Shown here piece by piece: positions 1-64,000 of a stretch of 64,000 nucleotides of DNA (its first letter is position 1; the number at the start of each line of letters is the position of its first letter). A model generated the notes under the pieces. The model had not been told where the DNA came from and did not search any database. It saw only the letters and a program-made list of their open reading frames with translations. Source of the stretch: Caprimulgus europaeus (Eukaryota; Chordata; Aves; Caprimulgiformes; Caprimulgidae). The DNA lies in assembly GCA_907165065.1 (NCBI GenBank), contig OU015534.1:10423686-10487685 (forward strand), read 5' to 3'. The position numbers and the translations under genes were made by a program.

Positions 1-1502
1 TTTTCCATGGGCTCCCAACCATGTGTTTTGCTTTATAGCCTGAAATCTTCCCTGTTCCCACCCAAGGAACCTGCCCATCTCTGTTGAGCAGTAGAGGGGA
101 CCCCCTTGCCAGGCCTGGGGGTCACAGCTGTGCCCAGGGACCAGATCAACCACCCCTGAGCAAGAGGTTTTCATCCCTCTCTGTTCTCCAGGGAACACCA
201 GGGCATCATCATGGCAAAGATCAGAGCCTGGATCCACCTGTTGTGGCCAGATTGTGTTTTTGCAAAAGACTGAAAGCAGCATGGCTCTGTGCAAAGTCCC
301 TTTTTTTTTTTTCTTTTTTTCTCTTTTTTCTTTTTTTTTTTCTTTTTCATTCCTTAAAATTGTTATGGGTTTCTTGGCTTCACACCTAAGTTCCATGCCT
401 TCTGTCAGGTAGCAAAAATCAAAGACAAAATGAACCTAACAAGGGAGTTGGCTGGGCTGGAACACACCTCACTGGGGGGAAAAGTCACACTCAGGCTATA
501 TTTAATTAGCTATAATTTTTTTTTTAATATATTTCCAGCAGAACAGATCCACTTGCCACATAAAACAGGCAAAGAGCTCTCGGCACATCAGCCTTTCCAA
601 GTGCCATATGTGTCCCAGTGGTTGCACAGGGTCTGATGTGCTGCAGCTGCTGGCAGCCCCTGCCTGCTGCCTTCCCAGGGGTGGAGGTTCAACACCACTA
701 ATGAGAGATTGTCAGGGGGAATCTCAGCACTGCACTGCCAGGGTCTCCATCGTGCATAAGCTGCACAGGAAGGGTTTGTTGTCTGGGAAGTAAAGGAGGG
801 ATGGATGGATGGGTACAGCATGCCCTGGGGTAAGGAGAGCTGCTCTCACACCTGTCAAGGGGTTTATTCCTCTCTGGCAGAGTCTGGGGTGAGGTGTCCT
901 TGGTATAAAACCCAGGAGACAGCAGCACCTGGAGATTTGTGACGTGGGATTTGGCCCACATTTTGTTGAAGGGCTCCTCCAGGGCTGGGGAAGGTCTGTA
1001 CCAGCCAAGGGGGTGGCTGAGTCTTCCCTGGGTTTGTGCTCAACCTTGCTGTAGACACCAGAGACTCCAAGTGGGAGAGAGCTGCAGGGAGCCATGTCTA
1101 TGCTGGGTATGGATCTGACCCCACCAGCTCTTGCCTGGTGCCCCTAAGGGCTGTGGGTGATGAGAGGGGACAGTCTTCCGTGCCATGGGAGGAGAATTGG
1201 AGATGGGTTTTGGCCTGAAGGATCTCCTCACTTGGGGTGGGATGCTCCTCGTGGGCAGGACATGTGCCTGAGCAGGTCTTTGTACGTCAGCAAGTGGCTG
1301 AGCCCCTAACGATGACTCTTACTGCAAAAAGAGGATAAAATAAGGGAGCAGTTCTCCAAAATTGGATATGCGTGAGCTGAAGTGTTGGTTGTGGCTGTGC
1401 CAAAGCAGCAGCTTGATCCTGTCCTAGGGCAGCTTAGAAAAGAGGTTGGAATTCCTGCAGGGAGGAATTTCCAAGCCCTTTTTCCTTGTCTTTCCATCAC
1501 AG
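1..1502 (+). other. Intron upstream of the first visible BH-domain exon
   Basis: I see no exon here. In particular, no reading frame resembles the p85 SH3 exon (no ALYDY-type motif). The stretch ends in a good polypyrimidine tract and a CAG acceptor at 1501-1502. The acceptor opens a phase-1 exon, so at least one upstream coding exon must exist outside the window if the long transcript is real. In p85alpha that preceding exon is the SH3 exon. A nearly pure pyrimidine tract lies at about 298-348. Confidence 0.7.
298..348 (+). repeat. T-rich pyrimidine tract
   Basis: About 50 bases contain only T and C, mostly T. It could be the poly-A tail of a retroelement on the minus strand or plain simple sequence. 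I see no flanking element body that decides this. Confidence 0.8.
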
Positions 1503-1598
1503 GGCTCCCTGGGCAGGCAGAGCTCACTGAGCACCCCACCCTGCCCGAGCAGGCACTGCCGACCGTGGCCCGGATCATCGAGGCGCTGGAAAAACAAG
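1503..1598 (+). CDS. PIK3R3: PIK3R3 long (p85-type) form, BH-domain exon 1 of 5
   Basis: This is predicted to encode the first part of a RhoGAP-like breakpoint-cluster-homology (BH) domain, which in p85 subunits binds Rho/Rab-type GTPases and PTEN. The exon is 96 nt, bounded by a CAG acceptor behind a long pyrimidine tract and a GTATGG donor. It enters in phase 1 and leaves in phase 1. It has 31 whole codons and contains LPEQALPTVARIIEALEKQ, which matches [25 protein letters not shown] at p85alpha 117-142 in spacing and in the E-A-[IL]-E-K end. The matching p85alpha piece has 30 whole codons and the same phases. There is no stop. It could only be something else if a different p85-like gene lay here, but strand and phase tie it to the PIK3R3 exons downstream. 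Confidence 0.88.
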
Positions 1599-1830
1599 GT
1601 ATGGGCATCCACAGCACCCATCTGCAGGGTGTGGATGGGTGCACCCACTCTGCCCCTGTTCAGAGATGCCCCAAGTGCATTGCTAGAGCCAAACCTCTCC
1701 CCATGCACCCCAGTGCCCACACAGCGTGGGCAGCGTGAGGGAGCTTGGTGGTCTCAAATCTCTGCGTGCTTCCATTGCATTGGAGGATGTGGGGCTCAGG
1801 ACTGATTCCTCTCTCCTGGCTGCTCCCCAG
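1599..1830 (+). other. Short intron between BH exons 1 and 2
   Basis: The intron is 232 bp, with donor GTATGG and acceptor CCCCAG. Nothing else is apparent inside it. Confidence 0.85.
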
Positions 1831-1908
1831 GTCTCGACAGTGAGGGGCTCTACAGATCCAGCCCTGGAGCACTGGGGGATGCTGAGCTGCAGCAGGCTCT
1901 TCTGACGG
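1831..1908 (+). CDS. PIK3R3: PIK3R3 long form, BH-domain exon 2 of 5
   Basis: This 78-nt exon runs from phase 1 to phase 1. It completes the split glycine and then encodes 25 codons beginning LDSEGLYRSS, followed by a LGDAELQQALL helix. p85alpha has exactly 25 residues here (LECSTLYRTQ... to LDCD), ending at the same boundary. The arginine of LYR lines up with p85alpha Arg151, one of the two BH-domain arginines studied for GTPase-activating function. The donor GTAAGT is near consensus. The next intron is 8.8 kb. Confidence 0.9.
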
Positions 1909-2429
1909 GTAAGTCCCAGAGCCACGTCCCTCCCCGTATCCCCAGGAGGGAAGGGGGCTGTGAGGGTGATGTTGCTGGGTGAGCCAGGCACAGCAGGCAT
2001 AGGCTGTGGGCTCCAACCTTATTATGGCCCTAATTACAGCTCTGTAAGGCCCTGCCTGCATGTGAGCCCAAATCTGCTCCCCCAATACCCCAGTATGACG
2101 CTGCCAAGAGGGTTGTGAGTGCGGGGCTGAGGTGCTTCACCTGAAGCTGTATTTTTTTTTATTATTTTTTTTAGGGAGAAATGTGTTTTGTTTTGCAAAC
2201 CTCTAGGGTTTCTGTCTGAGAAGCAGGGCAGGGAGAAAGGGGAAGGAAAGGCTCATTTTTTAGGTGACTGAGAAGCGTTTGGCAGGACTGGGTGGCGAGG
2301 TCAGTTATAAGCAGGGTGAGGAGGAGGGAAAAACCATCTCCCCAGCCCCTTGCTCCTAAATTCAGGACTGGGATGGCACGGGGGCGTTGGGGACGTGATG
2401 GATCCCAGTCTGGGGAGGGGAGGGCATCG

Positions 2430-2720
2430 AGCACCTCACCCTCCCGGCCGCCGTGCCCGGAGGGCGGCACTGTGGCTCCAGGCACTGCGTCCCCCCGCCC
2501 TTGGGCTCCGCATCCCGGGAGCTGGGGAGGGGGGGACCCGGCGGCTGTGCCAGCGCCGGGAGCCGGCGGCAGCCGGGCCGTGTTGCTGGGGAGAAGGGCT
2601 GTGATGAAATCGCTATTTTAAGCAACATGACCTCATCGCTTCCCCCGCTCACCGGGAGCCGAGAACCCGCCGGGCGGGGGACGGGAGGGATGCGGGAGAG
2701 GAGATGTGGGGGGGTCCTAG
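2430..2720. promoter_or_regulatory. Intronic GC/CpG-rich patch, candidate regulatory element
   Basis: This is a local cluster of CpG dinucleotides inside an otherwise CpG-poor intron. It is interrupted near 2605-2640 by a short AT-rich core (CTATTTTAAG, then TGACCTCA). Such a core in a CpG-rich setting is typical of enhancers or minor promoters. That is inference only; no TATA box or exon is recognisable. Confidence 0.3.
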
Positions 2721-4098
2721 GGCTGCTCCGTCCCCGCTGCCCGAGGAGGGCTCTGCTCCCCCGGGGGTGCTGGGGACACGGTGCCCCACACCTCCGCTGG
2801 CAGAAGCCCCCGCTGCAGTTTGGGGGAGGCAGGAGCTGCGGGGTGCCTTCGCCTCCAGCCTGGTTTCCCGATGATCTCCAGAGGAGGTGAAGGGCTCCAG
2901 AGATCAGTCCCCGCGGCCCCGGGCACTGATGCCCGGGCTGGGCAGGGGCAGCTACAGCAGCGTGAGAAGGACACTTCGCTTTGTGACGGGTCCTTCATCC
3001 TCCTCACGCAGCCGGTGCAGCATCCCTGCTGCACAGGGCTCCCCGGCAGCACCGCAGCCGTCACCACCGATGTTCTGCCCGCTTCAGGAGACCCCACCAG
3101 CCCCGAGGCAAATCCCACTGGCTTTGCCAGAGCCTGTGCTGGAGCTCTGAGCAGCTGCTGTGTCCATGCAGGTTTTCATCTCCCATGGCAGGAGAGGTGG
3201 GAAATACCATCGTGGTTTTCAAACCATTTGACAGCCCTGGAAAATCCCCAACAGCCCCAAGTGACTTGATGCTCCCGAGCCCTCCATCTCCACTAGGACC
3301 TAAATAAACTCTTTTATTTGGCAACTTATGGGGCTGCCCTGTGCACTCAGCAACACTGAGCTGGGCAAAGCTGGAGCTCTCCAGAGCTGTGTGGAGGGAG
3401 TAGGACATGTCACACATTTGCTAGCTCTCAGATGAAGGAGATGATGCTCAGCCCTGCCAGAGGGATGCTCTGCAAACAGGGTGGGGATAACATTCCTGCC
3501 AGGCCCAAGCATCCCGGCAGAGCCCAGGCATAGCAGCCTGCTCCCCGCACAGCCTCCTGCAGACCCAAGACCTATCAGTGCTTCCCCAGAGCCCTGCTGG
3601 AGCCCAAACCGGGCTGGGGAACTGGCAGGAGACCATCTCTGCTTTGGACTCCATACATACCCCCCCCCATTGCATTTGGTGGGGTGAAACATCCCTGCCA
3701 AAAATGGGAGTTTGCGTGCCCCATGCACAAGATGGCAGAGGCAAGGGTTGTGTTTCTCTTTCTCCCCTGCTCCTGATGATCCACCCCTCCATCACCTCAC
3801 CTCTGCCAGCAGCCCACCTGCAAAAGCTGAGCTCCATCTTGGGAAAAGGGGGAGAAATCAGAGCCAGGGCTGGTGGTGGCTGGAACTGAACCCGTCCCTG
3901 CTAGGGGGGAAAACCAGATTCCCACCGGGGGTTTCAGCTTACTTGCGAATGCCCAAATAGTGCTGGTGTTCGACAGTGGTGGCAGGAAAACTGCTGGAGC
4001 GTGCGAGGAAAAAGGGGTAGGGGCTGGAAAAGTTTGGGTGATGGTTTTCTAACCCCCAAATCTTAATGTGTCAGAGAAGACAGGGTGTTTTATACTCT

Positions 4099-4383
4099 GA
4101 ATCACAGAATCACAGAATGTCAGGGATTGGAAGGGACCTCCAAAGATCATCTAGTCCGGGAGCAGGAACACCTAGATGAGTTCATACAGGAAGGCATTCA
4201 GGTAGGTCTTGAATGTCTCCAGAGAAGGAGACTCCACAACCTCCCTGGGCAGCCTGTTCCAGTGCTCTCACTGTTACTCTCACAGTAAAGAAGTTTCTTC
4301 TGAAGTTTAAGCGGAACCTCCTGTGTTCCAGCTTACACCCATTGCCCCTTGTCCTATCATTGGACAGCACTGGAAGAGCATCT
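4099..4383 (-). mobile_element. CR1 LINE 3' fragment
   Basis: Read on the minus strand, this ends in repeated ATTCTGTG octamers (4099-4118 on plus), the hallmark of avian CR1 3' ends. It also contains the familiar CR1 blocks reading on plus as GGAAGGGACCTCCAAAGATCATC and CTCCACAACCTCCCTGGGCAGCCTG. It is about 285 bp, 5'-truncated like most CR1 copies, and only moderately diverged. No coding capacity remains. Confidence 0.93.
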
Positions 4384-5039
4384 GAACTTCCAGAGGGGAA
4401 GAGTTTCTCTGGGGACAAGGAGCTGTGCAAGTCAGAGTGGTCCTGGCTGTCTCAGGGACCCTGTGGGCATCATGCTGTCCCTGAGGCTGGGCAGCACAGG
4501 CACCCATCTGAGCTGTTCTTGATCAAACCCTTTTCCCATCCCTGGCTCTTTTGGAGCCCTTACCTGTGGGGGACAGCCTGAGGGGGCAGCCCCCAAGCTG
4601 AACATCACCCAGGCTTTGGGATGAAGTTTTCCCATCCTCATGGGGCTGTGGCAGCATCAGGCACAGTGAATGTGGATGCTGCGTGGCTCCATGTGGCTTT
4701 ACAGCTTGGGCTGAGCCTGTCCCCATCCCAGCGCTGGTCACATCCTGCAGGACAGTGGCATCTGACCACTGGCTAGAGCCTGTGCACCAAGCTTGGTATT
4801 TCCACGTTGAACAATGCAATAAATATTATTTATAGGGGGAAAGAAAAAGAGAAAGCAAAGACAGAGTTCATCAATAAAGGGCTGATCAGTGAACAGAACT
4901 CCGCTGCCACTGGGCTGAGAAGCCACCAGGGCTGGCAAGTAAAGCATGGACCGAAGGGTGGTTGTACTTCCAGCCAGCTTATGTGGCTCCAGAGAATAAT
5001 TAATTGTTTTAGGACACTTGGTGTTTAATTCAGACCTTT

Positions 5040-5230
5040 ATGCCGCGAGCGGCGAGCGAGGCTGTGCGATGTCACTGAACACGGGAGTCAGAGTCACGTG
5101 GCAGCAAGGAAAAGGGACTTAACGAAAAGCCACAGCCCCACACGGGGCCGGGGGGACTCGACAAAGGGCTTCGGGGGATGAGTCAGTCAGGAGCCTCGCT
5201 GCAGCTGCAGAGAGAGAGTTATGGGCAGAA
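5040..5230. promoter_or_regulatory. Motif cluster in intron, candidate enhancer
   Basis: This CpG-containing segment has a perfect E-box CACGTG at 5095-5100 and a perfect AP-1 site TGAGTCA at 5179-5185, and it lies between GC-poor flanks. Isolated motifs are common by chance, so confidence is low. Confidence 0.22.
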
Positions 5231-8200
5231 AAATAAGCTTTAGACAGCAGTGGCAGCATGCAGTGCTTGCCCCGGCTGCCCCCCCATGCTCCCTGCAGTG
5301 CCCTGCTGAGGGACTGCTTCATGGTCTGGGGACATCTCCATGCCAGGGCCACCACTGACCCAGAGGGTTTCCAGACCCCAGCATTCCTGCTGTACCCTGT
5401 GTGTGGCTTAGGGACTGTATGGAGTGCAAGGGATGAGGCAAATCACCTGCAAAGTCCCTGGTGCCTGTGGACACAAGGTATATAAGCCCATCTGGTGTCC
5501 AGAGTGAGGTCTTCGCACCCCTCTTCCCCTGAGATGTGCTGGGCAGCCTTTTCCTCCCAGCTGCCACTGAACCAGGAAATGTGGGACCTTCTCTGGCCAG
5601 TGGCAGCAGAGCTGTGGGTGGACTGGTGGGCGCGGGAGCCCTTTGGAGCTGAGGGACCTGAACTGGGGTGGCTTGGCATGGGGACGACTGCAAAGTCCTG
5701 TGTGTAGTGGCTGGGTAGCACTTTGCCACTTCTGGGTACGGATGGTCTGCACCTCATCCTTCCTCCCTGGTGGGAGATGAGGTGCAGAGACCCTACAGAG
5801 CCCTCCTACCCTGTGGCTCCCTGAGTGCCCTGTATGGCTCAGATGGGGCTGAACCCATCCAGGATGGTGGTGAAGCACTGAAACATTTTGGATAACCCAT
5901 GCTCTGATCTGGGCTCTGGGGTCTAGCTGCAGATACAAATACTGAGACCTTTCCCCAGCTACAGGGGCAGCACCGGGAAAAGCCTGTGCTGCTGGTGGGG
6001 CCAGGCAGGAGCTGCCTGCACCCCGGGGTGCTGGGGCGAATCTGGTGGCAGCACGAGGCGGATTGGAGCCGGTGTCTCCAGGCGTGCCATGTCTGCGCTG
6101 CCATCCTGCCCGCTTTCATCTCAGCCCCGGCACAGAGCAGTCTGCCTGGAGACACGCTCACGTGCCCAGGAATTAGGTCAGGCCTCGGTGGGGATTAGCA
6201 GGCGGTGGTGGGCTCCGGGGCTTCACCAGGGCTGCTGGGAGCTGCTGCTGGGCAGAAAGAGCTGGGCTGGAGTGAAGAGCAGCTTGGGGGGCCTCACACT
6301 GCTGCCCCTGTCATCACGGTGTGGATGCCCAGGGAGGGAGCACATCCCCATCCTCATCCCTGGGATGCCAGAGGGGGCTGGAGGCCCCCAACGACTCTGG
6401 TTTCCCCTTGCCAAGCTGTTAACCCCACCACGGTGACTTTATCCCAATCTCAAGGCGTCCTAGTGCCTACTGCGCTGCTTTTTTATTTATACCTGCAGTG
6501 GAAATAAACCCTACGTTGTCAGAGCCTGGCAAGAGGCATGAGCTCATCTCTTATATTTGGCAGTGATGAAAGAAGAGCAAATAAATGGCAGCAGCACAGA
6601 CATCCCTGCCAGACCCATCAGAGTGAAATGGGGGTGAGCTTTTGCCATCCCCTCCCATAGCTGCTGGGGAAACTGAGGAAGGGGACTGGCCTCGGGAAGC
6701 CGAGGCTAGGGAAGGCAGCCTCACTGGTCCCAGCACCCCTGCCCTGGTTGAGCACAATCTGGGGGTATGCTGAGGTGAAACCCAGCTTGGAGGGTGTTTG
6801 GGGCTGCCAGGAGCTCCTGGGCAGGGGGTGTCCTGGCAGCTGCCACATCCCCAGCACAAGGTACCAGCGGGCTGGTTCAGAGATGTTACAATGATGCTGA
6901 ATCAACGCTGGGGAAATATTCCCTGATTTGGTGCACAGTTCCCCAGTAAACCCCCAGTGTGGGATGCCCAGGAGCCTCAAACACCTGGCTGGAGCTGGGG
7001 GCTGTACGGGTCCTTGTGCAGGCAGCATCCATGCGGATGGGAAGTTATGCAGACTGGGTAAAAAGGACATCTCTGCAGCATCAGCTGATGCTTAAACCTG
7101 AAAGGTCTGGAAGGGGTAGGGAAATTCCCAAGTTAGTATTTAAGTCAGGCCCAGGTCTGGGTCATTTGGGTGCCCCTCTGCCATGGGGACTGTGCACCCA
7201 AGAGTATCATGCTGCAGTGGTACTTGGCAGCCAAGGTCCAACTGACCCTGTGGGACTCCCTGCTGCAAGAGGGGCTTGTGGGTGCTGGGCAAGATCTACA
7301 CCCTGTCACCCACACACTGGCCGGGGACATGGGGCACAGCCGTCACCTGTGTCCTTGGGCAGGGGACAGCCAGTTACTGGGACTCGCTCAGTTCTCCCTT
7401 CAAACCAACCCCCTCACCTCCTCCCTGACACCTCTTGGTTAAACATCCTCCGCATTTACCGAAACTAAGGACTTACTCACACCTCCCCGGCTGGCTCAGC
7501 TGCCGGGAGAGGTCCTGGTGTTTCCTGCCCAGCCTGACTCAGCCCAAAGCCCCGGCACCTCTCTGCCGCTGCCGGGATGTGGGGTCTGGCATCCCTCCGG
7601 GAGAAGGCTGGGAGCACCCATTGCTTTTCCCTCTGAGCTGGTGGTCATCCCACGCACCCCTTCCCCAGCCCCAAATTTATTCCTGCTTTTCATCCCCCAT
7701 GGGCAAGGGATGCTCTCCACTGGTCCCTGGCCACTTGCTTGCTCCACCAGTAGGTCAGCAAGCAGGTTGTGTGCTGCAGGGGGTTGGTATGGGGTTGAGG
7801 TTGGGGTTTTGGGGTGTTTTCCTTCTATTTGTGGCAGGTGGAATCCTGCCACATCAGGATTCATCCCAGGAATCCCCTCCATCATTCCGCAGGGGAAGGG
7901 ACGGGAACATCTGGAGAGCAGTGGGAGAGCTGTGACTCATCCTGCAGCATCATTAACTTCTTATAGCTGGTTATCATCTCCCTCTGATAAGGAGAGAGCA
8001 GCATCCTTGGGGTCAGGCTGGTGGTAATCGGTTGGGAAGGCTCCAGGATTAACCCTTTCCTACCTGCCAGCCGAGCAGCTTGGACCACATTGAAGTCTGC
8101 TCTCAGCCCAACAGGGAGCCCAGCTCACCATGGCAGCTCCAGAGGAGGGAAGGGAGCTGGGGCAGGAGGATGCCATTGCATCTCCAGGAGGATGGGGGCA

Positions 8201-10719
8201 ACAGGCTAATGGCTATTTCTAGCCAACGTGCCAAGGAGAAGGGTGCCACCAGTAATCAGTCCCGGTTACGGGGTGTAAATCCCTCCACCCCGGTCTCCCC
8301 ATCTTGCTTCTCTCTGGATGTAAAGATGTTTTCGAGTCTTGCTTTGAAACTGGCTGAGCCTTCCCTTTGAACACCCCCCTAGGCCCATGTCTAAAGATGC
8401 AAATGAGCTAATTAGGCTGAGGTGGAGCCCGGGGCTGATTGCCTGGGGCCAGCACCTGGCAGCAGCCCCTTCTCTGCACAGGAACAGCTTGTGGCTGCTC
8501 TCCCCAGTCTGCACCAGCATCCTTAAGACAAGTGACAGGTCCCTGCAGAAACCTCCCTGGTGAGAAGGGTTTGGTGTTTGCCTGGTGCATCCCGCTGATA
8601 GGAGCAGCTCTCTTCAATGAGCCCAGGCAACGAGGCCCCAAGACCTTCCCAGCAGCATGCCTGGGTTTTAGCCACACACTGGTGGGTTTCAGCCCAAATC
8701 AGAGGTTGGAACATCTTGTAAGATCCCTAACCCCACTCTCATCCCCTGCCCAGCTGGAGCCAACCTGCCAGCTCACTTCTCCAAGTGCTAGCAAAAATGG
8801 GGAACGGTGTCATCCCCTCACAAACCTCAGTAGAAATGAGCCTTTTGGCCAGCTGAGAAGGTCCAGAAGTGTGTCTGGGCAATAGGAGCAATAGCATGGA
8901 CCACAGCAGGGCCAGGGTGCAGCAGGCGAGAGCTGGTCAACCCTACCTGCCTCGAGGACGCTGAGGGCAGAGTGGCCCGTGGGGTGATGTGGCGACATTG
9001 GGGGGTACCAGAAAGGCAGTGCCACCCTTGCTCTGGGTTGTGTTTGGCCATGCTGGATGGCTGCCTGCCCCGTCATGGTGGCATCTCTCCCAGCTGTCCC
9101 CGTGCTGCCCTTGGGCACGGTTCCCAGCCGGCCGGGTGCTTGCTCCTGAAAATGAGGTAGCGTCTCCAACGGCTGGGTTAAAGGCTTTGCTTCGGGCATT
9201 GGTCAATCTGTTTTCTCTCTGGTCTCTGAGCCAAATGGCAGGCACTGTCCATAAGGGACCTGCCACAGCTTCTTGTTCCCAAGCAGGCGGAGGGGAAGGC
9301 AGGCAGGCCCACGGTGGGGATGCCCCAAGGAAACAAAATCAAGGTCAAGGTGCCCAAAACCAGGCTTTGCCAGGAGTTAGGAAACAGCTTGCCCCAGGAA
9401 ACAGCTTTTCTCTGCTCTTTTGGGTTTATCACCCCAGAACGGAATACAGCCACACATGGTCAGCTGAAATGGTTGGAGACTCAAAGTGTTTTCTGCTGGA
9501 AAATGCTGGGCTGGGAGATGGAGTGTGTCCCAGAATGGCAGCAGTTTCAGTAAAGCTGCATTTGGGGGTGAAGAGCCAGAGAGGGGAGGGGAAAGAGGCT
9601 CAGAGCAGGGCAAGCCCACCATCTTCTTCTCAATCATGACACACCAGGCCATTTGGGGTCTGACATGTCACCTTTAAGAAAGTGCAAAACTTGATCTTTT
9701 TTCAGTATTCTCATTTAGAAGCAAGAAATTCAGTTTCTACAAAGAAACCATTTCAAAAGATCCCAAATATCTTGGGCTTTTTTATTATTCCCCCTTCCCC
9801 AAGATTTCTCCTACAAGGAGAATTTCAAAACATTGCATTTGGCTCCGGTTTGAATCAAAGGCGGATTTTGAAAGCTCTAGATCTTTGCAAAAGGGACCGT
9901 TACCCTCCGGACAGCCACCTCCTGGCCCAGCTGGGCTGAGAGACCTCCAAGAAAAACGCATGAGGCAATACCAAAGGGTGCTAAAAGGGTTCTTCACCCT
10001 GGACCTCGGTGAAGCAATGTCCCTGCACTGGCCCAGCCGTGGGGTTCAGAGGGACATGTCCCACCCTTTGGCTCCCGCTGGACCATGGGACATTTCTGCT
10101 CAGAGAGCTGCTCCTGTCCCAAGCCCAGGCTGGGTGGGCTCAGCCTCCCCCAGGCACTTTGCCCCATCCTGGAGCATCCTTCACCACTTCCCCCAGGGCA
10201 GCTGCCTTCTGGAGCATATTCACAGGATTTTGGGCTCACTGGGGTGACATGGGCCTTCAGCAGTGTGCCTTGCCTGGGGACCATAACCCCGCTTCATGGA
10301 TGCATTTTTCCAAGCAGTTCCCGGGGCTGGCACACCATGCATGGCCCTTGATGGCCTGAGGGCGCCTGGGGAAGCTGCTCAGCCTGTCCCATGGGTGCTA
10401 TCCTGCACTGGGACCCCGGTGGGATGCCGAGAGCCCCTGCCCCATGCACTGGGTATATAGTGCACAGGAGGCAGAGACGCTGCCTGATGCTCTCCATGGG
10501 CACATGGAACTCTGGGTCAGTGGAAACTGGGACAGGAACATTTGCTGGGGTGAGGTTGTCAGTGAAATCATGGGCTGCCCTACCTGGGGGATGGGGACAC
10601 GGGCAAAGAAATCAGCACCTATGTCCAGAGGAAGGTCTGCAGGGATGGAAGAGCTCCAAGCTCTGCACTGCAGGGGCAGCACCACTGGCTAAGGGCTCAT
10701 GTTGGCTCTTTCCCTGCAG

Positions 10720-10851
10720 ATGCCTCGGCTGTGGACATGGACATGTACGATTCCCAGACGCTGGCGGAGGCCCTGAGGTGGTACCTCCAGGAGCTCCCAT
10801 CACCCCTGATCCCTCCAGCTCTCTACAGCGACTTGGTGCACATGGCTCAAG
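10720..10851 (+). CDS. PIK3R3: PIK3R3 long form, BH-domain exon 3 of 5
   Basis: This 132-nt exon runs phase 1 to phase 1, with acceptor CCCTGCAG and donor GTGAGC. After the split aspartate come 43 codons, including LAEALRWYLQELPSPLIPP and ALYSDLVHMAQ. p85alpha has LADAFKRYLLDLPNPVIPA and AVYSEMISLAP at the same place (about residues 182-211). The L-P-x-P-[LV]-I-P motif is the classic RhoGAP-fold signature of the helix preceding the GTPase groove. The exon is one codon longer than in p85alpha. This is the strongest single piece of homology among the upstream exons. Confidence 0.93.
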
Positions 10852-13696
10852 GTGAGCACGCCCGGCCTCCCCCACACCCAGGACCTTTGTGGGACTGGAG
10901 GAGCTTTGGGAAGCCCCTAGAAAGGCTCCCCAGCACCTTCAGAGCATGTCCTGACCCCATCCCCTGCCCAATGCTGCACAAAGGGCAGATCCTGAGAAGG
11001 ACCACTGGGAGATCCCCTGTGCAGGAGTGATGCAGCAGCTTCTGAGAGGTGCTCTGGGAAAGTGAGAGGAGATCCAGGGGGCAGCTTCACCCTTACCACA
11101 GCATGGTCCTCTCCTGCTGCAGTGCCCAGAGGAGGAGGTGCTGCCTGCCGGGACGGGCGGCTGCCAAGGCTGGGTGATGCTGGCCCCAGAAGAAAGCATT
11201 ATTATAATATTTTGGCTCTGCTGCCTGGGAATTTTTTACTGTAATCTCGTTAACTCTTGGCTTTATATGGTCATAGAAAATTCTCTGCTTTTCCAGCTTA
11301 GTGCCATTAGGAAGTGCCTTTAGGTCCCTGCAAGCTTTCCAGCCTCTGTGCAAATGTACAAGACTGACAAGGTTTTGATTTTGTTTACATCTTATTTAAA
11401 TAAACAAGGCAGGGCTCATACCCAGGTCAGCAGAGTCTACGGTCCATCCCAACAGGGAGCCTGGGCCAAAACCCGTTTCAAATGAGTCCTCACAAAGCCA
11501 CTCAGCCTCTGCCAGCCCAAGGCCCTGCAGGCATCACCAGACACAAAGCCCTTGCCCACCATGTTCAACAGGACCTGAACCCCTTGCCACCTTCGACACC
11601 AAGATTTCCCCTTTCACAACAGCTCTCTTCTCGTGGCTGGTCGCTGCAGCATCCTCCTTTCCTGTGCATCACCTCCTCGTCCTAAGCCAGATTAATGCTG
11701 GGGCAGATCGTGCTCTTGGCTGCCTTAAGAGGCACTAAAAGATCACTGGTGGCCAGACCAGTGTGGCCTTTCCTGCCATGTCCTGGCAGGACACCTTTCC
11801 TGGTGGGAAAAGGCAATGGGCTCTTTGTGGCCTCCACAAAGACAATGAGGGATAACTCACATCCTATCCTCCTTGCCCTGCACAGAGACATGGAGACAGA
11901 AAAAACACTCCTGGGATCGGTGGCACCGAGATGCTGCCTTCCCCTCACCCATCTGAGAGAGGGGAAATCAAAGGCTGCCTCCCTTCCAAGGATAAAAACA
12001 CAATTAAGAAGCAATTAGCTGGGTTGCCTCGTTAGGCAACATCAAAGGGAAGTGCCTTTCCCTGCAGCCTGCACTGAATGGGGCTCTGCTCCTGGCACAA
12101 CAGGGGCAGGAATGGAGGCAAAACCAATGGGGAATTTTTCTGGGGCTTTAAAAAAAAAAATAAAACCATAAGTCTTTCAGGAGACGGTGCTGGTGTTTGG
12201 CAGTCTGCCCTGCCAGCAGGCTCCTTCTGCCCCACTGGAGGCTGCAGGCTCGATAAGTGTCAAGCTGACCACCTGCAAAAGGTCAAAAATTCCCCCTTTG
12301 GCTGTGGACCTTTCCCCTGCAGCCTCCCCTGGGTGCAAAAAAGCAGCTGATGGGGGTAGGGGAGGCCTGGAGCAAAGCCAAACATCCCGCAGGAGCAGCT
12401 TGTTGGATATGGGACATACAAACACACCACCCCCTCGCCATCCCAGCCAGGTTGTGGACCTGTGTCAGGGAGGATGCTGGACACCTCACTCCTCCGGCTC
12501 TGGTGCACCCCAGCCCTGAGGATGGATGCTGGGAGCTGGCTGGTCATCAGCCAAGCCTCAGCCCTGGTGCAAAGAGCTGCTGGGAGCCGAGTCAGCACCC
12601 AGCCAAGCCAGGCTTTGAAGCCAGCTGAGAGCAACACAGCCCTGGGGACCTCCCTGTCCCCCGCAGATGAAAGGGCCAGGCCAAGGCGGGGATGGAGGAT
12701 GGCTGGAGAGAGGCTGTTTCCCGTGCCCGGGGCAGGATCACAGTTCCAGGCTGCTGAGCTCACAGCTCACAAGACTGGGGAGCCCTGGCCAAGGCTGCCA
12801 GAGGGCACCGGGGATACAGGGCGACACTGGTGGGAACACCACAGGGCTGTGGGCTGCCCAGGGCACCCACAACAGGGCTTCTGGTGGCACCTCCATGATG
12901 TGCAACACCATTAGGTGCCTACTTGTATTCATATGGGCAATTCAAGCATCGTTGGAAGTAGTAATCCTCCAACCAGCCCTCCCTGCTGCTGCGTTTCAGG
13001 GGGCAAGAGAGACCATGCTGGGGGGCTGCAGGGACCTCCCTACAGCCCTGCCTGTAGCTCTCAGCCCAGGTGCAGCTCCTTTTCTCCTAAAAATCCTTTT
13101 TCCTCCCAACTTGCTTTTTCTGCAGGGGAGGGCTGAGCCTTTAAATTTGGCAGATCTTCCAGCTGGTGTCTGTTTCCCCACCTCTACTTTGCTCTGCCTT
13201 TTCCATGGCTTTGGTGTGCACCAGGGCAGAGCTCTTGCAGTTCTCCTCTGCTGGAGCAGCAGTGAGGAATGTTTAGGTGCAGCCCCTGCCAGATGAGCAG
13301 CTCAGCTCCCAGTGCTCCCTCCCTTGCTCTGCTGACAGGGGGAATGTGCTAAAGTCACCCTACATTCTGATCTGGGGTGGTGTGAGTGGGTAAATGGGGC
13401 TGGCAGCCTCCAGCAAGAAGTGGCTGAGACCCCCAGTGCATCACCTCTGCCTGCCCTGCACTCCCTGGGGTACCCACGTGCCCCATAGCCTGTCTGTGGG
13501 AGGGGATGGGCTGCAGAGAAACAGCCATGGTTTCGGGGGTGAGAATGAGGTCAGGTTTTTTGGTACTCTGTGGGGATTAGAGACCTGCCACATCTCATGT
13601 CATGTGTGCTGGCAGGTGCCAGGGTCCCATGAGACGCAAGGGAATGCTCCGACTGCCTGAATTGACCTTTCCTTTCCTGTTTCTCCTCCACTGTAG
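10852..13696 (+). other. 2.8 kb intron between BH exons 3 and 4
   Basis: The donor is GTGAGC and the acceptor CTGTAG, behind a TTTCCTTTCCTGTTTCTCC pyrimidine tract. I found no repeat family or exon inside it. Confidence 0.75.
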
Positions 13697-13898
13697 AGAC
13701 CCCTGGCCTGGAGGAGTGTGGCCAGCGAGCCAGAGCCCTGCTGGCCCCCCCAGCCCTGCCACAGCCCCAGGCACTGCTCCTGCGCCAGCTCGTCCGACAC
13801 TTCTGCCACCTCTGCCAGGGCACCCGCAGGAGCCGCCTCTCACCCCGGCTCCTCGGAGAGCTCTTTGGTGAGCTGCTCCTTCGCCCTGCAGCAGCCAG
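13697..13898 (+). CDS. PIK3R3: PIK3R3 long form, BH-domain exon 4 of 5
   Basis: This 202-nt exon enters in phase 1 and leaves in phase 2, through donor GTGAGG. It begins with the split glutamate that matches p85alpha Glu212. It then has 66 codons, including LLLRQLVRHFCHLC and LSPRLLGELFGELLLRP. These match LTLQYLLKHFFKLS and NARVLSEIFSPMLFRF of p85alpha with no gap. The arginine of LLLR is the 62nd residue after that glutamate, exactly the position of p85alpha Arg274, the residue reported as essential for Rab-directed GAP activity. The exon is GC-rich and Ala/Pro/Leu-biased at its start but open throughout. Confidence 0.93.
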
Positions 13899-14262
13899 GT
13901 GAGGTGCCCCGGCCATGGACGGGACAGGGTGGGTGGGAGAAGGGTGCCCGTAGCCAGGCATGAGCACGCTGGCCCCCAACCCAACTGGTGTTGCTGGATG
14001 ACAGCCCACCAGCGGCTCAGCCCTGGTGTTTTCCCAAGGGGGAGCCCAGAGCTGGGAGCGTCCACCCCAGTTGTGATGCTCTGACATTGCACCTGTTCCT
14101 ATGTCAACCAGGCACGATGTCACACACTGAACTGGGATATGCAGCATCACCCCAGTCCCACAAGACATCCATCAGGGCAGATGGCTCCTATCCTGGGGGC
14201 GTGGGGATCTCATGGGGGCTGAGCTGCTGGCACCCTCACAGACCCTCCCCTTCTCCCCACAG
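13899..14262 (+). other. Short intron between BH exons 4 and 5
   Basis: The intron is 364 bp with donor GTGAGG and acceptor CTCCCCACAG. Nothing else is recognisable. Confidence 0.85.
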
Positions 14263-14348
14263 CACTGAGGCAAGCCCCGAGCTCCGCACAAGGATCCTCG
14301 AGTCCCTCATCGTGGCCGGTGAGGCAGCGGAGGTGCCAGCAGCCCCCG
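14263..14348 (+). CDS. PIK3R3: PIK3R3 long form, BH-domain exon 5 of 5 (join to SH2 exons)
   Basis: This 86-nt exon enters in phase 2, completing a serine that aligns with p85alpha Ser279, and leaves in phase 1 at CCCCCG|GTAAGA. The 28 whole codons include LRTRILESLIVAGEAAEVP. They match the last BH helix and linker of p85alpha (LIKVIEILIS, then a Pro/Ala linker). The single trailing G plus CT at 61053 makes alanine, giving [14 protein letters not shown]. p85alpha reads [13 protein letters not shown] across the same phase-1 junction. The exon therefore has the right phase, strand and residues to splice over the p55 first exon into the shared exons 46.7 kb downstream. Confidence 0.9.
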
Positions 14349-16079
14349 GTAAGAGATCCCCGGCTGGCGGTGGAGCAGGGGCAGCAGGAGTGAATTTCAG
14401 AGGGATGATAGCAGCAGGTCACAGGGCGGTTTTGGTGGCTGGTGCAGTGACAGGAAGGTGCCCACATCCCTGCAGTGGTGCCCAGGCTGCGCTGGCTCTT
14501 TGGCCAGGCACGCTGTTCCCATTTCCCTCTCTCCTTTCTCCTCAGAGAGGCTGGTTTGGGGGCATTTCTCTGCAGCCTCTCAGAAGGTTTGCAGCTGTTT
14601 TCTTGCTTAGTGTCTGTGTTGCTGCTCTTTGGTCCCAGTGTGGTGCAAGCAGATCCTCCTCCCCCTTTTCGGGGGTTCGGTAGGTGTGGGTGCTCTCAGC
14701 CAGGGGCTGCTGCGCAGCTTGGTTCAGTGAGCAGGGATCTGGCTACAGTCTGGGAGGAAAAAAAACATCAACACAACCATAAAATGGCAGGATGCTACAG
14801 GAGGAAATCTGGGGTTATGATTTTTTACTTGCGTTTAGTTTTCATGTGTGTAGAATCGCACTGCGTCCATCAGTGAGTGCACTGCTGCTTCCCCAAGATG
14901 GGGACGAGGACAGGCACTTGTTCCCCACCTCTCCAAGCATGGGAAAGGAGCTGTGAACGTGTGTTTTTCTGCAGATGTTAGTGATCCCACCAGGCCTCCA
15001 CCCCCCGGGACTGCAGTTCTGCCCTTTTTATTACCAACACCAGCATTTGCTTCCAGCAACTCTTTGCTCTTTACTTCTGCTCTGGTGGTTGAAGTCCCAG
15101 CTCTCTGTTGGCCACCTTGTCCCACCGTATCCCCCTTGCTTGGTGACATCTCATGTCCCATCAGTGTCCAAAAGAGAAGGGCATGCCCCTTATGCCTTCT
15201 GCAGCGCTCCCCAAGGATGGGAGGCAAGCGGTCCATCCAGGCAGGGATGTACATGGGAGGAGAGAGGGTGCTCAGTGGAGCACAAACTGCAGACCTCTAG
15301 GACCACAGAGGTCCTCTGTGGGATCCCTGAGGGATCCCATCTCCAGCAGCTGCTGAGATCTGGCTGTGTCCATGCACTGAGTTGCCCAGACACAGCAGCT
15401 TCCAGCCCTCCTGCTTGGAGATATGTCTGGTGCTGGCCCAAATGAATCCTGTCTCCTTGTGATGTATCTGGGTCCTTGTCATCACCCTGCCCCCCTGGGG
15501 GGTGGCTGGATTACGACTCTTAATATTCCTCGTAAATCAGCCCTTTCAGAGCTGTCATCTCATTTATTGCTCTCGCCCACGAGATCCGTATGGCTCTTCC
15601 ACCTGCTGATCCAGATGTTGGGCAGCTGCAGCCTGGTGGTCCCTGGGGTCCCTGTTGCCATCCTCAGACCCTGCACTGTCACCAGTCGCCCCCACCCCAA
15701 ACTAAGCAGAGGGGCTGAGCAAGACTCTGGGGTCCTCATGCCCTTTCTGGGTCAAAATCTCCCCTATGAGCATGTCCCCACAAGGGCACCCCACAAGTGT
15801 GGGGCAGGGCACCTGGGCTCGCTGCCCCACGGGCTGCTTCACTGCAGGACTTCAGACAAGTCCTGCCACCTCCCCTCTCTTTGTACCTAAAAGTGAGGAT
15901 ATTATTACTTGGCTGTCGTCACATTAGGATGTTGGGAAGCTTAATTAAATGTCTGCAAAGCGTTTTTGAGAGCTGTGGATGAAAGGGGCTATATATAAAG
16001 TGCAAAGAAATATTATTAGCGGTGGTGTCCGTGTCCCAGCCCCGCTCCCACCGCCCTGGCCCCGCTCCCCCGTGTCCCG

Positions 16080-16270
16080 GCACCGTGATTATTTTTGTGC
16101 GTGTGTGGAGTTGTGGTTTTATAATTATACATGTAAAATAGCTATAAATACCCTGCAATAACACGGCGGGTGTGTGCACATAGCACAGGAATAGGAGTCG
16201 GTAGCTGACACGGAGGAAACCGCGGTGTGACCTCATTCTGACTCAGGTGTAAATATACCTCATGAGAGCG
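16080..16270. promoter_or_regulatory. AT-rich motif cluster, candidate conserved element
   Basis: In GC-rich surroundings, this segment carries TGTGGTTT (RUNX-type), a perfect AP-1 site TGACTCA at 16239-16245 and an overlapping near-palindrome AGGTGTAAATATACCT at 16245-16260 (T-box-like half-sites facing each other). It lies 1.7 kb after BH exon 5. An enhancer role is inference. Confidence 0.28.
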
Positions 16271-17136
16271 GGCGGCTGGGGGGTTTTGGGGGCAGGTGGT
16301 GGGGGTTTTCAGGCTGCCTGGGGACTGCAAGGACAGTGACCACCTTGGCAGCAAGGGTGATGTTTTGTTTGAGGCCTAAAGCTGGCTGGTAACCCCGGGG
16401 AGACTCCTGTGGGGTCGGGGTCCCTCCTCTCCCATGTGTCCCGAGGCTGATGGTGGAGACTTGGATGTGAAGATCATCAAGAATAAAAATGTAATTACCA
16501 AATCAGGTTCCTAGAGGGGCTTCCTTGGGTGGATTTGCTGTGGCTGAGTTTGCTGCATCCGCTGCTCCTGGGGGGTCTCTGCAGCTGCCCATGGATGGGC
16601 TGTGAAGGGGAATGGCATGGGATGGGTTTGTCCATGATGGCTCCTGAAAGCTTTTCCTGGTGACCGTAGGATGCAGCATTGGGGTCATTCTGGAGGCACT
16701 GGTTTGCAAAGGGCAATGCTATGGGTCAGTGGCAAAGCTGGGATGGAGCCTGGGGCCAGGTAGCCATATCTAGACCTCCTCACCATGCTCTCAAGGAAGC
16801 CCCCAGCACTGGGCAGCCACTCCCAGCCCAGCTCAGGGGCATGGGGACATTTCCCAGCCCCATGGGGACCCAGGGGGGCACAGAGAGCCCAGAGCAGGAC
16901 CCCAGAGCCCAGCTGGGGCTTGTTTCCTGAGTGGGGTGAGGGGGCAGGGAAAGCAAAGGGAAGAAGTGATGCAAATACCAGCTCAGCTGAAGGAAGATGA
17001 CTTCATCTCCTTTTCCTCTCCTGGTGCTATTTATAGCCACTTTAATTTACTCCCCTTCACTTTATTATCTCTTCAGCAAGCCATTAGCCCTCAGACAGCA
17101 GGATGCCTTTACTCACCATGCAGCACAGACTTCTGG

Positions 17137-17272
17137 AAAAAAAAAAACAAAAAAAAAAAAAAAAAAAAAAAAAAACAAAAACCCCAAAAAAAACCAAAAA
17201 AACCCCCCCCACCCACCCCCCACACCCCCCCCCCCCAAAAAAAAACCCACCAAAAAAAAAACCACCCCAAAA
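17137..17272 (+). repeat. 136-bp tract of only A and C
   Basis: Every base from 17137 to 17272 is A or C. The tract starts as nearly pure A and then alternates runs of A with runs of C up to about 14 long. The other strand is only T and G, with many G runs. Confidence 0.97.
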
Positions 17273-20200
17273 GAAGCAGGGACAGGAGGCAGGGAAAGGT
17301 GGCAGAGCAATGGGGGCAGGAGCATTGCTGTCCTCTGTCCTGTGGTGTAGATTTCTGGAGAAAATGAGAGGATTTTGGCTCTTGTTGGGGAAAGAATGAG
17401 AATCAGGCACGGGAGGTGTCTTCCTTCCTCCTTCAGAGCAGTGGCTGGAGGCGACAGGACCAGCACTGCCAGGGTCCCCTCCTCACCCCAGGACAGGGGC
17501 TGCTGATTTGCTGGGCCCTGCCAAGACAAGAACCCCCCAGGACCACCAGCCCTGCCCCACTTTAAATGGGGCAGTGGTACAATGCCAGCAGATGGGGATT
17601 AGGCTCCAGCCCGAGTGCCTTGAAAACACTTTCCCTAAAGAGCAGGCTTGGTGGCTGCCCTATGCCATGGGGAAACTGAGGCATGGCCTCCCCATGGAGT
17701 CACTCTCCCAGTGACTCCAAAATCTGGTCCCTGGGTAGCTCTCAATCCCCAGAAGTCCAGCCCTGAGCCCAGCACTGCGGCACCCCACACCCCAGTGCTC
17801 AGCAGTGATGGAGGCCACGGGGCTGCTGTGGTGCTGGTGGCACGTGACATGATATGACACACTGGGCACTTCCCAAGCCGAGCCCCATGCAGGCATCTCT
17901 GTGACAGCACCACTGCCGAGCAGGACTGCTGCGTTAAACCAAATTAGATGTATCTGGCTTTGAAGCTTTTAATTAGCTTATTTTCCCTGTTTGCTTTCTT
18001 CTGAATCCAAGAGAAAAGCCCATCTTCTCATCCTCCCCAGCTCATGTGTCAGTGTGTCACAGTGGACGTTGTGGACATGGATGTGCAGGGTGAAGAGAAG
18101 GAGCTGAGGGCTTGCCAGGAGGGACCAGCCTGGGAGTGCAGACCCCCACCTGCCCAGGATGCTGGGGGCTGTGTCCAGGTGCTGCCCTGCCCGGGTAGCT
18201 GGGAGCATCCCAGTGTGGCCATGAGCATCCCGCTGCTTGCCCTGGCACATTGGTCACAGGGTGCCTCAGGTTTGCGTTGTCCCTTGGTGCTTCATCCCCT
18301 CGGGTCTGGTGATGGGGAGCCAAGCAGTGGGATTAAAAACAGCCAAGAGAAAACCCAGCTGAAAACCCCTGGGTGGAGGGTGGCATGGGTGGGCCATGGC
18401 TGAGCAGTTCCCTGCACCAAGATGCCTGGTTCTGACTCCCCTGATCTGCAAATAATTCAGAGCAACCAAATTAATGCTGGGGAAGGGGGGAGAAAGAAGA
18501 GAGCCAGAGCCTAGCGTGCGATGTTAGATAGGGAGAGCAGCTAAAAATAACGGACCCCTGAAGGCACGGGGAGGAACACGACAGGGATCTGCACTCCTGC
18601 CATCCCATAAGGCAGCCTCCTGCCTCTCCAGCTGCTCTGGCCATAACGCAGCCGAGCCCAGTGAACCCGGAGAGGGAAAAGCCTCTGTGATCAGCAGCGG
18701 TGGGGAGGATGCAGAGTTGCGTTGCAGAGCAGGGAGCGATGGTCCCACCTGCGGCAGATGATGGGGTCCCCCAAGCACCCAGGGCACCCGGCTGGGAGGC
18801 AGCCGCTGCCTGACCCATTTACAGGCAGCTGCCGGGCAGTGGGATGCTGCTGGGAGACCCCAGGGGTGCTGCCTCCGCAGCTAATTTTAGCCCATGTTCA
18901 ATTAATCATGGAGCAGGAGGGGATCACGGCAAGCCCAGCCTTTGCTGGTGCCTCTGCTGGCTCCCCAGCCTGCTCCATGCTCACTGCTGGGAGGGCTGGA
19001 GGAGCAGGGGCTGGGGTGTACCCCCCAACCCATCATTTTGGGTTGAGGAATCAAGACCGACCCTGTTCCGCAGTCCCCTTCCTCCAGGGGGGTGTGAGCA
19101 GCTGGGGCAGCCCCAGGAAGGATGTCTCACAGCAGCATGGGAACAAGGGAGTGGGAGGCCTTCCTCTCCCTGTGCCTCAGTTTCCCTTCCTGGCTTGCAG
19201 AGGTGGCCTTTGCCAGTGGGGTTTCTCAGGGTGCCTGTACTGCTCCAGGCAGGCATTTTCCTGGCACACCAGGGATGCCTCCCCGGGGCAGGGAGCAGCA
19301 GCACCCACCTGGGGATGTTTCAGCCAGCCCAGACCTCTGCTGCACACCCCAGTGGCAGCCCCTTCCCAGGGGTCACCAGTTCTGGCCCCTTCCCATCCCC
19401 AAACTCTCTCGGGTGTCCATGCCCAGGCCACAGAACAGCACCACTGAGCAAAGCTGGGACAGGAGGAACTGCATCGCTCAGGGATCAGCAGCTTCCCAGG
19501 CATGAGGAGGGATCCTTGGCGATGCCACAGGGATGTAGGGTGACAGCCCCACAGTCCCTCTCTCCTGATGGCAGCCACAGTCCTCCTCCACAGACCCTGG
19601 TGTCAAAAGCATGGCATGGCCTAGCCCTTGCTGTGGCAGGGGGGAATGGCCCCCGATGGAAATGTGGCTCAGCTGGGATTGAAACCCTTTTCCTCCCCGC
19701 ACCGCGTGGCTGGAGCTGATAACGTGCTGGATAACCCCAAGCATTGTGTGTGCTGCTGGCCCGTGACCCACCGCGGGTTTCGCTGCCGGAGAGGAAACGC
19801 TGCTGCTCGGCCAGCCGGGATTCGGAGGGAGCCTCCGTGTATGGCTGCAGCGGGCTGCTGGGCTGCCCTGCCCCCTGGGCAGCATTCCTTCCTTTCTTTT
19901 GCCAGCATACAAAGTTTTGGGATGGCTCCGTCAGATCCCCCCTGGTACAAGCCCAGGCTGCTGTGCCGGCTGTTCGCCCAGCCAATGCAGAAGCATGTGT
20001 GCCAGCGCACTTGTCCTCCCAGCTCCTGCCCTCAGACGCTGTCTGGGCTGGAGTCCCTCTTTCTGCTGCAGTGACTCTGGCTAAACACCACTGGTAGCTT
20101 CACAAAAGATGGATGATGGGGAGGGTGACAAAGCACTGCCCACACTGCCAGCCACATCCAGTCTCCAGCTTGCCACCAAAGCCAGGAGCATCCTCTCCTG

Positions 20201-22267
20201 CGCGGTGGCATTTCTGTCCCCTGCAGCCTGCCTGGCAGTGGATGGGCAGTGGTGTGTTGCTTTGCTGCCCTTTTGGTCAGGAGATGTCAGAAAAGGGCAG
20301 TGCTGCCCGCAGGGGACTTCATCCTGGTGCAGGAGGGCTGGAGGGTGGCTGATCCCTCCGTGATCCCACCAGCACCCCTGGACCTTGCCTCCCCTGAGAG
20401 CATCCCAGCTCTGCTCCCAGTGGGTGGGAGGAGGCAGGCTGCCTGGCAGAGATGCATGAGCGGCTCTGAGGAAAGGCAGAATTTGTGCTTCCAGGAGGGA
20501 AAATGAGTCACAGGGGGATGGCAGGGCCAGGGTAAGTGGTGACTGTCGGTTGCTATCCGGGAGGTCAGGCAGAAATGCTCTCACAGGCCTTGCCTGGCTT
20601 TAAAATCTATTAACGTCATTTTGCTGTTCAAGCTGAGAGCCGCACAGGCAGCAGAAACGTTCGGGCACGGCTCAGATCAGAGCAGCATTTCAATTACAGT
20701 AATCAAAGGTGACACAGATAAGAAACCCCTGGTCTATGAAGCTGCGACAGCTGTCCTCTGGCTCAGACCGACACCCATCCAGAGCGGCTCCATCAAAATC
20801 ACTGAAGTGGCACTAGGGTAAAATTGGATTGTGAATCCATTTTCATCTGCCGTGGTGGAAAATGCTTTCCCTGCACTCCTTGGGGAAGAAAGCCACCTTC
20901 TCAGGGGAGCAGCAAAGGAGGAAGGTGCCAGGCATGGAAGAGGGGACATTGTCCCCAGCAAAGGCACTGGTGGCCACTTGTTGATGATGGAGGCAGCAGG
21001 AGGAATAGCTGGGATGCTGGAGCATCACTGCTCTGCTTCCTGCTTTCCCCTGGCCCCGTGGGGATGCTCATGGCTGAGGCAGGGATGTGCTCAGCTCCAT
21101 GCCAAGCTCCCTGGAGGGATGGGCAGCACTCTGAGCCCCACCACAGCCAGAGCACCCCAGGCCGTGCTGCAGGATGGACACCCCTGGCAGTGCTGAGGAA
21201 AGCCTGGGGAGAGGGTCAGGGGGTTGGAGGGGGAGAAGAGTCCCAGAGGTAGGAGCTGGCACCCTCCTCTCTCATTCTTGCAAGTGCCTGGCTTGGTCCT
21301 GTTGAGCAGCGGGTGACCTGTGAGCAGTAGAGGCCATGCAGGAGCGTGGGGTGAACGCACTGGGAGCGCGACCACCCTTCCCACCAGCTGGAGAGGAGGC
21401 TTGCAGGGCAAAGCCCAGGGAAAGTCACCTCGTGCTCCTGCCTCCATCACCACTTGAACGTGTCCCAGGTCAAATCCCCCACTGCTGTGGTCTCCCATAG
21501 TCTGGGGTTGTAAATCTTTTGGGCAGCAGCAGAGCAGCAGCGTCGCACAGCACCGTGCACCCCAGTGCGCTGGCTGGGCCCCCCCTCCTGCCACCTTTGA
21601 CCCCTGCATCCCCTGGAGCTCCCACCTCTGGCTCCTCACCACCACCCCACGCACCCACTGGTGACCACTGCCACCGCCTCGTGGGACCCTGGAGACGGCC
21701 ATGGGAGCACCCACAGGTCCTGCACGCACAAGGGACCCTTTCTGCCCCTTCCCCGCCAAAGTGTGGTGAGAGCCAGCCAAAACACAGCGGCTCTTTCTGC
21801 TTCCGCTGGCCCCACTCCAGCCTGGCCAAGTGTCAACCACCCGGCCGTGGCGTGTCCCCCCCGGGGAGCACCAGCCCTCTCCCGAACACTGGGGGTTTGT
21901 GCGGGGCAGCGGGGCTGAATGGTGGGTCTGTGTGGCCGGGTGCCGGGCAGGGAGGAAGGCGAGCTGCTTGCCTCATCTGTTTACCTGGAAACGGAGATCG
22001 CGGCCAGGCCCGGCTGCCGCCGCGGCGGGTGCTTTCATGCCGGAGCTGGCGGGATGGGCAGTGCCGCCCGTCCCCGAGCAGCACGCGACCTGCCAGCCAT
22101 GGGGATGCGGGCAGGGACCTGGCATGGCTTCTCCTACCTGGATGCCCCCACAGAACTGGACCCTTCTGCCTGCTGCAGATGGAGATCCAGAGCCCAGGAA
22201 GGCACTTGGGGACAGGGACAGGCCATTAGTAGGGTGGGTGATGCTGCTGGTGGTCCTCTGCCTTGCT

Positions 22268-22612
22268 GCATCACTGTGTCCCAGGGCTCTACAGTGTACC
22301 CCATGTGTGTCCCCATGCTGGCTGGGTCCCCATCCCGACTGCATGTCTCCACACTGTCCATGAGTCCCCATCCCTTGTGTAGGGTCCTCATCCTGTCTGC
22401 ATGTCCCTGTACCACCTGGGTCCCCACCCTGGCTGCGTGTCCCCATACAGCTGGCATGCTCCATCCTGGCCATGTGTCCCTGTACCATCTGTATCCCTCT
22501 GCAAGAGCCATGGGGCCCCACGTTGGCCATGGACACCTGTACTGGTTCTGTCCCCATGCAGGCTGAGTTACCTTGTACCAGCTGAGTCCCTGTCCCAGCA
22601 GTGTGCCCAAGG
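22268..22612 (+). repeat. Degenerate GTCCC-rich minisatellite
   Basis: Units of variable length (roughly 15-45 bases) recur with the cores GTCCCCAT, GTGTCCC, CTGTACCA and GGCTG. The units are too diverged to give one exact period. The repetition makes long, meaningless open frames rich in G-T-M-V-Q-G on the minus strand. Confidence 0.7.
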
Positions 22613-24486
22613 GGACATAACAGGAGCTTAGCAGCACTGGGAGAGTGGGGCCACCCATGCAAGCGGGCAGGTTTTGTCCTCATCTGAGCCAGGACTGACA
22701 GCCACACATGAGCTGCTGAGGAGAGACAGGGGATGTTAGAGACTTCATTAGTGCCTGGATGCACAGGGGTTAACGAAGCTGGCTCGCTGTCCTCAAGCTT
22801 CAGGTTGCCTTATCTGTGTGTATCTGTTCCTACAGCTGTTCCTAGGCCACAGTGCCACCAGAGCTGCTCCGATGCTGCACAGCTAATCCCAGAGGCTGAC
22901 AGATAGGGCAGGGACCGCTGCCTGCACCCACACCCTGCCTGTGCGGGCAGGGCCAGGGGCACCCAGTTGAGCCATGACCTGATCCTGCTCCTGGGCCAGC
23001 TGATGCTGGAGATAACCAGAGGCCCAGAGCTGATGTGCAATGAGTTTGGCATTCTCAGACTCTGGCAGTAGTACACAGGGTTGGGAGGCAGCCACTGGCA
23101 TTGCCTCTTATCCTGATCTCAAGGCCCAGTGACCTTCCAGTTCTCCCAGTAAAGCTGTGTCTGCTCAGTTCATCTCCATTCATCCTTTCCTTCAGATGAG
23201 TTACTGCCCCATGGCCAGGACTCGGGGACTACCAAGTCTCTGGGAGCCTGTGGCTGTGCTTTGGGGCACTGAGCAGATTTCTTCATCTTTTGGATACTTT
23301 TGGCATTTGGGAAGGGATGCGGGTGGTGCAGGAGCTGGGATTCCCACAGAAGCTGGCATCTCACCAGGCAGCCTGGCACTACGTTGTCCCCAGGGGACAT
23401 GGGGCTGGGGCTAGACCCTTCGACCTCATGCCACGCAGACATGGCTGTGGCATCTTTGCTGGGCATCCCTTGGCTCTTCCTAAGCGCCTGGAGAACCCAC
23501 AAGCCCTGGCTGCCTGTCCCTGGTGCTGTCAGCAGGGTGCCCTCCCGCTGGCCTCTGGCACCCCTAATTTATCCATCCTGCCCTTCATGTCCTGGGGTGG
23601 GAGGAGCACCCGGGGCCGTGCTTTGGCACCATCCCAAATTTCCAACCTGGGTGTGCACAGTGCCATGGCAGCGCCTTTATTTTTTCAGCTGCTTCCCTGT
23701 TTTCTTTGCAATCGGGCTCTTTCGCTGGGTGACAGCGATCGCGGGAGTTATTTGGGGAGGGCCCAGCATGCCGCTGAGCAAGCAGCTTGCAGCATGCTCC
23801 CAGACTCAGGACCTCATGGCAGCTTGCCCTGCTGTGGGACCCCATATCTCAGGTGGCTCTGACCCTCCCTGGCTGTGGCACAGGGGGAAAGAACATCTGA
23901 CCAGAACTCGGGAGAGATGATTCACCTTGAAGCCGCCCACTCTCCATGGGTTGTGCATCTCCATGTATATAGACACAGATGAAGCTGGGGAGGAAACAGA
24001 GTGGCACAGCCCAAACTGATGTCCCCAAGGGCACCAACACTACTGGGACTCTTGGTCTGAGGTGAGATGGTGCAGAGTACACCAAAGCAGGTGCCCAGCA
24101 TCACCAGTGCTGCTCTCACTCCCACTCCAACACCTCCCGCTCCCAACCTCTGGATTCTCCAGACCATCTCTCTTCTGTTGCCTCCCAGCCCCACTATGCT
24201 GGGATTTAAAGCTACAGGGGAGGTGGCCTGGAGAAAGCTTTGCAAGGTGCCATTGGAGAATGATGGCAAAGGAAGCCAACCCCAGGGAAAATAGTGGGGT
24301 CAGGAGAGCACGAGCTGTGGGACCCCTCTGTGAATGGGACTTGGAGGACCAAAACCCCTGGTGACTTGGAAGGCAGGTCTGCTTAATGGCTTTTGTCCCC
24401 AAAGCTGGGAATGTAGGAGAAAAGCTTCTAGGCAAGGGAAAGCATCCCCACCTGTGGCTGCAAAGCAACGTTCACTTTTCAGAAGG

Positions 24487-24506
24487 AAAAAAAAAAAAAA
24501 AAAAAA
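24487..24506 (+). repeat. Poly-A run
   Basis: Twenty consecutive A residues. No retroelement body is recognisable upstream. Confidence 0.9.
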
Positions 24507-24765
24507 GGGTGAATAGGGGAGAAACTGAACAAAATGCCTTCAGCAAGCTGGCACGGGGCAACTTGAGATAGTCTTGGGGTGGTTTAAATCTCACCAAACC
24601 CCAGAAACATCATATTTCAGGGCAGCCCAGAACATCCCAACTTTGTTGGGGCTTTTCAATCCAGCAGTCAAATAGCAACGTCCACCTCTGAGAACACCCA
24701 GCTGCTCACTGCTGGCTCTGCTGGCTGATTTCTTTGATATGAAGATGTGCTGGGAAGAAATTCAT

Positions 24766-24796
24766 TTGGACTGAACCAGAGGGTGGTTCAGTCCAA
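24766..24796. repeat. Perfect 13-bp inverted repeat, 5-nt loop
   Basis: The arm TTGGACTGAACCA at 24766-24778 is the exact reverse complement of 24784-24796, with loop GAGGG. Two more pairs can form outward across a one-base bulge. It is too short for a typical microRNA precursor. Confidence 0.9.
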
Positions 24797-25632
24797 TGCA
24801 AAAAGCACCAGTCCAAGATGGGCTGTTTCGGGAGCGGTCGAGATCGTGGGGTCACTGTACGTTTCTTGAGGGGAGCTCTGCTCCACAGCCTTCAACAGCT
24901 GTTTCTGCAAGAGCCTTAAATTGAAACATCTGGAGTGTTTCAGAAAGAGAAACCTGAGTGTTTTGGGGTCCAGAACAATTCAAAAGATCCAAGACAAATT
25001 CATGAGCCATCAGGCTTGACCTAAATCTGGTCTTTTCAGTGAGGAAGCCAAAAGCACTCGTCCAAGTCGTTTCCTCCCAGCTTTTAGTGGGATTAGAACA
25101 CAGCATCCTGCACTGGCAGGCATCCTTCCATGCCGAGCACATCCAGCCCCTGAAATCCCTTTGCGCTGGCCCCAGAGTCCATCTCGGCATCGCATGCTTG
25201 CTGCTGCCATCGCTTCCCATTTAGACCTTCTCGTGGCAGGGACCAATATAGAAGCTCTTTGCAGGATGGCGCTTCCCCTCCCTGGGGAGCTGGCGCCGGC
25301 GCTTCGCTTGCCCCACTTGCCAGCTCTGAGGAAGACTGAGGAGCTTGAATTACTTTTTTCCAAGAAGGATGGATTTGGTTTTCAGAAAGATAAGAGCGAG
25401 GGAGCAGTTGTTTTGCTCTGCTGAGCCTTTTGCCATCTGGAACAGCTTTTGGTTTCCTCCTGGATGTCTCTTCTATGACCTGCGTTGGCAGGGTGGGGAG
25501 AGGGGTGAGGGCATTGCTCGGACCCCTGAGGAGGAGAAAGGTAAGGACATGGAGTTGAGAGACACATGTCCCCATGTGCCCTCTTTGCAGGAGTTGGGGA
25601 AAGTCAGCCCAGGCAAGTGGAGAGCTGGTTTA

Positions 25633-25740
25633 GGGAAGGGCTTGGGACACGGTTTAGTGGTGGACTTGGCAGTGCTAGGTTTACAGTTGGACTCAGTATT
25701 CTTAAAGGTCTTTTCCAACATAAACAACTCAATGATTCTA
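25633..25740 (+). mobile_element. CR1 LINE 3' tail
   Basis: The block GGTTTAGTGGTGGACTTGGC leads into TTGGACTCAGTATTCTTAAA, GGTCTTTTCCAACATAAAC and finally AATGATTCT. This is the standard 3' end of avian CR1 copies in sense orientation. Only the last ~108 bp remain. Confidence 0.9.
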
Positions 25741-28700
25741 AATCCCACTGTGCTGGTCGTGGAAGTCCCCTGGTCAGCCTTTCTGTGGGATGTGCCTGCT
25801 CTGCCTGAGCTGCCACCTGCCCATCCCTTGCTGGGGTGTGGCTGCAGCCTCTGCTACCCACATCGCGTCCTCCAGCCCAGGGGCAGGGAAAGCCCCATCT
25901 CCATCCTCCCTCTTTCCCTTCAGGAGAGAAAGGTAAAAGCAGTCAACATCAGGGCTGGATCACCCAGATTGAGGTCTCCGATGTCTAGTAAGAGGTTGTG
26001 CTCCTGCAGCTACTTTGCCCTCAAGGAGGCCACAAAAAGTGTCTCCCAGTGCTCCACAGAAGCTGGGGGAGAACTAGGTCTCTTCGGCATGGCGCTTCTC
26101 CATGGCCACGCATGGCTCTGAGCTAGTCGAGCCTGAGCCACATGTCAGGGTCCTCTGGTCCTTGGTCCTCTGGTCCAAGCCACCTTGCTTGGTGGCTCTG
26201 CACCAAACATTTCCTATGTGGTGGCTTTGATTTTGTGTCCCTAAGGCTGACATCCAGTTCGGGACCATGCTGCTGCTGCCCAGGCAGCCTGTGCTGTCTT
26301 CAGCATCCAGCGCTTGAAACCACAAGCTCTCAGTGAGCATCCTCCCCGGAGAGGCCGCCCTCTGCAATTAATCCCAGCATGGTTTATGCTAACGACTTTC
26401 CCCACTTTAAATTATAAATGGCCCTTGGCATGTGTGCACACAAACACACGTGCGCGCGCAGAGATCCTTTAAGGCCATCATTAGCTGTAATTAGTGGGAT
26501 CTGTCACTCATCTTTGGCAGTTAACGATGAGCCCTGAGTCAGAGGAATCTGGTGGCAGATAAAATAAACACGATTTCAAACAGTTTGGAAATAACAAGCC
26601 CTCATTAATCAGACAAGCCCCAAAGGGAAGCACTTGGAAAAGCGGCGGCTGCTTTACCACTGCCGAGAGCCGGGCTGGGTGGGCTCCACGGCAGCCCCCA
26701 CCCTCCCCAAACCCCTTTCCAGCAGGAGAAGGAGGCAGGATGCTTTCCCACTTGGCTGACTTCATGGCAGGGCTGAGGTGTCAGAGCCAGTCAGCTCAAG
26801 CAGGAGGCCTGAAAACTGGTAAAACCCACCCAAAAGGGCTCCTGCACAGCCCTTCTCTGGGTGAAAGCAGCCAAGGCAGGATCTGGCCCCAAGGTGTGGG
26901 TGGGGGCAATGCCAGAGCAGAGGCTCAGCTCTGGGTGAGATGAAGCAGCTCTGGAGCAGCACATCCCACGGCCACTACTCACCCCAAGATCTGAAATGCT
27001 GCACATGAAGGGTGCATGGAAGGCAGCAGGAGCATCCCCAGGATCCGGACACACAGGGCAGAGCAGGATTTGGGGAAGGGACTGGTACAAGGGACATTTC
27101 CTAGGGAGCAGGGGGAGCTGGAGAGGTTTCTAGCTGTCACAGCTGCAGCTAAATCACAGCAAATAGGAGGGGAATGGGACACACGAGGCTGGATTATATT
27201 ACAAAGGAGCAGTCCATCATGGGGTATTTAAAATAATCCGCTTAGATGCACAGTAGCAGATTTGGAGTGCTAAGGGAATTGAAGGTGCTGTGGCTTTGCA
27301 AGGCTGGATCAGATCTAGTTAAGATGCCACTTAGGACAGCATATCCCATCCTGCCTCACTGCCCCAGGGGACAGGCACATGGTCCCTGCAGCCTCTCAAG
27401 GCCACCTCATCCCACTGAGAAGGCACTCAAGGTGACACTGGCCATGTTGGGATGGGTGACACTGTCCTGTGGCATCTCCCTGGCACAGGCAGCAGGTTTG
27501 GGTGGTGCCAGCTCCAGAACATGGAGCCATGGGCTGGATTAGCCACAGGGGCACGGGATTCCCATGAGGAGCCAAGCCTGTGGAGAGGTGAAGGTGATGT
27601 AACTGGTGCTTGGGGTCCAGGGTACACTGGTGTAACTCAATGGCACCTTCATGCCAAAGCCAGCTGCCTGGCAAAACAGCTCAGACCAGGGGATGCCCAA
27701 GAGGGAGCTGCACCCACGCTGCCAAGGGATGGGAACCTCCTTTAAGGGCATCCATGTGGCATTTCCAGTTCAGCTGGGGCTAAAGACCCAGCATGGGGTC
27801 CCCAGCAAGCTGGGACAGGGTGTCACAGGAGGCTGCACGGGGCTCTTGTTACCTGCTGTTGGAGAGTAGCTAGGGCTGGGGCTGCTCTGAGGATGGGTGG
27901 CCCCACCTGCAGGGATGCCAGCCAGGCTGCTCCACCCCTGCATGGGCTTGCAAACCCCACAGCATGGCCAGTGGCTGCAGAGCAGGGTGGCTCCTAATGC
28001 CATGAGCTAGGGGGTCCTCTGATGGATTCTGGAGTCAGCCTGGGGTCTGCGTGAGCAAGACCATGGGCTGTCTGAGCATCCCTGAGCATCCTCACACCAC
28101 TCCTCTGAGCCAGGCTGAAAGCTCAGCTCCAGGGAAGCCAGCTCAGACAGAAAGAGGGATTCCATCCCAGAGGCTTCATCCTGGCAGGCAGACAGTTTTC
28201 ACCTTGGGCTGGCACCTCCAGGCTGCTCTGATCCTGAGGGGTTCAGCTTGCAGTGGCCCCACAAAGCCAGACCCATCAGCAGCCTCTCAGAGCCAGGCAG
28301 AGTTGCTGGACATGACTCTGGCATGGAGCTGGCCATCACGCTGCCCATCCCTTTGCTCCCAGGGAGGACCAGACCCAGGAACATGCCCACAAAATCCAAG
28401 GCCGCATGTCAGATGAGGCCAGGGGACTACCTGCCCCTCTCCTTGCCCTTCACCTGTGCCCTCTGTCTTCCCCTGACCCCGCTGCAGTGGCAGCACTCTG
28501 CACTCAAGGCAAGGTCTCACTCCTGTGGGTTTAACCACTGTCCCCAGCTCCCCTGAGCATTAATCCAAGGGAGGATTAAGGTTAACAAGCTCCTGGAGCC
28601 ATCCAACCCTCATGCCTTCCAGGATGGACCACTCTGTCCTGGCCTCAGAGAGGGCATGGTGTCCTGATGTCCCCCTGGCACTTGCTGCTGTCCCCACTGA

Positions 28701-30839
28701 CCTCCGCAAGCACTCCTCCACCAGCACGCATCTCACCAGGGCTGCATAGCACATGTTCGTCTCTCCCCACGTCAGGGCCCATGGGCCATCCCTGGGGCTT
28801 TGGGGGCTTCCAAGGCTCAGTGAGCATCTTCCTGTTACTCCCTGCAAGTCCCAGGGTGGGGACCAGGGCAGGTATCAACTTCTCCCCCACACTCCTTCCC
28901 TCTCCCCAGGGTGCTGTGCTGGGTCACTCGTTCCTAGATAGCTCTGGGTTTGTGACGACTTGTTTAAAGACATGGAAAATACCTTAATTCCTGGTAAACC
29001 CCTGATCCCTGCCTGCCTCATGCTCCCTGCGAGAGCCCCCCACTCCAGCCATAATCCCTGGGGAGAGGTCATCTGTGCACCATACAGCCCTGGGGACAAA
29101 GGACCCTCCCTAGATCACCCACACACTCCTGGGGCCAGTGCATGGGTGCTGGTAGCCTTGTCCAGGGAGTCCTCTGTCACCTGCAGGGGACAGTGGGATG
29201 GAGGCCCCAGGGATGCTCCTGACATAGGGTGGGATAGCCAGGGCAGGGAAGGTCACAGGTGGAGCTGCCATCCTCCTGCACCTGCGTTAGTTCCACCAGC
29301 TCCAGAATAGGGGTTTTTAGAGAGAAGCAGATAACTGTTACCTATTTTTATGTAGTTAAGATTTTTTTCTAACTTCTATTTTGGGTTCCTATATGCTTCA
29401 CAACGAGCAGAGCCCTCAGCCTCCCAGTCCCTGGCTCCCACAGCCCCTGCCTCATCCCATCCAGGCAGGCTCCCCAAGGCATGGAAATGGAGGAATCCCC
29501 AGCTTGCAGAGTGAAAGAGGGCCCTGGCTATGCCCCCAGCCCCATTTCCTCGATGCTGGGAGCTTCTGCTGCCTTCACCTGCCCTGACCCGTGGCCCCAC
29601 AAGTTGTAATCCCCCTCCTGCTGCACCCGCAGAATCAGGGGCTGCCAGTGCCAAACCCATCCTGGAGAGAAGAGGGTACCAGGGGATGGTCATAAGCCCT
29701 AATGACACCCTGGAGAGAGGAGGAGGAGGAAGTTGACAGGGTCTCTGCCATCTCTTGGGTCTCTAAATAGGCAAAAGGAAAAAATCCTTGTTCGCAGAAG
29801 TGTCTTCTATATTTATAAGAAGCAAAGACAATGCTGGGTTAGAGGCTGAGCTGAGCTTTTAACCAGCCAGATTACACTTAGCAGGAGCATTTACCTCTGC
29901 CTCTAATCCGCCTGCCACAAAGACTTACTAACTCCTGCCCGGATTTAACTGGAAGGTTTGAACTCTTCCTGCAGAGGAGAGAGTTAAGCCTGAGCTGGTG
30001 CTGGAGGGCTGCAGGGGCCAGGGTCAGCGCTCTCCCCGAGGCACATCAGGTTTGGGCTGGACGTTTTAGCCCCAGACTCAATTTTTTTCTGGCAAGAGGG
30101 TCCCACAGTCAGGATGAGCAGGAGAGGGGCAGGCACTGGGAGCCCCTTGGTCCCTGGGAGCTCGGTGCTGGTGGCTTCAAAATCAGAGTCTGTGCAAAGC
30201 AAAAATTTGGACATTTCTGAGCAAAAATCACTGCTGCTTAAACACAGAGCAGAAGTGAGAACTCTGAAGGAGCTACCTGGCAGGCACAGCCCCTCTTGTT
30301 TTCAGCTGGATTCCTTGCAAGAACAGAGAACGTCTGCAGCCAGCGCTGGGTGGCTGGGGCAGGCAGGGGAGGAGGCGGCTGCAGGATACGGCCACACTCC
30401 TGACACCCACAGCCGGTGTCCCCAGGCTCCTCTGACTCTCCCACCCCACTCTAGAGCAGCCCTGACCTCCATCGCCTGCGCTGGATCAGGCTCATCGGTC
30501 CTTAGAGCCCAGGGCACTGGTGCCAGGGGCTGGGGGCATTGGCACCACAGCTACATGTGAGCAGGATCCGTCCCCCTGTGAGTGTTCCCTCGCAGGATGC
30601 TTCACCTCCATGCCAGGGAGGGGAGAGACAAAAATCACAGCCCTTGGCCCCACAGCAGGGCCCTATGGCACCCCACAGCACAGTGAACCTGCGCCACTGC
30701 CGGGGGCTGCGGTGCCCCATTGGGGGATTTCGGTGGGAGGCTTTGGGGCAGGTGGATGGGGACAGGGATGCAGCACAGGCTGATGTCACCGAGCTGGCTG
30801 GTGTCGGGCAGCACGCGGCTCCAGCAGTGCTGCCAGCAC

Positions 30840-31420
30840 AAGCGTCTCTGCAGCAGCCTGCAGCCCGCCGGTGCAATCCGCCGGTGCAATCCGCCAGCAA
30901 AGACAACTCAGCTGGGAGAGGGGCCAGGAGAAGGGCTGGAGCGGCTGCCGGCCCTGGCGTGAGCCCGGCTCTGCTCCCCAGGACCTGGCCCAAAGGGCTG
31001 CCCACCCTCGGACTTGCCCCACACCAAGCCCCGAGTGCCAGGTTTGCAGGAAGGCGGGAAGGAAGCGTGAGCCCGGAGAGCAGGGCCAGAGCTGAAACCT
31101 CCCAACTTCTGGGAAGCCGGCCGTATCGGAAATTTCCCTTCTGGCACGGCTGTGCAGGAGGGGACGGCGAGTCCCCTCGGCCAGACCCTGCTGCATCTCC
31201 CTCCATCCGGCAGCACCTCCCGGGGCGCGGGGGCGTGCGAGCCTCCGGCGCAGCCCAGGCCGGGGTGACACGGATGGCCACCACGCCGCCACCACCGCGG
31301 CACCACCGCCCCAGCACCGGCTCCTCGCACAAAGGCCGGAAGCCGGGTGCAGCCGGGGAGTTTCCCGGCTCAGTCGTGGCCGCGGGTGCCCCAGGGCTGA
31401 GCCGGCACCCAGCCAGCAGC
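30840..31420. promoter_or_regulatory. Intronic GC/CpG-rich island, candidate promoter or enhancer
   Basis: CpG density rises sharply here compared with several kilobases on either side. A 14-bp direct duplication (CCGGTGCAATCCGC type) lies near 30868-30897. The lack of AT-rich stop codons opens frames of several hundred codons on both strands at once, the usual artefact of such composition. I see no TATA box, homology or splice pattern that would define a gene. Confidence 0.35.
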
Positions 31421-32991
31421 GCCCAGCCCGGCCTCTGCCCACCTTTGCTGAGCTGCTCCGGTGGTTTCTGCCACAGTCGGGGTTTTCCCTGCCTATCCTC
31501 TGCCAGCACAGCCCGCTGTCCCAGTGCCACCACGCTGGAACCAGTGTGCAGGGGCTGGAGGCGGGAGCTGCAGCCACTCCATCTGGGGTTAACATTCACG
31601 GCATCGCGTTGAGCGTTACACTGGGCAGCAGAAAGCACCTGGCAAGAGAAAATCCACCTCACATGTTTCCAGACTTGGCGCTGGGACCTGTGCTGGCTGG
31701 GAGCTCCGGGATGCAGGCGCAGCAGTGGAAGTGCTGGACTCAATGGCCCAGGCCAGTGGGGACGTCCTGGCCCCACCAAGAGGTTTTCTGCCCTTTGTGA
31801 TGTGTCTTGGGGCAAACAGCTGCTCTGGCCACAGGATCCCCACGGGAGGGACCGTGTGTGTAGGGCTGGGGTGGCAGGCAGAGGTCCCCTCCAGTGATGT
31901 GCTCCATCCTCCTGCATGCTAGCTTCCAGAAATCACCTGAAATCCTATGTCAAAATTGCCTTTAGCACCTTGAAGGCATCTAGGCAGGTGTCAGGTCCAA
32001 CTCCTATGTTCATTCCTGTGGTGGGTGAGCTCTACAGATGCTCCCAGGTGCATGAGGACACTCTGCTACCAGCTCCATGCTGGGATGGGGGTTGTTGCTG
32101 GAGAACAGGAAAGAGCAATTTGGTCACCAAAGCTTTTGGGTGATGAAGATACACCCTCCTGGGACTGCTGCCTTCCTAGGGGGAGCACAGGGCTCCTGTC
32201 TCTGCTGCACTTCATTAGCTGCTGCCTGGCACAGAGCTGAGCAGTGATGCCCATGGGCAACAGTGGGTCCCTTCTGTCTGAACCCATGCAGAGTCTCTCA
32301 ATATCAGCTCTGGCTGTGCTCTGCCATCCCTCCCAGCCACCAGCTCCCTCAAAATCCCCTCCCAGGGGAAAAAACTCCTGAATTTCCCCTTGGAAAGCAA
32401 CAGCACTGCACAGTATGGTAGCGGGAGGGGAAGGTGGGGCGTTGCTGGACCACAGGTCAGAAGAGTCAGCCAGGTTTCCTTCCTTGCTGGCAGCTCTGAA
32501 TTCACAGTGACCTAGCCCTGGTGTGAGTGGAATATTAGCCATCCCTCATGATGAGCTCCCTGGCCATGCCACAGCATCCCATCCCTGCAGCAGCATCTCC
32601 CCTCCAGCTCCTCTTCCCACACACCCAGCCTCAGCTGAGTGTGCCCCAAGGGGTCCAGCACTCAGATGGAGGGGCTCCAGCTGTGGGCAAATGGTTGTGT
32701 TTCAAGGCTCTAAGGTGGCAAGTGGATCTGTGCCATCAAGCTGTGAAGAGCAGGACCTGGCTATGGAGAGAAGCAGGTTTGCAGTCAGGAGGGGGGATAA
32801 TCTGTACCATGGGACCCCACTCCACTCACACCCTGTTCCCCTCCCCACCCTGGCAGGGCTAGCACCTGGGGATGCATCTCCACAGGATCCAGAAATGGGG
32901 ATCCCTCAAATCCACGGGGACCCCAGAAATGGTGAGAGCTGGCCCTGGCTTGGGGTTTCCAGCCAGCGTGGAGGCAGGCGAGCAGGGTCTG

Positions 32992-33022
32992 GTGTGTGTG
33001 TGTGTGTGTGTGTTACACACAC
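32992..33022. repeat. (GT)11 followed by ACACACAC
   Basis: A GT dinucleotide run (32992-33013) is followed directly by TACACACAC, so the end of the run can fold back on itself. This is simple sequence. Confidence 0.9.
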
Positions 33023-36000
33023 CCAGGAGCCCACCCCCCTTTCACCTCTTGTACTCCTTACCTGCTGCCTCCCTAACAAGCAGCCCACCGAATCTCAGTG
33101 CCTTTATCCAAACAAACAGCAGCAACCTCTGGGAAATGCAGGCGGACAGGGCTGCAGAGCCCCCCCCGGCTCCCAGGCTGGGGGCCAGCTTGGCTCCCGC
33201 GGCCCTTTGTGCAGGCAGGGCTGGTATGTTCACCACAAGCTATAGACGGCCCGGCTGCCGCTTACAGTAAATCTGAGTAAGTTGTTTTGGGCAGAGCATC
33301 TGAAGTCCCGCAGGCAGCAAACCGGCCGTGTCCTGCTGGCACAACCATCTGCACAGGGGTCTCCTGTTTCCAGCACAGCCCTTGGCTTTCCCAGCACTGA
33401 CCCGCCACGTGTCAGCCTCCATCATCAGCACGAAGCTGCTTTCCCAGGGCTTCCCCACCTTCCCGGAGGCAGCTGATGTCTCAGGAAAAGGAGCTGAGTC
33501 TGCCATCACCCACCCTTGCTTTGGCTCCAGGCGTGCAGGAAAGCTGTTGAGGAAGGACACTGTGGCACTTGGTGCTTGCCAGCACGGTCCCACAAACTGC
33601 TGCTCAGCCACCCTCTTGCTGTTTTTTTCTCCTATCGCTGCCCTCCAGCCATCAGCTGCCATCTCCAGTGGAGGGACTGGGGGATTTTTCTGCTTTCTTG
33701 GGTGAATGTGAAATCTTTGCCCTTGTGGTAGCCAGTGGATGAACCTGAAGCACCACTCAAGCATTCCTTTAAGGGCTTAAGTGAGATTTACGTGGTAGAG
33801 ATGCCTGCTCCAGCCCTCTTCATGGATGGGCAACTCCAAATATTGGGAAAAGGCAAGATTTGGCTTAACCAGAAGAGCTTCTCTGAGCCCTTGGTATCGC
33901 ATTTTGCATTTTTGTCTCCGTTACCCACAAGGATTTTCTCCCTATCCACTTGTTAAGTGAAGATTGCTGAGGATCTCATGTCACCGGTGACTGTGAGGCT
34001 TGGGGCTACAAGGACTGTCCCACACCCCACTTCACATTTGTCCCCCGAGTCCAGAGGAAGATGAGGAACATGCTGGCAAGAGATTCATCCCCATCTGCTG
34101 ATGATCAAGCAGCAGAAAGCAAGCAAGGCACTCAGTCGCTCAAGGACAGATCACTTCTCTGACGCTGAGCCCTGTCACCCCTGACTCAGCAGCCCAGGAA
34201 CATCACCACAGAGCAGCTCTGCCAGCTCCATGGCATCTTCTGCATTTGGCCCAACTCTTCTCAGCACAGGAAAGGATGCACAGCAGACACAGGCAAGGGA
34301 TTTTCCATGATCAGAGCTTGCTCCTAGTCTGGTTTTTCAGAAGCAAGCTGCAAGCTTCTGAATCAGAGGTATTTTTCAAGTCGGTTCCTGCAGTGGAAGT
34401 GATCAAATAATTGTTTATACAACCGTCTGGCCCAATGGCTCATGCTCATGGAGCAGAAACTTGCTGTCAAGGCTGCCGGGACGTAGTTCCCCCAGGATGC
34501 TCTGGCATGTTTTTAAGAGGCTGCAGGTGCCTTCCCAAGGCAGAGCCATGCCACAGTCCAGACACACTGCTGGCCAGTCACCGAGCTGGATTCGTGCCAC
34601 CTTTCTCTCCGTGGAGCCGCAGGAGGGCTGTACCCAGGCTTTCCCCTACTCCACTTGCCCAAGAGAGTGCTCCCAGCATTTTCTCCACCCCTTGTCCTCT
34701 CCTTCCCAATCCCACCGGTTTGCCACTCCAACAGCCCATCTCTGGCTATCCCCATCTCCCTGTGCTCAAGCAGGCATCTGGAACAACTCTGCTGCTCCGA
34801 GTGAGGATGGAGGATACACAACCCCATGGGAAAGGCAGGTTATCCCAGTGGCAGCCTCCTCTAGCCCCCAAAAGTGACGGTGACATAAACGTTTCTATTC
34901 AGACCCACTATTTTTTCAGGCATTTGTAACCCCCTCTAATGTGTTTTTCTTTTTCTGTCTCCTTTGGTGTTGGAATTACTTTGGCTTTGTGCAAAAAACA
35001 GCTCTGAAGTGCTCAGGGACTAGAAACCTCCCATTATACTTTTGAAAAATAATATTAATCTTCCTTCTCCTTTTATGAGGAGCTCTTTCCCCAATGGCTC
35101 AGGACTGAAGATAGGCATTTGATGTGGAAATAGCCCTTGTGAAGAAGCCCTTTTGATGTTTGGTTTTCACAGGGCCAACTCCAAACCAGCCGCGGGGGGC
35201 ACAGGGTGCCAGTGGGACTTGGCCCCAAAGGGCGCCCAGGAAGGACATAGGGTAAAGGGGAGATGCTGCCAGACCCTTATCCTGCCTGCCTGACATTTCT
35301 CTGAGCAACAGGCAGGTGTTTCAGGCTTTCAAAGACAATAAAACCAGAGGGATTTCCATTCATGAAAACTGCCCTTGGTCTGATTCAGCTCCAGGACCTG
35401 AGGCAGGTGCCCAGCCTGCAGTGAGCTGGAGTGACAGACACAGCTCTCAGCCATCCGTGCTGCCTTCCCTCCAATGGCATGGTGGCACCAAGCTCTGTGG
35501 TCCCATAAACAAGGCTGTGCTGGTCCTCCAGTTGACTTCTGCACCAGCCATGCCCTGCTTCCTGCCACTGCCCACAGAAGGATCCCGTGGCTCTGGCTGG
35601 GAGACACTCGGGCTTCCTCAGAGCAGGTCTCTACCCTTCTGCCCAGGGCAAGAGAGACCTGGCTGGCACCTCCCATCAACTGCAGAGACCAGAGGGGAGG
35701 GCAAGAAGCAGGATTTGGCCTCAGCTGCAGAAATGTAAGGGCAAAGGGAAGGAGAGGACATGCTGACTGATCTAATCACCTGCCAGGCTCCCCAAAAAGC
35801 CTGTGCTGAAACCCACCCATTGCAGTAGCTGGGGCCATGGGGCTGTGCCATGAGGATGAGGATGGTGTGCTTGAGCTCAGTGTGTGTGGAGGTGGCGGCA
35901 GGTTAGCTGGAGCAGTGCAGAACCAGACAGCATCCACAGGTGACAGCACCCCTGTCCTTGCTGCAGGGACACAGGGGACAGTGAAGTGGATACTCACTTT

Positions 36001-39000
36001 GGGACTGAGCCACTGTCTCAAGGTGACTCTGGTGGCAGGGAGCCTGGTTACCTGTTTGCTTCTTCCAGTCTGATGTTGCTCCTAGATCCTTATTTAGTGG
36101 TTTTAGTATCCACCAACTTTGCCTCCTGTAGTCCACCAAGCTTTTCCCCCCTTCCCCTGCCTCTCCCCCTCCTACTGTTTTCTCTCATTTGATTCCTCAA
36201 AGCACTTTTAAGAGGCCGTTCATCTTGCAGGTGTCACCTCAAAGAAAGTTGTATTGTGTACATTTGGTCAAAGCAAGATAAGAGCTTCCAAAGCGCTGGG
36301 CAGTAAAGGTGGTTTCTTCAGGTGCTGGCAGCTCTCACAGAGCTGCAGTGTTTGGGATGTGTTAGCCCACTGGCCTCGATTTGCATAGGTACAATACTCC
36401 TCTTCACTTTCTGGCAGGTTCTTGGCCTGGAAACTGCTGTATTAAACCTTAGACCAGTATGCTGGCCCAGTAATCAGTACTGCACTATGTACTTTGTCTC
36501 TCCCCTTTTTCTTTTTGGAGACAATACACATTTTATGCTTTGTCAGCAGAAGGCAGGGCCAGAGCTCACCCTTTGGGGCGTCCCACTCCTGGAAGCTGCA
36601 GGCACCCAGCGCTCTGGCAGCCGCCAGCTTTGCCTACGCTTTGCAAAGAGCTCACACCCAGCGCGTGTTCGTGGCACCGAGACACAAGTGTTTGCACTTT
36701 GGTCTCTACCAAGCTATGTGTTGTGAGAGACACTTGGCTGCCTTTTTACCCCAAAGCTTTGTCCTCAGTAAAATCTGAAGATGTTGCAAGTTTTGTTTGG
36801 TCATCAAGGAACAGAAGAAGTGCTGAACGTCTGGAAATCCTGGATGTGAGCACCATTTCGGCACAGCTCAGCCCTAAGGCATGTGCTCAGTGAGACCAAT
36901 GCTCCCAGGAGGCAGGGGACCAGCCACACATGTGCTGTGCCGTCCCTCCGTGCACAGGCAGTAAAGCTGATGCCTTCCAAATGCTCTGGATTTGTTGCAC
37001 GTTTACAGGACATCTGTGCTGTGCAGGCACTGATGGGCTCAGGCTTCCAGCAAAAGTTCCAAAGGATTGACCTGGTCTGCTGGGAAGCTGAACTTCATGC
37101 TGGGGTGTCTGATCTGCCAGCATGGGCCCACCAACAGCTATGTCACCGCAGCCAGGGCTTAGTGAATCTGTGAAATTTTGGGGTTTGATGGTGATAAAGT
37201 CCTGTCTGGTTATGCAAAGTGGCGTGGTGGTTTGCAGGGACATCAGAAGTATTTTCCTGCCTGTTTCTAGAGGATGCCTAGGACTCCACAAGGCAAGTGT
37301 GGCAGCAGAGACACGGAGTGAGTTCTTGGTGCCCTAAAGTCCTACCTGTCTGGCAGGAAATTAATACTCTTCTCTTGGGAACCCAGCGTTATTCCACTGA
37401 ATTCCCCCTTTGGGTTTGGAAATCTTCAGCAGGAAATGAACCTTAATGGAAAGGACAGACAAAAAAAGGTCTTAAAAGAAGCTGATCTGCAAGTTGCCTT
37501 CGCTCAAGCCCTCCCTGCCCATCACCTTGGCTCAACAAGGAAGGCATCGTGTTCACGTGCTGGTTTTTAAGCGATTACCCTACACAGCACTGTTTGGTTT
37601 ATTTCCCTGCTCAGCCTTCAGAAGCTGTTCTTCTTGCGCTTATTTACTGTAAAGCAAGGAAAGCCAGGGAAAATGATCTCCAAAGCAAACAGAGCCATGT
37701 TTCCATTTGGGAAAACTTAGGAGGGAAAGCGCGTGTAGCTAAGCAACAATGCATGATGGTAAATGGGTCATTTTCCAAGGCATGAATTGCATGTGGATAA
37801 CTGCAAGGAAAACAACCCCAGCCAACACGCTGCCGACGTTTGAATTCTTGGCCTAAGTGATGAATAAGGCAGGAGATGACTTTTCAATACCCCCAAGAGC
37901 TCCCTGGGTTGTTAAGGGCTTGTTTTCTCCTGCTTTCAATCTCCACCCAAAACCTTGGGTGGGAGTCTCCGTTACTGTGGCTGGGCAGAGCTCTGAGTAT
38001 GGATGCATTACAATGAGGTTCCCTGGACCCAAAGAGCGATGGGTCAGCTCCACCGCATCCCAGGGAAGGGGACGGGGACAAGGGAGTCCCATGGCAGGAC
38101 TGGGGACTCAGCCATGAGAAACTCCCTCCTGTTTAGGGCCAGAGTGAAGCCAGTGTTCACTCATGCACTAGCACTGAAGCTTGATCTCAACCTCGCCCCA
38201 GCAGTACATAGGAATGACTTTGCTCACTTAAGCTCCCCGTGGGACTAGATAATCTCTGCTGAAGGAAGAGTGGGGTGTTTTCTTACCGTGGGGCAACATG
38301 TTATGGATGTACGAGGGTACTACCACCGGGATAACACTAGATGTGGGATTGTACAATCATTCAGGAAGCCAGGAATGAGAGAGTTTGCTGGAAGATAAAT
38401 AGGTGAGGTCACGTTTGCTTGGGGGCATAATGTCCACATCATGTAGCTGCTGTGTCATGGGTGACAGTGCCTGGCTCAGCCATGGGTGAAGGGTTAGGGA
38501 ATCCTTCCGCTTTGCGTCCTAGGGAAGGAAAACTATTGTGTTTGGTTTCTTTTTCATAATAATAACAACAAATCTACAGAGTTTAAGTTTTGCACTTGCA
38601 GAAGTGACCACTCATCTGGGCTTTTCCAGCATTCCTCCTACCGGGAATGGTGCCATCTTCAAGCCAGTACTGGCAATTCAGCCTGAAGGTCACCAAGTGG
38701 GGTGGAAGCAGAGCAGGGACAAGACCTCGCTTTTCCTAGACATGCCATTGAGTTCCTGCCTCTTGCATCACTGGCTCTGATCAAAACATGTTCATTAAAA
38801 AGAAAGAGCTATTGCAGGAAGGTATTGGGATTATTTCTTCCCTCCACGAATAAAATTCTTCAGTTCCTCTTAAAATCAGACCTGAGGAATTTACAGAGTG
38901 GCTATTGTACATTCCTTGGGAAAAGAAAAAAAAACCTGAGCAAGTAGTTCCAGTGCATTAAAGCAAGGAATAGAGGAAGTGAAAAATATTTTAAATTCCT

Positions 39001-39129
39001 ATACAGTGTTACATTTTAAAAATGTCCTGGTTTAGGACATTAGAATTGGGGGGTGGTAGCTTTTTTCTCTCTCCTTTTTCCCCTCTAATTTCTCTGAACT
39101 TGTTACAATTCTCATTCCATTTTGCTCAC

Positions 39130-39370
39130 CCTATCCAAGCGACTAAATAGAGAGAGGCCTGGAACGATGACAGAGATGCGAAGTGCACAAAGGGACGGGA
39201 GTGTGGTCCGATAATTCTGTAATTGGAGCTGCTTGAGGCGAAATTTTTTTCAAGCCAGTGTAAATGGGGATCGCTGAAACCCTTAACAATCAGTCTGTCA
39301 GGCTGCTTCTTTAATGGATTGCTCTGTTTAACTCTCTCTGTTTGTCACTGGCAAGATGACAAGAGAAATT
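39130..39370. promoter_or_regulatory. AT-rich unique segment, candidate conserved element
   Basis: A unique, balanced-composition segment with several homeodomain-type cores (GTAATTGG, TTAATGGATT), in contrast with the GC-rich intron around it. Conservation cannot be assessed from one genome, so this is a weak call. Confidence 0.18.
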
Positions 39371-42300
39371 AGTGTACTGGAAAATATAAGGTAACTGGCA
39401 GCTCCCCAGCCCGGTTCCAAGGCCTGCAGACCCCGGGGTGCCGTAGCGCCGGAGCCCAGCTCACAGGCTGCTCTGCTGCCTCTGTGGAGGAGGAGGAGGG
39501 GAGCTTGGAACCTCCTGCCCTTCTGAGGGGTAGCAAGACCTGCAAAAATACGTCTCTGGGACTGATATAGTGAAGAGTGTGTGAGGAGAAGGGGGGTCCC
39601 CCCATGGCTGTGGGGTCCCGGAAGCACCGTGCACAGCTGGCTGCAGGCTGGGATCCCGGTAGGGAGAGCACCTAAGCGTCCTGCCAAGGCCAAGCCGCAA
39701 ACCTTCCTGCAAGCTGTCTTTATCTTCTGCTTTTACAACACAGATATTTCTTTTTTTTCTTTTTTTTAAAGCGCTGTAGGTTAATGTGAGTCTTCTGGGG
39801 GCGTTGGGTGTAGGGTGGGAGCACTCACCCTTAGAGAAGAAGCTTCCAGCGTGCGTGAGTGTGAGCGTGCGTGAGCACATGTGAGTGTGTGCAAGTGTGC
39901 GCGGCTTTGGAGATGCTCCGATACCTCCATTGTTCGCAGCCAGCCTCTGAAATTTGGCAGCGACAATGCCCTGGGGCTAGAGATGTACCTTTCGCTTTTC
40001 CCATGAAATTCCATTCTGGTTTGGCTGAGTTATAAAAAAAAAAGTTTGAAAATCGCCATTTCCCTTCTGCTGCCTGCATTCCTCAGGAAAACTTTGGCAG
40101 CCTGTCAAAACAATAACTGAACGTGAACTTTCTAAAGAGCTGGCCCGGTGCTGTCTGCCAAAGCAGCAATTCAGCACAGCTCAGCACGGCTTGTCCTTTC
40201 CCTCAACCCCCCGTGCCCACCCCCTCGCACACCCATCCCCGGGCACCCTTCGGCGCAGACGTGTCCACCCCGGGCACCAGTGGGCAGAGCACGGGTTGGC
40301 ATACGCTGCCCAGCTGCAGAAGCCACGCACACCTCCTCTCCCCTCGCAGGAGAGTGGCTTTCTGCTTCCAGCCATGACCGTTACTCCTGCGATTCTTGGG
40401 GCAGAAGCCTCTGGAGCAGTGAGGAAAGGCCAGTCCAAACCTTCCTGAGGAATCAGTTAGGTCCAGCTGCAATAACCTACATTGTAGACATTTATTTAAA
40501 AGACCTTAATTCTTTTTTAAAAAATGTTATTTCCTTTGCTAAAAGAATGTTGTTTACAATGCAAAGCCAAGTGCTTTTAAGTTAGGAAATGCCAAATGTA
40601 TGATTCCTCGCAGGCTCAACTCTGTGCGCATGCATTGTGCTGCGACCTTTACGTACGTGAGCCCCTATTTCGACCTCTTTACTTTGTCGTGTGGACACGG
40701 GAGGGAAGAGGGCACGAGCTGTAAATAAGACACTTCCTAACACTGTAGTGTTTCATTTGCATGTTTTTGCAGACCGCATATTATTCTTTAATACAGGTTT
40801 TTAATGCAATGTATAATTTTCAAACCAAAGCACCCGACTTTGGCACACTTGCCAGAGCTTTTCCTCACCGCAGAAATGCGGCCGCATCTGGGGTGGAGCA
40901 AGGCAACTGTTTTGCAGCCTATTAGGACATAAAATGACTCTAAAGCAGAGAGGAGGCAGCACAGTCCTTGTTACAAGCACCCATTACACTTCACATGAAG
41001 GTGCAGGAGGATGCGCGGAGGGAAACTGCTGCTACTTCACCCCCGCAGGGGTTAATACTCTTAAACTGGTGGCAAATGCTTTGTGGTCCTGGGGTATTTT
41101 TGGGGCTCAGACTGTACAATTCAAGGGAAAGGTGGTGCTTGCACCATCCCCATGCTGGTTCAGGAAGGCAGGATGAACCTCTGCCATTCCCACCACCTCT
41201 TCTCCTGCCAGCAAGCCCCAGGTTTAGCTTGCAGCGCACTGAGCCGCACTGAGACCCCAGAGGCAGCGTCGGAGCCAAAGCAGACCGACCCTCCTGCCTT
41301 CCCTCGTCTCCTCATCAAGAGGAGAGAAACAGGCAGGAATAATCCGTCAACTAAACCAACCTGCCATGACTGGTTGTTCTCGTGCTGTTACTTGCAAGAT
41401 GTGGCTGCCCCCGTGGGAAGCTGACCACCAGGCCACCAATTACAGCAGATACCCCACAAATCCCAGTGTTAGTGCAGCACAAGGCTGGTAATTTCATGTA
41501 GCATTTACTGCCAGCCAGGGAGTCATCCTTGTGATGCGAACGCAGCTCTACCTTCTATAAGCTCCCCTCCAGCAGGCCCTGAGCTTGTGCTAATGGTGAA
41601 GCTAATATTTGGATCTCAGGAGTGGCCAGGAGTCTCCAGCCTGCCCCAAAAATCTCTCATCATTTTAATGCACTTGGCTGGCAGCACAGTGGATTCAGCC
41701 CCCCTCCCTCCTCCACCTCTCCAACTATAAAAGCCTGTTGTGGCCTACATTCAGCTGTCGGATATCACATTATCATGGCTCGGCAAAGAGGAAACCAAGC
41801 AGTTTGGCACAAATGGCTTTTCTATGTTCAGCCTGTTCCAGCGCGGGTCTGTTCAGCTCCTCCTGAAGCACATGGAAGCGCTCAAAACTTCAATATTTAA
41901 TCTTGCCTTGAAATGCAAATTGTCAGATCCAAGGAAAGGAAAGTGAGCGAACGCATGGCCATCGACGCGGGGACACTGGGGAGGCCGGAGGCGCCTGTTG
42001 CCTTTCAGCCTCCCTCCGCCGCGGGGGCTGGTGCAGGGCTGCGGGGGCTGCCCCTCTCCTGCTTCTCGTGGGGCACCAGGTCCCTTTCTCCAGCACTGTG
42101 CCCCCTGGTCAAGCAGTGTCCTTTTCACTGTTGGGGTGATTTAGTGCTCAGCCAGACCTTGAGCATCCCTGAGCGCTCGGCCTGCTCCCAGGTTTTTTTC
42201 TGTTCTCTGAGGGCACTGCTGTGATACCGGATACTCAGATTTTGTGCCTGTGCAAGAGACACCCAGGCAGAGGGGATTTTGCAGTGTGTAGGGCAGCACA

Positions 42301-42479
42301 TGTGCCTCCCTCTGCCCCCCTGGCACACACATGCATACAACCACTCGCCCCACTTGCAGGGTAGGTGGTGTGGTAGGAAGGGGAGTGCCCCATGCGTGCA
42401 TGTTGGGAGCCCAGTAATCCTGGATATATTATAAGTGCAGTTTTGAGAAATAAAAACACATTAATATTCTGTTCTCTCA

Positions 42480-42760
42480 AGGCATTATCCTACTGTTTAC
42501 CATTACACACAATCCTTTGCTTTAAATTGCATCTTTGATTAAAGCAGCAATGAGAGAAACCAGTGCTAATAACAAAATGTATTCTGCTTTAAATCACTAA
42601 AGTGAAAACATCAATAAGCTGTAACCATCAGTGCCGCCATGAAAATGAAGGCAACCACCATGGGAAACAGCAAGGACGAAATCCACTTTGCCAGCATAAA
42701 AGCCAAGTAATTAGGTCTTATGTGGGTGGAACTTATAATGAGGTGCAGGAAGGGGGAAAA
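42480..42760. promoter_or_regulatory. Motif-dense AT-rich segment, candidate enhancer
   Basis: Contains CCTTTGCTTTAAATTGCAT (a SOX-type core beside a POU-type core), then CTTTGATTAAAG and further TAAT cores. It lies 3 kb upstream of the p55 first exon. The arrangement resembles developmental enhancers, but that is inference. Confidence 0.25.
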
Positions 42761-43039
42761 TGAGTTTCAACCCGAGCCTGCTGCCTCCCCCTACCCCCGC
42801 CAGAGCTGCTAATCCAAGTCTGGGGGCTGCCATAGGGACAGCAGCCCCATTTCTCAGCTCCGCGGGGTCTGCAAAGCAGCATCCGCATCTCCACTTGCAC
42901 CCACCGCCCAGCCCCTGTGGGGTCTGCAGCCCTGTCCTGTCCGTGGGCAGCGGATGGTTTGTACCCAGGGTACCAACTTAAATGTCACTGAGAAGGGAGT
43001 GTGCTTCAGGAAGGGCATTTCACTTGGAGCAAGCATGAG

Positions 43040-43200
43040 CTGATATATCGTATCTTCTCAAGAAATTTAATTTAAAAATTAGAAAAAGCAATCCTATCTG
43101 GTTATCATGGATTAATCTGAGTTTGTGGATAAGGATATAAATTTAATTTAGCTATAGTGAGTTATTTGAATCAAAGCCCTGTGCTCCTCTGCAGCTGTCC
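43040..43200. promoter_or_regulatory. AT-rich homeodomain-site cluster, candidate enhancer
   Basis: Holds GGATTAATC at 43109-43117 (OTX/PITX-type core), repeated AATTTAATTTA blocks and AATCAAAG (TCF/LEF-type). It lies about 1 kb before the p55 CpG island. Weak evidence. Confidence 0.22.
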
Positions 43201-44019
43201 ATCCCTCAAGCAGCAGTATTACTGGAGCAGCGCTGCTCTCAATTGCTTGCCGTGGAAGTTGTGATACATCAGCAAACTTCAGATCCTCTGCGCCCAGCTC
43301 TTCCCACGTACTCTTACGTTGGGTAGAGCCTTTCCGTTATTCAATGTTGCAGTCCCCCTCTGCTTCACCTAAACCAGGAATGTTTTCAGGAGCTTTCTAT
43401 CTAGTGCTAGAGCAGGAGAAATTATTCATAACTTTCTCTTCTATGCTTTAAAGTGCAAATAAAGCAGACAACTACAGTGCTGGGTTTTCTAATGTTCCCC
43501 AACACGTCCACAGCAGATCAAGGTGCTTGTCGATCCTTGTGCCTGCGACACTAGTTGGAAGTCTCCAAAAAGGGCTTTTCCTTAATTTCTCAACAGCTGT
43601 TATTTTGCCTCTCTTTAAGGATGCTTCGCTGCACTAAAAGCGAGGCTGACTGGCGAGCTGGCTGCATTTCTGCCTCCCCTCGCAGGCTGCGGGCTCAGGG
43701 TCTGGCCACGGGGATGTGGCTGGCAGGCAGGCTGAGGTTCAGTTTCGAGTGTGTTTGCAGCTCAGATTTATCCCAAAGCTTGTGAGAAGCCGCCATCCGC
43801 TTTGGTGCCTTTTTCCTCTGCTTTTTTTTCCCCTGGTTATGTTCCTAGAAAGAGCATTGGGTTTCCCCGGGGGTCACACTCTAGTTCGTGGACGGTTATG
43901 ATGCCCTCTGAAACGCTCGGGCTGTTATTAGGAATAGCAGGGACCTGCAGAAGAAAGGCAGGGGAGGAGAGCTCCTGGTTCTGGCAGCAGCAGCAGGGCA
44001 GGCAGCTGGGAGCTGGTGC

Positions 44020-45240
44020 GGTGACAGGCCCCAGCCGGGACGGGGACAGCGGTTCTACCTGCAAAGGGTCTCCTGGGCCTGAGCCGCGGCCCTCTCCCCC
44101 AGACCCCATCCCCAAAGCGGGGCCGGCCGTGGATGGAGAGTAGCAGGTAGGCCCGGCGCTGCGGGGAACCGACCGGAGGGGGTGCATCCCCCAGGTCGGG
44201 GTGCGCAGGGGGCGTCTCCCCGCCGGTAACGCCGGGGCGGGCTGTGGCGGGGGGCGCAGGCCCAGCCCGGGGGCTGCCCCGGCCGCCTGAGGGGAGGTGG
44301 GCGCCCGTGGGGCCCGCGCGCCCCCTCAGCCCCGTCCCCGCTCTCCGCCTCAGCGCTCGCCTCTCTTTGTCCCGCTTAGTAACTGGGGCTGCCAGCCAAT
44401 CGCCATCGAGCCGGCCGGCTTTGTCGCCAGCTGATTGGGTGGGCCGCTAGGAACCCTCTGCCAATCCCGGCGCTCGCTGCTCCCTCAGACAAAGGCAGCA
44501 GCTCTGGCAACTGGGCTCGACTCCCCCCGCCCCCTGCGCGTGCTCGGCGGCAGCAGCCCCCCGGCGACAGGCCAGCCGAGGGACCTACCACCTTCCCCGC
44601 TCGCCTCAGAAAAGGGGGGGGAGGGGTCGCTAGGAAAAGGTGGCGAGAAAGGCGGCCGAAGTGGCGAAAGAAACCCAGGGGAAAGTGAGGAAAGTGGAGA
44701 AGCAGATTGTGGTTTTGTGCCGAGCTTTCTTCCTGGGCATGCCTTTCCGGCGTGAAGAGGGACGTTTCTCCTCTCTGCTTTTTCCTGCCCACCCCCTTCT
44801 CTGCCTCGTGGAAGCGCCCGCACGCACGGCCTCTCCGTCCTCCTCGAAGGGGTTAAAAAGCCGGCAGGAAGCCCCGCCCCCGCGCCCCTCCCGCGCGATG
44901 CCGGGGGGCGTGGCCTCGTCCTCGGCAAGAGGCGGTTGGCGACGGTTGGGCCCCTCAGAGCCTCTTAAAATGACACCGAGCGGGGCCGCCCGCGCCGCAG
45001 AGAGCCCGGGGCCGCGACCCGCCGCAGCCGCCCGGGGCCGCCGCCTGCGCCGCGCGGGGCTGCTAGCTGGGCACGGCGGGCGAGGCCGCCGCGGGCTGCC
45101 CGCTCAGCGCTGAGGCGAGCCCAGCAGAGCCGGCGGGGACCGCGGGCCGAGCGGCCCCCAGCGCTGCCCGCCCCGCGCTCGGGCTCCGCGCCCGCCGTTA
45201 TTGTTGCCCGCCGCCCGCTCCTTTCTCCTCCGCCGGCGGA
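44020..45240 (+). promoter_or_regulatory. PIK3R3: CpG-island promoter of the p55gamma transcript
   Basis: This is the densest CpG stretch in the window, ending about 470 bp before the p55 start codon. It contains three CCAAT boxes: CCAAT at 44396-44400, ATTGG (reverse) at 44434-44438 and CCAAT at 44461-44465. The 38- and 27-base spacings are usual for NF-Y promoters. GC boxes of the Sp1 type follow near 44872-44925. There is no clear TATA box. Dispersed initiation somewhere between about 44500 and 45000 is likely. The position inside the intron of the long form copies the internal p55alpha promoter of PIK3R1. Confidence 0.75.
44898..45113 (+). other. Upstream ORF in the p55 leader
   Basis: An ATG at 44898 opens 71 codons, and an in-frame ATG at 44970 opens 47, both ending at TGA 45111-45113. 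The peptide is Arg/Ala/Gly-rich because of CpG-island composition and matches no family I know. Whether it lies in the mRNA depends on the start site. If present it could lower translation of p55gamma. Confidence 0.35.
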
Positions 45241-45332
45241 AAGAATTCATCCAGAGACCGAAATCTCTCCTTTTCATCCGTTTTCTTCCCACCTCCCTTT
45301 TTGTGAGAGAGGTTTATTTTGCCTTCAGCCCG

Positions 45333-45368
45333 ATGTTTTACAAATACCCCGAAAACGGCGATTTTTAG
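45333..45368 (+). other. Short upstream ORF, 11 codons
   Basis: ATG at 45333 encodes MFYKYPENGDF and then stops. It lies within the likely p55 leader, 340 nt before the main ATG. A further short uORF begins at ATG 45445. A strong acceptor-like site (T-run, CCCCTAG) ends at 45561, so part of the leader might be spliced out or might begin there. Confidence 0.4.
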
Positions 45369-45708
45369 AATTCAGGAAAGTGGCTTTTCTGTGGAAAGGT
45401 GTCTTTTTAAACAAAAAGAAGCACTCTCTCTATATATATTATATATGTATATATATATAACTACCTGTCTTAGTTCCTGCAGGGCAGCTGCTGAGGTGGC
45501 TTGTGTGGTGAGGTTTTTTTAATTAAGTTTAATTTTGCGATTTTTTTTTTTTTTCCCCTAGAAGTATTGTTTTAGAGCGGGGTGGATTCTCCTCGGCTTT
45601 TTTGCCCCCCCTCTTTTTTTTTTTTCTTTTCTTTCCCCTCCCTCCTTCATTCAAAGCCGAGAAAGCCAAATCGCTTATTTATAAACCTGCCGGGACTTGA
45701 CTGTCGCG

Positions 45709-45814
45709 ATGTACAACACGGTGTGGGATATGGACCGCGATGACACGGACTGGAGGGAAGTGATGATGCCCTATTCCACTGAGCTGATATTTTACATTGA
45801 AATGGACCCTCCAG
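45709..45814 (+). CDS. PIK3R3: PIK3R3 p55gamma-specific first coding exon
   Basis: This encodes the 35-residue N-terminus unique to p55gamma, the short regulatory subunit that binds and stabilises the p110 catalytic chain and recruits it to phosphotyrosine proteins at the membrane. The sequence starts [18 protein letters not shown] and ends YIEMDPP. It differs from the human p55gamma sequence as I know it at only two positions, both in the first 13 residues (human SMDRDDA, here DMDRDDT). I chose the ATG at 45709 for that match; it has G at -3. An in-frame TTG upstream is not used. The donor at 45815 (CCAG|GTAGGG) leaves phase 1, so G plus CT gives alanine before LPPKPPKP. The p55-type exon and BH exon 5 thus compete for the same acceptor at 61053. 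Confidence 0.97.
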
Positions 45815-45940
45815 GTAGGGAGCCGGAGCCTGTGTGCCTGCCTCTGCCCCCCTCGCAGCGGGTCGGGCTCGCCTTTCATTCCTCCCTTCTCTCCCCTCCG
45901 TATAGACTTTTCCCGTTTGAAAAAGGAGGGGAAATCTGCA

Positions 45941-45950
45941 GGGGGGGGGG

Positions 45951-46012
<62 letters not shown>
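45941..46012 (+). repeat. G11 run followed by (AT)30 microsatellite
   Basis: Eleven G residues (45941-45951) lead into 30 uninterrupted AT units (45953-46012), about 130 bases after the p55 exon donor. It is likely highly variable in length among individuals. Confidence 0.98.
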
Positions 46013-46014
<2 letters not shown>

Positions 46015-46096
46015 GTAGTTAAAGTTTGTGTAAACTTTCCAGGGACTTGAAGCTGCTGTCTCCTGGGCAAAAGTATTTTAATACTGATTTTTTTTT

Positions 46097-46128
46097 GGGG
46101 GGGGGGGGGCGGGGGGGTGGGGAGGGGA
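46097..46128 (+). repeat. G-rich tract with quadruplex potential
   Basis: Four or more G runs separated by single C, T or A follow a T run. This lies on the sense strand early in the intron, so nascent RNA could form a G-quadruplex or an R-loop. Confidence 0.85.
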
Positions 46129-46937
46129 AGTAGGATAACTGCAATTTATGGTGTTTTTTGAGAGGTGGATGGAGGCAAGAGGAGGAAAGCTGCTCGCAGC
46201 CCCTCTCCCGAGTCTTTTTTTTTTTTTTAAGCCTTTATTGAAAACCGTATATTTTGGTTGCGTTCACTTCTTTCTAGAGGAGCGTTTTTATTAGCCTCTT
46301 CACCTGTGTGCCTTTATGTGCCTGTAACACTTTGATGGTGGTGATTTACCTACCTCCATTCAGTTCCAGTTTAATCGCTTTTACAGTCTCCGAGACCCTT
46401 TCTGCCAGCTCTCTTTCAGCATTGACAGATGAGGTGTGTGTTGTCGCTGGGGGAATAATACTTGGGAACAGGCTGGAATCCATCCCTGGAGGCACTGTTA
46501 CTTTGATAACGCTTAATAACCTTGTTCAAAACGATTTGGTGCAACTTTTTTTTTGTTGTTTTTTTGTGGTTTTTTTCCCCCTATGGATTGCCACTGCTGA
46601 AAATGGAGAAATGCATTGTCCCTTGCTTGCCTGAAGTTTTTAGATGGGACAGAAAGTTTCTTTTGTGTGTGAAGAGTGAGGGAGGGCTTAAAAGGAGAAG
46701 TAGTTGAGTCTTTCTTTGGTAATGAATTAAAGTAAGCATAAAAGAGTACTGGTGAAACCGTATCTATACCTGTGAGAGGCTGAGAGCAGTAAGGTAATTG
46801 AAGGGCCTTTTATGTTCTCAGGTCTCTGATCTGTACAGCCAGAAGGTACAGTAAAATATGCACCAAAAATCTTAGCCTGCAGAGAAACTGATAGCAAGTA
46901 AGTGCTTCTGAGTCATATCTTGTGTGTGGCATGTACT

Positions 46938-46998
46938 TAGACGTGTTGGACTCAGTGCTCTTAAAAGTCTTTTCCAACCAAAACAATTCTATGATTCC
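46938..46998 (+). mobile_element. CR1 LINE 3' tail
   Basis: GTTGGACTCAGTGCTCTTAA, then GTCTTTTCCAACCAAAACAA and TTCTATGATTC. This is the sense 3' terminus of an avian CR1, about 60 bp left. Confidence 0.88.
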
Positions 46999-49900
46999 CA
47001 AATACACTTTTCAATCTGCTTGAATAATTTCTTGTATCTCCAAGTGTGGTTTAATCTCTTTTTTTCAGCACAGTGAGCTCTTTTTTTTTTTTTCCTCTCT
47101 GTAGGTATGTGGTACTTTAATTAAAAGAGGAGGAGGTGATCATCCTGAGATTTTTGGATCTCAAGGACTTGTCCTCGCTTCCTCTGATAACTCTGATGCT
47201 TTAAAAATTGGAGAGATCTCTCAGACACATAATACTGGCCACTACTCGTTAAATTCTTGCATAGCTGACACTACTTATTTTTAGATGTTACTCCTGAAAG
47301 CATAAAGTTCAATCAAATCTCTTTGCTTCTGTGAATTTCAAAGAATATCTTCCTTGTAAATGCTTTTGATTTTAACTATTCATGAGGTTAGTATTTGTAT
47401 TCACTCGTGTCAAGTGAACAAAAACCTGAGTTCCATTGTAGGTGACATAAAACAATTGTTATGGGGTTTTTCATTAAGAAAAAAATAAAGCCCCTTGAAT
47501 GGTTTGGTGTGAGGAGGCTGCTAAAAGGGGCTGGCCTAACTGAACTGGTCAGGAAACAACTTTCCAATGTTTCTGCAGGAATTTGACCATGCAGCCTCAG
47601 GAAGTTTGCATTAAGAAGCAGTGCCGCTGTCATTAATAACACAAATATTTCCATCGTTGAAGCCCTGTCATTGGGGATCAAGGCTCTACATAGTCCAAAC
47701 ACCAGTCAGCAAAAGGACTTAATGTTACATGGTCATCCCTGAAGTGTTCAGTAACTTTAATATTTTTCAACTAGAAAAGACAGAGCTGGAAATGATGCAG
47801 GGGATGATCCCCATGTGTGTGTCCTGATTTCACAGAACTGTAATAATTAAATGGCAGTGGGAGGGAGGGAGGGAGAGTGTGGCAGAGGTGTCTGCTTTTT
47901 CCTGGTCCAGAGGTGCAATGGGAAAGCATTTTCTGGTTGGGGATGATAGGTCATCTCTGCGGGGAGTGTGGAGGAATTTATTTGGAAGGCTTAAACACTC
48001 GGCATGCCTTGGTATAAAGTCACTGCATTTGCACGCGGTAACAACCACAGCTCCATTTGGCCCGTTTCCAACCAAAATGTGTGCAGGTTTCAGCATCGCG
48101 TTCCCCCGCGCGGCGGCTGGAGTTCCTGAGCAGCTCAATGGTGGCAATATGTTTTCTCAGCAGCGCACAAACTAACGATATGCAGCGAGTGTCCTCGCTG
48201 CCAAAGGCAGCAGCACGGTCTTTTGTTCGCAGAACTTGGCGTGAAGAGATCCCTGGTTGGTCTTTATGCTGCAGGACTGGGCATCAGCCGATACCGGGAG
48301 CCAAGTGCCTGAAATCACGCATGACTGCTCATCGTTGCATTTTAGTGCGTCCCAACTTCAGGCAGAAGACAAAAGCAAGGTGAACATGATGTGTGGTGTC
48401 ACCCGTAACCTCTAAGTCAAGGGTGGGGATACTGTTTCTCGTTAAGGGCCAGCAGACCTTTAATTTATCTTGGCAGGCTGTCTTAACACCCACCTGAGCG
48501 CTGCCCAATAATGCAGAAACAAAATCCTGTGATGGCAGGCAGCCTGCAGCACAGCCGTAGCTTCTGTCAGGCCTCAGAGCACCTGCACCAGCTTATCAGT
48601 GTGCTTGAGTTTTCTGTCCAGGGTTGTAGGGTAAATGGATGCTCAGAGTGTGTCCTGAAGCCTCGTGGCCAGAAGGCTTGCTGAAAAGTTCAAAATTAGT
48701 AATAAAGTTGATGCCTCTCACACATGAGTTTTCCCCAACTCCAGCAGAGACAGAGTCGGGCAACAAGGTTTTGCTAACTTCCTGCTAGCTTTTAATCCAT
48801 CCTAGAATTAGGAGTGGAGCAGTTTTCCTGAACAGAGCAGTAGAACCAGGGATTCAGTTCTGCCAGCCTTGCAAAGGGTGCCTTAGAGCAGTGCAGCTAA
48901 TACAGGAGCAACAGTGGTGACAACCATCGAGGTGACTCCTGTTGCCTAAAACTTCTTCCTTTGGCCTGCGTGTATAAATGCATAATAAAATGTCATAAAG
49001 CAGGATCTATATGTGGCAAATAATACTAGGTACAACTAAATAACTTTCAGTGTCTAAAGACAAAGCTGGAACCATCAGTTGCATACAGCTAACATAGTAG
49101 CTTCTAAACTTTCTGATCAGGATTAGTTTAGAGTATTATAGCCATAACAGCATCGTAGTGGTTCTGACATTAGGAAAATGGCTGTCAAGGATTCACTCAC
49201 ATGTTTGTTCTTACTATGGGTCTTGCCATCTGAAAAGACAAGAAAATAGGTTACTGGATTTAATTTAGCTTTTATTTAATGACATCTGTTTAGGTCTGCA
49301 AAAAGTTGTTACTGAAAGAAGTCAAGTTTTTGAACAGAGGATGTTGAATGGACTGAAAAAGTCATCAGAGTACCTAAAGCATAACTACCTATGTATTACC
49401 TCACTTCTAATTAGTGGGACTAAGTAATGTCTTTCCCTCTGTAGATCTGGGTTATATTATCAGTTGTGTTGATGATAAAATGTGTAGTCACTGAATACAT
49501 TTTGTCACAGTTGAATGAAAATCAGTAAGAGTGCTCTGCTGGGATTTCAGATACAGATGTCAGCAAAGATATTTGGCTCAACTACAAATTAGAGGTTAGT
49601 TTTGTTCGTATGGGTTATGAAGAAAACCACAAGTTTAAAGTAGGCTTACTAATGCAGAATGGGCTCTGTCTATTTATGAGCAGCTAATAAAATAAGTGTT
49701 TGTCCTAAAGCTATGTGAACCTACCTTTTTGAAGCCTCTTGGGCCCAAATATGACTGACCACATTTATAACTTGACCTAACCATCTCTTTCAAGAATATT
49801 GCTCTTCCTCGCTTCCTGTGCCAAGACTGGCTGTAACAATGCTGTTGCTACAAAATCTTTTAATAGTTAAGGGGGGAGGGGGCAGCAATAATCTATAGGC

Positions 49901-50336
49901 TGCTTAGTTTAGTCTACTTTGCAAAAGCAGCTCTGCCATTGTGTGAGAAAGACAAGTATTCAAGGGAAGAAGTGTATTTATTCATTATAGTTTCTATTTT
50001 CTTCTCGTCTATAATTTGACAACCCTTGTTTTAGGGAAGCAATACTGTAATTTTAATTTGGAAAACATAGGGTTCTGATCTCAAGGGCAGTGTTTACTGG
50101 GATACCAGTCCTGCTATATCATTATTAATGTTATAGTGGAAACTGAATGTGGCTTCTCGGATGGGGTTTGTGGGATGCAGTAGCCAGATGTAGGTGAACA
50201 CTGCGTGTCTGTGCCTGACTAGTTCTCCAGTGGGAGAACAGATGCAAATTTTAATAACATTGTCAGAATTGTCCTTCAGCTTATCTGAGCTGACTCCAGA
50301 AGCTTATCAAAGAAAAGTTCTGCTCTTACACATCTT

Positions 50337-50359
50337 AAAAAAAAAAAAAAAAAAAAAAA
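50337..50359 (+). repeat. Poly-A run of 23
   Basis: Uninterrupted A run in the intron. No adjoining retroelement body is recognised. Confidence 0.92.
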
Positions 50360-53300
50360 GCTCTACTAGTGTGTGTAATCATGACAGCAGCACTGTAGCA
50401 GCAACTGTCTCCTCATTGCAAATTACAGTCTTTCTGAAAGTCACGTTTCCAAGAAAGCAGATGTTGAGGAGTGAGAGTTTTCTTATTACAGAAAGGAAGT
50501 TTGTACAGACTGTTTTGGGGTTGATCAGGGAATAAATAAGGCCCAGTCACTTGTATTGTGCATATCCTGGAAAATGGTTTGGAGTCTCCGCTCCTGTGAG
50601 GACAGTGGTGTGAAATGCTTGTATTCTGTTCTTGGCACACCTAGATTTCTCTACCAGCCTTTTCATTTAATGACTACTGTAACCATTTTTTATTTCTGAT
50701 TGCATTTTTCAGGCATACTTTTGCATTCCTTGCATTTGGTTTTCATTTTGATGGCTTAAACTGTTAAAGAATATCACTCATCAGCTTTCAATTAAATACA
50801 TGAACACAAAAAATAGCATCATTAATATAAAGTGAAATGATGCTTTACTTGAGATGGGAGAGCCTGCTTTAAAAGGCTGACATTTTTGTTTATCGAGTTT
50901 TCAGATCATGTAGAAGTAGTTGAGAAGGGAAAACTTGCTGAAAGTTGTTCTGTGCTCTGTAAGGCTGTAGCTTTAGGCAAGCTAAAGCATGGGATAACAT
51001 TCTGAGAAGAAACCAAGCTCTTCACCACATGTTTGAAGGCAAAACCTGTAGCAAATATTATTTCTGTAATTGCTGTTCTGAACAATTTTGTGTATTGCAT
51101 GATGCCTATACCTGACAGGAGCTAATCACTGTGTTGCTTCCTTCTATCTCTCCTGTTTAAAAGGAAGAGACTCTTTTGGGGGTTTCCTTTGGGGAATATA
51201 ACTTTCCCAAGCAGCAGAGTTGACTTCTGTCTTCACCACTGCCTGCATGATATCTTATTCCAGAATGAAGCTATTCAGGCTTATCTTTGCTCTGCAGCTT
51301 GGGAAAACAGAGGCATAGCTGGTCATACACATCTGCGCCCAGTACTAAAAGCAGTTGGGTGCCTTGCATCATCTCATGTTGGTTGTTTAGTGAGTCACTT
51401 TTTGGGCAGAGAACTAGAGAACACTGGAAACAGCAGCATAAAGAATACTTTTATCAGCATTCTCTGTATGTTTTAAAGCTTAGGCTTTATTATTGTCAAA
51501 AAGACTGTTAACTGTGTTGAAACAGATTGCTGTAAAACTTTGGCCCCATTAAAGCAATAGGTGTGTTCTAGCTGGATTTTTGGAAACTCTTTTTTGTAAA
51601 GTAGGTTGCTGAGTAATGCTTAAAGAACAGATTCTGCTCGTGTACTAAATGCCCCTGTGTAAATGAGTCAGATTTTCTTTTTTCTTCTGTTTTTTCTTAT
51701 TTCTTCTGACAGGTTAAAATCTGCACAATAGCTAAGTAAGCAGGAATTGGCTTCTCCACATAATCTAACCTACAGCATAAGAGCTGGTGCTGGGTCCCCA
51801 GACAATGTGAGTGGATGGTACTTCTTCAGAAGAGGTGGTTTTCATTGTCCTTAATCTCTGCTGTGTCCTGCACTTGATAGACAAAGATTTTTGCAGTGTT
51901 TCAATGGATATACGCTGGTTCTTCAGAAGAAAAATTACTATATACAGGGGCTTTTATAGGAATTCATGTAGTTCAAAAGAAGCAGAGTGCAAGTGGTGCC
52001 TGTTGTAGCCCTTTCCAGAAAGGACCCCAGGTGCCCTGCTGGACACTGACCAGCTGCCTGGTGAATCCTGATGCCAAAACATAATGTGCTCTGAAGGTTT
52101 CCTGTGGCTGAACAGGATCCAAGTTCTTCTCCAGCTTTGAGTCCAGTGGCACACTTGAGATGGCTACCTTCCATCCAGCACTCTTTGAAAGGAGATTAAA
52201 TATTTCAACTGCTTCAACCTGTGACTGCTTCCAACATTTGCCCAGACTCTACCAGTTTTTGTGAACTGGAAAATGTTATTTTAATGATAGTTTGTAGGAA
52301 TGTTACTTCTTCTAAACTCAGATATCCCTGAAGCTGACACATGGTTATTTAGGAAAGGCTTGAAAAAAGTCACGTTTCTCAGCACAAGAATTTTTGGATT
52401 TGAACGAATCAAAAAACCATCAATCCCTATCCCCTTCTTGTTTGTTCTTTTGCTGTGGAATAACTTGAGTTTTGGGTTGGTTTCACATTGGGACTCTTGT
52501 ACTTCAAGTCAGTTTTCTCCTTCCAAATGTAAGCCTCTCATTTCCTTCTATTAGCTACTACTTTAGCTCTGTTACTTTCCTTTTCCCCATGAAAGAAAAA
52601 AAATCCACAGGAGCCATTTTTTCAGGGTTTTTACCTTCTGTAGACTTATCCTAAATTTCAGCCTCTGTAGTCCCTAAAATGTGATGCTGCATATGATCAT
52701 CTTTGCTTTTGGAGGAATTCTTTCCTTCCTTGCATCCTTCCCCTCAAAAAAAAAAGGGAGGAAAAAAAAGGCAACCACCCCAAACCCAGCACCCACTGCA
52801 ATGGAGCTAGAGAAAAATTGCTGTAATGAGGGAACACAGCCCGCTGTTCGGCTGGGGTTTTCTTTCCGTGTGGGCAGTGGGACTTAGAGTCCAACATCTG
52901 CCCCAGGAGAGTGTTTTAAGAGGTGAGATGGGTGAGAAGTTCACTGCTAATATTCTGTATGCAAGTTCTGTTGTCTGTTACAACCCGAATTGGTACACTG
53001 CAATGAAGTTTCTCAGGCTGTCAGTGCTCATGCTGCACTGCCCTGTATAGTCACCTTGGGGACATCATGGGAATCTAGGTTGTTGGCCCTCTGAGGAACT
53101 GCTCCCAAGTGTCAAACTAGGTGTTTGTGCCACCTTTACTCTGATTCATCTCCTGCCTCCAAAAGTAGTTTATTGAAGGATACAAGGAAGCTTGAATCAG
53201 TGAGATGAATGTTTAAAATCCTGTCCATTTCAGAGGGTACAGTACTGTCTCACAGATCAGTTTTGAAAGTGTGAAAGAAGTCAAAATGCTGCTGTGAAAT

Positions 53301-56300
53301 GTATTTCATTAAAATATTTTGAAGATCACAGTGTACTTGAGTGAGGAGATGGAGTCCATCTATTCTGTTACACCTTGAGATCTCAGCCTGAGCAGTGGCT
53401 GTGCAGTGTGAGCCCAGAGAGACAACTCCACACCTGGTCTGAAACTCAGCTTCTGCTGAGTAGGACTGCATGGGTTGGGACTTTGGCTGCGGTGGAACTT
53501 CCTTCAACATCACAGTTCTAAGAAAAGATGGTGCATGATACAACATACAACACTTTTCCTCTAAATACTTTTCTAACTTCAGATTTCTTCTGGAGCGTTG
53601 ATTTGAAATGCACCTTTTGATCTTGATCTAGATGGCTCTCAGCAATTTAGGTGGTGTTAAAATATTTCTACTTTGGTAACTAGAATATAGTTTGACATAG
53701 CACAAGGACAGGTACTGTACAAAGAAAAATTTTACATACTGCTCTGAAAGGTCTGAGCTAGTGGTAAGCTAAAATAAAATGCTGCTTGGAGCAGCAAGGA
53801 GCACGTATTTACAGCTGTATTATTATTATTTTTAAGTAGGCTCTTGTGCAGCAAACTTCTCAGCAGTGCTGATTATTTCTGTGAATTTGTTCTCCTGTGA
53901 GGTTGGTACCTGACGTCTGGATGGATGGTCAGTCTTTGAAATATCTGGGGAAAACAGCCTTGGGCTGTTTTTTATTTAAAATGGCTTTTTCTGTTGGCGT
54001 TGGTAGGTCTCAGCTGTTCAAGCTGACTTCATACTCACTCTTCTACAATGAAAAGCTAGTTCTTTGTTGTTGATCACTGTAGCTCTCTGCTTATGCTAAA
54101 TTTTGTGTTTTCCTTACTCTTATCCAAAATCTATCTCCATGTATCGACCAAAGAGTGTTTTTTAACAGCTGTTTGAAGACTACCTGTGGAGGGGTACAAA
54201 ACATGCTGTGGTATTTCTTCCATGGAGGCAGATGAGGAACAACTTTAGTTAATAAGTGAAAAGAAGAATCTATTTGCTTCTTGCATTTTATATCTACTTT
54301 TATTGTATAGTCTTCTAGATTATACAGTACATTGGATACTATAAAGTACAATTTTTCTTATCAAACATTTCAGATTTTCATGGACAATAAAATGTCTGTC
54401 ACTGACTTTCATCCAAAGAGTTGGTAAAAACCTAGGTCTCCTGGCTAGGAGATAAAGCTATTCCTTCCTGAAGTGAGCTGAGCATGCGACGCTGGGTAGT
54501 AACAGTCTTTCTGAATGAGAAAACATAGCAAAACTTCTAAAGCATTGTTATTGTTTTGGTATGCAGCTCATTAATAGTGTGCTAATTATGCTGGTAAGTA
54601 AAAGAGGGCTTGTCCTTCTCATCCTCCTGATGTAAACTTCCAGACAGTCATCTCAGCCCTGTTGATCATGGAACCTCTGGCACTGCTGTAGCTTTGCAAC
54701 TGTTATGCTGTGGTTGAAAGGAAAAAACATTTTTCATTGAGCAGTGAAAATAATTGGGAAGTTGGTGTTTTTTGGCTTTGCAACTTCATGCAAAGGCTGG
54801 AATGAAGAAAATACACTATATTACTTTAGAATACAGAAGTCAAAGATCCCAGTGTCACTTGTCTGGCAGCAAGCATCTTCCATTTCTTCTGTCTCAGCCC
54901 AAGAAGTAACAAGCCTTGTGAAGTAGTGAGGGGTGCTTGTGAAACGCCCAAAAGAACACTGAGTTTGAGCCAGCCTCTTCTTCACACACTGTTGTTGTCC
55001 ACCATTCTTTCAGCCTGTGCAGTAGCTGTGGATGCCTGTGAAGAACAGAGTGCAGCAGAAGTCTGTCAGGCTGTAGGAGGTGAAACAGTGGTTGGGAGGT
55101 GTGGGAGAAGACTGGATAGCTGGGGAGTTTTCAAACAAAACAGATCTTTATCAAGAAAGCCAATTAATCAAAACTGAAACATTTCTTAAAGGTGTTGGTT
55201 TTTATGAAAGTTTATAGAAACACAAGCAAAGCTATAATGGGAATGTTTTCATTGGAAGCTTGCCTGGCTTCCTGCCAACTTGTCTGCTGTTTTCTGTAAC
55301 AAGATATTGAAAGACTTCAGTTCTTTGAATATGTCTTACTCTTTGGCATCTTGCCTGTTTTGGGGGAGGAGAGCGAAAATGTGAGCATGCCTGAGGTTCT
55401 GTGGCCAGCAATAATGAGATCGAGTAGCTTCCTTCTCCGTCCCTTGAGGAGTTCTCGGTGCCTGTTAGCTGCCCTCTGAGGAAGGGCATTGGTGCTCAGT
55501 ACTTCGCAAAAGGGCTCTTGGCAAGAGACCTGACGAGCTGAGATGCGGAGCTGCCAGGATAACTTACCTGCCAGCGGCGGGGAGTGAACTGCTGTCAGCA
55601 GGTGCGCATGACCCTCCTCTTCCTCAGCTTGAAGATCTCTGCAAAAGCATGGTGCCTTATTGCTCTGGCTTGCACATGTTGTACACAGTTTCTCTGAAAT
55701 TATGGTCACAAAGCACATTTGCTCAGCGTGTGCTTTTTTCTCAAGTGTCTTGAAGGGATCTCATGCAGCAGTGACAAGTTATGGGGCTATTGAGGGAGGG
55801 AAAGATTTTGAGGCTTTGCCTTGAAAGTGTTAAAGAAATTGAGAAAAGTGTTTGAGAAATTGAGTAAGACCACAGAGAGTAGTTAAAAATGGGGAGATCT
55901 CTTTTATATTTTTTTAAAAAGCTAGCCTGCATTTTCATTCCAAGTCCTCAACTATACCTCCCAAGGGAAAAAACCCTTCTGTCCTTAAAGACTATGTTAT
56001 TAAAATGTTAGGTGGCCTAACCATGGATTACTTGCATATTTCCATAGTAATAGCACTTTTTTAGACCTTCACGTCACAGTTTGTAGGGTATCTACTGTAT
56101 ATCAGCCTTTTGGAAGCTGGGTAACTATCTCAGAAATCCTCTGATCTCTTTTCTTCTTGTCACAATGTGGAAGGAGAGTGGATCGGGAGCATCAGAAACA
56201 AGGCTAGTAAACAAGCTCATGGAAGTTCCCAGTGACTTAAAATTGACTTTATTGCAGTACTTTGAAGTTGTGATTAGTGTAACAGTGAGATAGAGTTAAT

Positions 56301-56909
56301 ACTGCATTTAAACCTCCTATGCTTTTGGCCTCCAGCTCTTGGAAAATACTGGAAGAAATACATTATAGAGCCATTCTCAGACTAAGTGGCATCTGCCTTA
56401 AAACTGCAAATTGGAGTTTAATTAACTGGCAGGTTTATCTTGTATGCAAATACAGCAGCCAAGGAAGAAATGGGCTGCTTGACTGGATGCCATGTGAGAT
56501 GTAGCACTTGGAGACCCAAGGCATTCTTTTTTGACTCCTCCTGAATTAGTGCCATTGAAAACCCTCACACATGGGGCTCAGTGGCTTTTGGATCATGTAA
56601 ACTTGTGAGGCTTTTGATTCAAAACCTAACTGGGAAAAGTGCATATCTCATGGAAGTCACAGTGTACTTTGCTGGAGATAAATTTGGGATTAATATAGCC
56701 TAAACTTTAATTTAAAAAAATACAACGGTGATAAACTTCAGTCACTTGCCAGCTGTCTTGGTTGTCTGGGTATTGGAGGTGGTTTGAACTTCAGGGAGTC
56801 CCATCCATTAAATCTTGAGTAGCCTTTTTAAAAAGCAATTCTATGCAGTCATGGAAGCATCAGAAAAATTACCTTGGCAAAGCCTAATCAATAGGCTTTT
56901 CTCTCAGAG

Positions 56910-57260
56910 GACCTGCGCTGCAGCTCTGCGGAGCAGCTCAGCTGAAGCTACCTGCACGGCAGCGGCTGGGCCCTGACGTCAGCAACATCCGATCCCGGGC
57001 CCGGCCGGCATTGGCTGCCGCCGCCTCCGCTCCATCACCAGCTCCTCTTCATTTCCCGCCTTCTAAGTGACACTGATCTGGGATTGGGATTTAGCTCAAG
57101 CTAGGCTGCTTGGGGAGGCTAGAAAGAGGGGACTAGAGTTGCTAAAGAAAGAAAAACCAGCGATGCCTGCTAGTGCGGGAGGGAGGGCCAGTGTGCTCGC
57201 ATCGCTGTGTGCCAGGCGGTCACTGTGGGCTCAACCTCGTCTCGGGAATGCGCTCATGGG
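56910..57260 (+). promoter_or_regulatory. PIK3R3: CpG-rich internal promoter candidate with perfect CRE
   Basis: This is a small CpG-rich patch in an AT-rich intron, 4 kb before the shared exon. It contains a perfect palindromic CRE TGACGTCA at 56974-56981, a reverse CCAAT box (ATTGG) at 57010-57014 and an E2F-type TTTCCCGC at 57052-57059, in the order of a housekeeping-type promoter. PIK3R1 has a third promoter in the equivalent intron that makes p50alpha. A matching p50-type product here is inference. An ATG at 57163 opens 38 codons, but I found no good phase-1 donor for it. A transcript from here might instead start at the in-frame ATG at 61079. Confidence 0.45.
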
Positions 57261-58939
57261 AGTGGAAAGGTCCAGCTGAGCTGTTGCCTTCTGGGTTTTG
57301 GAAAGATCTGTGCCGTAAAGCTGTCCTAGAGACACGGTAGGGGAAGGATGCTTGTGTATTTGGTGCTAACAGTAAATTCTGTATTAGAACAGATAGATCC
57401 GTCGTGCTGTTAATCACTTGTGATCAATGTGTTTTCTCTCCCAGGAAAAAGGAGGCAAGAAACTATCAGGACTGTTCACTCTAATCAGAACTTGTTTTGA
57501 GATAAAGTAAGATTGAGCCTGTGGCTAGATCAGAATTGGACCCAGTGACATGGAGAGAAACATGACTGCTCTTGAAAGCATTTCTGCTGACTTCAAGCCA
57601 GCCTTATTGTACTTTACTGTAGTGTCTTAGTTATCTGATGCTTATCAAGTAAGGTCTATAAAACTGGATTTTTAAAATTTAAATCAAAATCTGTAGTCTC
57701 TTTAAGGCTCTCTGTAGCTTCTCATAGAAACATTTCAAGTTTTCTTCTAGCAGGGTGGTTACTGCTGTCTAGGTACTAGTAAAACCTCTTTTAGGATGTG
57801 TCTTCTAGCAACCCATTGGGCCAGTGTTATGGGAACAGCAGTAGGGTGGATGCTGCTCTGTTTCAGTAGGCTTGCCATGCTATTACAAAGTGTTCCCTTT
57901 GTGTCATCATAGGTTCTGGGGTGTGGGGTTTAAATTGTCTTGGTGCTTACTTCTCCATTGTAACAGCTACAGTCATATTGGGCCAAGAGGGTAGCCAAGA
58001 AACACTGAATGGATGGGCACGTTCATCTACTGGGTAAAGCAATAGCAAGGGCCTGGTTCCATATCCAATACAGGGGAAAATCTATTGTGACTCAAAGAGC
58101 TCAAAGTATTGAAAGTAGAGAATTAGATCCATACCTCTCTGGAAACAGGATCCACCCTTGCAAATACTTTTGTATTTTTAAAATGTGCAAGCTATTAAAA
58201 AGCATTTTTCAGAAGTCTATTGTGAAAAGCACTGGCTTCCATGAGTCAGGTTTTACAGGAACTGGTCCAAGCCTTATTCTTCTCCCTGGAAGAATTTCCT
58301 TCCAGTTTTCTCATACAGAATGAAGTTCTGCAGACAACTCCTGATAGTGAGAACTGATGCCTACATATTAAGGGAAAGAAGGAAAAACCCCACCTGCAGT
58401 AAGAACACTTGGTGTAATGTCTAGTGCTCTGTGTCCGTATGCCAAACTCCTGTTCCTTGCCCTTCTGGTCTTTGTTAATTTGCTTTTCTGTGCCCAGTGC
58501 TTCTTAGTGAGCCCTAACAAAGCTGCTAAATAATTCCACAGTACATAAAGGAGCAAGACTTAATCTTACAAGGAGGGCCAGAGAAGTGTTCAAGTACTCT
58601 AGACAATACTTGAAAGCCTCTTCTGGAAAGCCCCTATTACCAGTGTAAAACAGGCTTTTACACTGTAAAATGCCTTGAAGTTTTTGATACGTCCGAGCCT
58701 TAACTTGCAAGATCAAGTGAAATAATTGCTGGTGCTGGTATAGTTTTCTAACAATTCTCCATGCTGTTGTGTGTTTTTACATGAATCTTCATGCACTCAT
58801 TGATGGCTCAGAATCTACAAAAGATTCTAGAGTAGATCAGAACATCTACAGGTTTTCTGAACTTGGATTTACTGCCATGTGCAGACACTAATGGGACTCA
58901 GAACTGCTGTGTCTGTCCTGTCGTTTGCTTAGAGTATGT

Positions 58940-59010
58940 AGAATGGTATGGGATGGAAGGGACCTTAAAAATCATCTAGTTCCAACCCCCTCATAGGGTG
59001 GCACAGCCCA
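58940..59010 (-). mobile_element. CR1 LINE 3' tail
   Basis: Reads on plus as GAATGGTATGGGATGGAAGG, GACCTTAAAAATCATCTAGT and TCCAACCCCC, the complement of a CR1 3' end. It is about 70 bp and decayed. Confidence 0.82.
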
Positions 59011-61052
59011 GATGTGAGGTGGGGAAGAAGGAGGATCTGAAGACATTTTCTAATTCATGAACTTTAAATGGAGCATAGGGCATGGTAAATACAATTGACT
59101 CTAAGGCTTAGCCTGGATATATGCTCCTCTGACCCCACAGAAGTAGGATGGGGCTGGGAGCTTCAAGCAAAGTAGGGTTAGAGCTGTGTCTTACTCTCAA
59201 TGGTGCTTTATACAACTGCTTAGGTACTATACAAACAACTGTAGGAGTTGAGCTAGGAGTAACCGAAGCCTCCTAACCAGGAAGCTACTTAACTGAATCC
59301 AAAGGTTTTCACCTTCCATTTATAACAAGACCTGTTATTTCCTCACTAGATATGTGCACACCTGAAAGTTCCCAGCTCACCCCATAAAAAGAACCTGTAT
59401 GCTAGGGTTTAATGCTCAGCCCCGCAGAATGAATGCTGCTATCTGAATCAGGTGTTTGGTCAGCAACCCCAGGGTGCAAACGTCTGGGTCAAGGTTCAGA
59501 TTTAGTTTAGATTGGCTCGATTAAAGTATCAACTGGTTTGTCTGAGAACAGTGAAGTTACTGTGTCGGATATTCAACATGAAATGGTATTTGGAACTGCA
59601 GTTGGAACACTGTTTTCTCTTCTTTCATGTGGGAGGTGTGGCTCGGAGGTGAGCAGAGGGATGGTGCCAAGTAGCACACCTCTCAGCATTAAGCCATTCC
59701 GCACTGGAGCTAGAGATCAAAATCTTCTTTCTGCTCCCTTTATTTGTATTTCTGCTTGTACACTGGGATCGTGTGCATCTGAAAGATGGCTGTTGTCAGT
59801 GTGTCAGGCCTGCTAGCTGATGCTTGTGTAATCTGATGGTTAGGGCACAGGGCTGGGAGCACCGATGTTCAGGGTCTGACTTCAAAATGTGCTAGTAGAA
59901 AATCAATGTGCCAGGCTGTTTTCTTAACTCTGAATTCAAATGTGACATGTCCCTGTAAAACACTGCTTCATGAAATGCCTGAAAAATGCTCAGTTTCAGT
60001 GGTGGTGGTCTTGATGAAGTGTTCAGCCTCTGCAAAGCAGGGGAGAGCACTTGAGACATCTTTCTCAAAGAAAATAGTGTAATGCATTTCTGCTGACAGA
60101 CAAGTCTCTACCAATACATGAGCATGCCTGTGGCTGCTGAATTACTCGTGATATAGGGCTTGCATTCAAGACCATGATAAAGTTTTCTGACCAAATAGAA
60201 AGAGCTGTAGTGGGTTGTATGTCTTTGCAGTGTGTAACCAATTTTGAGAAGAGGAGTAAAAGCCTGTTTGCCTTGAATTCAGAATAGGGGAATTCTGGGC
60301 AGGTTTGTACTAGGCCTACAGATGTGCAGTTCTGCCTGGCTTTGGGGGATTTGTAGCATCCCCTTTTCTGTGGTAAACTTCTCAGCTATGTAGAGTGGTG
60401 CAGGCACTCTAATAATGACTTAATGTCCCCTTTCTCCTTCCTCCATCACGTTGCCCTGTGTTATTCAGAGTCATAGCTTTGTTCCTAACAGGAGCCTAGA
60501 TGATAAATCCATTTTGAAACGAGAACCATGGGTCTGTTATGGATATACTGCTGCCCAGCCACCATTTCTCTCCATTTCTCTCACTAGCAGCGTTTTTCCC
60601 TCTGAAGAAGAGCCCCCCAGTTTGCTCTTGCAGGTTGCCATAAGGACTGGTGACACCTGAGCAACTGGAGTTTTTCCATAGCGGTGCACAGCGCTCTCCA
60701 GGCTGTGGCTTTCAAACACAATACACCTTTGTAACTTGTTTGGAGGTTTGGGCGGTGATTACCCACCTAGTCATGCCTGAGCCAGTCTTCCCTTTAACCA
60801 AAACTCATGTTTCCTCACACTCCTTCCCACTTTTCCCTCCCTCAAGCATGTGCTTGGTTTGAGTACTGGGAAATCTAGGATCACAGTGCAGCTCTTGACT
60901 TCAGAATTCTTTAAAAATTACAAATTCCATTTACTTTGAAAGAGCTTGAAATCCAAGATGTGTATTTTCTCTTGCTTTTTTGCTGTCATATTTCATTAAC
61001 AGTTTAGAGATTATTTTCTTCTGTTTACCTTTAATGTGCTCTTCATTTTCAG

Positions 61053-61164
61053 CTCTTCCTCCAAAGCCCCCCAAACCAATGACTCCAGTCAATACAAATG
61101 GAATAAAGGACAATTCCAGTTTCTCTCTGCAGGAAGCAGAGTGGTACTGGGGGGACATCTCAAG
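61053..61164 (+). CDS. PIK3R3: PIK3R3 shared exon: proline motif and start of N-SH2
   Basis: This 112-nt exon enters in phase 1 and leaves in phase 2 (CAAG|GTAAGC). It encodes [17 protein letters not shown], a short linker and [10 protein letters not shown]. The proline-rich LPPKPPKP motif can bind SH3 domains. WYWGDISR is the invariant first strand of the p85-family N-terminal SH2 domain, which holds p110 inhibited until a phosphotyrosine partner binds. The residues PMT and IKD favour PIK3R3 over PIK3R1 and PIK3R2. In p85/p55 subunits this exon is the first one common to long and short forms. Confidence 0.97.

Positions 61165-64000
<2,836 letters not shown>

Follow-up and report, generated by a model that had tools for sequence, protein, structure and literature searches.

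The window (the whole stretch of 64,000 nucleotides analysed here) holds, on its forward strand, five PIK3R3 exons coding for a BH domain, the first coding exon of the short form p55gamma, and the first two exons common to both forms. The sequence-only reading had claimed five open exons between 1503 and 14348, and these were confirmed at their coordinates, each preceded by AG and followed by GT and in the phases given below.

1503..1598, + strand: PIK3R3 long-form exon 2 (BH exon 1), phase 1-1, 31 codons; same phases with 30 codons in PIK3R1 and PIK3R2
1831..1908, + strand: PIK3R3 long-form exon 3 (BH exon 2), phase 1-1, 25 codons; encodes the arginine that corresponds to R151 of p85alpha
10720..10851, + strand: PIK3R3 long-form exon 4 (BH exon 3), phase 1-1, 43 codons; p85alpha tblastn E 3.9e-9
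13697..13898, + strand: PIK3R3 long-form exon 5 (BH exon 4), phase 1-2, 66 codons; p85alpha tblastn E 1.1e-7; encodes the arginine that corresponds to R274 of p85alpha
14263..14348, + strand: PIK3R3 long-form exon 6 (end of BH), phase 2-1, 28 codons; reads in frame into the exon at 61053
44050..45350, no strand: CpG island, probably the p55gamma promoter
45709..45814, + strand: first coding exon of p55gamma (MYNTVW...EMDPP), the alternative start of the short form
61053..61164, + strand: first exon common to both forms, with the PPKPPKP proline-rich motif and the start of nSH2
63531..63629, + strand: next exon shared by both forms, nSH2; the remaining shared exons follow outside the window and reach window position 71500

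Scanning the window with Rfam and for tRNAs gave no match.

SH3 and BH exons

An upstream SH3 exon ending in phase 1, proposed beforehand as a test of the long form, was found 2.8 kb before the window (window -3163 to -2848). It opens with its own ATG in a good context (CACCATGG) and comprises 105 codons and one further base up to a GTGAGT donor in phase 1. Its identity to the SH3 domain of human p85alpha is 55% (E 3.5e-27 in the whole genome). Only three of the 14 p85-type SH3 matches found in the 1.18 Gb genome are strong, the fourth match standing at E 0.008, and the other two strong ones belong to PIK3R1 (89%) and PIK3R2 (63%). The N-terminal SH3 domain of a p85-type subunit is therefore in place; its Pfam SH3_1 score of 23.4 bits only just exceeds the cut-off of 22.9, which no single stretch reaches by itself. 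No CpG island of at least 400 bases was found at this exon, the nearest one upstream, a candidate for the long-form promoter, being at window -11900 to -11400.

When joined, the five BH exons encode 197 residues. The profile search suggested for their conceptual translation matched Pfam RhoGAP (E 4.6e-22; 78.3 bits against a cut-off of 24.5), giving the BH domain of p85-type subunits. The best match of the joined frame among 177,635 distinct PDB sequences was the BH domain of p85alpha (E 3.5e-32), with the next RhoGAP family at 3e-15, a difference of 55 bits, and its alignment to the human p85alpha BH domain scored 297, where 1000 shuffled versions of the bird sequence reached no more than 59. 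A chance open frame is ruled out by the phmmer, Pfam, and shuffling results. Taken singly, only BH exons 3 and 4 matched p85alpha by tblastn, with no such match for exons 1, 2, and 5, which were assigned through the shared phases and through the alignment of the joined frame, covering residues 6-185 of 197. In whole-genome searches exons 3 and 4 were weak (E 2.6e-4 and 0.0017), and the matches listed from the whole-genome RhoGAP family search did not include any of the five.

Since RhoGAP exons are numerous in this genome (153 matches), the BH exons could in principle belong to an unrelated RhoGAP gene lying before PIK3R3. This origin is exceedingly improbable: p85alpha leads the next RhoGAP family by the above 55 bits, and the SH3 exon, the intron phases, and the in-frame junction to the PPKPPKP exon all accord with this genome's p85 genes. 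The p85-specific match, the SH3 exon, and the phases thus contradict it.

The full-length frame and the short form

Fifteen coding exons join into a conceptual protein of 731 residues (83 kDa), referred to here as p85gamma, of which residues 3-725 align end to end with residues 2-722 of p85alpha (E 8.1e-301). Pfam recognised SH3, RhoGAP, and iSH2 in this frame together with two SH2 stretches, so that the nSH2, the p110-binding iSH2 (PF16454, E 1e-65), and the cSH2 of a p85 subunit are all accounted for. Proline-rich motifs flank the BH domain on both sides, ARPRPLPPPP before it and another after it. Not a single stop, frameshift, or lost splice site was found in the SH3 and five BH exons; the common exons are stop-free partly by construction, because stop-free junctions were chosen. 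The claim of a p85-type long form is hence supported at the level of DNA structure by an intact 731-residue frame and the presence of the SH3 exon.

The donor of the last BH exon is GTAAGA, in phase 1, and a split Ala codon links this exon in frame to the one at 61053. The first exon of p55gamma ends in the same phase, and it joins the same exon and completes the same codon. The junction bears on whether the SH3 and BH exons are instead transcribed on their own for a small SH3-BH protein, or within another gene, without being joined to the SH2 exons from 61053 onwards. The last BH exon and the first common exon do lie about 47 kb apart, with the first exon of p55gamma between them; against such a separate product, which is judged very unlikely, stand the split Ala codon shared with p55gamma and the end phase that the BH5 exons of PIK3R1 and PIK3R2 have in common with this one.

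With the first exon of p55gamma intact, the gene could therefore make both long and short forms, as does PIK3R1, which also yields the short forms p55alpha and p50alpha (PMC7458397, as excerpted). The p55gamma first exon and the SH2-iSH2-SH2 body are shared with human p55gamma, the two sequences agreeing in 424 of 463 alignment columns. Residues 7-34 of the p55gamma first exon also match the end of PDB chain 5zut_A, an entry deposited under the name PCNA. In excerpts of the literature, PIK3R3 figures as the gene for p55gamma, which lacks SH3 and BH (PMC7458397, PMC9127371); in contrast to this mammalian form, bird PIK3R3 also has SH3 and BH exons. Literature searches retrieved no report of a PIK3R3 long form and no papers on the exon layout of PIK3R1.

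Bird PIK3R3 very probably keeps the full p85 layout and gives the 83 kDa p85gamma as well as p55gamma, where transcription, splicing, promoters, and functions are what we infer. Transcription from an upstream promoter would run through the SH3 exon and the five BH exons, and splicing of the latter to the common exon at 61053 would produce p85gamma in the order SH3, proline-rich, BH, proline-rich, nSH2, iSH2, and cSH2. A putative internal promoter in the CpG island near 45 kb would give rise to p55gamma from the same gene. Like its relatives, p85gamma would bind p110 via iSH2, and it would add the SH3 and BH functions of dimerisation and docking of Rab/Rho GTPases.

Relationship to PIK3R1 and PIK3R2

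The long-form exons were said to have nearly the codon counts of p85alpha, and rightly so: PIK3R1 of the same genome has 30, 24, 43, 66, and 26 whole codons in the same phases, next to 31, 25, 43, 66, and 28 in PIK3R3. Intron phases agree among PIK3R1, PIK3R2, and PIK3R3 of this genome at all six junctions, and the codon counts of BH3 and BH4 are equal in all three genes. p85alpha shares with p85gamma its domains, their order, and six p85-specific exons of identical phases; over the SH3-BH part, the p85alpha of this bird is 43% identical to p85gamma. The corresponding figure for p85beta is 46%, with equal codon counts from BH3 to BH5 (43, 66, 28). PIK3R2 lies at a different locus (C27), has a BH2 exon of 20 codons versus 25 in PIK3R3, and is not known to have a p55-type short form. 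A second PIK3R1-like copy occurs on contig C36 of this genome, and the first common exon of this copy is interrupted by an in-frame TAA.

The nesting of PIK3R3 within PIK3R1 was rejected in the tree (AU below 2e-5), and PIK3R3 is therefore not a PIK3R1 copy, a recent PIK3R1 duplicate being ruled out by the AU test. A grouping of PIK3R3 with bird PIK3R2 without human p85beta is less firmly excluded (AU 0.015, but SH 0.22). The genes flanking PIK3R3 are represented by a tetraspanin exon 10 kb upstream and, some 54 kb downstream, a MAST gene; the neighbours of human PIK3R3 are TSPAN1 and MAST2. The p55gamma-specific first exon and this neighbourhood identify the gene as the PIK3R3 orthologue. PIK3R1, PIK3R2, and PIK3R3 each have a MAST gene nearby on their own contig. 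Because the phases are shared with PIK3R1 and PIK3R2 and MAST lies near each gene, the earlier proposal of an ancestral p85 architecture for PIK3R3 is supported. The suggested loss or silencing of the long form in mammals goes by the excerpted literature, where PIK3R3 is the gene for p55gamma (PMC7458397, PMC9127371).

The SH3 and BH exons might conversely be a recently silenced relic in this bird, intact in sequence with transcription lost and only p55gamma made. The branch of PIK3R3 is long (0.74, compared with 0.12-0.14 for PIK3R1, 0.26 for bird PIK3R2, and 0.80 for human p85beta). Of the columns at which the four other sequences all agree, PIK3R3 keeps 30 of 45 in BH versus 42 of 48 in the SH3 exon; BH is conserved more loosely than the SH3 exon, and both this and the branch would suit a relic. 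So would a 2015 survey which, in the text excerpted, records the RhoGAP domain as absent from p55gamma homologues (PMC4617754). Identity between PIK3R3 and PIK3R2 at the three codon positions is 0.53, 0.66, and 0.28 (137 ungapped codons), a pattern that indicates long-term coding constraint; as this signal spans all the time since the duplication, it is compatible with recent silencing. The absence of lesions across the six exons nevertheless opposes a relic, which is considered unlikely. In a neutral-decay simulation of 4000 trials, the five BH exons stayed intact in 2.3% at 5% divergence and in 0.025% at 10%, so that neutral survival is unlikely beyond about 5% divergence, and the PIK3R1-like copy on C36 already has its TAA.

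BH residues and implications for the p85 family

R146, R270, and E132 of p85gamma are the equivalents of R151, R274, and E137 of p85alpha, which mutants indicate to be needed for the GAP activity of p85alpha (PMC6359268, as excerpted); GAP activity of p85gamma itself is putative. The equivalents of R151 and R274 are arginines in p85gamma, whereas p85alpha of this bird has G and K. The Rab5-binding residues L191 and V263 are replaced in p85gamma by Q187 and L259. Out of 17 PTEN-binding positions of human p85alpha, defined by mutation or a docking model, five are identical in p85gamma compared with 13 in bird p85alpha; bird p85beta has six and keeps both arginines linked to Rab GAP activity. Going by these residues, BH functions in this bird may be divided anew between p85alpha, p85beta, and p85gamma.

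Class IA PI3K is described with two p85 subunits and three short ones. Given the intact exons for a third p85-type subunit in bird PIK3R3, the family as presented in textbooks may be incomplete outside mammals. It is a tentative and rather doubtful extension that three p85 subunits are ancestral in vertebrates, that birds, and perhaps most non-mammals, still make the third, and that BH functions were re-divided among them. In mammals, the PIK3R3 upstream reading frame (P3R3URF) may be all that is left of the upstream PIK3R3 promoter. Comparing the interval from the upstream neighbour to the p55gamma exon across vertebrates would show when, and in what order, such a loss took place. Should p85gamma be borne out, the SH3 and BH functions of dimerisation, GTPase docking, and PTEN control could be spread over three genes outside mammals, mammalian PIK3R3 would be truncated and not represent the original state, and findings on PI3K regulation in chick models might not carry over directly to mammals.

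The long-form exons of PIK3R3

The gene was identified as PIK3R3 from its later exons within the window (C11:10423686-10487685). A p85-type long form, p85gamma, had been proposed for it in the sequence-only reading on the strength of five BH exons, with an upstream SH3 exon as a test. The exons concerned are as follows (negative positions lie upstream of the window on the same contig, C11):

-3163 to -2848 (C11:10420522-10420837): SH3 exon, starting at an ATG, donor GTGAGT
1503-1598, forward strand: first BH exon
1831-1908, forward strand: second BH exon
10720-10851, forward strand: third BH exon
13697-13898, forward strand: fourth BH exon
14263-14348, forward strand: fifth BH exon
45709-45814: first exon specific to the short form, p55gamma
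61053 to 71500, running past the window end: exons common to both forms

When the 100 kb upstream was searched with the SH3 regions of p85alpha and p85beta, one strong SH3 match was present among the matches listed (E 5e-31 with p85alpha). The SH3 exon is thus present; it comprises 105 codons plus one base up to GTGAGT, its ATG lies in the context CACCATGG, and an in-frame stop stands upstream. Human p85alpha SH3 gave 14 matches in the whole genome (1,177,730,439 bases), three of them strong, namely PIK3R1 on contig C37 (89%), PIK3R2 on C27 (63%), and the PIK3R3 exon (55%, E 3.5e-27), the fourth match having an E of 0.008. Two CpG islands lie upstream of the SH3 exon on C11, at -39950 to -38300 and at -11900 to -11400, the latter near a tetraspanin exon (C11:10410261), such that it could serve either gene.

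Direct reading bore out the five BH exons, each open, flanked by AG and GT, and of the claimed phase and codon count. Joined, they encode 197 residues in which RhoGAP was the sole Pfam family (E 4.6e-22, residues 21-166). Among 177,635 distinct PDB sequences, the joined frame was matched best by the BH domain of p85alpha (E 3.5e-32, over residues 6-185), with myosin IXb as the next RhoGAP family (3e-15) and human p85beta at 4e-13. For comparison, the bird sequence scored 115 bits against the BH domain of p85alpha, and a p85beta BH fragment (human, 172 residues) scored 45 bits. BLASTP gave 37% identity to human p85alpha over 180 columns, and the alignment score was 297, while none of 1000 shuffles scored above 59. 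Taken singly, the exons were weaker: tblastn of p85alpha recovered only the third and fourth, which were also among the matches listed in the whole-genome search (E 2.6e-4 and 0.0017), and none of the five was among the matches listed in a RhoGAP family search of the genome. The first, second, and fifth exons are assigned on the basis of the joined frame and the shared exon phases. The RhoGAP family search also listed many near-repeated, two-piece matches (profile 3-97/98 and 98-146) clustered on C22, C32, C39, C40, and C42, and also on C12, C24, and C25; such clusters, for example C22:8.88-9.10 Mb, suggest a strongly amplified RhoGAP gene family.

Fifteen coding exons at GT-AG junctions yield a protein of 731 residues (83.25 kDa), and the p55gamma start one of 463. 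Junctions of the common exons, although not those of the six long-form exons, were picked by script as stop-free and best fitting human p55gamma, a selection that partly accounts for the absence of stops in the common exons. Pfam recovered SH3, RhoGAP, two SH2 stretches, and iSH2, the SH3 family scoring 23.4 bits against a cut-off of 22.9 with no stretch passing alone. Residues 3-725 aligned with residues 2-722 of full-length p85alpha (E 8.1e-301). Both the observation and the main proposal of the sequence-only reading hold. The structure of a gene encoding a third p85 subunit is intact; we infer the expression and function of p85gamma, and its loss in mammals. Residues 7-34 of the p55gamma-specific exon correspond to the tail of PDB chain 5zut_A, a fusion with the p55gamma N terminus that was deposited under the name PCNA. 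A perfect (AT)30 microsatellite occupies 45953-46012, about 140 bases past this exon.

Philippon et al. 2015 treated p55gamma homologues as an exception without a rho-gap domain (PMC4617754), and PIK3R3 was described as the gene for p55gamma (PMC7458397, PMC9127371). Published work already uses p85gamma loosely for what PIK3R3 encodes: nine papers contain both names, and in passages from four of these p85gamma appears in subunit lists or tables that give no account of SH3 or BH domains. No PIK3R3 long form was described in the titles or abstract openings listed from searches of open-access literature; a predicted one may already be present, unremarked, in RefSeq or Ensembl.

Exon architecture and origin

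Codons per exon in the three genes of the same genome (SH3/BH1-BH5)
PIK3R1: 111/30/24/43/66/26
PIK3R2: 113/30/20/43/66/28
PIK3R3: 105/31/25/43/66/28

Intron phases are identical at all six junctions in PIK3R1, PIK3R2, and PIK3R3. This exon architecture gives the strongest evidence for an ancestral p85 layout, as opposed to a newly assembled one. The tree with PIK3R1 and PIK3R2 called for earlier, comprising five sequences without an outgroup and hence giving no duplication order, attached PIK3R3 between the PIK3R1 pair and the PIK3R2 pair. Joining it to bird PIK3R2 alone gave AU 0.015 and SH 0.22. Nesting it with bird or human PIK3R1 was rejected (AU 1.3e-5 and 1.7e-5).

A MAST-family gene shares the contig of each, about 54 kb beyond PIK3R3 on C11, about 16 kb from PIK3R2 on C27, and about 0.4 Mb from PIK3R1 on C37, an arrangement that would be expected if the three genes arose in the vertebrate genome duplications, as argued for PIK3R1/2/3 in PMC8805411. 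At C36:2135088-2135896, a MAST-family match (PF08926) is continuous over the domain, the other copies being split; it is possibly a retrocopy.

Maintenance or decay

Over 137 ungapped codons of the third to fifth BH exons, identity between PIK3R3 and PIK3R2 was 0.53 at first, 0.66 at second, and 0.28 at third codon positions (first and second versus third, Fisher p 1.7e-9), and the Nei-Gojobori method gave dN 0.64 and a saturated dS of 3.1, a pattern that shows long-term coding constraint. Neutral decay was simulated for the five BH exons alone, together with the dinucleotides at their splice sites (4000 trials per level). The share of trials in which these exons stayed intact fell from 22% at 2% divergence to 2.3% at 5% divergence and 0.025% at 10%. 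Any silencing would therefore be recent. Two features count against maintenance: PIK3R3 keeps 30 of 45 invariant columns in BH and 42 of 48 in SH3, the BH region being the looser, and its branch is long (0.74), although that of human p85beta is longer (0.80). A second PIK3R1-like copy (C36:5426914-5427869; loci L033 and L034), with an in-frame TAA in the first common exon, exemplifies how decay looks in this genome; it may be a copy of the C37 gene that is decaying on a sex chromosome.

Proposed working of p85gamma

Two promoters are envisaged, an upstream one for p85gamma and another at a CpG island (44050-45350) for p55gamma, and p85gamma would bind p110 through iSH2. Functional positions of human p85alpha were taken from PMC6359268, those for PTEN having been linked to binding by mutation or docking. 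The SH3 residues E19, E20, D21, and W55 and the GAP-activity residues E137, R151, and R274 are kept in p85gamma. Among the BH dimerisation residues I133, M176, and I177, only M176 is kept; the Rab5-binding residues L191 and V263 are not, nor are 12 of the 17 PTEN-binding positions. The p85alpha of this bird (C37; loci L048, L036, and L031) shows the reverse, with G at R151, K at R274, and 13 of the 17 PTEN positions kept. It also carries T at M176 and so lacks residues that are linked, in human p85alpha, to GAP activity and to dimerisation through BH. Given this opposite retention of residues, it is conceivable that labour is divided between p85gamma and bird p85alpha.
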